A DNA stretch of 39,489 nucleotides, from assembly GCA_905479925.1 (NCBI GenBank), contig CAJQOL010000104.1:1-39489 (forward strand). Direction: 5' to 3'. The stretch's first letter is position 1. Each line of letters begins with the position of its first letter. The stretch comes from an uncultured Kangiellaceae bacterium. Lineage in GTDB: Bacteria > Pseudomonadota > Gammaproteobacteria > Enterobacterales > Kangiellaceae. Below are positions 1 through 39,489 of this stretch, one piece after another. The translations under genes were made by a program, and so were the position numbers. The notes beneath the pieces are model-generated. The model was not told the origin of the DNA. It saw nothing but the letters and a program-made list of their open reading frames with translations, and ran no database searches.

Positions 1-2
1 AA

Positions 3-1808
3 TTGGCGGTATTAAGTACTCCTTCTCGGGAAGGCATGCCAATGATTGAAATATATGATGCATCTAATTTAAGCAAGAAACCATTCGTCATGAATGCAGA
101 CCCAATGGAAATAATCGCATTTGACTGGGTAAGTAATACAAATATTGTCTTAACTCTGCGACAGAAAACTAGAGATGAAATTGACGGATTTAATCGAGGT
201 GTTTTTGATTTTAAGTTAGCTAAGCTCGATGTTAAGAAAAGAAAAATTAAATTTTTTAAAGAGTCGAATCCGAGAATTGTTAATCTGCTCCCCGATGAGC
301 CGGAAAAAATCATTCTGGCGTTTCAGCCAGAGGCAAAGGGAAAATCAGGCGTTAGTGCAGGCAGAAGACCATGGAGTTATTATGAGTTCGATCTTAAGAA
401 AGGTCGAAAGAAGCTAATTGTGCGTGGTCAAGCCTCCATGTATGGGGTGCGATTTGATAGTAAAGGAAATCCCGTTTTTGCTCGTGGCTTTGATCGAGTT
501 ACTAGAGATTCGATTTGGTATGTAAGAGAGCCGGGAAAGAAAGAATGGGTTGAAGTTTTCAGACTCAGTGACGATAGCTTTGAAGATTTCTCTATCCAAG
601 GCTTTGATATTAAGAAAAACGGCTTGTTAGTGACGGCTCAAAATGGCTCCGATACCAGGGGGTTGTGGGAGTTTGATTACGTTACCAAAAAGTTTGGTGA
701 AGTTGTCTTTAGACACCCTGAAATCGATGTTCGAGGAGTATCATTTCATAGTAACTCATGGACAAACCCGGATACCATCGTTGGTGTCACCTATAATAGC
801 GATCGACGACACATTGAGTATTTTGACGGCAATGAAGGAGCGATTCACGCTCAATTGAGACAGATTATTCCCTACGCGCATAATTTCTCAATCAGTAGTC
901 GAGCTAAAGTCGGTCAGGACATGGTTATTTATAATTCTGGCCCTAGAGACCCTGGAACCTATTACCTTCTTAAGGCAGGCAAAATTTCTACTGTCGGAAG
1001 CAAACAGCCAACCCTGAAATCTGAAGATCTTGCTGATGTTAAATACATGACGTATAAGTCGCGAGATAACAAAAGTATCCATTCTTATGTGACTATACCT
1101 CAAGGAGAGGGGCCTTTTCCTGCGATAGTTCTACCGCATGGTGGACCTTTTGTAGCTGAAATGGTTGCATTCGATGAGTGGGCTCAGATGTTAGCTAATA
1201 ATGGCTATTTGGTTATTCAGCCAGAATACCGAGGTTCTAAGGGGTATGGTCTTGAGTATTATAAATCTGCATTTATCGAAGGTGGTGAAGGTGGTTATAA
1301 AATGCAAGATGATAAAGATGACGGTGTTAACTTCCTTGTAAAGAAAGGGTTAGCCGACCCAGAGCGAATTGCAATGTTTGGCTGGTCTTACGGAGGTTAT
1401 GCTGCGTTAGTTGCGGCTTCTAGAACTCCGCAGTTATATCAATGTGTAATTGCTGGTGCTGCGGTAACCGATAATCTTATGCAAGTGAACTATTATTCCG
1501 CTAGGATTAAAGGCGCTAGCGCGGTCGAGCAGTTGACATTTTGGCGAGATAGTATTTCACCAATTACTCAAGCTGAGAAAGTCAATGTACCGATTTTACT
1601 TATTCACGGAAGTGTTGATCAACGTGTACCTCCTGAGCATCAGAAGCGATATAGAGATGAGCTAGACAAATATAATAAGAGTTACAAATTTGTCGAACTT
1701 GATGGTGCTGACCATTTCTACAATACTCTAGATTATGGTCATCAATTAACTTTATATACATCAATGATTGATTACTTAAAAAATGACTGCGGTCCTGGCG
1801 GACTATAA
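3..1808 (+). CDS. S9 family peptidase (prolyl oligopeptidase / acylaminoacyl-peptidase-like), 5' partial
   Basis: A serine peptidase of the S9 (prolyl oligopeptidase) clan that would release amino acids or peptides from short peptides. The reading frame is open to the left edge. The TTG at base 3 is probably internal, so the true N-terminus and any signal peptide are missing. About 340 N-terminal residues look like a beta-propeller, followed by an alpha/beta-hydrolase domain with an HGGP oxyanion segment. Counting from the edge, the catalytic triad can be read as Ser462 in GWSYGGY, Asp539 in HGSVDQRVP and His571 in GADHFYN. It ends just before a strong terminator. A second S9 peptidase follows about 320 bp downstream with its own leader. 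The family is secure; substrate specificity is not visible. Confidence 0.93.
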   Translation: MAVLSTPSREGMPMIEIYDASNLSKKPFVMNADPMEIIAFDWVSNTNIVLTLRQKTRDEIDGFNRGVFDFKLAKLDVKKRKIKFFKESNPRIVNLLPDEPEKIILAFQPEAKGKSGVSAGRRPWSYYEFDLKKGRKKLIVRGQASMYGVRFDSKGNPVFARGFDRVTRDSIWYVREPGKKEWVEVFRLSDDSFEDFSIQGFDIKKNGLLVTAQNGSDTRGLWEFDYVTKKFGEVVFRHPEIDVRGVSFHSNSWTNPDTIVGVTYNSDRRHIEYFDGNEGAIHAQLRQIIPYAHNFSISSRAKVGQDMVIYNSGPRDPGTYYLLKAGKISTVGSKQPTLKSEDLADVKYMTYKSRDNKSIHSYVTIPQGEGPFPAIVLPHGGPFVAEMVAFDEWAQMLANNGYLVIQPEYRGSKGYGLEYYKSAFIEGGEGGYKMQDDKDDGVNFLVKKGLADPERIAMFGWSYGGYAALVAASRTPQLYQCVIAGAAVTDNLMQVNYYSARIKGASAVEQLTFWRDSISPITQAEKVNVPILLIHGSVDQRVPPEHQKRYRDELDKYNKSYKFVELDGADHFYNTLDYGHQLTLYTSMIDYLKNDCGPGGL

Positions 1809-1875
1809 AGTCATGAATGGTTTGGATACGTAGCGTGGTTTAAAGCAGACGTTTATCGATACCTAACTAACAAAA

Positions 1876-1911
1876 AGCCCGCATTTAAATTATTTAATTG
1901 CGGGTTTTTTC
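1876..1911 (+). terminator. Rho-independent terminator after the first S9 peptidase
   Basis: The outer stem CCCGCA (1878-1883) pairs with TGCGGG (1899-1904). Additional A-T pairs close almost the whole interior, and a run of six T follows. Confidence 0.85.
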
Positions 1912-2025
1912 GTTTTTATATTTACATGATATACCTGAAACCATTTTTGAGGTTCAGCTGTGCTTTTTCGCTTTAGCAAGCAACCTGTTCTTATGTTAGA
2001 ACTGCTCGAATTTTTCAGAAAATTA

Positions 2026-2060
2026 GCGTACATTAGGTAATTGAAGTGCGTACATCAATT
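2026..2060 (+). promoter_or_regulatory. Repeat and dyad upstream of the lipoprotein peptidase
   Basis: The octamer GCGTACAT occurs twice, at 2026-2033 and 2048-2055, 22 bp apart (two helical turns). The second copy sits inside a dyad AATTGA-N10-TCAATT (2039-2060). This spacing suits a dimeric regulator, but no convincing -35/-10 pair was found beside it. The rest of 1912-2125 shows nothing else recognisable apart from the ribosome-binding site. Confidence 0.3.
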
Positions 2061-2125
2061 ATTTCAAAAATAGACACGATGACTCTATTAGAATTATTGT
2101 CGTTGATAAAAAAGGAGTCAGAAAA

Positions 2126-4081
2126 TTGAATTCAAATAATTTAAAGCTAATTGCATTAAGCTTAGTGGTCAGCTTGCTAGGGGGCTGCACTGATAAACCA
2201 AGTGATAAGCAAACATTAGACAATGTTGAAACTGCTGACAGTAACTCTGCTAAATCCGAGCAAGCAGTGGCAACGAAACCTGTAATTTACTCGGCGGAAG
2301 ATTTTTTTAAGACGGTTAGTGTCTTTGGTTCTTCAATCAATCATGATAATACTGCTGCCCTTGTAACTAATGACCAGTCTGGTGTGTTTAATACATACCG
2401 TTATCCATTGGACGGAAGCAAGCCTACACAACTAACAAGCTCAACGACCGATACTATTTATGGCGTTAGTTGGTTCCCAAAGGATGACCGAATCCTCTAT
2501 ACCGCAGATCAAGGTGGTAATGAGCTCAATCATCTTTTTGTCAGAGAATTAGATGGTTCTGTGAAAGACCTTACGCCCGGTGATAAGCTAAAGGCGCAAT
2601 TTGGCGGGTGGCTTGAAGCCCATAGTGGTTTTTTCGTATTAACCAACGAACGAGACCCTAAGGGTTTTGATCTTTACCGTTATTCGATGACTGATTATTC
2701 CCGGGAACTGGTTTATCAAAATTCCGACAACTTATCGATAGGCGAAATAAGTCCCAATGGGCGTTGGCTGACGGTTAGCCAAAATGTATCCAACTCGGAT
2801 AACAATATCTTTCTGGTCGATTTAACCTCTAAGGAGCAGAAGCCAGAATTAATTACTGAACATTTAGGTAATGTTAGTCATCAAAGTTACTCGTTTACGA
2901 CGGATAGCAAAAAGCTAATCTACGCTACAAACGAACATGGTGAATTTAATCAGGCATGGAGTTTGGATTTAACATCTAAGAAGAAAGATATTTTTTATCA
3001 AGCAAACTGGGATGTCTCTTTTGTTTATTTTTCAGATGATGGCAAATATCGTGTCGCTGGAGTTAACAATGATGGACAAACGCAAGTCGACATTGCAGAG
3101 GTTGCTACCGGTCAGAGCATTTCGTTGCCTGATTTGCCTGCAGGCGATCTACGCGGTGTAAATTTTTCATCCGATAGTAAGAAAATGGTTTTCTATATCA
3201 ATTCAGATACTTCGCCGTCTAACCTATTTAGTTATGATATTGGAGCAGCTGCTGCAAAGCGTTTAACCAATAGCCTTAATCCGAATATTGATGAGAATGT
3301 TTTGGTCTCGAGTGAAGTTAAGCGTTTTAAGAGTTTTGATGACTTGGTAGTTCCAGGTATTTTATACAAGCCAAAAAATGCCTCCGCGAATCAAAAAGTG
3401 CCGGCACTAGTTTGGGTTCACGGAGGACCTGGGGGGCAGTCTAGAAAGGGGTATAGTGCAGCTATTCAACATCTTGTTAATCAAGGATATGCCATTTTTG
3501 CAGTGAATAATCGTGGTTCGTCGGGCTATGGAAAAACGTTTTTTCATTTAGATGATAAGAAACACGGTGAAGATGATTTGCAGGATATCGTTTATGGCAA
3601 AAAGCATCTGCAAACATTGTCATGGGTTGATAACGATCGAATTGGAATTATTGGCGGTAGTTATGGCGGTTATATGACCATGGCCGCATTAGCATTTACT
3701 GATGAGTTTAAAGTGGGAATTAATATATTTGGTGTGACTAATTGGCAACGTACCTTAAAAAGTATTCCGCCATGGTGGGAAGCTTTCCGCAAGTCCTTGT
3801 ATGACGAAATGGGAGATCCTGCAACCGATGCTGATCGTCATTATGCGATATCACCTTTATTTCATGCGGATAAAATTAAGAGTCCCGTGCTTATCGTTCA
3901 GGGCGCTAATGACCCGCGAGTATTACAAATTGAAAGTGATGAAATGGTCGAAGAAATTCGAAAAAATCACGTGCCTGTTGAATACGTATTATTTCCTGAT
4001 GAAGGACACGGATTTAGAAAAAAGGTTAATCGTATAACAGCTTCTAATGCTTACGTCGATTTCTTAAAAAAACACCTTTAA
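2126..4081 (+). CDS. S9 family peptidase, outer- or inner-membrane lipoprotein (dipeptidyl-peptidase-like)
   Basis: A 651-residue S9-family serine peptidase carried as a lipoprotein. The start is TTG, chosen because AAAGGAG lies 8 nt upstream and because it gives a proper lipoprotein signal: a basic N-region, a hydrophobic stretch and the lipobox LGGC with Cys21. A TolB/DPP-type propeller fills roughly residues 50-390. The hydrolase domain carries HGGPGG, Ser512 in GGSYGGYMTM, Asp596 in GANDPRV and His628 in DEGHGF, so the triad is complete. It probably acts in the periplasm on peptides. It is separated from the preceding S9 gene by a terminator, so the two are neighbours rather than an operon. 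Exact specificity (DPP, acylaminoacyl or other) is not determined. Confidence 0.93.
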   Translation: MNSNNLKLIALSLVVSLLGGCTDKPSDKQTLDNVETADSNSAKSEQAVATKPVIYSAEDFFKTVSVFGSSINHDNTAALVTNDQSGVFNTYRYPLDGSKPTQLTSSTTDTIYGVSWFPKDDRILYTADQGGNELNHLFVRELDGSVKDLTPGDKLKAQFGGWLEAHSGFFVLTNERDPKGFDLYRYSMTDYSRELVYQNSDNLSIGEISPNGRWLTVSQNVSNSDNNIFLVDLTSKEQKPELITEHLGNVSHQSYSFTTDSKKLIYATNEHGEFNQAWSLDLTSKKKDIFYQANWDVSFVYFSDDGKYRVAGVNNDGQTQVDIAEVATGQSISLPDLPAGDLRGVNFSSDSKKMVFYINSDTSPSNLFSYDIGAAAAKRLTNSLNPNIDENVLVSSEVKRFKSFDDLVVPGILYKPKNASANQKVPALVWVHGGPGGQSRKGYSAAIQHLVNQGYAIFAVNNRGSSGYGKTFFHLDDKKHGEDDLQDIVYGKKHLQTLSWVDNDRIGIIGGSYGGYMTMAALAFTDEFKVGINIFGVTNWQRTLKSIPPWWEAFRKSLYDEMGDPATDADRHYAISPLFHADKIKSPVLIVQGANDPRVLQIESDEMVEEIRKNHVPVEYVLFPDEGHGFRKKVNRITASNAYVDFLKKHL

Positions 4082-4097
4082 TATTTATGCCGTTTTT

Positions 4098-4138
4098 GCT
4101 CGATAGTTTCTTGTCCTTTTAACAAGTTTCTATCGAGC
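4098..4138. repeat. Inverted repeat between the peptidase and the secDF operon
   Basis: A perfect 9-bp stem GCTCGATAG (4098-4106) pairs with CTATCGAGC (4130-4138). A smaller inner CTTG/CAAG pairing is possible. No T-run follows on the plus strand, so it is at best a weak terminator. It ends 3 nt before the -35 of the next promoter, so it could also be an operator. Confidence 0.5.
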
Positions 4139-4141
4139 GAC

Positions 4142-4171
4142 TTGTAATTTTACCTTTCGCCCCCATACAAT
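4142..4171 (+). promoter_or_regulatory. Candidate sigma70 promoter for the secretion monitor-secDF operon
   Basis: TTGTAA at 4142-4147 and TACAAT at 4166-4171 are separated by 18 bp, a good match to sigma70 consensus. Transcription would begin near 4178. That is before both candidate starts of the following gene (TTG 4197 and ATG 4248). No comparably good promoter was found between that gene and secD, which fits cotranscription. Confidence 0.5.
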
Positions 4172-4247
4172 AAACTGACTAATCAAAAAGACGCTATTGA
4201 GAAGGCTAGGTTCGGTTTACAGGGTGTTTTACTTACAGTTCAAAGAA

Positions 4248-4799
4248 ATGGCACTGAGGCTTCTCGTAATCTTTACGATGCTCGGTTACGTTTGTACTGC
4301 AAATGCGGCTGTTTTATGGTCTAGTCATAATGCATCGAACAGCGTTAGTTTAAACTCTAATTTTTCTAGTTATTCTAAATTTTCTAATTCTTTGTTAGCC
4401 AAAGAATCATTGACTGAATCGAAAGTTATCTCAATCGCTGCTCTAGTAGATCTAGCGGTAGATGTCATTGAGGATGGGGACTACGTTTCAACTTCCGCTT
4501 CAACTTCTGCTGCAACTACCGATAAAACGCTTGAACTAATTGAAGTCTTTGACGATAATTACTCACTATTTCTCTCTAGAGTTAACGCGTCTGCTTTCCA
4601 GGCTTATCAGCAACAAACACCTATTTATTGGCTTGTTTTCGAGTTCAATCCACCGGATTCATCTCTGCTAACTATTTCAGATGACCGCTTTCCAAATCAT
4701 TCATTTACTTTTGTTTATTCCGCCTATGGCAGTAACCATCGTCTTTCAGGCTGGAAAGATGGTAACTCACTTTACACTTCCAGAATCATCTATAGCTAA
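4248..4799 (+). CDS. VemP-like secretion-monitor (ribosome-arrest) polypeptide upstream of secDF
   Basis: A small exported protein of 183 residues from ATG 4248; an in-frame TTG at 4197 would add 17. From the ATG there is a typical signal peptide: short basic N-region, hydrophobic core LLVIFTMLGYVC and an ANA-A cleavage site. The middle is Ser/Thr-rich and low in complexity. The last 20 residues are HRLSGWKDGNSLYTSRIIYS. As I recall it, the Vibrio VemP arrest segment (His138 onward) begins HRISGWKETNAMY, so identity or conservative exchange runs through HRxSGWKxxNxxY, including the key Trp. As with vemP, the gene lies immediately upstream of an extra secDF pair. VemP stalls its own ribosome when export is poor, exposing the secDF2 ribosome-binding site. 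If the alignment holds, stalling would occur with the Tyr codon 4791-4793 in the P site, one codon before the last. Homology is inferred by eye; function is untested. Confidence 0.78.
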   Translation: MALRLLVIFTMLGYVCTANAAVLWSSHNASNSVSLNSNFSSYSKFSNSLLAKESLTESKVISIAALVDLAVDVIEDGDYVSTSASTSAATTDKTLELIEVFDDNYSLFLSRVNASAFQAYQQQTPIYWLVFEFNPPDSSLLTISDDRFPNHSFTFVYSAYGSNHRLSGWKDGNSLYTSRIIYS

Positions 4800-4990
4800 T
4801 TTTATCTCGCATCGATAACTAGAGAGCGTCAAATAGGGCCCGGCCTGTTGGTTTTCTCTAGATTACTCGAGCAAATTTTATTCCTATTTTATCGCGCTGA
4901 ATTAGCTTCAGCGTGGAAACTATTTGTTGGGTGTCTCGCAACAACTTATTTAAAACATAGCAGCGAGCCGCTCTTAGCTGAGATCTAATG
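4794..4990 (+). promoter_or_regulatory. Possible arrest-controlled RNA switch masking the secD ribosome-binding region
   Basis: The 188-nt gap before secD holds several helices. Stem A is CTAGAGA (4819-4825) with TCTCTAG (4855-4861). Stem B is CGCTGAA (4895-4901) with TTCAGCG (4907-4913). A nested long-range pairing is also possible: AGCTAA at the stop of the upstream gene (4794-4799) with TTAGCT (4974-4979), and CTCGC (4806-4810) with GCGAG (4963-4967). TTAGCT overlaps the weak Shine-Dalgarno region of secD. A ribosome stalled at the end of the upstream ORF would cover 4794-4806 and prevent this pairing. The complementarity is visible; the switch role is inferred from vemP-secDF2. Confidence 0.4.
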
Positions 4991-7156
4991 ATGAAAAAAA
5001 TTACGAATAATATAAAAAATGCAAACCCAGATAGACAGTCAGACTTAAGAAGTTCAATAAGAACGAAACAACAGCCGAAAGTCCCTATTAATCGTTTTGC
5101 AGCATGGAAATATGTAGTTATCTTTCTTTCGCTCGTATTTCTGGGAATAAGCGCATTGCCAAACTTATATCAAAATCAAATGACGCTGGTTGTGTCAGAG
5201 TATCAGGAAGGGGCTCCTAAGCTAGATGTTAGTTTTCTTAAGGATAAGTTAACGGAGGGTGGTTTTGATATTGAGGCTATTCAGCAACATCATTTTGAAA
5301 GCGTCATTAGCTTAACTTCCGCGAGCCAATTGACGGCCGCTCAGCATTACCTTAATAAGCTCCTTAATTCCGCGACTGAGCAATCGATAGTTATGTACCG
5401 AGTCGAAGTTGTTGAAAAAGATACCAGACCTAGTTGGTTGCGTTCGTTAGGAGTTGAACCTATTAAACTTGGGCTTGATCTAAGTGGCGGGGTGCTCTTT
5501 GTCCTAGATGTTGACGAAAAGAAAGCATTCGAGGAGAGGATGCAGAATATTCGTCTGTACGCAAAGTCTTTATTGCGTGAACAGCAGGTTCGAAATGTAA
5601 AAATAGTGCTGACTAAAGAAAATCAGGTCTTACTTGATTCTTCTGCAACCAAGCAAGATTGGTTTAGTTTAGCGACAGTAGCCGAAAAACTACAAGCGCA
5701 ATATCCTCAACTTACTATTCGACATCTTAAAGAGAATCAGTTGCAACTTGAATATTCTGACGTCGGGAAAAATAACTTCCTTCAGCAGATCATGCATCAA
5801 ACGTTAACTACAATGCGAGGAAGAATTGAAGAGCTTGGAATAACTGAAGCCGTCGTTCAACGTCAAGGTGCTCACAGAGTTAGGATTGAATTACCTGGCG
5901 CTAGCAATCCCGAAAAACTCCGTCCGGTCATTGGTGCTACGGCTTCCTTAGATTTTTATGAGCTACAAAGCAGAGACGGTAAAATTGTTAAGAATGAAAA
6001 TGGCGAAAGGTTATCGGTTAATCCCAGAGCTATTTTCTCTGGTAAGAATATTTATAACGCTCAAGCAGGCAGGGATGAAATGGGGCAACCGTTAGTCAAT
6101 TTAACATTAGATAATATTGGCGGCGATAGGATGCTCAAATTTTCTGCAAAAAATATCGGCAAGCCCATGGTCACTGTTTTTTCTGAATACTATCAATCAA
6201 AAGATGGCAGTACACATAAGAAAAGCAAAGTAATCAATGTGGCAACGATACAGGACCAGTTGGGTGCCCGTTTTAGTATTACTAACCTTGCTAGCAGCTT
6301 ACAAGCACAGGAGTTAGCTTTGTTGCTGCGGGCTGGGTCATTAAGCGCACCCGTCACAATCGCCAAACAGCGCGCCATTGCTGCGACCTTAGGTGAGTCT
6401 AATATAAACCACGGGCTGTCGGCTCTAATGTTGGGTGTTGGTTTAACTTTAGTCTTTATGGCCGCGTGGTATAGACGGTTAGGAATGATCGCTAACTGCG
6501 CATTAATTCTAAATTTAGTAGCACTGCTAGGTTTGATGTCGCTCTTACCGGGGGCTGTCCTTACGCTACCAGGGATCGCAGGATTTGTGTTAACAGTGGG
6601 TATGGCGGTTGATACTAATGTTCTTATTTTTGAGCGAATAAAACAGGAAAAAAAGCGAGGGTTAAGTCATTTTTTAGCCGTCGAACAAGGGTATAAAAAT
6701 GCGTTTTCAACAATATTCGATGCCAATATAACAACTTTAATCACCGCCGCTATTCTCTTTTCTATCGGTTATGGTCCTATTAAAGGTTTTGCAATTACCT
6801 TGGGCCTCGGTGTACTGACCAGTATGTTTACCGGTGTATTTATTTCAAGGGCGTTAACCAATCTTTTTTATAGCGAGACAACGGTATCTACCGAGAAAAA
6901 TTCCCGAAAAATTATGGCAGGTGATAACGCGCTAGAAGGTTCTGAAGATAAAAATGGAGACAACAAACAGCATTCATCTAAAGCTAAGTTAGATAAAACT
7001 AATCGTCAAGATGAAAATAATCGTCAAAACAGGAATAGTCGTCAAAATAAAAATAATCGTCAAATTAGAAATAATCGTCAAATTAGAAATAACCGGCAAA
7101 GCTCAAAAGGAGTCAAAAAGCCAAAGCCACTAGTAAAAGGAGGAAAGTCATTATGA
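4988..7156 (+). CDS. secD: Protein translocase subunit SecD (second-copy, SecD2-type)
   Basis: An RND-family subunit that, with SecF, uses the ion gradient to pull exported proteins through SecYEG on the periplasmic side. There is an N-terminal cytoplasmic segment, TM1 near residues 37-56 and a large periplasmic domain with LGLDLSGG near residue 161. About five C-terminal TM helices follow (roughly 476-628) with Asp542 in VGMAVDTN, the conserved transport-site motif. At 722 residues it is about 100 longer than E. coli SecD. The excess is a hydrophilic tail (about 635-722) with six-residue NRQxxN repeats. Its Shine-Dalgarno is poor (GAG only), unlike secF, which suits translational control by the gene upstream. 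It is not next to yajC/tgt, so it is probably a paralogue. ATG 4988 and 4991 are equivalent choices. Confidence 0.95.
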   Translation: MMKKITNNIKNANPDRQSDLRSSIRTKQQPKVPINRFAAWKYVVIFLSLVFLGISALPNLYQNQMTLVVSEYQEGAPKLDVSFLKDKLTEGGFDIEAIQQHHFESVISLTSASQLTAAQHYLNKLLNSATEQSIVMYRVEVVEKDTRPSWLRSLGVEPIKLGLDLSGGVLFVLDVDEKKAFEERMQNIRLYAKSLLREQQVRNVKIVLTKENQVLLDSSATKQDWFSLATVAEKLQAQYPQLTIRHLKENQLQLEYSDVGKNNFLQQIMHQTLTTMRGRIEELGITEAVVQRQGAHRVRIELPGASNPEKLRPVIGATASLDFYELQSRDGKIVKNENGERLSVNPRAIFSGKNIYNAQAGRDEMGQPLVNLTLDNIGGDRMLKFSAKNIGKPMVTVFSEYYQSKDGSTHKKSKVINVATIQDQLGARFSITNLASSLQAQELALLLRAGSLSAPVTIAKQRAIAATLGESNINHGLSALMLGVGLTLVFMAAWYRRLGMIANCALILNLVALLGLMSLLPGAVLTLPGIAGFVLTVGMAVDTNVLIFERIKQEKKRGLSHFLAVEQGYKNAFSTIFDANITTLITAAILFSIGYGPIKGFAITLGLGVLTSMFTGVFISRALTNLFYSETTVSTEKNSRKIMAGDNALEGSEDKNGDNKQHSSKAKLDKTNRQDENNRQNRNSRQNKNNRQIRNNRQIRNNRQSSKGVKKPKPLVKGGKSL
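7001..7108 (+). repeat. 18-nt tandem repeat encoding the SecD C-terminal tail
   Basis: Six consecutive 18-nt units begin at 7001, 7019, 7037, 7055, 7073 and 7091, with consensus AATCGTCAAattagaaat. They encode residues 672-707 as NRQDEN, NRQNRN, SRQNKN, NRQIRN, NRQIRN, NRQSSK. The fourth and fifth units are identical, which points to recent duplication or slippage. The repeats are in frame and add a basic, Asn/Gln-rich cytoplasmic tail. Confidence 0.95.
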
Positions 7157-8202
7157 ATAACATCACTCAAGATCATTGTCGTTCAAATAGGCGTGAGCAA
7201 AGCCAAACCAACAAACAGCTTGTTTCGACTAGCTGGTCAAGATATCGCTTTTTAGGTTTCTATTTTTCAGCATTTCTCGTGGTCTTCTCATTATTGGGAG
7301 TATGGGTTAAAGGCATAAATTTCGGCATTGATTTTACCGGCGGATATATAACGGAGTTTTCGACGAGTCAGTCATTAGATGAGAACAGTCTGCGTAAATT
7401 ATTGGACGAAAAGATAACTGGACCTTATCTCTTGGCAGCTTCGGACAATGATACTTATTGGACGGTGCGCGAGCCAGCCGGCAAAAAAGAGAACACTCAA
7501 AAACATAATAGTAGGAATTCAATTGCTCCTGTAAGCCAAAACGACTCGACAAACTTCAGCGAATCCTGGCTAGTAGGATTAATGGAAGATACCGGTTTGC
7601 TCGAACAAGGTATTCAGATTACACCCTTTGACTCGGATTATATTGGTACTCAAATTGGAGAAGAATTAGTTAATCAAGGTGGTCTAGCTATGCTTACCGC
7701 GTTAATCATCATCATGCTGTACCTTTCAACTCGGTTCGAGTGGCGGTTTGCACTAGGATCGATTATTGCTCTATTTCATGATGTCGTTTTTGTGTTTGGC
7801 CTGTTTGCATGGAGCCAGCTAGAATTTAACTTAACTGTTTTGGCGAGCTTGCTGGCTGTTATCGGTTACTCGTTAAATGATTCTATCATTGTCGCTGACC
7901 GAATTAGAGAGTTAATGATGTATCGTCAACGAAACTCTCTATCCGTTATTATTGATAGGGCAATTGAATCGACGCTGGTGCGAACATCGATAACCTCAGG
8001 CACAACACTCGCAACGGTTGGTGCGGTCTGGTGGCTTGCTGGCTCGCCTTTACAGGGTTTTTCGGTCGCTTTATTCGGCGGCATATTAATCGGGACTTTT
8101 TCGTCAATCTGTATTTCATCGACTTTTCCTGAACTGGCGGGGTTAGATGTCGACCACTATTTCCAAAGGTCGGTTGATGCTGAATCCGATCTTGATTTTT
8201 AA
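7153..8202 (+). CDS. secF: Protein translocase subunit SecF (second-copy, SecF2-type)
   Basis: The partner of SecD in the SecDF complex. The start overlaps the secD stop by 4 nt (ATGA) and has a strong AAGGAGG at 7137-7143, so the two are translationally coupled. The 349 residues contain TM1, the family motif GINFGIDFTGG and a periplasmic domain. Five C-terminal TM helices follow with GYSLNDSIIVADRIRE, the conserved TM motif. Two oddities: a polar N-terminal extension of about 30 residues, and a low-complexity Asn/Ser/Lys-rich insertion in the periplasmic part around residues 113-137. Identity as SecF is certain; whether it uses protons or sodium cannot be told from the sequence. Confidence 0.95.
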   Translation: MNNITQDHCRSNRREQSQTNKQLVSTSWSRYRFLGFYFSAFLVVFSLLGVWVKGINFGIDFTGGYITEFSTSQSLDENSLRKLLDEKITGPYLLAASDNDTYWTVREPAGKKENTQKHNSRNSIAPVSQNDSTNFSESWLVGLMEDTGLLEQGIQITPFDSDYIGTQIGEELVNQGGLAMLTALIIIMLYLSTRFEWRFALGSIIALFHDVVFVFGLFAWSQLEFNLTVLASLLAVIGYSLNDSIIVADRIRELMMYRQRNSLSVIIDRAIESTLVRTSITSGTTLATVGAVWWLAGSPLQGFSVALFGGILIGTFSSICISSTFPELAGLDVDHYFQRSVDAESDLDF

Positions 8203-8233
8203 TCCAAAAAGATCAAATAAGAAAAACTGAAGG

Positions 8234-8293
8234 AATAGAAACAGTCGGTCGTGGTCATTGATTTAGATGAATACGTTCTGCTGTTTCTCTATT
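8234..8293. repeat. Imperfect inverted repeat downstream of secF
   Basis: AATAGAAACAG (8234-8244) pairs with CTGTTTCTCTATT (8281-8293) with a 2-nt bulge and a long loop. No T-run follows. It may be a weak processing or termination structure. Nothing else recognisable was found in 8203-8475 apart from the leader of the next gene. Confidence 0.3.
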
Positions 8294-8475
8294 AACCATG
8301 TGATGATTGTTACTTAGATTCGACCAAACTAGTTGCCTAAATACCACCATAGCCACATTTAAATTAATATTTGTAATACTTTTAGACATCTTCTCCCTTT
8401 ACCTTTGTTTGAGCTTTATATAGGCTATTCAGCGAATAATTAAAATAAACGTCATTTATTATCTGGAGTATCCCC

Positions 8476-11400
8476 ATGAGATTGGTAAAAACCTGTCTGT
8501 ATGCCGCGTTAACCGGCGTATTGATGAATACGACTGCGATTGCTGCGGCGGATTCAGCTAAAGCTAAAAAGGCCGATTCTGCGGCAGTAGCAAACGAAAA
8601 AACTAAAAAAGATGAGCCTAAATGGGATGTTAATAACCCTCCAGGTGATGAAAAATCTGTGAAAATTGAAACTACTGAGTCTACGTGGAGTAACGTTGAT
8701 GTCAGTCCTGACGGAAAAACGGTTATTTTTGATATGTTAGGTGATGTCTATGCTATGTCAATCAATGGAGGAGACGCTAAGCCCCTAACCAAAGGAATGG
8801 CTTGGAATATGATGCCGCGTTTTAGTCCTGATGGTAAAAGCATCGCTTTTATCAGTGACAGAGACGGCGGAGATAACCTTTGGGTTATGGATGTTAATGG
8901 CGAAAACTCGAGACAAATCAGTAAAGAGAAAACGAATTTAGTTCACACGCCTAACTGGTCTCCGGACGGTCAATATATCGCAGCTAGGAAAGGTTTTGTT
9001 GGAGCTCGGAGTATTGCCGGTGGCGAGATTTGGATGTTTCATAAAAGCGGCGGCAGCGGTTATCAGTTAAGAAAACGGATTGGTGGCGCACAAGCTCAGA
9101 AAAATATTTCAGAGCCAGCCTTTTCGCCAAATGGACAATATGTCTATTACTCTATTGACTCTACTCCCGGAACGGTATGGCAATATAACAAAAACCCTAC
9201 CGGTCAAATCTTTACCATTACCCGACTTGACAGAGAAACGGGAAAGCAACGCACAATTGTTAGCGGTGCTGGTGGCGCTATTGCACCTACGCCATCGAGT
9301 GATGGAAAATATTTAGCCTTCGTGAGGCGAGTGGATACTAAAACAACCTTGTTTGTTAAGGATTTAAAAACCGGTGTTGATAAAGCGATCTATAGTGGCC
9401 TAGACAGAGACCTTCAGGAAACTAATGGTAGTCATGGTAATACACCGCAATTTGACTGGACACCTGATAATCGTTCTATCGTTATTTGGGCGGGCGGTAA
9501 AATCAAGCGAGTAGCTGTAGCGACCGGTAAAGCCGAAGATATCCCATTTAAAGTGTCTGTTGAGAAAAAAGTGACACCAGCGGTTCGTTTTGCTGTTGAT
9601 GTAGCACCTGAAAAATTCGATGTAAGAATGATTCGCTGGGCACAACTTTCACCTAAAGGTGACAAAATCGCTTATCAAGCATTAGGAAAAATATATGTTC
9701 GTGATGTTAAGTCTGGCAAGCGAAAGCGTTTAACTTCTCAAAAAGACCATTTCGAGTATTACCCAACGTTTTCTCGTGATGGTAAGAAAATAGCCTACGT
9801 CAGTTGGGATGACCAAAAGTTAGGTAGTGTGAAGGTTGTTTCTAGTCGAGGGGGCAGAAGCCGCACGATTAGCAGCGAGCCGGGGCATTATATCGAACCA
9901 GCATTTTCTAACGACGGTGACAAAGTTGTATTTAGACGTTTTACCGGCGGTTATTTAACCTCACCAGAATACTCAATGGAACCTGGTCTTTATATCGCTA
10001 ATACAAACGGTAAAGGCGATGCTAAAAAAATTCATGATTCAGGTGTAAACCCGCATTTCTCTGCGGATGGTAAACGCATATTCTTCTCAGCTTTCGGTTG
10101 GGGAACTAAAACAACGTTTTCAAGTGTCGGAATTGACGGTAAAGATGTTCGTGAACATCTAAACGGCATGGATATTACTGAGTTCCAAGTCTCTCCTGAT
10201 GGAAAGTGGGTCGCATTTAGCCAGCAGTTTAATGCTTTTGTTGCGCCGTTCACGCTAACTGGAAAGTCAGAAACAATTACCAAAAGCAGCAAATCTATGC
10301 CGGTCAAGCAAGTATCTAAGCGTAGTGGCGAGTTTCTTCATTGGTCGGCCGATAGCAAGCAGTTAAATTGGGCGCTTGGCTCTAAACTTTACCAAAGAAA
10401 ACTAAAAGATGCGTTTAGCTTTTTTGCAGGCAGTCCCGATGAACTACCTGATCCAGTAACCGAAGGGATTGAACTTAGCTTTAAGAAAACTTCATTTGTG
10501 CCTAAAGGAAGTATCGCTTTGGTCGGCGCTGATATCGTCACTATGAAAAATGTTGATCAGGGACAAGAAGTCATCAAGAGCGGTGTCATTATTGTTGATG
10601 GAAATCGTATTACTGCCGTAGGAACTCAAGATCAAGTAACAGTACCTAAAGGCGCTAAGGTGATCGACGTTAGTGGTAAAACGATTGCACCAGGATTGGT
10701 TGATGTTCATGCCCATGGTGGTCAAGCCAGCAATGAAATTGTACCTCAACAAAACTGGATGAGTTACTCATCGTTAGCTTTTGGTGTTACAACCATTCAT
10801 GACCCGTCAAATGACTCAACTGAGATTTTTGCTTCAAGTGAAATGCAAAGGGCCGGTGTGACAGTTTCTCCTCGAATATTCTCTACGGGAACTATTTTGT
10901 ATGGTGCAAAAGCACCCGGTTATACCGCTAAAATTGATAGCTATGACGATGCAAAATTTCACCTTCAACGTCTTAAGGATTTGGGCGCCATTTCGGTGAA
11001 AAGTTATAACCAGCCAAGACGAGATCAGAAACAACAAGTGATCGCTGCCGGTAAAGAATTAGGTATTATGGTTGTACCGGAAGGTGGAGCTAAGTTTTAC
11101 CATAATATGACAATGGTGGTTGATGGTCATACTGGTGTTGAACATGCGCTACCAATACCTCACGTTTACGACGATGTAAAACAACTATGGTCGCAAACTG
11201 ACGTTGGTTATTCTCCAACATTTGGTGTGGCTTATGGTGGTCTTTCAGGTGAAACCTATTGGTATGATAGAAGCAACGTTTGGGAAAATAAGAAACTGAT
11301 GACTTATACACCTAAGTATATGGTGGAGCCAAACGCAATTAGAAGAACCACTGCGCCGGACTCTCACTATAACCACTTTAACGTTGCCAAAACCGCCAAA

Positions 11401-11832
11401 GAACTTAACGATAAAGGTGTGCCGGTTGTTATCGGAGCCCATGGCCAACGAGAAGGTTTAGCGGCTCACTGGGAGTTATGGATGATGAATCAAGGTGGAT
11501 TTACACCTTGGCAGGCGCTAAAAGGCGGCACAATTGATGGTGCTAAGTATCTAGGTATGGAGAAAGATATCGGTTCAATTGAAGTTGGGAAACTAGCTGA
11601 CTTAATGGTAATTGAAGGTGACGTCTTGACCGATCTAAGACAGTCTGAAAATGTCGTTTATACGATGATTAACGGACGTCTTTTTGATACCGCTACCATG
11701 AATGAAATTGGACGAAAATCTGGCCATAAACGTGAACCATTCTTTTTCGAAAGGTTGTCAGGCCAGTCTCTTCCAGAAGCTACCGCCAATGAGCTAAAGT
11801 TGAAACAAGAGCAATACCACTGGCGTCACTAG
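8476..11832 (+). CDS. Exported TolB-propeller / amidohydrolase fusion protein
   Basis: A very large (1118-residue) exported protein. The signal peptide (MRLVKTCLYAALTGVLM..., cleavage near AIA-A, about residue 24) directs it to the periplasm. Residues about 60-640 hold repeated PD40/TolB-type propeller blades, each with an SPDGK/SPNGQ motif (for example SPDGKTVIF, SPDGKSIAF, SPDGQYIAA). Residues about 665-1100 form an amidohydrolase-superfamily domain: metal-binding HAH (His745, His747) in VDVHAHGG, later histidines in GVEHALPIPH and GAHGQ, and the closing GSIEVGKLADLMVIEGD. Such fusions occur in marine gammaproteobacteria and are usually predicted peptidases or cyclic amidases; the substrate is unknown. 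GGAG lies upstream of the ATG, and a strong terminator follows, so it is monocistronic. Confidence 0.9.
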   Translation: MRLVKTCLYAALTGVLMNTTAIAAADSAKAKKADSAAVANEKTKKDEPKWDVNNPPGDEKSVKIETTESTWSNVDVSPDGKTVIFDMLGDVYAMSINGGDAKPLTKGMAWNMMPRFSPDGKSIAFISDRDGGDNLWVMDVNGENSRQISKEKTNLVHTPNWSPDGQYIAARKGFVGARSIAGGEIWMFHKSGGSGYQLRKRIGGAQAQKNISEPAFSPNGQYVYYSIDSTPGTVWQYNKNPTGQIFTITRLDRETGKQRTIVSGAGGAIAPTPSSDGKYLAFVRRVDTKTTLFVKDLKTGVDKAIYSGLDRDLQETNGSHGNTPQFDWTPDNRSIVIWAGGKIKRVAVATGKAEDIPFKVSVEKKVTPAVRFAVDVAPEKFDVRMIRWAQLSPKGDKIAYQALGKIYVRDVKSGKRKRLTSQKDHFEYYPTFSRDGKKIAYVSWDDQKLGSVKVVSSRGGRSRTISSEPGHYIEPAFSNDGDKVVFRRFTGGYLTSPEYSMEPGLYIANTNGKGDAKKIHDSGVNPHFSADGKRIFFSAFGWGTKTTFSSVGIDGKDVREHLNGMDITEFQVSPDGKWVAFSQQFNAFVAPFTLTGKSETITKSSKSMPVKQVSKRSGEFLHWSADSKQLNWALGSKLYQRKLKDAFSFFAGSPDELPDPVTEGIELSFKKTSFVPKGSIALVGADIVTMKNVDQGQEVIKSGVIIVDGNRITAVGTQDQVTVPKGAKVIDVSGKTIAPGLVDVHAHGGQASNEIVPQQNWMSYSSLAFGVTTIHDPSNDSTEIFASSEMQRAGVTVSPRIFSTGTILYGAKAPGYTAKIDSYDDAKFHLQRLKDLGAISVKSYNQPRRDQKQQVIAAGKELGIMVVPEGGAKFYHNMTMVVDGHTGVEHALPIPHVYDDVKQLWSQTDVGYSPTFGVAYGGLSGETYWYDRSNVWENKKLMTYTPKYMVEPNAIRRTTAPDSHYNHFNVAKTAKELNDKGVPVVIGAHGQREGLAAHWELWMMNQGGFTPWQALKGGTIDGAKYLGMEKDIGSIEVGKLADLMVIEGDVLTDLRQSENVVYTMINGRLFDTATMNEIGRKSGHKREPFFFERLSGQSLPEATANELKLKQEQYHWRH

Positions 11833-11897
11833 CAGTCACTAAGAGATAGTCTATCAAGTGAAAGTCAGTTAAGTGATAGGCTATAAGGTCGTAATTT

Positions 11898-11925
11898 AAT
11901 ACCCGATTGTATCGGGTATTTTTTT
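11898..11925 (+). terminator. Rho-independent terminator after the amidohydrolase fusion
   Basis: A 9-bp perfect stem ATACCCGAT (11899-11907) pairs with ATCGGGTAT (11911-11919) around a TGT loop, followed directly by a run of T. Confidence 0.92.
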
Positions 11926-12052
11926 GCTTGGGTTTTATGCGCGATGAAATGACAAATTTTATAAAGTCGGCTAGGTTTGGCTTCTTTACTGCCAGCAGTC
12001 GGGAAACAAGGGGGAGGTTACCTAGTGATCGGTTTGGCGATTAGTAATCATT

Positions 12053-12089
12053 AAATCAATAAATCAATAAATCAATAAATCAATAAACC
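12053..12089. repeat. 8-bp tandem repeat AAATCAAT
   Basis: Four head-to-tail copies of AAATCAAT (12053-12084) plus a partial fifth. A slippage-type simple repeat in the gap between the amidohydrolase terminator and the end of the minus-strand DUF2237 gene. The repeat has no evident role. Confidence 0.85.
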
Positions 12090-12118
12090 AACCTAGTCGC
12101 GCATTAGTCAAAAGGCAG

Positions 12119-12508
12119 CTAGTTTAGATCGAGCGCGAATTTCGAGAGTATATTAAGCGGAACCGTTTTTGTTGCTTTCTTATGAGTTCGTTGTAAGAAG
12201 ACTCTTGGGGCCATGTTATCCTCATAGGCCTGTAACCATCTGGCGGCGCACAGGCACCAGCTATCTCCTGGTTTTAAGCCTGGGAAACCGAAATCTGGCA
12301 TTGGCGTTGATAAATCATTACCTTTAAATCGCGAGTACTCAAGAAAGTCTTTACTGACTTCAACACAGATTGTATGTGAACCTGTGTCTTGTTTGCTTGT
12401 ATTACAACAACCGTCGCGAAAGAACCCCGTTAAAGGATCGTCGCTGCAAGGCTTAAGTGGTTCGTCAAACACATTAATCGATGTTTCTAGTTCAAATTCG
12501 TCTTGCAT
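12119..12508 (-). CDS. DUF2237 family protein
   Basis: A small soluble protein of about 129 residues that matches the bacterial DUF2237 family in overall pattern. It has N-V-F-x-x-P-L-x-x-C, then GFFRDGCCNT, HTICVEVSKDFLEYSRFKGNDLSTP and the signature FPGLKPGDSWCLCAARW. The family has no established biochemical role; the conserved Cys residues (CC, CLC) suggest metal or redox chemistry. The start was set at the second of two adjacent ATGs because GGAG (12517-12514) lies 5 nt upstream of it. A longer frame to 12550 exists but lacks support. It stands alone, convergent with the gene upstream and divergent from the cheY-like operon. Confidence 0.85.
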   Translation of the reverse strand: MQDEFELETSINVFDEPLKPCSDDPLTGFFRDGCCNTSKQDTGSHTICVEVSKDFLEYSRFKGNDLSTPMPDFGFPGLKPGDSWCLCAARWLQAYEDNMAPRVFLQRTHKKATKTVPLNILSKFALDLN

Positions 12509-12674
12509 CATTCCTCCATGGGCTGTTTCTAGCAAAAAAGTTATAAACAAGGGGCATATAATTACTATTTGGTGGTCTTTTTGCGTCTAATTTTAGTAGT
12601 TAGCAGGCTTTCAGTAGCCAAACTTGCGAAGATTTGCATAGGTTACCTTAGATTCAGAAAATAGTAGAATTATT

Positions 12675-12703
12675 TTAGAAAAATTGAGAATAACTCCTAT
12701 ACT
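12675..12703 (+). promoter_or_regulatory. Weak candidate promoter for the cheY-cheC-GGDEF/EAL operon
   Basis: TTAGAA (12675-12680) and TATACT (12698-12703) are 17 bp apart. The -10 is good and the -35 is poor. The leader contains a small TTCGG-AAG-CCGAA hairpin (12734-12746). No c-di-GMP riboswitch consensus was recognised. Confidence 0.3.
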
Positions 12704-12793
12704 TAGTCATAAATAACAATGTCATAAATTCAATTCGGAAGCCGAACGGCCTAGTTTTATTTGTACTGGGCGTTACTACCTTAGGAATAAAAA

Positions 12794-13147
12794 ATGTCAA
12801 AGAAAGTACTTATTGTTGACGATAGCATGGTCTCAAGGCTTATGATCAAGGAAATCATTTCTACTGCTCACCCCGAATGGCAGTGCTTCCAAGCTGCAAA
12901 TGCAGATGTTGCGGTAAACGAGTGCCAAGACAATGAGTTTGATTATATTACTCTAGACCTCAATATGCCAGGACGTACTGGATTGGAAGCTGCACCAGAT
13001 ATTCTTGCTCAGCAAGAGAATGCTAAGGTTGCATTACTAACCGCCAATATTCAATCAGCAGTTAAGGAAAAAGCGCTGGGTTTAGGCCTTGAATATGTGG
13101 CTAAACCTATTTCTGTAGATCGTATTCTTGAATTTGTTGGGCATTAG
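12794..13147 (+). CDS. CheY-like single-domain response regulator
   Basis: A stand-alone receiver domain of 117 residues. The acidic pair Asp9-Asp10, phosphoacceptor Asp55 in TLDLNMPG, Thr83 in LLTAN and Lys104 in VAKPI are all in place, so it should be phosphorylated. No output domain is present. The next gene begins 4 nt after its stop and encodes a CheC-like protein, the phosphatase class that acts on CheY-P. The partner kinase is not in the window. Whether it controls motility, c-di-GMP turnover or something else is not visible. Confidence 0.93.
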   Translation: MSKKVLIVDDSMVSRLMIKEIISTAHPEWQCFQAANADVAVNECQDNEFDYITLDLNMPGRTGLEAAPDILAQQENAKVALLTANIQSAVKEKALGLGLEYVAKPISVDRILEFVGH

Positions 13148-13151
13148 TTAG

Positions 13152-13784
13152 ATGTCTGAAATTGAGTTCACAGAACTTCAAAAAGATGCCGTTATTGAAT
13201 TGATCAATATGGGGATTGGCAGGGCGGCTAGCGCACTCGCTGATATGATATCAGAAGAGGTGTATTTGTCCGTACCCAATGTTGAATTTACGGATTATCA
13301 AGCATTAGCAGTGCATCTCGAACAAATAGACAATAAAGAACCGTCAGTTATCATGCAGCAGTTTAATGGCGATTTTAGTGGAAATGCCATTTTACTCTTT
13401 CCCGAATCCAGCGGAACCACTCTCGTTAGAAAAATGCTAAAAGACAGCGTATCTGAAGCGCAAATTAGTGAGCTTGAGGAAGAGGCATTAACTGAGATTG
13501 GAAACATCATTTTAAACGCATGCTTCGGTCAGTTAGCTGAACTGCTATCCACACAGTTAGACGGGGATGTTCCGTTGTATTTACGTGATGCCGTCGATAG
13601 AATTGTCGAGAAAGGTAAGCCTTTGGTTGGCAATGATAGCGCAACTAAGGTCATGTTATTGCAGGTTGATTTCTCTCTGTTATCGAGCAAGACAAAAGGG
13701 TTTGTCATCTTCCTCATGGATGTCGAGTCGATGCATACTTTTCGAGATAAAATTGATCATTATTTAAAGTCTTTATTTGGGTAG
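13152..13784 (+). CDS. CheC-like CheY-P phosphatase
   Basis: A 210-residue member of the CheC/CheX/FliY phosphatase family. Two copies of the active-site helix pattern (Asp/Ser-x3-Glu-x2-Asn) can be seen. The first is in KDAVIELINMGIGRAASAL near the N-terminus and the second in EEEALTEIGNIILNACFG around residues 110-125. The internal pseudo-twofold repeat is typical of CheC. It would dephosphorylate the receiver encoded just upstream. The GGDEF/EAL gene follows after 29 nt. No CheD gene is nearby, although CheD is the usual CheC partner. Confidence 0.88.
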   Translation: MSEIEFTELQKDAVIELINMGIGRAASALADMISEEVYLSVPNVEFTDYQALAVHLEQIDNKEPSVIMQQFNGDFSGNAILLFPESSGTTLVRKMLKDSVSEAQISELEEEALTEIGNIILNACFGQLAELLSTQLDGDVPLYLRDAVDRIVEKGKPLVGNDSATKVMLLQVDFSLLSSKTKGFVIFLMDVESMHTFRDKIDHYLKSLFG

Positions 13785-13813
13785 TGATGATTCAAAGGTG
13801 AAGTAAAAAACCG

Positions 13814-16450
13814 ATGAGAGATAATAATGGAATAGATGATTTATATCAAGACCGCTTGCAGAGCAAGGAAGCGAGTCTTTGTGAGGGAAAGGCCGAGGCT
13901 AATACGAAAGAACTAAAAATCGAATCCAAAAGCTCGTTAAATCAAAAATCAATCACTCTCCTTAATAGCAGTATTATCCACTCTCAAGACCTTGGTGTAA
14001 TCGTTCTCGATAGTCAATATAATGTTTGTCTTTGGAATTCTTGGATAGAACATTTATCTGCAATACCCAAAAAAGATGCTGAAGGCAAAAATTTGAAAGA
14101 AATTTTTGCCAATTTTAACAGTTCACGGTTTGAAACTGCCGTTGAAAACGCTATAAAAGGTGGACTTTCTTCGATACTTTCCCAAATATTTAATCCTTAC
14201 CCGCTTCCTTTATATAAAGATGCTAATGCGAAACAAAAGGAACTTAGAATACATCAGCAGATCAATATAAAACATGTGCGCATAGAAGACCAACCTTTTG
14301 CCATTGTTGAGGTTAGAAATGTTACCGCTACAGTTGTTAAAGAGCAACTATTGAAAAACCAAACAATAGAATTAAAGAAAGCGAGCAAAGTATCTACAAT
14401 TCAGAAAAATTATATTCAAAGTATTTTGGACAGTTCAAGCGAAGCAATCTTGACTATCTCAAATGGCGGAGCTATAAAAAGTTACAATAAATCGCTTTGT
14501 GAAATTTTTGGATTAGCTGGCTCGGAAATTAAAGGAAAACTAATTACTTCATTTGTTCCAGAGTTTCGTATCGCCGACTTTCAGTCCACTGATGATCCTA
14601 GAATTCTTAGAGGGTTAACAGTATCCGAAAAAAGAATTGACTTAGATGTGCTGTGTAACCCTTTAGCCGGTGGTGAACAAGATTTTGTGGTTACAATGCG
14701 TGACATTTCTGAGCAACAGCTGATGAAAGCAGCTGTTTTTAGAAGTGAAAAACTTGCCTGGACAACAATTGACTCGATTGCTGACGGTGTTGTTACAACT
14801 GATCAGTTTGGCGTCATCGACCTTCTAAATCCGATTGCATCTGAACTATTAAAGCAAGAGCAGTCTGAGTTAATTGGTAAAAAGATAAATCATATTTTTC
14901 AACTGGTTAAAGAGGAAAGTAATGAGGATTCAGATTGTATTGTTTCTTTAGCAATCAAGCAAAAGGAAACCGTTTATTCAAGTGATGACTCCGCACTCAG
15001 GTTAGTTTCAAGCTCAACAGATATTCGACCGAATAATACCGAAAAAGATAACGGCCTTCTTCCTGTCATGGCATCTGCATCGCCCATTTTGGACCTTGAC
15101 GATCAGGTAACCGGTTGCGTGTTAGTTTTTAGAGATGTCAAAGAGTCCAGGCAATTATCCAACCAACTTACATGGGAAGCATCCCATGATGCTTTGACCG
15201 GTTTGCATAATAGAAAATCCTTCAATGAGCGTTTAGGAGCAATTGTTACCGAGTCGCAATCCGCCGCACTGCTGTTTATGGATTTAGATCGCTTCAAGTT
15301 AGTTAATGATACCGCTGGTCATGCCATCGGCGATGAATTGTTAAAACAAGTTAGCCGAATTTTTCTCGAGCATTTCCGAGTGGATGACTTTGTCAGTCGG
15401 CTTGGAGGGGATGAATTTGCAGCTTTATTACCTAATTGCTCCCTCGAAAAAGCACGTCTTTTAGCTCAAGAATTATGCGGTTTACTCGAAAAACATGCGG
15501 TGCCTTGGCAAGACCGAGTTTTTACTGTTGGCGTTAGTATAGGACTTACCTTGGTGTTAAGTGATGATGAGTCAACTTCTAAGGTCATTGAGCGTGCAGA
15601 TGCCGCTTGCTATTCAGCAAAAAAATCTGGGCGAAGTAGGGTACATGTATTTGGTGAAAGCGACGAAGAGACTCAGTATCAAGCAAACGTTGAAAGAGCT
15701 AGCCAAATAAGCGAAGCGATTTCTAAAGAACGTTTTGTTCTATATAAGCAGCCGATTGTTTCCATAGCAGGTAATGAAAGAAAGCTTCATCATTATGAAA
15801 TTTTGATCAGGATGTTAGACGAGGATAACTCAATTATTCCTCCAAATGATTTTATTCCTGCCGCTGAGCAATTTGGTTTGATGCAACTAGTCGACCGCTA
15901 CGTCATATCAAAAGTTGTTGAATACATAAAAATTAATCGCCAAAAAGATCGTACGTTTTCGTTTGCGATCAACCTTTCCGGTGCATCAATCATCGATGAA
16001 GTGTTTTCTGTTTTTCTTGATGATATCGTTCGACGAGAAAACATACTGCCGAGTGATATTCATTTTGAAATTACCGAGACCGCGGCTATTTCAAATTTAG
16101 GTATTGCTAGAAAATTTATTGACCATTTTCATCAGCTTGGTTTTTCTTTCGCTTTAGATGATTTTGGTAGTGGTATGTCTTCGTTTGGATACCTAAAGAA
16201 TTTACCTTTGGATTATATAAAAATTGATGGCCAGTTTATTAAGGAGATAATTGGTAACGAAACGGATTTCGCAATGGTTAGTTCTATTAATTATCTTGGG
16301 CATATGATGGGATTAAAGTGTATCGCTGAGTTCGTTGAAAATGACGAAATTATGTCAATTTTAGATAAAATAGGTGTAGATTATGCCCAAGGATATGGGA
16401 TTGAGAGACCAACACCATTATTTGATGATGATGGCCTGTTAGAGAAATAG
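13814..16450 (+). CDS. PAS-GGDEF-EAL protein (bifunctional c-di-GMP enzyme candidate)
   Basis: An 878-residue cytosolic protein with no TM segment. Three PAS-like regions (about 45-175, 195-300 and 315-440) precede a GGDEF domain with intact GGDEF at 531-535 and an EAL domain. The EAL motif itself reads EIL (662-664, in YEILIRML). The other catalytic residues look present: Asn in FAINLSG, Glu in FEITE, Asp782-Asp783 in DDFGSG, Lys in YIKIDGQF and Glu in CIAEFVEN. It could therefore make or degrade c-di-GMP, with balance set by the PAS sensors. It is the third gene of a likely operon with a receiver and a CheC-like phosphatase, which suggests phospho-dependent control. The start has a weak ribosome-binding site (GAAG). 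Confidence 0.93.
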   Translation: MRDNNGIDDLYQDRLQSKEASLCEGKAEANTKELKIESKSSLNQKSITLLNSSIIHSQDLGVIVLDSQYNVCLWNSWIEHLSAIPKKDAEGKNLKEIFANFNSSRFETAVENAIKGGLSSILSQIFNPYPLPLYKDANAKQKELRIHQQINIKHVRIEDQPFAIVEVRNVTATVVKEQLLKNQTIELKKASKVSTIQKNYIQSILDSSSEAILTISNGGAIKSYNKSLCEIFGLAGSEIKGKLITSFVPEFRIADFQSTDDPRILRGLTVSEKRIDLDVLCNPLAGGEQDFVVTMRDISEQQLMKAAVFRSEKLAWTTIDSIADGVVTTDQFGVIDLLNPIASELLKQEQSELIGKKINHIFQLVKEESNEDSDCIVSLAIKQKETVYSSDDSALRLVSSSTDIRPNNTEKDNGLLPVMASASPILDLDDQVTGCVLVFRDVKESRQLSNQLTWEASHDALTGLHNRKSFNERLGAIVTESQSAALLFMDLDRFKLVNDTAGHAIGDELLKQVSRIFLEHFRVDDFVSRLGGDEFAALLPNCSLEKARLLAQELCGLLEKHAVPWQDRVFTVGVSIGLTLVLSDDESTSKVIERADAACYSAKKSGRSRVHVFGESDEETQYQANVERASQISEAISKERFVLYKQPIVSIAGNERKLHHYEILIRMLDEDNSIIPPNDFIPAAEQFGLMQLVDRYVISKVVEYIKINRQKDRTFSFAINLSGASIIDEVFSVFLDDIVRRENILPSDIHFEITETAAISNLGIARKFIDHFHQLGFSFALDDFGSGMSSFGYLKNLPLDYIKIDGQFIKEIIGNETDFAMVSSINYLGHMMGLKCIAEFVENDEIMSILDKIGVDYAQGYGIERPTPLFDDDGLLEK

Positions 16451-16476
16451 TAGTATTAACTGACTAACTTATTTCA

Positions 16477-16992
16477 CTACTTACTATTAAAACCTTTTAG
16501 ATCCTTTAACAATGATGACGAGTGAGTATCGGGATCAACACTTGAATAATGCTTAACGATTTTTCCCTGTGGATTAACTAGAAAGGTTTGTCTGCTAGCA
16601 TGAGGCCACGGCAAAATTCTGTCTACGTCCATCGCTTTCGCTAGTTTATGGTCCACGTCAGCTAGTAGTGTGAACGGCATACTATAGGTATCTGAGAAAT
16701 CCTTGTGTGACTCAACATCGTCGTAACTAACGCCAATAATATCAACTTTTTGAGCTTGATATTTTGAGAAATCATCGACGAAATTTTGAGCCTCTACGGT
16801 GCAGCCTGGAGTCTTATCTTTTGGGTAAAAATATACCACCATCCAGCGTCCGTTAAAATCTGAGTTTGTTTTTGTTTGTCCATTTTGGTCCGACAAAGAA
16901 AACTGGGCAAAGGGTTGTCCTTCCCATCGATTACTATCGGCAAACGCAAGAGGGCTAAATAGCAGGAATATTAGCGGTATTAATTTGTTCAT
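16477..16992 (-). CDS. Exported peroxiredoxin (PrxQ/BCP-like, 1-Cys)
   Basis: A thiol peroxidase of the AhpC/TSA superfamily, PrxQ/BCP branch, reducing peroxides in the periplasm. There is a clear signal peptide (MNKLIPLIFLLFSPLAFA, cleavage near residue 18). The peroxidatic Cys64 lies in YPKDKTPGCTVEAQ. The residue five places on, where E. coli BCP has its resolving Cys, is Gln69, and no other Cys occurs in the mature chain. The enzyme is therefore 1-Cys and must be reduced by an outside thiol. It is convergent with the GGDEF/EAL gene (26-bp gap) and divergent from the CsrD-like gene. Confidence 0.92.
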   Translation of the reverse strand: MNKLIPLIFLLFSPLAFADSNRWEGQPFAQFSLSDQNGQTKTNSDFNGRWMVVYFYPKDKTPGCTVEAQNFVDDFSKYQAQKVDIIGVSYDDVESHKDFSDTYSMPFTLLADVDHKLAKAMDVDRILPWPHASRQTFLVNPQGKIVKHYSSVDPDTHSSSLLKDLKGFNSK

Positions 16993-17219
16993 TTGAAACT
17001 CCGGTTAGTCGTTGATTTTTATTATTAGCAAAATAGTCATAGAAAGTCTTGTATTTTCTTCGTTCTTTAACCAATTTTGAAATAAAGGGCATAGTTAATA
17101 GAATATTTTAAAATAACTAATATTAGTCGGGTACTCTATACTATATATGAGATTATTTTAATCGTATTTTACTAGGGATTAATACGACGCTAAAGACAGT
17201 TTGGATCTGATTATAGTGG

Positions 17220-17283
17220 TGTTTGAGAATTATCGCCTTTAACAGGCCCTCAGACGTCCGTTATAGGCGATAACTCTCAAACA
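17220..17283. repeat. Long inverted repeat in the leader of the CsrD-like gene
   Basis: The left arm 17220-17238 (TGTTTGAGAATTATCGCCT) and right arm 17265-17283 are complementary over 19 positions with one mismatch (17229/17274). The 26-nt centre can partly continue the pairing. No T-run follows, so it is not a standard terminator. It ends 38 nt before the CsrD-like start. It could be an mRNA leader hairpin, an operator or a remnant of a small mobile element. The remainder of 16993-17219 shows nothing beyond AT-rich sequence with -10-like TATACT (17137-17142). Confidence 0.85.
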
Positions 17284-17320
17284 GAGAGCATACAAGAGTC
17301 ATTAGGTCAAGGAGGCTACC

Positions 17321-19249
17321 ATGGTTAGAAAGACGATTATTCAGTTGGTTGTAGTTTTTTTTCTGTGTTTACTCTTGACAGTTTTGTTTGCCGGTTATCA
17401 ATGGAAGCTTGAGCAAGCGAACAATAATAAAAGCAGTCTACGAGATCTATCAACCTTAACCAGTTCGGTAAATCTGATCGTTTCTCAGATAGATCTATCC
17501 AATAAAGCGTCTTTTCGTTTACTTTCAGAGCGTTTATCTGATGTGCCAGAAATACATGCATGGACACTAAAATCGCCACAAAGCGAACCGATTATTGCCC
17601 AGCGCAATGGAACCATAGACGCTCGTGATTTTGTTTCTACCAATTATTTTTATATACAAGCTCCTAACCAAAAAGGATTGTATGAAATTGAAGTAGAGTT
17701 TTATATACGCAATGCAACAACGTTGCCTAGCCCAATTAATCCAGCGACCTTGTTAGTGATTTTGTTGATAAGCAGTGTTCTATTCGGATTAATGGTGTGG
17801 CGTTTAGGATGGGTTAAGCGTCTTGAAGATTTTGCTAAATACGTACTCACAACGGATGGCCAGTTAAGCGTAAGCTCCAAGCATCAATTTCACAATGTTA
17901 TTGGACATGCACTTAATCAATTGTTGTTAAATAATAGTTTGTTGAGTCGCTCAAAATCGGAACTGATGGAGCGCATACGAACCACTTCCTATGTCGATGA
18001 AATAACGGAGCTTGGAAATCATTTGTTCTTTAAAGCTGAGTTAGAAGTTCGCTTACATAACCATGAAGAGGCTGAATCCGGTTTAGTCGTTATATTGTCC
18101 TTTGTGCGTGAGCAGGGAAGCGAGTTCGAAGCGGTTATAAATCAGCGACAGGTTGACATTGCCCATGTATTAAGAGGGGTTGTTGAAGAAAATGAGCATG
18201 CCTTAGCAGCCAAGCTAAAGAACGATGATTTTGCATTGCTTTTGCCGAATAACACTATCGAACAAACTGACAGAATATGTAAAAAGCTTGTTGCTCAACT
18301 TGCGGCCACCGTTTTCTCCATCACACCTAAACAATCCTATTTTGTTGATATTGGTATTTCTTCATATAAGCAAGGTTTCGATTATTACAACATCATGGCA
18401 GAAGCTGATATGGCTTTACGTAATGCACAACTGCAAGGAGCTAATAATTGGTATGTTTACGGTGAACCGCTATCCGCTGCAAAATCAAAGGGCCGTCTTC
18501 GTTGGCGGAGTTTTTTAAGAGGCATTTTAGATCGACGAGATATTTCTCTGTTTAAACAGAAAGTTGATATGTTTGATGAAAGCAGCAATGAACACTGTGA
18601 AATATTGACGAGAGTTGAAGATGAAGGTGAAACTCTTTGTGCAAACACTTTTCTGACCATGGCTAACCAATGTGGTCTAGCTGTAGAGTTTGATCGGTTA
18701 ATCGTTGATAGAGTTATCGAATATGCGTTATCCCGGAGTCAAAGCGGGACTAAACAGACCTATATTGTTAATCTGTTTATTGATAGTTTACTGAACGAGA
18801 AATTTGAGACCTGGCTGATTAACAAACTCACAAGATACCCCGAGTTATGCAAACAGTTAGTTTTCGAATTATCAGAGAATCATTTAAGTCGGCACATTAG
18901 CCGAGTTGCCGCTGTGATGCGAAAAATTGAATCACTGGGCTGCCGTTGGTCGATAGAACATTTCGGCTCACCTGAGGAAAAATTTGACTATCTAAACGAA
19001 ATTCCAGTCTATATGATTAAGATTGACCGAAGAATTGTTAATAGCATTGCGGATAACCCTGCCCATCAATTATTGTTGGCTTCGCATTTAGTTTCTCTCA
19101 AAACGCAAGGTATTCTGGTTATTGCCGAAGGCGTTGAGCGCCAAGAAGATGCAGACTACTTAATCAAGTCTGGTCTCGACGGTGGGCAAGGCTATTTCTA
19201 TGAAGAGCCCCGTGCATTGACCAACGAACCCTACTTAAAGGCCGTTTAA
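17321..19249 (+). CDS. CsrD-like protein with degenerate GGDEF and EAL domains
   Basis: A 642-residue membrane protein close to the length of E. coli CsrD (YhdA) and Vibrio MshH. CsrD targets the Csr-sequestering RNAs CsrB/C for RNase E decay without making or degrading c-di-GMP. Two TM helices (about 5-26 and 143-162) flank a periplasmic loop. The GGDEF-like domain starts with SYVDEITELGNHLFF, and the active-site motif is replaced by NDDF (301-304). In the EAL-like domain, EAL reads EIL (427-429) and DDFG is replaced by EHFG (546-549), removing catalytic acids. A strong AAGGAGG precedes the ATG. CsrD assignment rests on size, topology and the pattern of degeneration. It is probably, not certainly, orthologous. 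Confidence 0.8.
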   Translation: MVRKTIIQLVVVFFLCLLLTVLFAGYQWKLEQANNNKSSLRDLSTLTSSVNLIVSQIDLSNKASFRLLSERLSDVPEIHAWTLKSPQSEPIIAQRNGTIDARDFVSTNYFYIQAPNQKGLYEIEVEFYIRNATTLPSPINPATLLVILLISSVLFGLMVWRLGWVKRLEDFAKYVLTTDGQLSVSSKHQFHNVIGHALNQLLLNNSLLSRSKSELMERIRTTSYVDEITELGNHLFFKAELEVRLHNHEEAESGLVVILSFVREQGSEFEAVINQRQVDIAHVLRGVVEENEHALAAKLKNDDFALLLPNNTIEQTDRICKKLVAQLAATVFSITPKQSYFVDIGISSYKQGFDYYNIMAEADMALRNAQLQGANNWYVYGEPLSAAKSKGRLRWRSFLRGILDRRDISLFKQKVDMFDESSNEHCEILTRVEDEGETLCANTFLTMANQCGLAVEFDRLIVDRVIEYALSRSQSGTKQTYIVNLFIDSLLNEKFETWLINKLTRYPELCKQLVFELSENHLSRHISRVAAVMRKIESLGCRWSIEHFGSPEEKFDYLNEIPVYMIKIDRRIVNSIADNPAHQLLLASHLVSLKTQGILVIAEGVERQEDADYLIKSGLDGGQGYFYEEPRALTNEPYLKAV

Positions 19250-19309
19250 TCCAAATTGACTAGCTTTTAACCAAGTTTTTAGTATCATGTCGCTCAAATT
19301 AAGTCGCTT

Positions 19310-19325
19310 GGGCAAAAAGTTGCCC
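19310..19325. repeat. Small hairpin in the 464-bp gap after the CsrD-like gene
   Basis: A perfect GGGCAA-AAAG-TTGCCC tetraloop hairpin at 19310-19325, without a T-run on either side. A loose promoter-like TTGATT (19504-19509)/TAAACT (19526-19531) pair lies further on, upstream of the next small gene. Nothing else recognisable was seen in 19250-19713. Confidence 0.4.
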
Positions 19326-19713
19326 TGGTATGGCGTAGTTTAGTTAATAAGTCGTAAATCTCGTGATGCGTTTTCTTATTTCTATCTGGTCTAACAAATC
19401 GTTGTTTAATAGATGACGATCCATATATCTCAAGAAGATCAAGTTGAAAAAAATAAAAATGTGACGTTAGTCGCGTAAATTTTGCCAATTATCAATATTT
19501 TGTTTGATTTTTGGAACTTTCTGGCTAAACTATAACCAGTTGATGACGCAATTTGGTGTGATATGGACTCACCATCAGATTGTGCGAGATTAAACCGCAG
19601 TTAATGCAGAGCATGATTACTCTGAAATTTTGCTAAATTAGCGCAAAATATTCAGTTTCGAATGGTCTAGCTTGTATCGGAGTTTAGTCTTATACCCATT
19701 TGAAGAGGTTGGC

Positions 19714-19929
19714 ATGGATAGTAAAGAAACATCTAACAATTTTACTGTGATTAACGGCGAGAAGGCATACGTGGGCCCGGAAAGACGGGGTGATCGTCGT
19801 AGAGAGCAAGGGCATGAAAGGGTTGAAAGACTACTCAAGAATTTTGGCTTGGACCGAAGATTGAGTACGGATAGACGACGTAAAGATACTTCGTGGTTTC
19901 TGACATCGAATAACGTTGCTAATTTATAG
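19714..19929 (+). CDS. Small Arg-rich protein with ERRxxDRR motifs, function unknown
   Basis: A 71-residue hydrophilic protein that I cannot assign. It contains a VGPERRGDRRREQ motif near residues 20-32, a short linker GHERVERLLKNFGL, and then DRRLSTDRRRK. This is the ERRxxDRR pattern found as linkers or termini in assorted proteobacterial signalling proteins. Start ATG 19714 was chosen because AAGAGG lies just upstream; a TTG at 19672 would extend it without support. It has its own strong terminator immediately downstream, which favours a real transcribed gene. The Arg clusters suggest nucleic-acid or nucleotide binding, but this is a guess. Confidence 0.65.
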   Translation: MDSKETSNNFTVINGEKAYVGPERRGDRRREQGHERVERLLKNFGLDRRLSTDRRRKDTSWFLTSNNVANL

Positions 19930-19946
19930 CAGAACCTAGTATCCTG

Positions 19947-19971
19947 AAACCGGCTTTATGCCGGTTTTTTT
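19947..19971 (+). terminator. Rho-independent terminator after the small Arg-rich gene
   Basis: An 8-bp perfect stem AAACCGGC (19947-19954) pairs with GCCGGTTT (19960-19967) around a 5-nt loop and runs into a stretch of T to 19971. Confidence 0.93.
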
Positions 19972-20008
19972 ATGTCCATTTATTAAGCGTCTACCATTTA
20001 CCCAAAAA

Positions 20009-20896
20009 ATGCAATACAGTCAATTATCCCATTTTTTTTCTGAAATAAGCATTTCGCCGATTAAGGCAATCCCTGTCGATGCGAAACATTCACTATCCGT
20101 TGATATCAAAAGAGATGACCGTTTGCATTCGGTCGTGTCCGGTAACAAATGGCGTAAGTTAAAGTATCTATTATTATTTATCGAGTCAAAGGGCTACAAG
20201 TCTGTCGCTGCAATGGGAGGGCCATATTCTAATTTCTTGCACTCGTTAGCATTTGTTAGTTACTGTTTAGGTTGGAAATGCCATTTGTACATACGCGGTT
20301 ATGCCGAACAAGAACTTACCCCAACTCTCAAAGATTGCTGCGCTTGGGGGGCTAAAATAACCTTCGTAAACCGACTTCAGTTCCGAGAAATTCGTTCATG
20401 TCCGCCACCACTGTCTGAGGATACTTATTGGATCACCGAAGGCGGCTTGAGCCATTATGCGATGCTAGGCATGGAAGAAGTTTTCATGGAAGTGGCTGGT
20501 CAGTATGACTATATTATTTCCGCTAGTGCGACCGGAACCACCATTGCTGGATTGGCGAAAGCCGCATTACGCTATCAACCAAAGGCTCAAATCATTGGAA
20601 TTAGTGTACTAAATAATGCTCAGCAGCAAAGCGACGAGGTTGAGCGACTGATTGGTAGGAAATGCAAAAACTGGCTCATAATGAAAGGGTTTGAACAAGG
20701 CGGCTTTGCTAAATCCAATGAATCGGTTACAAATTTTATAGCCAACTTTGAAAATACTCACCAAATACCGCTTGAACCTGTCTATAGTGGAAAATCATTT
20801 TTGGCGACGCAAGAACTGGCTGATGATGGTTATTTTGCTCCAGGAGCAAGAGTGCTACTGCTCCATTGTGGAGGTTTACAAGGAAAGCGATCATAA
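20009..20896 (+). CDS. PLP-dependent enzyme, ACC deaminase / D-cysteine desulfhydrase family
   Basis: A 295-residue fold-type II PLP enzyme of the ACC deaminase/D-cysteine desulfhydrase family, which eliminates ammonia or H2S from small amino acids. The PLP-binding Lys is expected in SGNKWRKLKY (Lys47). The AAMGGPYSNFLHSLA segment and the SASATGTTIAGL phosphate-binding loop are clear, and the C-terminus LLLHCGGLQG fits the family. The frame is open from ATG 19958, but that start lies inside the preceding terminator hairpin, so ATG 20009 is preferred; it lacks a good Shine-Dalgarno. The real substrate (D-Cys, ACC or other) is not predictable here. Confidence 0.9.
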   Translation: MQYSQLSHFFSEISISPIKAIPVDAKHSLSVDIKRDDRLHSVVSGNKWRKLKYLLLFIESKGYKSVAAMGGPYSNFLHSLAFVSYCLGWKCHLYIRGYAEQELTPTLKDCCAWGAKITFVNRLQFREIRSCPPPLSEDTYWITEGGLSHYAMLGMEEVFMEVAGQYDYIISASATGTTIAGLAKAALRYQPKAQIIGISVLNNAQQQSDEVERLIGRKCKNWLIMKGFEQGGFAKSNESVTNFIANFENTHQIPLEPVYSGKSFLATQELADDGYFAPGARVLLLHCGGLQGKRS

Positions 20897-20982
20897 ATGG
20901 CCACGGATATTGTTTTGTATCTATCTATCTATCAATCAACTCAAATAACGCAGCACGAGTATAGTAACATCAATAAAACACC

Positions 20983-21021
20983 AAAAACGCTCGAAGCGTA
21001 ATTAACAACAATTTAGTTGTT
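20983..21021 (-). terminator. Candidate terminator structures after the MaoC gene (minus strand)
   Basis: Read on the minus strand, AACAAC/GTTGTT (21021-21004) is followed by ACGCT-TCG-AGCGT (20999-20987) and then TTTT. The stems are short (6 and 5 bp), so this is moderate support for the end of the CoA operon. Confidence 0.5.
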
Positions 21022-21068
21022 TAACGGGGGCTAGCTGAAGCCGCTGCAAAATAGATTAACTTTTTCTA

Positions 21069-22148
21069 CTAGCGCAACATGACCAAATTGAAGTCTAAAT
21101 CGAGAACTACGCTGGGATGATAAGTCGTCCTATTATTTTTTACTTCGCTAACTTGCGCAATGGTTTCAGGTGCAATGTTTTTGGTTCCGATTTGCCTGAT
21201 TCTTAACAACCCTAAGTCCTCTCGACCTTCGATAGTTTTAACTTCTAAGATTTCACTTTGACTATAAATGGTATCGCCGGCGAAACTTGGGTTGGTATGG
21301 CTACCTCCATTGATTGAACTAACCCATAGTCCATTCCCTAATCCGTTATAACTAAGCGCTCTACAAATAGAAATAATGTGCCCACCATAAACTAGTCGTT
21401 GTCCGTTCGCCGAATCTTGCATGAATGCGCCATCAAAATGAACACGAGCATTATTTTGATAGAGTCGAGTAGCCATGGAGTGTTCTGAGTGATTTATTGT
21501 AATTCCATCACGGTGGACTATTTTGTCACCTACGGCAAAGTTTTCTAACCGGTCTTGGCTATCGCTTAGGTAATTCTGCCAAGAAGAACAATCAATAGCA
21601 GATGGTATGGCAGGTATTTCGTCGGACACACTACTTAGCAATTGTGGAATTTGCGGTTGCTGTGTGTTTTTTAAGCCGTCAGTTTTGGCGTTAACCATGA
21701 CCCAACGTTTCCAAGATACAACGGTTTCCGAATTCTGATTTAGCGCTTTTGAATGAACGTAAACCACACCATTCTTTCCGCTTGAATTTAGCTTAAGACC
21801 AATGACTTCACTGGTGACTGTTAACGTATCGCCCGCATAACAAGGGCGGCTAAATCGAACTTCGGCATATCCCAAATTGGCGACGGCATTAAGTGAAATA
21901 TCGTTGACTGTTTTTCCAAACGCTATATGAAAAACTAAGAAGTTATCTAGCGGCATGCTGGAAAAGCCGCATTGTTCGGCAACAGTTAACGCGCAGTTTA
22001 GCGCGAAGCGGTTTCCGGTAAGGGCCAAATAAAGAGTCGCATCGCTCTCAGTGATGGTTCTAGGCACTCCATGCTGAAGTACCTGACCAATTTTGAAGTC
22101 ATCAAAATAATTTCCGTCGTTTTGTTTAAGGCTCAGGGACGCATTCAT
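21069..22148 (-). CDS. MaoC-family double hot-dog hydratase (mesaconyl-CoA hydratase-like)
   Basis: A 359-residue protein with two MaoC-like hot-dog halves. The N-terminal NYFDDFKIGQVLQHGVPRTITESDATLY and the second-half entry GDKIVHRDGITINHSEHS resemble mesaconyl-CoA (beta-methylmalyl-CoA) and itaconyl-CoA hydratases of similar length. It would add water across a C4-C5 enoyl-CoA diacid. Its ATG overlaps the stop of the CitE-like gene upstream by one base (TAATG), so the two are coupled. A hydratase next to a CitE-type lyase is the usual order for making and cleaving a beta-hydroxyacyl-CoA. The exact substrate is uncertain. Confidence 0.85.
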   Translation of the reverse strand: MNASLSLKQNDGNYFDDFKIGQVLQHGVPRTITESDATLYLALTGNRFALNCALTVAEQCGFSSMPLDNFLVFHIAFGKTVNDISLNAVANLGYAEVRFSRPCYAGDTLTVTSEVIGLKLNSSGKNGVVYVHSKALNQNSETVVSWKRWVMVNAKTDGLKNTQQPQIPQLLSSVSDEIPAIPSAIDCSSWQNYLSDSQDRLENFAVGDKIVHRDGITINHSEHSMATRLYQNNARVHFDGAFMQDSANGQRLVYGGHIISICRALSYNGLGNGLWVSSINGGSHTNPSFAGDTIYSQSEILEVKTIEGREDLGLLRIRQIGTKNIAPETIAQVSEVKNNRTTYHPSVVLDLDFNLVMLR

Positions 22149-23044
22149 TATTTTTCTGGACCAATTAGGTCGTTTTGCCCTAGTTCTTTCACCTGGTTAT
22201 ATAGCGCGATAACTCGGCGTGCCCATAACTCTAAGCTCGGTTCAATAAGCCGGTCGTCAATAACAGCCACGCTTTTGCCTAGTTCGTGCGCGCTGGCGAT
22301 GGCTTCAATAATTTTCTTGGCTCGTTTTATATCTTCGCCTTTAGGGGTAAATGCATCGTTATTGTAAGCCAATTGTACTGGGTGAATAACAGCTTTGCCG
22401 TCAAAGCCTAAGTCTCTTGCTTGACGACAAGAAAACTCACAGGCTTCAATATTTTTTAGGTCAAAATGTGGTCCATCAATGATACATTTGTCGTGGGCTC
22501 TCGCTCCTAAAACGGCCATTGATAAACTGGTTAATAGTCCCATTCTGTCTAAGGTCATATTAATCCGTAGCGAATTTGCTAAGTCAGTGGTACCTAGAAC
22601 TATCGCTATTAGCCGATCGCTTGCTCCAGCAATCTCTTCACTTCTTAATACCCCTTTTGGACTCTCAATGTTTGCCATAACAGGAAGCCGTTGACCTCCC
22701 ATTTCGTCCATGGTCGCAAGCGCTGCTTTTATTTCACCACCACTTTCAACATGAGGAAACAGCACACCGTCTATTTCAAGTTGTACAACCGCTCTTAGGT
22801 CATCCATTCCCCACTCTGAGTCGAGGGAGTTGATACGCACTATTTTTTCTGAGTAACCGAAGTTAGCATTCTCAAAAGCTTTTACTAGACTGTTTCTTGC
22901 CTCAATTTTTTTGCTAGGTGGTACCGACTCTTGAAGATCAAAAATAATACAGTCGGCATGGAGTTCGCGTGATTTTTCTAGATGTCTCGCTTCATGAGCC
23001 GCCACATATAATACGCTTCGACGTGGCCTATAATGATATCCCAT
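22148..23044 (-). CDS. HpcH/HpaI-CitE family CoA-ester lyase (malyl/citramalyl-CoA lyase-like)
   Basis: A 298-residue CitE-type TIM-barrel enzyme. The pattern is intact: RSVLYVAAHEARHLEKS, CIIFDLQESVPPSKK (metal-site acids), the catalytic-type Arg in KIVRINSLDSEWG, VMANIESPKG (metal-binding Glu), GTTDLANSL and GFDGKAVIHPVQL. Known members cleave malyl-CoA, beta-methylmalyl-CoA or citramalyl-CoA, or hydrolyse malyl-CoA. It sits between the acyl-CoA synthetase (3-bp gap) and the MaoC hydratase (1-bp overlap), so hydration followed by C-C cleavage is the likely sequence. It is one of three CitE-like genes within 6 kb. Confidence 0.9.
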   Translation of the reverse strand: MGYHYRPRRSVLYVAAHEARHLEKSRELHADCIIFDLQESVPPSKKIEARNSLVKAFENANFGYSEKIVRINSLDSEWGMDDLRAVVQLEIDGVLFPHVESGGEIKAALATMDEMGGQRLPVMANIESPKGVLRSEEIAGASDRLIAIVLGTTDLANSLRINMTLDRMGLLTSLSMAVLGARAHDKCIIDGPHFDLKNIEACEFSCRQARDLGFDGKAVIHPVQLAYNNDAFTPKGEDIKRAKKIIEAIASAHELGKSVAVIDDRLIEPSLELWARRVIALYNQVKELGQNDLIGPEK

Positions 23045-23047
23045 TGT

Positions 23048-24697
23048 TTAACTCCTCTTTTTAGCTAGCTCGGAAACTAGTTCTTTTCTAAGTACTTTAC
23101 CATTTTTGGTTCGCGGAAAATCTTGGTAAAAATGGACGAGTTTAGGCGCCTTATATTTTGCCAGTTTTGCATTTCCAAAGTCTAACAGTTGCTGCTCATT
23201 TAATTGACTATTTTCATGTCGTATCACACAAACACTGACTAGTACTTTGTCTTTAGATAGCTCTTCACCAAGAGCCACACAGTCAGCAACATCTGGATGT
23301 GTTTTTAAAACGCGTTCAATTTCATGGGGGGAAACGCGATACCCAAATGTATTGATAATATCGTCTTTTCGTCCTAGAAACCAAATGTAACCTTGTTCAT
23401 CAACGCGTGCATAGTCGCCGGTATAAAAATAGCCGTTGTTTTTTGCTTTACTGGTTTCTTCTGGCAATTGCCAGTAGCTGAGAAATAAACCCGGATCGGA
23501 CTCTGGAATGGCAATCATGCCTTCTTCATTTATACCAGCAATGGAACCATCACCGGTAAGTAACTTAACATCATGACCAGGCTGCGGGAACCCTGCAGCG
23601 CCTGGGCGAATTTCACGGTCTACTCTTTGTGATATATAGTAGGAGAACTCGCTCATGCCAATGGCTTCAAACACATCTTGTCCAAACCTTTCTCGCCATG
23701 CTTCTAACATTTCGTCAGATAAGTGCTCGCCGGCGCTCATACAATGTCTTAAGGATGGTACATCGGAGCCTTTAAATTCGGTTTTCTGGATAATTTGCCG
23801 ATAGATAGTGGGCACGCCGATAAATATCGTACAGCCATGCTTTTTAATCAACTCAGGCCATGTATGAGCGTCATTTTTTCCTTCGTGCACAATAACCGTT
23901 TGCCCATGGAACAAAGGGTCCATAAGCGCTGAGCCTAGCACGTAGGTCCAATTAAACTTTCCAGAGTGCATGATTCGGTCGCCCGATTGAAACGAAAACC
24001 AATACTCACTGGCAGGTAGTCGACCAATAAGAGAGCGGTGTGCGTGTAGTACCCCTTTAGGAAAACCCGTTGTACCCGAGGTATATACCAAATAGGCTGG
24101 ATCGTTCGCCTTACTCTTAACCAATTCTTGAGCCGCGGCAGTTTGTTGAAGAGTAGCAGTCAGATCGATTAGTTTGACGGATTTTTGTTGTTGCTCTGAA
24201 GTTAGCTCTGGCATTGGTTCAGGTCCAGCTAACAAAATAGTCGTTAGCTGCGTTGATTCATTTAACAAGCTTTGTAATTCGCCCCACATGGATTTTGCGG
24301 CAATCAATACTTTTGCTGCGGAATCTTTAGCTAGGTAGGCAACTTCAGAGGCCGCAAGTAATGTTGAGGTAGGCACGGCGACCGCACCATGTTTTAAACA
24401 GCCAAAAAAACTTTCTGGGTAATCAGTTGAATTAGGTAACCGAATTAAAACACGGTCACCAGCAATCAGCCCAAGTTCGTTGAGCAAAGTGACTATTTTG
24501 CTGCTTTTTTTGTCCAGTTCTGCATAGCTCAGTTCGCAGGTGCCTAGCACATCATCTTCTACAATAAGCGCGGCATGATTTGCATTTTTTCCGTTCGCAT
24601 GGCGTGAGACGCATTGCTCAGCAATATTAAAGTACTCAGGTACTTTCCACTCAACGGAACCTTCAGATTGATTTAAATATTGGTCAAGCAAACTCAT
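23048..24697 (-). CDS. AMP-forming acyl-CoA synthetase (benzoate-CoA ligase-type)
   Basis: A roughly 549-residue ANL-superfamily ligase that activates a carboxylic acid to its CoA thioester using ATP. P-loop AYLVYTSGTTGFPKGVLHAHRS, the A5 region AIGMSEFSYYIS, the hinge YFYTGDYARVDEQGYIWFLGRKDDIINTFGYR and the C-terminal Lys in PRTKNGKVLRKEL are all present, so it should be active. The start at 24697 is preferred because GGAAGA lies 6-7 nt upstream and it begins one base after the stop of the previous gene; a longer frame overlaps that gene. It probably supplies the CoA ester for the hydratase and lyases of the same operon. Confidence 0.92.
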   Translation of the reverse strand: MSLLDQYLNQSEGSVEWKVPEYFNIAEQCVSRHANGKNANHAALIVEDDVLGTCELSYAELDKKSSKIVTLLNELGLIAGDRVLIRLPNSTDYPESFFGCLKHGAVAVPTSTLLAASEVAYLAKDSAAKVLIAAKSMWGELQSLLNESTQLTTILLAGPEPMPELTSEQQQKSVKLIDLTATLQQTAAAQELVKSKANDPAYLVYTSGTTGFPKGVLHAHRSLIGRLPASEYWFSFQSGDRIMHSGKFNWTYVLGSALMDPLFHGQTVIVHEGKNDAHTWPELIKKHGCTIFIGVPTIYRQIIQKTEFKGSDVPSLRHCMSAGEHLSDEMLEAWRERFGQDVFEAIGMSEFSYYISQRVDREIRPGAAGFPQPGHDVKLLTGDGSIAGINEEGMIAIPESDPGLFLSYWQLPEETSKAKNNGYFYTGDYARVDEQGYIWFLGRKDDIINTFGYRVSPHEIERVLKTHPDVADCVALGEELSKDKVLVSVCVIRHENSQLNEQQLLDFGNAKLAKYKAPKLVHFYQDFPRTKNGKVLRKELVSELAKKRS

Positions 24698-24698
24698 T

Positions 24699-25823
24699 TT
24701 AGATTCTTCCGTAGGGCCAGTTTTCACGAATAACATGAATCGGTAGGAGTTTTAGAACCTCCATCGCAAATGCTTTATCTTCATCATTAAGTGACTTGAG
24801 CGCGTAAGCTCTTAACAATGTCTGTAATGCTTTTCCAAACATTGGTGGGTCTAGCATTTCGCCTTCGAACTTAATAGCGCCACCTAATAATGCGTCGGCT
24901 TCAATTGCGGCCTTTAGCATTTGAGTGTTGCGCTGAATAATCAATGGCGACGGGGTGAAAGCAACTTTACATAAATGAATATGGTATGGGTGAATTACCT
25001 GCTTGCCAGTTAGTCCCATTTGGGCTTCTACAGTTGCATGACGATGAACAACATGTGATTCATGGTCGCCATGAAGGTCTAACCAGCGTCTAACGTCGTG
25101 GGGCTCGATATTGTTATTAGGCATAGGAGTCTCGTTAATCAATACTTCTACACCTCCGATAACACCGGTACCAGCTATTCTGGCTTCTAAAAGCAAATTA
25201 CGTAAATAGGTTTTTAGCTCATCAATCCAACCTTCGGGGGTTAAATGAATCGCCATCGCTTTTGAAAAATCATGTATTCCAAAAACAACGTGTTTAACGG
25301 TGGAAAACTGCATCAACTCTGGAGCCAACTTTAAAGAGCGAGGATGCTCAATAATAGGCTGGATTTCGATTTTGGGGTTTACGCCAACTAGCCAAGCAGA
25401 AAGGTCTCGAATTTCCGCCGCTCCATACATTTCGCCGGCCTTTGCTAGCACAATGACATCAATGTGGTCACTTACATCTCGGATTAACTCTAGGTCTTTC
25501 TCGTACTCTTCGGTCCTAAAAGGGTTGATTCTCAAGGCTATCTGAAAATCTCGCTCAGGAAAGTTTGGTAATTCGTTGCGAAGCAACGTGCGGCTCATTT
25601 CTTTTTGCCGACAGCCATCTTCTAAATCAAACAGAAGTGTATGGGCAGGACATTTATGAGCATGACGGCGCATACGGCTAACCGCTTGCTCCATTGTTTC
25701 ATATTCGCTGTCTTTCGGCGAATACTTGACTGGAGGGTAGTAGAGTTGAATACCAGGCCAAAATCCACCTAAAACATCTTCTTCGTTAACGTGTTCTAAG
25801 AATTCGTTGTAGCTATTCATCAT
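24699..25823 (-). CDS. HpcH/HpaI-CitE-like aldolase (first gene of the CoA operon)
   Basis: A 374-residue divergent CitE/malate-synthase-like TIM-barrel protein. Key pieces are TLLFDLEDGCRQKE (metal-site acids), QIALRINPFRTEEY (substrate-binding Arg), IQPIIEHPRSLKLAP, FGIHDFSKAM and MGLTGKQVIHPYHIHLCKVAF. It is longer than ordinary CitE and carries extra C-terminal helices, as in malyl-CoA lyase-related subfamilies. AGGAG stands upstream of two adjacent ATGs (25823 and 25820). As the first gene of a tight four-gene operon, it may act on the product formed by the downstream ligase and hydratase. The substrate is unknown. Confidence 0.85.
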   Translation of the reverse strand: MMNSYNEFLEHVNEEDVLGGFWPGIQLYYPPVKYSPKDSEYETMEQAVSRMRRHAHKCPAHTLLFDLEDGCRQKEMSRTLLRNELPNFPERDFQIALRINPFRTEEYEKDLELIRDVSDHIDVIVLAKAGEMYGAAEIRDLSAWLVGVNPKIEIQPIIEHPRSLKLAPELMQFSTVKHVVFGIHDFSKAMAIHLTPEGWIDELKTYLRNLLLEARIAGTGVIGGVEVLINETPMPNNNIEPHDVRRWLDLHGDHESHVVHRHATVEAQMGLTGKQVIHPYHIHLCKVAFTPSPLIIQRNTQMLKAAIEADALLGGAIKFEGEMLDPPMFGKALQTLLRAYALKSLNDEDKAFAMEVLKLLPIHVIRENWPYGRI

Positions 25824-25947
25824 CGAGCTCCTGTATTTGCTGGGCTGAGAGCTAATTCTCGTAAAATCAATTGCAATTTAAAGCAGATTTTTCTTTACCC
25901 AACTGGTCGGATGTCTTAATCTGTACCCAGAATCATACCGATCTGTG

Positions 25948-25979
25948 AGAATAATTCAAACAATTGTTTAAATTATTCT
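25948..25979. promoter_or_regulatory. 32-bp near-perfect palindrome between divergent CoA genes
   Basis: The sequence 25948-25979 reads AGAATAATT-C-AAACAATTGTTT-A-AATTATTCT. It is its own reverse complement except for one mismatched pair (25957/25970), with the centre at AAACAATTGTTT. It lies 125 bp before the minus-strand operon and about 240 bp before the plus-strand aldolase. It is most likely the operator of a dimeric repressor or activator controlling one or both sides. No regulator gene is adjacent. The other parts of 25824-26217 hold the candidate promoter listed next and no other clear element. Confidence 0.7.
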
Positions 25980-26123
25980 GGAATAAATAAATCAGCTGAC
26001 CGAATGTCGTCAATCCTTTCTGCTTAGATTCTATCGGATTGATGACACTAAATGGCTTATTTTTGACCGTTAGATCATCAAAGCATAACATGCCGGTACG
26101 GTTGTTGGTTTGATTTGATATTA

Positions 26124-26152
26124 TTGAATAACTTTAACATGTTGTTTATTAT
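26124..26152 (+). promoter_or_regulatory. Candidate sigma70 promoter for the divergent aldolase
   Basis: TTGAAT (26124-26129) and TATTAT (26147-26152) with an ideal 17-bp spacer. A small AACATGTT palindrome (26136-26143) lies inside the spacer. The resulting leader is about 59 nt. Confidence 0.45.
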
Positions 26153-26217
26153 GAAAAAAATGGTAAGTCACTGAATTTCTCATAAATAACACGACCCTCT
26201 GTCCCAAGGAGTAAAAT

Positions 26218-27213
26218 ATGTCTACCCAAGTACATCCAAACGAAGCCTTGTTTGATGCTGAGAAACCTTTTCCCGTCATTCCTTCTTGCGAACATTTTGC
26301 AGGAAGTGAGAAGTTGATGTTAAAAGCCCTAGAAATGCAAAGCAAGTTTGGCCCTGTTTTTGACATCACTTGCGATTGTGAAGACGGCGCTGCGGCGGGA
26401 CAAGAGGCTGAGCATGCAAAGATGGTTGCTAGAGTTATTTCAAGTGATGCTAATGAAAATAATATGATGGGGGTACGAATTCATGATTTCAGCCATCCAC
26501 ATTGGCGCGCTGATGTTGATATATTAGTCCCACAGGTTGGAAAAAATGTTGCCTACATAACTCTGCCTAAATCAACTCAAGCGTCGCAGATTAAAACCAT
26601 GGTTGACTATATTAAACAGGTCGCTAGCGATAACGGAATTGAGCGAGAAATTCCTATCCATGTTTTAATTGAAACCCATGGCGCGCTAAAAGAAATTTGG
26701 GAAATTGCGAAAGTAGACTGGATTCAGGTTTTGGATTTTGGAATGATGGATTTTGTTAGCGGGCATTATGGGGCAATACCTGCTTCGTGTATGAGAAGCC
26801 CAGGACAGTTTGATCATCCATTATTAGCTCGAGCAAAAACGGAATTAGTTGCAGCAGCTTTGGCTAACGGCATTGTACCTGCACACAATGTTACCCTGGA
26901 TCTTAAAAACGCGGAGCAGACCAAAAGTGATGCAAACCGTGCAAGAAATGAATTTGGATTTATGAGGATGTGGAGCATTTACCCAACTCAAGTTGAAGCT
27001 ATTGTCGAAGCGCTAAAGCCAGATTATTCAGAAGTGGAAGACGCGCAAGGTATTTTACTTGCTGCGCAACAAGCTGACTGGGGACCAATTCAATATAAAG
27101 GTGAGCTTCATGATAGAGCAACTTACCGATATTTCTGGCAGTTACTTCAGCGAGCAAATGTGAGTGGTTTGACATTAAGCGAAGAAACTCGACAGGCGTT
27201 TTTTAGTGAGTAA
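26218..27213 (+). CDS. HpcH/HpaI-CitE-like aldolase, divergent from the CoA operon
   Basis: A 331-residue member of the CitE-like aldolase/lyase family. DITCDCEDGAAAG (metal-site acids), MMGVRIHDFSHPHW (Arg), PIHVLIETHGALKE (metal-binding Glu) and DFGMMDFVSGHYGAI are visible. The subgroup differs from the two minus-strand paralogues and resembles proteins that proteobacteria annotate only as HpcH/HpaI aldolase/citrate lyase. AAGGAG lies 6 nt before the ATG. It is transcribed away from the CoA operon across a region with a large palindrome, so coordinated control is likely. Cleavage or formation of a CoA-linked or free beta-hydroxy acid is expected; the substrate is unknown. Confidence 0.88.
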   Translation: MSTQVHPNEALFDAEKPFPVIPSCEHFAGSEKLMLKALEMQSKFGPVFDITCDCEDGAAAGQEAEHAKMVARVISSDANENNMMGVRIHDFSHPHWRADVDILVPQVGKNVAYITLPKSTQASQIKTMVDYIKQVASDNGIEREIPIHVLIETHGALKEIWEIAKVDWIQVLDFGMMDFVSGHYGAIPASCMRSPGQFDHPLLARAKTELVAAALANGIVPAHNVTLDLKNAEQTKSDANRARNEFGFMRMWSIYPTQVEAIVEALKPDYSEVEDAQGILLAAQQADWGPIQYKGELHDRATYRYFWQLLQRANVSGLTLSEETRQAFFSE

Positions 27214-27251
27214 TATGCCAATCGCTTTCTCAGTATGTATATGAACATGTA

Positions 27252-27286
27252 TATATGCTCCTATGATTCTAAGTTAGGGGCATATA
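27252..27286. terminator. Stem-loop downstream of the aldolase
   Basis: A 12-bp stem (27252-27263 with 27275-27286, one G-T wobble) around an 11-nt loop. It is followed by AATATTT rather than a clean T-run, so it is a possible terminator or mRNA-stabilising hairpin. Confidence 0.5.
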
Positions 27287-27435
27287 AATATTTCCCAAGT
27301 TTGAAAACTTATTAAATGTTTGAAGCCGAACGATCGATTTACCAGCGCCTTAACCTATTTGTTTAACAAAGGTTAAAGCAAAACGAAGCATTTGGCGCTA
27401 TACTGTTTTGCTAAATTCCCTGATTAGAAAAACTT

Positions 27436-27870
27436 ATGCAACAACATTTTAAGCGACTCGAAGCCATGTACCAGGCTGCTCCACTTAATGACTTTTATTT
27501 ACCTACGATGTCGATTAGTCAAGGAAGAGCCGAGATTTCAATAGATGTTAATCAAAAATATTTTCATGCCGCACAGGCTGTTCATGGTTCGGTCTACTTC
27601 AAGATGCTTGACGATGCTGCTTACTTTGCAGCTAACTCGTTAGAACAAGAGTATTTTGTTTTAACAACTTCATTTACAACTTACCTAACTAGGCCCATAT
27701 CAAGCGGAAAAATGACTGCTATTGGTCAAGTCGTTAATCAGAATAGAACTCAGTTTATTGCTGAGTCCGTCGTTTACAATTCAAAAAATAAAGAGATTGG
27801 CAGAGGAAATGGAATATTCGTTCGTTCTAAAAATAAATTAACTGATATTGATGGTTACAAGTTGACCTGA
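27436..27870 (+). CDS. PaaI-type hot-dog thioesterase
   Basis: A 144-residue hot-dog fold protein of the 4HBT/PaaI thioesterase group, hydrolysing acyl-CoA esters in the cytosol. The pattern AAQAVHGSVYFKMLDDAAYFAAN (HGG-like turn then the active-site helix with Asp) and the later TTSFTTYLTRPISSG strand are typical. It may serve the neighbouring CoA cluster by releasing free acid, but it is separated from it by a hairpin and has its own leader. The start is the only good ATG for the conserved N-terminus; no strong Shine-Dalgarno is seen. Confidence 0.85.
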   Translation: MQQHFKRLEAMYQAAPLNDFYLPTMSISQGRAEISIDVNQKYFHAAQAVHGSVYFKMLDDAAYFAANSLEQEYFVLTTSFTTYLTRPISSGKMTAIGQVVNQNRTQFIAESVVYNSKNKEIGRGNGIFVRSKNKLTDIDGYKLT

Positions 27871-28083
27871 CGTTCCGATTTGGAGAATGACCGACTATTC
27901 CTTACTACTTCCCGGTGTAGCTTAGCCACTTCTAAACCTTCTACTACCCAAAGAAAATATCTCGTTACATTCATTGTTCCCTCACATGTTTGTGAGTTCA
28001 GTTTTGATTCAGTTTGTGAGCACTAATATGCACCTGTGTTCATACTTACATGTGCACGAAACCAATTTATTAAGGGAAAAATT

Positions 28084-28620
28084 ATGAAAAAGACATTACT
28101 CGCTAGCGCAGTATTATCGTTATTATCATTCGGCGTTCTAGCTGAAAATCCATCATTCGATAACCTAGAAGCAGGTTATACAGAGTTTGATTTCGACGGG
28201 TTTAAAGTCGACGGCTTTGAGATTAAAGGGAGTCGCTCATTTTCGGATAGTCTATACGCTGCTTGGGACTATAGTAACGTCTCTGATAACGGTGCGGACT
28301 TAAAGTTAACCACCATTGGTCTTGGCTACAAAAATGATTTCTCTACTGAATCTACATTTTTTAGTGAGCTTAATTATGCGAAATTGGATAGCACAGGATT
28401 TGATGACAATGGTTATGAATTTACCGTTGGTGTTAGGACAATGATGACTGATCGTTTAGAGTTAAAAGCTGCCGTTGAGTATCTCGATATCGATGATGAT
28501 ATGACTTCCTTAATTATTGGTGGCGCTTATAGTGTTTCGGACAGTATTGCTTTCTATGCAGACTATAAATATGAGTCCGACCTTAGTCGATATGATGTAG
28601 GACTACGCTACAGTTTTTAG
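28084..28620 (+). CDS. Small outer-membrane beta-barrel protein
   Basis: A 178-residue exported protein with signal peptide MKKTLLASAVLSLLSFGVLA and mature N-terminus near Glu21. The mature part is a series of amphipathic strands alternating with short Asp/Gly/Asn turns. It ends in YDVGLRYSF, with the C-terminal Phe expected for BAM-assembled barrels. The number of strands is consistent with an 8-stranded OmpA/OmpX-like barrel. ATG 28084 is chosen for the AAGGGA upstream and the canonical signal peptide; the open frame extends to 28036 without support. The leader contains a CTCACA-TGTT-TGTGAG hairpin (27981-27996). Function is unknown. A strong terminator follows. Confidence 0.85.
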   Translation: MKKTLLASAVLSLLSFGVLAENPSFDNLEAGYTEFDFDGFKVDGFEIKGSRSFSDSLYAAWDYSNVSDNGADLKLTTIGLGYKNDFSTESTFFSELNYAKLDSTGFDDNGYEFTVGVRTMMTDRLELKAAVEYLDIDDDMTSLIIGGAYSVSDSIAFYADYKYESDLSRYDVGLRYSF

Positions 28621-28661
28621 CAACTTCCCTTAATCTTAAAGAGTACTTCTAAGCAACGTAG

Positions 28662-28686
28662 AGCCCGATTTTTTTCGGGCTTTTTT
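28662..28686 (+). terminator. Rho-independent terminator after the beta-barrel gene
   Basis: AGCCCGA (28662-28668) pairs perfectly with TCGGGCT (28675-28681) around a T-rich loop and runs into six T. Confidence 0.93.
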
Positions 28687-28790
28687 CTGAGTCGTTTGGT
28701 TTAGTTTTATTTTGTAGCCGTCTACCTTTGTATTATAGCGGGGCATAGGTTAAAGTAATCGCTTTTGAGGTATTCGGATTAAAGTTTTTT

Positions 28791-30080
28791 ATGAAAATTA
28801 GAAATGTTTTATGTGCAGTGGTATTGACGGTTTTGAGCTCCTCGCTTTGGGCGCAAGATTATGTGATACACGCCGGTTCAATGATTGATGTTGTAAACCT
28901 TAAAGTTGTAAAAGATAAATCGATTAAGATTTCTGCTAATAAAATTGTCGCAATTGAAGATGGCTTTATGCCTGTAACCAAACAAGAAACGCTCATAGAT
29001 CTGAAACAACATACCCTAATGCCGGGACTGATGGATATGCATGTACATATGTCTGGTGAAATTAATAAAGCGTCCTACAGCGAACGTTTTTTCATGTCTG
29101 AGGCCGACTTTGCACTAAGAAGTACAGTTTACGCCGAGAGAACCTTAAAAGCCGGTTTTACAACAGTAAGAGACCTTGGTGATCTCGCTGGAGGTGTGGT
29201 GGTTTCTTTGAGGAAAGCTATCGACCAGGGCTACGTTGTAGGACCTAGAATTTTTGCCGCTGGCAAAAGCATTGCAACTACTGGCGGGCATGCTGACCCT
29301 ACTAATGGTTTAAGACCTGAATTGCTAATGGACCCGGGACCCAAGCAAGGGGTAATTAATAGTCCTGAAGAGGCAATTAAGGCCATTAGACAACGTTACA
29401 AAGAAGGCTCCGATGTTATCAAGCTAACGGTTACAGGAGGTGTCTTAAGTTTAGCGAAAAACGGCTCAAACCCTCAATTTACTCAAGAGGAGTTGAATGC
29501 CATCATGAAGGCCGCCAAAGATTATGACTTTGTAGTGGCGGTTCATGCTCATGGTGCAGAAGGCATGAAGCGCGCTATTAGAGCTGGCGTTGACTCTATT
29601 GAACACGGTACCTATATGGATAAGGAAGTAATTCGTTTGATGAAGAAAAACGATACCTATTACGTTCCGACTATTAGTGCAGGCAAGTGGGTCGCTGAAA
29701 AAGCGGCTATTGATGGGTATTACCCTGCCGTTGTTCAGCCAAAGGCCGCAGCGATAGGGCCAGTAATTCAGAGTACATTTAGCAAAGCTTATGAGAGTGG
29801 GGTGAAAATTGCTTTTGGCACTGATGCGGCGGTATTTCCGCATGGCTTAAATGCTCGAGAGTTCATTTATATGAATGAAGCAGGTATGCCAGCAATTGAA
29901 ACTATTCAATCGGCAACTTTAAACTCCGCCAAACTTCTTAGAATTGAAGATAAGCTCGGTAGTATTCAAGTCGGTAAATTAGCTGACTTAGTCGCTGTAA
30001 AAGGCGATCCGTTGAAAGACCTTAGCCTGCTACAGACTATTAGTTTTGTTATGAAGGATGGGAAAATAGTTAAGAAATAA
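28791..30080 (+). CDS. Exported amidohydrolase (imidazolonepropionase/Xaa-Pro dipeptidase-like)
   Basis: A 429-residue metal-dependent hydrolase with signal peptide [21 protein letters not shown] (cleavage near residue 21), acting in the periplasm. The binuclear-site residues can be followed: HVH in MDMHVHMSG, Lys in [10 protein letters not shown] (the carbamylated Lys position), His in [10 protein letters not shown] and SIEHGTYM, and Asp in [10 protein letters not shown]. The C-terminal [19 protein letters not shown] strand is typical. Related enzymes cleave Xaa-Pro or Xaa-Arg dipeptides or cyclic amides. This fits the peptide-degrading character of the window but is not proof of substrate. 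Confidence 0.9.
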
Positions 30081-30371
30081 CTTTAAAGCTTTAGCGTTAG
30101 TTGCTTTATCTACCGTCTGTTTATCTTCGGTTTTTCTAGTCTAAGGTCTAGTTAGATGCTCACTGCTGCTAGATCTTATTGCGTCATAAAAAGCCGTAGT
30201 TAGGGATCGTCTCATCTTAGCTTCATTCTAGAATGATCCTTACTGGCATCTATAGAAATTCAACAGCCCAAAAACCAGCATTAATAAGATGGCTTCTTTG
30301 TCCAAATAACTCAATATTTTCAAAATGTTGAAAGCTCTCACACGATTCACAACCATCGTATTGGTTCGTTA
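30081..30371. other. Gap containing the broken 5' end of the sensor kinase gene
   Basis: No intact gene lies here. From 30288 to 30371 the kinase frame stays open and reads like propeller sequence (...YFQNVESSHTIHNHRIGSLL then LLDDEKRLWVGT). Two stops in a row close that frame at 30282-30287, and no ATG or GTG start lies between. In the other forward frames I found no recognisable signal peptide or propeller blade. A dyad centred on AAGCTT (30078-30099) follows the preceding amidohydrolase stop. Confidence 0.65.
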
Positions 30372-33300
30372 TTGCTCGATGATGAAAAAAGGCTTTGGGT
30401 GGGAACCGCTGACGGACTCAGTCTTTACGACCATGCAACTAGCCATTTTACGTTACAACATTCTAGCCAAGAAGATAAAAGCTCGCTTGCTGGGTTGTTG
30501 GTTAATGAACTCTATCAGGCAAAGGACGGCAAGATTTGGGTAGCTACCAATAATGGCGCAGCCTGGCTGACAGTAGCTGGAGCCTATAAAAGAATTGAAA
30601 GCGATGGTTCTAAAAGCGACAAACTAAGCCATGTTTCAATCGTAAATATTGCCCAGCCTCATGACGATGAAATCTGGTTAGCAACCTACGGCGGTGGAAT
30701 TAATGTACTTGATGCCGTCAGCGGAAAGGTTATTTCACAGATAAAACACGACGTTTCTGTGCCTTCTGGCATAAACCATGACGCTTTTGGAGCACTGCTG
30801 CTAGATCGCTCTGGCTTACTATGGCTAGGCACTTGGGGAAATGGCCTTAATTATTACAACACTAATAATGCGGCTTTTTCAACACTGAGGCATAGCCCTA
30901 GTAATGATAATTCACTTAGATATCCCGATGTACTTTCTGTGATGGAAGTTGATAACGGCGATATTTGGGTCGGCGCAAGAAGTCGTGGAATTGACGTATT
31001 TAGGCCCGGAGTAGGACGAGTTAATGAGCTTCCAATTGACAACAGCAAACCGTTCTCGCTAAAGGATGGCAGTATTTCAGCGTTTCTACAAACCAAAAAC
31101 GGTACTATTTGGGTAGGCTCTAGACAAACTGGGCTCTATAGATATCGACCAGAAACTAACGACTTTACAAATTACACCGATAAAGACGGACTCTCCGATC
31201 GGGTTATTAAGAGACTATTAGAAGACAAAAAGGGCAGGATAATTATTGGTACAGAGTTTAGCTTAGAACGCTTTACGCCGAAAACAGGTTTTTTTGAACA
31301 TCTGGTTACCGAAAACTTAGGTAGAGAGATTATTCAAGCTCAATTTAATGCATTGGTTACATTGAATGATGGTAGCTTAGCAGCAGGCTCTTCAAACGGC
31401 CTTTATATCTTAAAGCCCAATGCTCAATATTTAACTAAAATCAGCCATAACCCAAATCGTGGTGACTCTTTATCACACAATACTGTTTTAGGTTTGTTTG
31501 TTAATAAAAACGGTGACCTATTTGTAGCAACTGAACAGGGTTTAGACCGTTTGCTGGAGTTAGATGGTGAGAATAGTCGGTTTGAGTCTGTAAACAGCGA
31601 GTTTGGATATCCTGGCCAGGCATTCTGGGCCAATATGCAGTTTGACCGAAAGGGAAGAGTTTGGGACGGCGTTAGTGTGTTGGACTTAGAAAACAAAGAA
31701 CGATATATGCTCACTAAAGCTGACGGAGTTGATATTGGTGTTAATTGGTACGGAGGACACACCAAAACTAACAACGGAACATTATTGTATGCCGGCTCAA
31801 AAGGCTTATTAATGATTCAGCCAGAACGTTTTACTAAATGGAAGCATCAACCCAACCTAGTGATTACTCAACTAATGGTTAACGGTAAGCAACGTTCTTT
31901 TTCAAAAAATGACGGTCTGGTTTTTAATCCAAGCATGAAAAGCTTTAGTTTGGAGTTTTCTTCTTTAGACTTTTCGGAGCCCGAAAAAAACCGATATGCT
32001 TATAAGCTTGATGGTTATGATCCCGATTGGAACTTTATTAGTGCTGAAAATCGTGTTGCAAGTTATACCAACCTATCACCCGGTGACTACAGGCTGCATA
32101 TTAAAGGCAGTAATCGGTTGGGTGTTTGGAGTGAGAATCAGATCCAATTGGCAATTAGCATTATGCCAAAATGGTATCAAACGGTCGGTTTTAGAGTACT
32201 TATATTTCTTCTGTTAAGTGCGTTTCTCTACTTAATGTATTTCGTGCGAGTAAATCAGCTAAAGAAACACAAACAGGAATTACGTGAAGAGGTTGCCGTT
32301 AGGACAAAAGAGCTTCAGCTTTCAAATCAAAGTATGAGTACGCTAAGTGATATCAGTAATGAAATAAGTTCCACTCTAGATTTAAACAAAATATTAAATA
32401 CTGTTTATTACCATGTTAATCAAATGATGGACGCAACGGTTTTTTGTATAGGGTTCTTTGACCGTGAGAAGGATGCAATTAGATTCCAGTTAACGATAGA
32501 GCGAGGTAAGCAACTGCCGGAGTTCGTCGTTCCTATGAACGAAAAAGAGAGGTTGGCGGTTTACTGCGTTGAAACTAGCTCTCCTGTCGTTATTAATGAT
32601 TTTGAAACAGATAAACAAAAGTACATCGAGCATTCAACTTATGTCGCACCTAAGTCAGGTGAGGAAACGGAATCAGTTATTTACTGGCCGCTAATACTCG
32701 GTGGGAAAACCATTGGTGCTATAAGCGTTCAGAGTTTTAAAAAAAATGCTTACAGTAAACATCATCAAAAAATAATTAGAACCTTAGCATCTACTGCTGC
32801 GATTGCACTGGATAACGCTAATGCTTATCGAAGAGCGCAACAGGCAGCAGAAATTAAGAGCACTTTTCTTGCTAATATGAGTCATGAAATTAGAACGCCA
32901 ATGCATGGGATCTTAGGGTTAACTAAGCTATTGAGCAAAACTCGTCTCGATACAGAACAAAAAGAATATGTTAAGAACATAACCATTTCAGCGGATACTC
33001 TTTTAACCGTTATTAACGATATATTGGATTTTTCAAAAATAGAAGCAGGCAAAATGGAATTGGAGGAGAAACCTTTTGGCTTAACCAAATTACTCAATAA
33101 TATGTCCGTGGTCGTGGATACTATTGCCGAAGGTAAAGGGCTGACTTTTGAGTATGAAATTCAAGATGGCACTCCGGGGGATCTGGTAGGGGACGCGCCA
33201 AGAATAAATCAAATTCTACTGAATTTATGTTCTAATGCGGTGAAATTTACCAGCAAAGGAAAAATACAGGTCAAAATCTCCAGTGATATCGTTGATCAGA

Positions 33301-34370
33301 ATTATTGTGACCTTCGTATTTCTGTTATCGATGAAGGGATTGGGATCGCTAAGGAGGCGATCCCGAAGTTATTCAATAGCTTCAGCCAAGCGGATACATC
33401 AACCACTCGCAAATTTGGAGGTACCGGGTTGGGGTTGGCTATCAGTCGTTTACTAGCTCGAAAAATGGACGGTGATATAACGGTAAAAAGTAAACCGGAA
33501 AGAGGGAGCGATTTCACTCTAAATATTAGACTTCCTATCTTTGACAAGTTGTCAGCGGATTACTCCGACAAAGTTAAGTTAGAGAGAAGCAAAAATGTAT
33601 TGTTATTGGATAGAAACGAGAGTTCAAACGTTGCCCTCACGAGGCAGTTGGTTGCTCTAGGCGCTAAGGTGTTTATTGCTCACTCACAAGCAGAGTTAAT
33701 TGAAATAATATCTGCTACCTCTGAAATTTTTGATTCCGCGTTACTATCATGGGACGAAATCCCAGAAAAAAATACCGAAGTTATAGAAACATTGCGAAGC
33801 CGATTAGACCTACCACCACAGAATATCGTGGTATATAGTGGCTACAAAATCAGTCATATTATTCGTCAGGTGGCGAATTACGATGTAGAAACCGTTCTTC
33901 AAAAACCGCTTAGTCTTTTAGAATTAAGGCACTTTATTGCCAATAACTCTAACGCCTCCTCAGGTATTGAGGAGCAACCGAACAAACCATTAGACGGCTT
34001 ACTGATTTTAGTTGCTGAAGATAATAAAATAAATCAAATCATAGCGAAAAAATTGTTGGTTAGTTTGGGGGCAACTATTGATTTGGTTGAAAATGGTCAA
34101 GAAGCTGTAGAGCAAGTTGATAAGAAAAAATACGACATTGTTCTAATGGATATCCAGATGCCCGTGATGGATGGAACCGACGCAACAAAAGCTATCCGCC
34201 AACGAGAGGAATTCAATTCGTTACCCATAATAGCAATGACAGCCAATGTGTTGGAAGACGATGTCGAAACATACCTTAATTATGGTATTGATGATCATGT
34301 TAGTAAGCCAATCAATACCTCTGATTTAATTGAAAAGACCCTAAAAAACATTGCGCTAAAGATAAACTAG
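30372..34370 (+). CDS. Hybrid sensor histidine kinase with ligand-sensing propeller, probably 5'-truncated
   Basis: A 1332-residue one-protein two-component system. Residues 1 to about 470 are regulator-propeller blades (xxGxIWVGTxxGL), followed by a Y_Y_Y domain (about 517-593) and a TM helix (about 605-625). Next come a coiled coil, a GAF domain (about 657-817) and HisKA with His838 in MSHEIRTPMHG. The HATPase has NAVKFT, DEGIGI and GGTGLGLAIS. A degenerate receiver lacking the phospho-Asp (about 1075-1190) precedes an intact receiver with Asp1260 in LMDIQMP. The propeller should be periplasmic, yet the only usable start is TTG 30372, inside a blade, with no ribosome-binding site or signal peptide. 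Blade-like coding continues to 30288 before stops. The gene is therefore likely truncated, although the remaining frame is fully open. Confidence 0.85.
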   Translation: MLDDEKRLWVGTADGLSLYDHATSHFTLQHSSQEDKSSLAGLLVNELYQAKDGKIWVATNNGAAWLTVAGAYKRIESDGSKSDKLSHVSIVNIAQPHDDEIWLATYGGGINVLDAVSGKVISQIKHDVSVPSGINHDAFGALLLDRSGLLWLGTWGNGLNYYNTNNAAFSTLRHSPSNDNSLRYPDVLSVMEVDNGDIWVGARSRGIDVFRPGVGRVNELPIDNSKPFSLKDGSISAFLQTKNGTIWVGSRQTGLYRYRPETNDFTNYTDKDGLSDRVIKRLLEDKKGRIIIGTEFSLERFTPKTGFFEHLVTENLGREIIQAQFNALVTLNDGSLAAGSSNGLYILKPNAQYLTKISHNPNRGDSLSHNTVLGLFVNKNGDLFVATEQGLDRLLELDGENSRFESVNSEFGYPGQAFWANMQFDRKGRVWDGVSVLDLENKERYMLTKADGVDIGVNWYGGHTKTNNGTLLYAGSKGLLMIQPERFTKWKHQPNLVITQLMVNGKQRSFSKNDGLVFNPSMKSFSLEFSSLDFSEPEKNRYAYKLDGYDPDWNFISAENRVASYTNLSPGDYRLHIKGSNRLGVWSENQIQLAISIMPKWYQTVGFRVLIFLLLSAFLYLMYFVRVNQLKKHKQELREEVAVRTKELQLSNQSMSTLSDISNEISSTLDLNKILNTVYYHVNQMMDATVFCIGFFDREKDAIRFQLTIERGKQLPEFVVPMNEKERLAVYCVETSSPVVINDFETDKQKYIEHSTYVAPKSGEETESVIYWPLILGGKTIGAISVQSFKKNAYSKHHQKIIRTLASTAAIALDNANAYRRAQQAAEIKSTFLANMSHEIRTPMHGILGLTKLLSKTRLDTEQKEYVKNITISADTLLTVINDILDFSKIEAGKMELEEKPFGLTKLLNNMSVVVDTIAEGKGLTFEYEIQDGTPGDLVGDAPRINQILLNLCSNAVKFTSKGKIQVKISSDIVDQNYCDLRISVIDEGIGIAKEAIPKLFNSFSQADTSTTRKFGGTGLGLAISRLLARKMDGDITVKSKPERGSDFTLNIRLPIFDKLSADYSDKVKLERSKNVLLLDRNESSNVALTRQLVALGAKVFIAHSQAELIEIISATSEIFDSALLSWDEIPEKNTEVIETLRSRLDLPPQNIVVYSGYKISHIIRQVANYDVETVLQKPLSLLELRHFIANNSNASSGIEEQPNKPLDGLLILVAEDNKINQIIAKKLLVSLGATIDLVENGQEAVEQVDKKKYDIVLMDIQMPVMDGTDATKAIRQREEFNSLPIIAMTANVLEDDVETYLNYGIDDHVSKPINTSDLIEKTLKNIALKIN

Positions 34371-34374
34371 TCAT

Positions 34375-34419
34375 ATTAAATGTAGTTGTATTAAATGTAG
34401 TTGTATTAAATGTAGTAGC
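34375..34419. repeat. 15-bp tandem repeat after the kinase gene
   Basis: Three copies of ATTAAATGTAGTTGT (34375-34389, 34390-34404, 34405-34419, the last with two changes), directly after the kinase stop codon. Confidence 0.9.
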
Positions 34420-35036
34420 TCAAACTTCATCTGGCATTTTTGAATTTGAATCTAGACTTTATCGTACGGCCAGGCTTAAAGGTGATTCAAAAATCACAGA
34501 TCATGATGGAGCAGTGCGGCTGAAAGCTGACGTTCTAAAATCGTCTTGAAAGTGCCCGAAGCTGACGTTTTGTTGCTCCCTCTTCCCGCTGGGAGTACCC
34601 AAAAAGCGGGGCATACTAAGGGGTGGGGAGAGGGAAACTATTTCTAATAATTTACGCGATTTCAAATTGACAGCCCCATTCTTTCCTAACTTCTGTTTCG
34701 CAGCGTTTCACTTGCCTGCGACCATTCTTTTGTTACGCCACAAAAGAAGGCAAAAAGGCGTGACGCTCAGCCGCTAGGCACTCTCAAGTGGCGTACTTGA
34801 ACGATGTCGTTATCAAATGAAGGTGGTGTTAGTTTCCGAGGAAAAGATGGGAGTTGAATTTGCCCGAAGTTGAATGTCTCCTTTAAAAAGAAACCGGTAT
34901 CTTCTACTCAATAATTTCCGCTTTAAAATATAGGCGCGTACCGCTGAAACCGTTTTATCTAAGGGAAAAAGGAACGATGTGAGACTAAGTCGAAACCTGA
35001 GCTCCAACTTGTCGGTTTAGATATGAGTCAATACCT
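34420..35036. other. Non-coding, apparently decayed repeat-type DNA
   Basis: I find no credible gene here. TGCCCGAAG occurs twice (34553-34561 and 34861-34869) and GCTGACGTT twice (near 34527 and 34561). An imperfect inverted repeat, TCCCTCTTCCC (34577-34587) with GGGGAGAGGGA (34625-34635), surrounds a GC-richer core. The segment 34729-34770 (TTTTGTTACGCCACAAAAGAAGGCAAAAAGG) resembles intergenic relics common in gammaproteobacteria. It may be a dispersed intergenic repeat family. Confidence 0.5.
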
Positions 35037-35092
35037 ATTAAAAATTAAAAATTAAAAATTAAAAATTAAAAATTAAAAATTAAAAATTAAAA
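35037..35092. repeat. 7-bp tandem repeat ATTAAAA, eight copies
   Basis: Eight uninterrupted copies of ATTAAAA, 56 bp of pure A/T, placed just beyond the terminator of the minus-strand sigma-factor operon. A slippage-prone tract whose length is likely to vary between strains. Confidence 0.97.
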
Positions 35093-35113
35093 AATGGGTT
35101 AGATAACACATGG

Positions 35114-35137
35114 AAAAAAAGGGCCAAAGTAGGCCCT
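35114..35137 (-). terminator. Rho-independent terminator of the ECF sigma operon
   Basis: On the minus strand, AGGGCC (35137-35132) pairs with GGCCCT (35125-35120) around a 6-nt loop, followed by a run of T (35119-35114). Confidence 0.88.
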
Positions 35138-35166
35138 AATTGAAATTGCAATAAAATTTTTACCAA

Positions 35167-36078
35167 TTATAGTTGGTAGCTAATGGCACTCTTTAATAAG
35201 TTACTCGAACTGTCGCAACTTCTTACGGCTTTTGCGTCAAAAACATAGACTTGACTCTTATTGTTCTCATAGTTATCGAAAATAACGGTTACGTGTTCTT
35301 TGGAGCTAAGAGAACGTAGTGTGGCACCATAGTCGCATAACGTGGAAATGATTAGGTCCGATTTCTTCTTGTTGTTTATTTGAATCTTTTCTAATCGTTT
35401 TTCGTTATACTCTTTTCGTGATTTTTCATAAACTTCCATTTTCTTGGATAGTTCGGCCATTGTTTCTTCAAGCTTCCTTTTGGTTTTAGCCAGTTCACTA
35501 GCATCACCTTCATCGCGACGACTTTGTCTTTCGATATCACGAATATTACGCTGTAGTTCCCTGACCTCTCGACGTTGCTCGCGTTGTTGCTCTCTTAATT
35601 CTTCCATTGCCTCTTGGTAGGCCTCATAGGCCTCCATATTTTGCTCCCAATTTACATCGGCAGTTGGTGCAGTAGGGGCAACGGGAACCGCTCTGTCCAT
35701 ATCGGCAAATGCCTCACCGACTTCGCTAGCGATAGTTCCAACCAGTTGGCCAATTCCTTCGCCAAATGCCTGCCAGTCACTGGCGTTTCCAAAATGTCCG
35801 TTGCCAAAGTTAAAGGTAAAAACCATGCCTTGTTTGGCCAAGTAGAGTGACTCGGTACCTCCGCGTGAGAATACTTGGTTTTTATTGCTGAGATTAGCAT
35901 CGCTCAGAGAAGTCTCAAAAATTTTACTCATGATGCGCAACTCTTTTTCGGTTTTCGCATAATCCGCTGCGAAAGCCGTAGCGCTTGTAAAGGATAATAA
36001 AGCGATAGTGCTACTCAGTATGGTTCGTTTTATCGATTGCTTTGTAACACTCATAGTCGATTTCTGTAGATTCTTCAT
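35167..36078 (-). CDS. Exported coiled-coil protein of the ECF sigma operon, function unknown
   Basis: A 303-residue exported protein with no family I recognise. A long N-region is followed by a hydrophobic signal core, and cleavage is likely after SATAFA (about residue 37). A compact segment (about 40-125) has a GG(T/N)-type beta pattern. Residues about 145-235 form a charged coiled coil very rich in Glu/Arg/Gln (EELREQQREQRREVRELQ). A C-terminal domain carries two Cys (in TLCDYGA and VRSCDSS) that could form a disulphide. It is the last gene of the sigma/anti-sigma operon, 47 bp after the anti-sigma gene and before a terminator. It may therefore be an envelope stress effector or a signal input. 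Confidence 0.7.
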   Translation of the reverse strand: MKNLQKSTMSVTKQSIKRTILSSTIALLSFTSATAFAADYAKTEKELRIMSKIFETSLSDANLSNKNQVFSRGGTESLYLAKQGMVFTFNFGNGHFGNASDWQAFGEGIGQLVGTIASEVGEAFADMDRAVPVAPTAPTADVNWEQNMEAYEAYQEAMEELREQQREQRREVRELQRNIRDIERQSRRDEGDASELAKTKRKLEETMAELSKKMEVYEKSRKEYNEKRLEKIQINNKKKSDLIISTLCDYGATLRSLSSKEHVTVIFDNYENNKSQVYVFDAKAVRSCDSSSNLLKSAISYQL

Positions 36079-36125
36079 GGTGATTCTCTCTCTATAAATT
36101 CGTGTGTAGGTTTTATCTAGCTCAA

Positions 36126-36827
36126 TTACAGATTATTGAGTTGATTAGACCGCTTTGAATCCTCTGGATTTGACTTTACTGTCTGGATCAGCTGGTTAAT
36201 CGCTTGATTGTTTTCAATCTGATTATCTGCAAAAAAAGCGAAGCGTTTGTCTGCGTCTAGTTGATCTTGATAGCGTTGTGATTGCCAGCCTGTCATAACA
36301 AATTTAATATCTTGCTGTCTTTCATCACGATTTTTTTCAAGCCATGTCGCTAAACGCAATTTGGTTTTGTTATCCTGTTTTTCCAAGGCATCATCTAACT
36401 TGACTTGAAATATTTTATCTTGTTCTGCTTTGTAGGTCGCAAGTTGTGAAGCAACCATATTTTCAATTTTTGACTCAGCTTGATTGCCACCAAAACTAAT
36501 GTTTATACCTGCTTCGGTGGAATTAATTTCTAATTGGAAAACAACCATCAGAATAGCCAAGGTTGAGGTAGCCATTGAGCCCCAGTTAAGCCAGTTATTT
36601 TGCTTAACAGGCGGGCGAACTGCAAACTTAGTGCGATGCCATTCGGGTGTTGACTCTGGTTGCCAGGCGTTCGCCATTAGCTGCATCTCAAGGCACTGTT
36701 GATAGGTACTTTGGCAGTCGTCGCAGTTACTAATGGCCTGTTGGACCTGTTGTCTCATGTTTTGGGGTAGTTTGTTGTCAACGTAATCATTAATATGCTG
36801 AACAACTAATTGGTGATCACATAGCAT
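36126..36827 (-). CDS. Membrane anti-sigma-factor-like protein
   Basis: A 233-residue protein encoded directly after, and overlapping by 11 nt, the ECF sigma factor; GGAG lies 8 nt before its ATG. The N-terminal about 75 residues resemble the zinc-finger anti-sigma domain with Cys35-x2-Cys38. The His expected four residues before the first Cys is Ala31; Cys3, His5 or His11 could substitute as ligands or zinc may be absent. One TM helix lies at about 80-100. The periplasmic part is helical, charged and Gln/Lys-rich. It would hold the sigma factor at the membrane until a signal. The role is inferred mostly from the operon context. Confidence 0.8.
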   Translation of the reverse strand: MLCDHQLVVQHINDYVDNKLPQNMRQQVQQAISNCDDCQSTYQQCLEMQLMANAWQPESTPEWHRTKFAVRPPVKQNNWLNWGSMATSTLAILMVVFQLEINSTEAGINISFGGNQAESKIENMVASQLATYKAEQDKIFQVKLDDALEKQDNKTKLRLATWLEKNRDERQQDIKFVMTGWQSQRYQDQLDADKRFAFFADNQIENNQAINQLIQTVKSNPEDSKRSNQLNNL

Positions 36828-37401
36828 TTTTAATCTCCGAAAATCCTTTGAGTTTACCTAACGCGGTGTAAAGTCTCGTTTTTACTGTATTGATCGAATT
36901 CCCGGTTTGTTGCGCAATCTCTTCAAAAGTAAAATGCTGAAAAAATTTCAATTCAACAACTAACTTTTGTTCATCGGGAAGTCGGTCTAATATTTGTTTA
37001 ATCTGTAGATTGTTTTGTTCAATCTTATATTGTTCCGCTGGATCATTATGGTGAGAGTGAGCAACCTGAATCTCTGGACTTTGATAACTATCATCGGATA
37101 CCTCTCCCGCTCTATGCAAAGGGTTACGTCCGCGCGCCCTAAGAAAATCGGTGGTTTTATTCGTTGCAATTCGCATCATCCAACCTTTAAATTGGTTTTG
37201 TCCTCTGTAGCTGGGAAGATTTCGATAAGTCGCAAGAAATACCTCTTGCATTAGATCCATGGCATCAGATGAATTAAAAGTCATTCTCAGGCAATAATTA
37301 TAAACAAGGCCTTCGTAACGCTTTACCAGAGACACCCAGCTGCGCTGTGAGCCACCCAGCGCTTTTTCGATTAATTTTTCATCTTTATGTAGTTGAAACA
37401 T
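36817..37401 (-). CDS. ECF-type RNA polymerase sigma factor
   Basis: A 194-residue sigma70-family group IV factor. Region 2 (YEGLVYNYCLRMTF...AMDLMQEVFLATYRNLPSYRG...FKGWMMRIATN) and region 4 (ILDRLPDEQKLVVELKFFQHFTFEEIAQQTGNSINTVKTRLYTALGKL) are complete, joined by a short linker with no region 3. It should direct transcription of a stress regulon and probably its own operon, which includes the anti-sigma-like protein and an exported coiled-coil protein. I could not find a clear ECF-type promoter in 37402-37675. That gap holds only AT-rich sequence with a small AGCTA/TAGCT dyad just before the start. Confidence 0.93.
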   Translation of the reverse strand: MFQLHKDEKLIEKALGGSQRSWVSLVKRYEGLVYNYCLRMTFNSSDAMDLMQEVFLATYRNLPSYRGQNQFKGWMMRIATNKTTDFLRARGRNPLHRAGEVSDDSYQSPEIQVAHSHHNDPAEQYKIEQNNLQIKQILDRLPDEQKLVVELKFFQHFTFEEIAQQTGNSINTVKTRLYTALGKLKGFSEIKNAM

Positions 37402-37675
37402 GATGTTAGCTATCTAGCTCTTTTTGTTAAAACGAAGTTTTCAGTTATCTTGGCTTAGCAAGCTGTGTACTTCAAGTGGATTTGTTGATTATGTCGATAG
37501 CTTTGAGTAAATAGTTTGAATTTAACCAAAATATTAATGCTTTGCGCTAATTTGCCCTTAATCTAAGTTTGCAGGCGTGAAATTAGTATAAATAGGCTCA
37601 AAAGGCTGAAGTTAGTTCGGACAATTATTTTCTTCAGTGAAATCAAGTACTGAGTCGGCTTCTGTACTTGGTTAA

Positions 37676-38848
37676 TTATGTTGTCGCTTCCGAAATTGAA
37701 GCGGCCTTGTTCAATTCTATGTCTATTCTTTGGGTTAAGATCAGTGAGATTAACGCCATCGCTGCTCCGGCAAAAAAAACACTTGTCGGGCTGTGCATCC
37801 AAAGCAAACCGAAACTAGCAGGTATGATTACCGCTGCAATATGGTTGATTGTAAAACTAACACCTGAGGATGAGGCTATGTCTTTGGGATCGGCTATTTT
37901 TTGAAAGAAAGTTTTAATCGCGATTGCTAAAGCGAAAAATAGGTGATCTATTACATATAGTGCTGCTGCAATATTGGCGTTTTCGACCAAAGCATACCCG
38001 CTAAAGACTAGGATCAAACCAACGTATTCAATAGTGAGAGCTTTTCTTTCCCCTATTTTGCCAATCCAACGTCCTATTTTTGGAGCAAAATATAAGTTCA
38101 GCAAGTGGTTGATGGTGAATAATACGGCAATGTTTGCGGCGCTATAATCGAATTTTTCAACCATCATAAACCCAGCAAAAACCATAAATATTTGACGTCG
38201 AGCGCCACTAAAGAAGGTTAGTAGGTAAAAAAGCCAATACCGCTTTCTTATGATCAGTTTGCGTCTCTGTTCAACAGGGCTTTCAAATCTTGGAAAAGCG
38301 AACCATAACCATAAAAACAATAATACGCCAACGCTACCAAAAATTAGGTAAGCGCTTTTATAGGAAATTAGAAAGACACTAAAAAATATCCATATCAAAC
38401 CGTAGGTAACTAAGGAGGCAAATGCTTTTACCGATATTAACTGGCCAAGAACAGCGGGGGCTTCTTCTTTGCTCAGCCATTGTAATGATAACGAGTTGTT
38501 TATGGTTTCAAAATAGTGGAAACCAATCGACATTAAAACGGTGGTTGCATAGAGTCCTATTTCATAGGGAAAAAAGCCGGTTAGTGCCACGCCGATGGAC
38601 ATAATGCACAAGGATAAAAGAGCGAAAGTTTGTTCGCTTATGACTAACAGAACAAAGATAGCGGTGAAAGCCAAGAAGCCAGGGACTTCACGTAAACTTT
38701 GCAGAATACCGATTTCAACTCCAGTAAATTGAGCTTTTTCTACTGCAAAATTATTTAATAAGGCCACCCAAGCAGAGAATGTCAGGGTCATTAATATTGA
38801 GGTTGTAATTAGAAAGGCTTTTTTGCTTCGTAAGTGTTCAGGGAGCAT
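37676..38848 (-). CDS. Major facilitator superfamily transporter
   Basis: A 390-residue polytopic membrane protein with about 11-12 hydrophobic helices in two halves, split by a charged loop near residues 185-205 (FPRFESPVEQRRKLIIRKR). This is the MFS layout. The motif APKIGRWIGKIGERKAL at the TM8-9 side resembles the MFS loop signature. No substrate-specific feature was recognised. It is transcribed in the same direction as the sigma operon but is separated from it by a 274-bp gap, and it is divergent from the gene at the right edge. Confidence 0.85.
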   Translation of the reverse strand: MLPEHLRSKKAFLITTSILMTLTFSAWVALLNNFAVEKAQFTGVEIGILQSLREVPGFLAFTAIFVLLVISEQTFALLSLCIMSIGVALTGFFPYEIGLYATTVLMSIGFHYFETINNSLSLQWLSKEEAPAVLGQLISVKAFASLVTYGLIWIFFSVFLISYKSAYLIFGSVGVLLFLWLWFAFPRFESPVEQRRKLIIRKRYWLFYLLTFFSGARRQIFMVFAGFMMVEKFDYSAANIAVLFTINHLLNLYFAPKIGRWIGKIGERKALTIEYVGLILVFSGYALVENANIAAALYVIDHLFFALAIAIKTFFQKIADPKDIASSSGVSFTINHIAAVIIPASFGLLWMHSPTSVFFAGAAMALISLILTQRIDIELNKAASISEATT

Positions 38849-39163
38849 GTTGCAAAGGCCTGATAGTTAATCTTGTGTTGCAGAATAGACGCAACCATTG
38901 GTGGTGTCTATGATTTATTTAAAAAGGTCTTGAACAGATGTTTAACTCGAGATTTAAAAGCTAATAAAGGGGCTGTTTTGTTAAAAGTGTGTATTTAGCT
39001 TCATTTCGCCTCTAGTAGTAAGTTGAACAGGTCACAAAAGTGTCAAAATGCAATCCAATATTCACTGAGTTGAACTAAACTAAATGATTAAGCTGTAAAC
39101 ATTTAGTGTTGCTCAAATAGCTAGTTTTTATCGCTTAGGGGCAACTGAGCGAAGGAGAAAAGG
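38849..39163. promoter_or_regulatory. Divergent intergenic region, no clear promoter
   Basis: The 315-bp gap between the MFS gene and the right-edge gene. The only promoter-like pair facing right is TTGAAC (39070-39075) and TGTAAA (39094-39099) with an 18-bp spacer, which is weak. A good AAGGAG (39152-39157) precedes the next start. No repeats of note. Confidence 0.25.
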
Positions 39164-39489
39164 ATGAAAGTTTTAATCAAATTGTTTTTATTGTCGGTTG
39201 CGTTCGCTTTACCGCTAGTGTTGTTCATGCAGTCCCATTCTGAGAATGCTTGCGGTTTTGACGTGAGTGAGGAGCGACACAACTTAGTTAACCAATTAGA
39301 TGACCAAACCAAATCCAAACTGAAAGAGCTAACCAGTGTTTCTGAAAGTGATCTTTGCAGCATGCCGTTAAGTAAGCTAGAGAGGTCCCTTAGAAAGCTG
39401 AAAAGCCCTAGACCCGATCACCCTGGAGAAGCTCGTTCGTTTAGACACCTTCAGCAGTTAAGCGAAAATAAAATACTAAATGCTAAAAA
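39164..39489 (+). CDS. Secreted protein of unknown function, 3' partial
   Basis: An open frame of 108 codons that runs off the right edge without a stop. The ATG has AAGGAG 6 nt upstream. The N-terminus MKVLIKLFLLSVAFALPLVL is a signal peptide or anchor. The following residues are charged and helical (DDQTKSKLKELTSVSESDLC..., LSKLERSLRKLK), with Cys30 and a second Cys near residue 65 that could pair. There is no recognisable domain in the visible part. Confidence 0.75.
   Translation, partial: MKVLIKLFLLSVAFALPLVLFMQSHSENACGFDVSEERHNLVNQLDDQTKSKLKELTSVSESDLCSMPLSKLERSLRKLKSPRPDHPGEARSFRHLQQLSENKILNAK

What the first reader, a model, noticed from the sequence alone, without database searches (positions are those of the whole stretch)
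4197..4799. VemP-like ribosome-arrest secretion monitor upstream of secDF
The gene has the complete layout of Vibrio vemP: promoter, small protein with signal peptide, then a structured gap and an extra secD-secF pair. Its C-terminal 20 residues (HRLSGWKDGNSLYTSRIIYS) match, from memory, the VemP arrest segment beginning HRISGWKETNAMY at the residues reported as important (His, Arg, Ser-Gly-Trp-Lys, Asn, Tyr). VemP arrests with Gln156 in the P site; the equivalent here is the penultimate residue Tyr, so the peptide ends two residues earlier than VemP and stalls, if at all, one codon before its end. The rest of the protein looks unrelated and Ser/Thr-rich. A member in a non-Vibrio, Kangiella-like genome would extend the family and show which arrest residues are essential.
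Basis: partly seen in the sequence, partly recalled or inferred. Interest (0 to 1): 0.93.

Follow-up and report, generated by a model that had tools for sequence, protein, structure and literature searches.

The report
VemP-type export sensor beyond Vibrio
A marine bacterium outside the Vibrio group carries, just before a second secD-secF gene pair, a gene for a small protein predicted to be exported that ends in the VemP ribosome-stalling motif; it likely stalls its own translation when export slows, which would switch on the extra export motor, and relatives of this motif also sit just before other cell-envelope genes.

Summary
The ORF at 4197-4799 ends in HRLSGWKDGNSLYTSRIIYS. VemP is the only match among 177,635 distinct PDB sequences for the whole protein (E 0.33) or its tail (E 0.024), and the best match (E 1.6e-4) for a profile of its family without Vibrio rows. 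In relatives the tail is conserved and the body is not (64% vs 27% identity, tail above body in 15 of 15 pairs). In 55 of 60 named loci with such a tail, secD follows directly. The window's SecD groups with SecDs found behind VemP-like ORFs, Vibrio's included, apart from 15 of 15 housekeeping SecDs. An Arg sits exactly at the spacing of VemP's export-tuning Arg-85. In the predicted mRNA fold the last codons pair with the secD ribosome-binding site, and a ribosome at the predicted arrest codon opens it; that pairing alone is no better than shuffles. Stalling itself is untested. This is a VemP-family secretion monitor in a Kangiellaceae-type genome. Relatives gave the larger surprise: the same kind of tail sits upstream of yqjA (13 of 13 hits), an S41 protease, and chaA-like/dedA genes.

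The parts
4142..4171 (+). promoter-like site TTGTAA-18-TACAAT upstream of the vemP-like ORF (weak evidence)
   Evidence: 9 of 12 consensus positions; 3 such sites in the region vs 2.3 expected in shuffles
4197..4799 (+). vemP-like ORF, 200 aa from TTG 4197; the likelier start is GTG 4224 (191 aa)
   Evidence: homologue P0003 begins at the equivalent of 4224
4224..4307 (+). predicted signal peptide MFYLQFKEMALRLLVIFTMLGYVCTANA (judged by eye; no predictor was available)
   Evidence: sequence; hydrophobic N-termini in the rows of A1 and A2 (by eye)
4566..4580 (+). short hydrophobic run and Arg119 (codon 4578-4580), like VemP's short hydrophobic segment and Arg-85: 54 residues before the motif Arg in both
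   Evidence: an Arg 51-59 residues before the motif Arg in 59 of 61 sequences; VemP Arg-85 and Arg-139 from PMC7793623 and PMC5449182
4737..4796 (+). arrest tail HRLSGWKDGNSLYTSRIIYS, aligned to VemP from residue 138
   Evidence: VemP nascent chain, PDB 5nwy; conservation
4791..4793 (+). predicted P-site codon (Tyr, equivalent of VemP Gln156)
   Evidence: ungapped extension of the alignment to VemP; Tyr here in 42 of 61 sequences; stalling not tested
4788..4799 (+). 5' arm: last codons of the ORF, predicted to pair with the secD ribosome-binding site
   Evidence: pair probabilities 0.5-0.8; not stronger than shuffled codons
4974..4984 (+). 3' arm: UUAGCUGAGAU, holding the secD Shine-Dalgarno-like sequence
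   Evidence: mean unpaired probability of 4978-4984 is 0.08-0.20 with the ribosome upstream, 0.51 with its front edge at 4808
4800..4987 (+). 188-nt structured gap between the vemP-like ORF and secD
   Evidence: fold of 4740-5020, z -2.40
4988..7156 (+). secD, second (SecD2-type) copy, 722 aa
7153..8202 (+). secF, second copy, 349 aa

Best explanation
The ORF at 4224(or 4197)-4799 lies directly upstream of a second secD-secF pair, ends in the VemP arrest motif, and likely works as a VemP-family secretion monitor that stalls its own ribosome when protein export is slow and would thereby turn on SecD2-SecF2. Steps: (1) the nascent chain is predicted to be targeted to SecYEG by its N-terminal signal (inferred). 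(2) The tail R139-x-x-G142-W143-K144-x-x-N147-x-x-Y150 (VemP numbering) would grip the exit tunnel and arrest elongation with Tyr (codon 4791-4793) in the P site (inferred from homology). (3) While arrested, the ribosome covers the last codons, which in the free mRNA are predicted to pair with the secD Shine-Dalgarno region; secD would then be translated. (4) When SecDF pulling is adequate, the force would release the arrest, the ribosome would terminate, the mRNA would refold and secDF2 would go quiet. The Arg 54 residues before the motif would, like VemP Arg-85, set how much force is needed. Shown here: sequence, synteny, tail-over-body conservation, grouping of SecD2, spacing of the Arg. 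Predicted only: arrest, its release and the mRNA switch.
For: Profile of 6 rows without Vibrio hits the VemP nascent chain at E 1.6e-4, next hit 0.69; single sequences hit VemP alone. Tail over body: 64% vs 27% in A1, 54% vs 21% in A2, in 15 of 15 and 45 of 45 pairs. Tyr150, not fixed by the scan pattern, is present in 61 of 61. secD on the same strand directly downstream in 55 of 60 named loci and beside 72 of 84 matches (71 of 82 genomes) in the order scan (compared). SecDs behind VemP-like ORFs (19 rows) plus 3 others lie on one side of a 100/100 branch and 15 of 15 housekeeping SecDs on the other; the five from the window's family form a 98/97 group. In 9 genomes chosen for the check, the 6 with the gene have two SecDs over the cut-off and the 3 without it have one. 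An Arg lies 51-59 residues before the motif Arg in 59 of 61 sequences, at exactly 54 in the window. Among front edges that a ribosome on this ORF can reach, predicted opening of the secD Shine-Dalgarno is highest at 4808 (0.51; 0.08-0.20 for edges 4700-4784), which puts the P site at the predicted codon. Over 51 sequences the stretch under the arrested ribosome closes the start region more than shuffles of it (one-sided Wilcoxon p 0.0027; not independent).
Against: No stalling data. Only 8 of the 19 residues of VemP's 138-156 stretch are identical, while 17 of those 19 affect stalling in VemP (PMC5449182, passage); Leu153 and Asn154 are Arg and Ile, and the P-site Gln156 is Tyr (PMC7897499, passage, lists 156 as unimportant, so sources differ on that residue). 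The direct pairing of the last codons with the secD start is not stronger than with shuffled codons in the window (44% of shuffles as good) or across 51 sequences (median 45%; 3 of 51 under 5%). In one search the window itself does not beat its shuffles (19 of 40 as closed). Equal or higher openings recur for artificial masks (0.48-0.52 at 4862-4892, 0.61 at 4910). The pairing of SecD2 and VemP is not strict: 27 of 97 genomes with a PRK12933-type SecD over the cut-off have no VemP-like match at E 0.001. No named RNA family matches. Start codon and promoter are uncertain.
Confidence: 0.86

Rival explanations
1. The ORF is a real VemP homologue, but arrest depends on another residue or site (for example stalling at the stop codon, as in uA_NSP-stop and uDF_DGMK-stop of PMC10987492), because the PTC-near residues differ and the ORF ends 7 residues after Tyr150.
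For: Leu153, Asn154 and Gln156 are not kept; the distance from Tyr150 to the stop is 8 residues in 49 of 61 and 7 in 4 of 61 including the window; stop-codon stallers upstream of secDF exist (PMC10987492, passages read).
Against: Length after Tyr150 still varies (5, 7, 8, 9, 11); Vibrio VemP stalls with Gln156 in the P site (PMC5449182, passages).
Confidence: 0.25
2. The ORF is a relic: the tail is kept by descent, but secDF2 is expressed constitutively or only through translational coupling.
For: The mRNA pairing in the window is no better than shuffles; the promoter is not above chance; 27 of 97 genomes have SecD2 without a VemP-like match.
Against: The body has diverged to about 27% identity while the tail stays at 64% in the same family, which needs ongoing selection on the tail.
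Confidence: 0.08
3. An ordinary small secreted protein whose C-terminus is a binding motif for SecD or another partner, with no role for the ribosome.
For: A conserved C-terminal motif can also be a protein-binding tail; no arrest data here.
Against: The motif is that of a chain solved inside the ribosome tunnel (PDB 5nwy; PMC5449182, passages), and relatives keep the tail in front of genes that are not secD.
Confidence: 0.04

Closest known systems
VemP of Vibrio alginolyticus (vemP-secD2-secF2; PDB 5nwy; PMC5449182, PMC7793623, PMC11470409, passages read)
   Same: Small predicted secretory protein, tail RxSGWKxxNxxY, second secD-secF directly downstream, SecD on the same side of the tree as Vibrio SecDs behind VemP-like ORFs, short hydrophobic run plus Arg 54 residues before the motif Arg.
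   Different: 8 of 19 residues identical in the 138-156 stretch; residues 153, 154 and 156 are Arg, Ile and Tyr instead of Leu, Asn and Gln; body looks unrelated; Arg follows the hydrophobic run after one residue rather than two (by eye); host is Kangiellaceae-type, not Vibrio.
The 339 VemP-like sequences of Sakiyama et al. 2024 (PMC10987492; motif RxxxWKxxNxxY)
   Same: The window tail fits their motif and position upstream of secDF; it may belong to the same cluster.
   Different: The VemP passages of the main text that I saw (12 of 13 places) name only Vibrio hosts; the supplementary lists were not readable here, so whether Kangiellaceae are among the 339 is unknown.
SecM, MifM and the RAPP-type monitors (ApdA, ApdP, uDF_RQH_Enterobacterales of Alteromonas; PMC10987492 and PMC7897499, passages)
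   Same: Same design: exported uORF product, C-terminal arrest tail, downstream localization gene freed from an mRNA structure.
   Different: Different arrest sequences; no RAPP-like motif in this tail.

Membership tests
VemP | C-terminal motif RxxxWKxxNxxY (definition used in PMC10987492) | tested here: met
   R173, W177, K178, N181 and Y184 (numbered from 4224) are invariant in 10 of 10 rows of A2
VemP | Sequence similarity to VemP beyond chance | tested here: met
   Profile A1 (6 rows, none from Vibrio; P0003 of unnamed origin) hits 5nwy_s at E 1.6e-4, the next hit is at 0.69; single-sequence E-values are weak (0.33, 0.024)
VemP | Directly upstream of a second secD-secF pair of the SecD2 type | tested here: met
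VemP | N-terminal secretion signal | tested here: inconclusive
   Typical n-, h- and c-regions by eye; no signal predictor available
VemP | Export-tuning Arg-85 with a short hydrophobic segment before it | tested here: met
   Arg at the same 54-residue spacing; by eye the hydrophobic run is one residue nearer to it than in VemP
VemP | Residues Leu153, Asn154 and P-site Gln156 of V. alginolyticus VemP | tested here: not met
   Arg, Ile and Tyr in the window; these columns vary across the family too and are outside the published family motif, so I do not treat them as defining
VemP | mRNA structure that hides the secD start and opens when the ribosome is arrested | tested here: inconclusive
   Predicted opening from 0.08-0.20 to 0.51; direct pairing not above shuffles
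VemP | Force-sensitive ribosome arrest | not testable with these tools
   needs in vitro translation and toeprinting

The most novel reading that the evidence does not exclude
The VemP arrest tail is a portable translocation-force sensor used across the order well outside Vibrio and plugged in front of different envelope genes: secD2-secF2 (the window and most relatives), the DedA-family gene yqjA followed by mzrA in Enterobacteriaceae-like genomes, a secreted S41 protease, and a chaA-like antiporter and/or a dedA gene in Vibrionaceae. One ribosome-based export sensor thus drives several separate envelope responses.
Probability: 0.7. Interest if true: 0.87.

Novelty: new member of a known kind. 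Interest (0 to 1): 0.74.

Why it matters
The vemP-secD2/F2 operon has been called specific to Vibrio (PMC11470409, passage read). The window and its relatives show the module across marine gammaproteobacteria and separate the residues the family keeps (Arg139, Gly142, Trp143, Lys144, Asn147, Tyr150, and an Arg near -54) from those that it lets vary. That makes the arrest code directly testable: a natural tail without Leu153, Asn154 and Gln156. The relatives upstream of yqjA-mzrA, an S41 protease and chaA-like/dedA genes suggest that cells may read Sec pulling force to control more than the Sec motor, including a member of the DedA family, which holds candidate undecaprenyl-phosphate translocases (PMC9876793, passages read), and the EnvZ/OmpR modulator MzrA.

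Tried and rejected
Direct complementarity between the last codons and the secD start as proof of the mRNA switch: rejected as proof, since it is no better than shuffled codons. Escherichia coli yqiM, the 27-codon ORF before yqjA, as a relic of the yqjA-type uORF: rejected, no GWK motif in the three forward frames of the gap. Pfam and NCBIfam for the ORF and Rfam for 4080-5060: no match. The large protein search (E 0.01) found only the window's own protein (P0002) and one close relative (P0003), probably because only the tail is shared. A class-level sample gave 3 of 369 hits: the window itself, one genome of the same order, and one match (E 4e-4) that ends before the tail. Literature: papers holding both VemP and Kangiella 0, both DedA and arrest peptide 0; VemP with ChaA 23, of which the 5 listed are unrelated; none of the 12 listed of 124 holds DedA, none of the 20 listed of 27 holds yqjA or mzrA together with arrest peptide, none of the 15 listed of 2,527 holds VemP. 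A structure prediction was not run.

Full report
OBSERVATION. The window holds an ORF from TTG 4197 to TAA 4799 (200 aa) that ends in HRLSGWKDGNSLYTSRIIYS, followed by a 188-nt gap, secD (4988-7156) and secF (7153-8202). The start is not settled: the one close homologue, P0003 (56% identity), begins at the equivalent of GTG 4224. The N-terminus (FKEMALRLLVIFTMLGYVCTANA-A) reads as a signal peptide by eye. The motif as a DNA pattern (CGN arginine codons only) occurs once in the 4.49-Mb genome, at this place, and not in the reversed-pattern control.

IS IT VemP. A search of the PDB sequences with the whole protein or with its last 33 codons gives one hit each up to E 10, the VemP nascent chain (E 0.33 and 0.024). 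A profile of six sequences (window, four genomes of its family and the unnamed P0003; no Vibrio row) gives VemP at E 1.6e-4 with the next hit at 0.69. Among relatives the tail is conserved and the rest is not: mean pairwise identity 64% against 27% in six sequences (15 of 15 pairs) and 54% against 21% in ten (45 of 45 pairs).

SYNTENY AND ORTHOLOGY. Of 61 genomes of relatives, 12 had a match to the whole protein at E 0.1; 9 of them (L001-L009, the window included) hold a VemP-like ORF with a secD-like frame downstream, and the other 3 have only weak hits (E 0.009-0.07) to other frames. A scan of named genomes for R[LMI][SA]GWK[DE][GSA]N gave 212 stretches, of which 60 were confirmed as loci, from Pleionea, Aliikangiella, a Kangiellaceae MAG, Colwellia, Psychromonas, Paraglaciecola, Pseudoalteromonas, Thalassotalea, Shewanella, Photobacterium, Vibrio and others; 55 of 60 have secD on the same strand directly downstream, and the other 5 are described below. 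In the order, 82 of 394 genomes (18 of 114 genera) match a ten-row profile; 72 of the 84 matches, in 71 of 82 genomes, lie beside a PRK12933-type SecD hit. The converse is weaker: 27 of 97 genomes with such a SecD over the cut-off have no VemP-like match at this threshold. In the class sample 3 of 369 genomes match, none of them with a tail outside the order. A tree of 37 SecDs puts all 15 housekeeping copies on one side of a 100/100 branch and all 19 SecDs behind VemP-like ORFs, plus 3 others, on the other; the five from the window's family group together (98/97). Of nine genomes picked for the check, six with the VemP-like gene have two SecDs over the TIGR01129 cut-off and three without it have one.

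WHICH RESIDUES. Across 61 sequences (60 of them selected by the pattern, so columns 139-147 are partly fixed by selection) the unselected Tyr150 is invariant; position 155 is Thr in 43, 156 is Tyr in 42, 157 is His in 34 and 158 is Ser in 43. In V. alginolyticus VemP 17 of the 19 residues 138-156 affect stalling, Gln156 sits in the P site, and L153A reduces stalling (PMC5449182, passages); another paper writes the motif as HRIXGWKETNAMYVXLNXX, with 156 unimportant (PMC7897499, passage). The window keeps 8 of those 19 and has Arg153, Ile154 and Tyr156. VemP Arg-85 sets how arrest release couples to SecDF and PpiD (PMC7793623, passages). In 59 of 61 sequences an Arg lies 51-59 residues before the motif Arg (the one nearest to 54 was taken; 2 have none between 31 and 74), and in the window at exactly 54, the spacing of Arg-85 to Arg-139. 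The short hydrophobic run before it is present by eye, one residue nearer than in VemP (SLFL-S-R; in VemP TLALFN-TQ-R, from PMC11470409, passages).

THE mRNA SWITCH. The stretch 4740-5020 folds better than shuffles (z -2.40; 2 of 200 as good). In the ensemble the last codons (4788-4799) pair with the secD Shine-Dalgarno stretch (4974-4984) at probabilities of 0.5-0.8. The unpaired probability of 4978-4984 is 0.08-0.20 for ribosome front edges from 4700 to 4784, 0.32-0.41 at 4790-4802, 0.51 at 4808 (P site at 4792, next to the predicted codon 4791), 0.49 at 4814, and 0.09-0.30 at 4820-4856; it returns to 0.48-0.52 at 4862-4892 and is 0.61 at 4910, edges that no ribosome translating this ORF would reach. 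Against this, pairing energy alone is no better than for shuffled codons, in the window (44%) or over 51 sequences (median 45%; 3 of 51 under 5%), and in the accessibility test the window does not beat its own shuffles (19 of 40) although the 51 as a set do (p 0.0027, not independent). Ten of the 61 sequences were left out of these two tests: 5 without secD, 5 where the script found no SecD start landmark. The switch is therefore predicted, not shown.

RELATIVES WITH OTHER TARGETS. The twelve matches without a listed SecD beside them, and the 5 exceptions, were read. (a) Four Enterobacteriaceae-like genomes carry the ORF before a yqjA-like gene (VTT/DedA domain, PF09335) and an mzrA gene (NCBIfam MzrA, 155.4 bits, cut-off 89), both tested in L112 only; further genes resemble yqjC-D-E of E. 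coli K-12 by eye. A profile of these four found 13 of 149 genomes of that family (9 of them new); all 13 have the tail R-x-x-GWK-x-SN-x-x-Y and a yqjA match beginning 83-331 nt after the stop, and 12 of 13 an mzrA match; tail identity is 77% against 22% for the body (78 of 78 pairs). E. coli K-12 has no such tail before yqjA. (b) Of 55 loci given to (some of them the same place fetched twice), 47 showed the tail by the pattern used and 8 did not and were not pursued; of the 47, 40 had SecD next, 6 (six genomes) an S41 peptidase next and 1 ended at a contig end; PF03572 was confirmed in two of these six and in L117, a further S41 case with a degenerate tail. (c) Photobacterium frigidiphilum (L074) and G319 (L121) have a chaA-like gene (PF01699 above cut-off; NCBIfam ChaA at 322-324 bits, below its 505-bit cut-off) then dedA; P. 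lutimaris, P. rosenbergii and P. sanctipauli have a small membrane ORF of no known family then dedA; Vibrio sp. D404a (L077) has a chaA-like gene that looks broken. G351 (L111) has a degenerate tail; G319's other copy (L120) ends at a contig end. Host groups of unnamed G genomes are inferred.

KNOWN OR NEW. VemP, its structure and its logic are known. The vemP-secD2/F2 operon is called specific to Vibrio in PMC11470409 (passage). PMC10987492 (section 6 and passages) reports 339 VemP-like sequences from 339 genomes with the motif RxxxWKxxNxxY; the VemP passages seen name Vibrio hosts only, and its supplement could not be read, so Kangiellaceae members may already be listed there. The window is thus a new member of a known kind. 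No listed paper in the searches links VemP or an arrest peptide to DedA/yqjA, within the limits of that library and of the capped lists.

Noticed in passing
L123-L135 (G309, G383, G275, G334 and 9 further genomes of one family): VemP-type tail GWKxSNxxY in a small ORF whose stop lies 83-331 nt before the yqjA (DedA family) match, 13 of 13 hits; mzrA follows in 12 of 13.
   Followed up: yes
L143-L146, L165, L166 (G395, G380, G904, G896, G179, G141): VemP-type tail directly upstream of an S41-family peptidase gene instead of secD.
   Followed up: partly
L074, L121, L023, L049, L066, L077: VemP-type tail upstream of a chaA-like gene and/or dedA in Photobacterium and Vibrio-type genomes; in L077 the chaA-like gene looks broken.
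   Followed up: partly
L111 (G351:C3, about 476048-476473): Degenerate VemP-like tail (LSGRKEANLLY) followed by a small protein resembling by eye the one after the broken chaA-like gene of L077.
   Followed up: no
G047, G193, G267, G359, G124 and 22 other genomes: PRK12933-type SecD over the cut-off but no VemP-like match at E 0.001; a different or more diverged upstream regulator may be there.
   Followed up: no
window 6993-7100: Six copies of an 18-bp repeat encode a basic Asn/Arg/Gln-rich C-terminal extension of this SecD (722 aa; the other VemP-linked SecDs as extracted have 590-646).
   Followed up: no
L112:2890-3282: MzrA matches the SecD N-terminal TM family (PF13721, 73.5 bits) and weakly SecD PRK12933 (22.7 bits), so the small gene after yqjA resembles the SecD segment that follows vemP elsewhere.
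   Followed up: no
G343:C2:473575-474041: The VemP-like match is split over two overlapping frames, as if frameshifted.
   Followed up: no
window 3-1808, 2126-4081 and 8476-11832: The vemP-secDF operon sits between genes for prolyl-oligopeptidase-like peptidases and a TolB-amidohydrolase-like protein (judged by eye from the translations).
   Followed up: no
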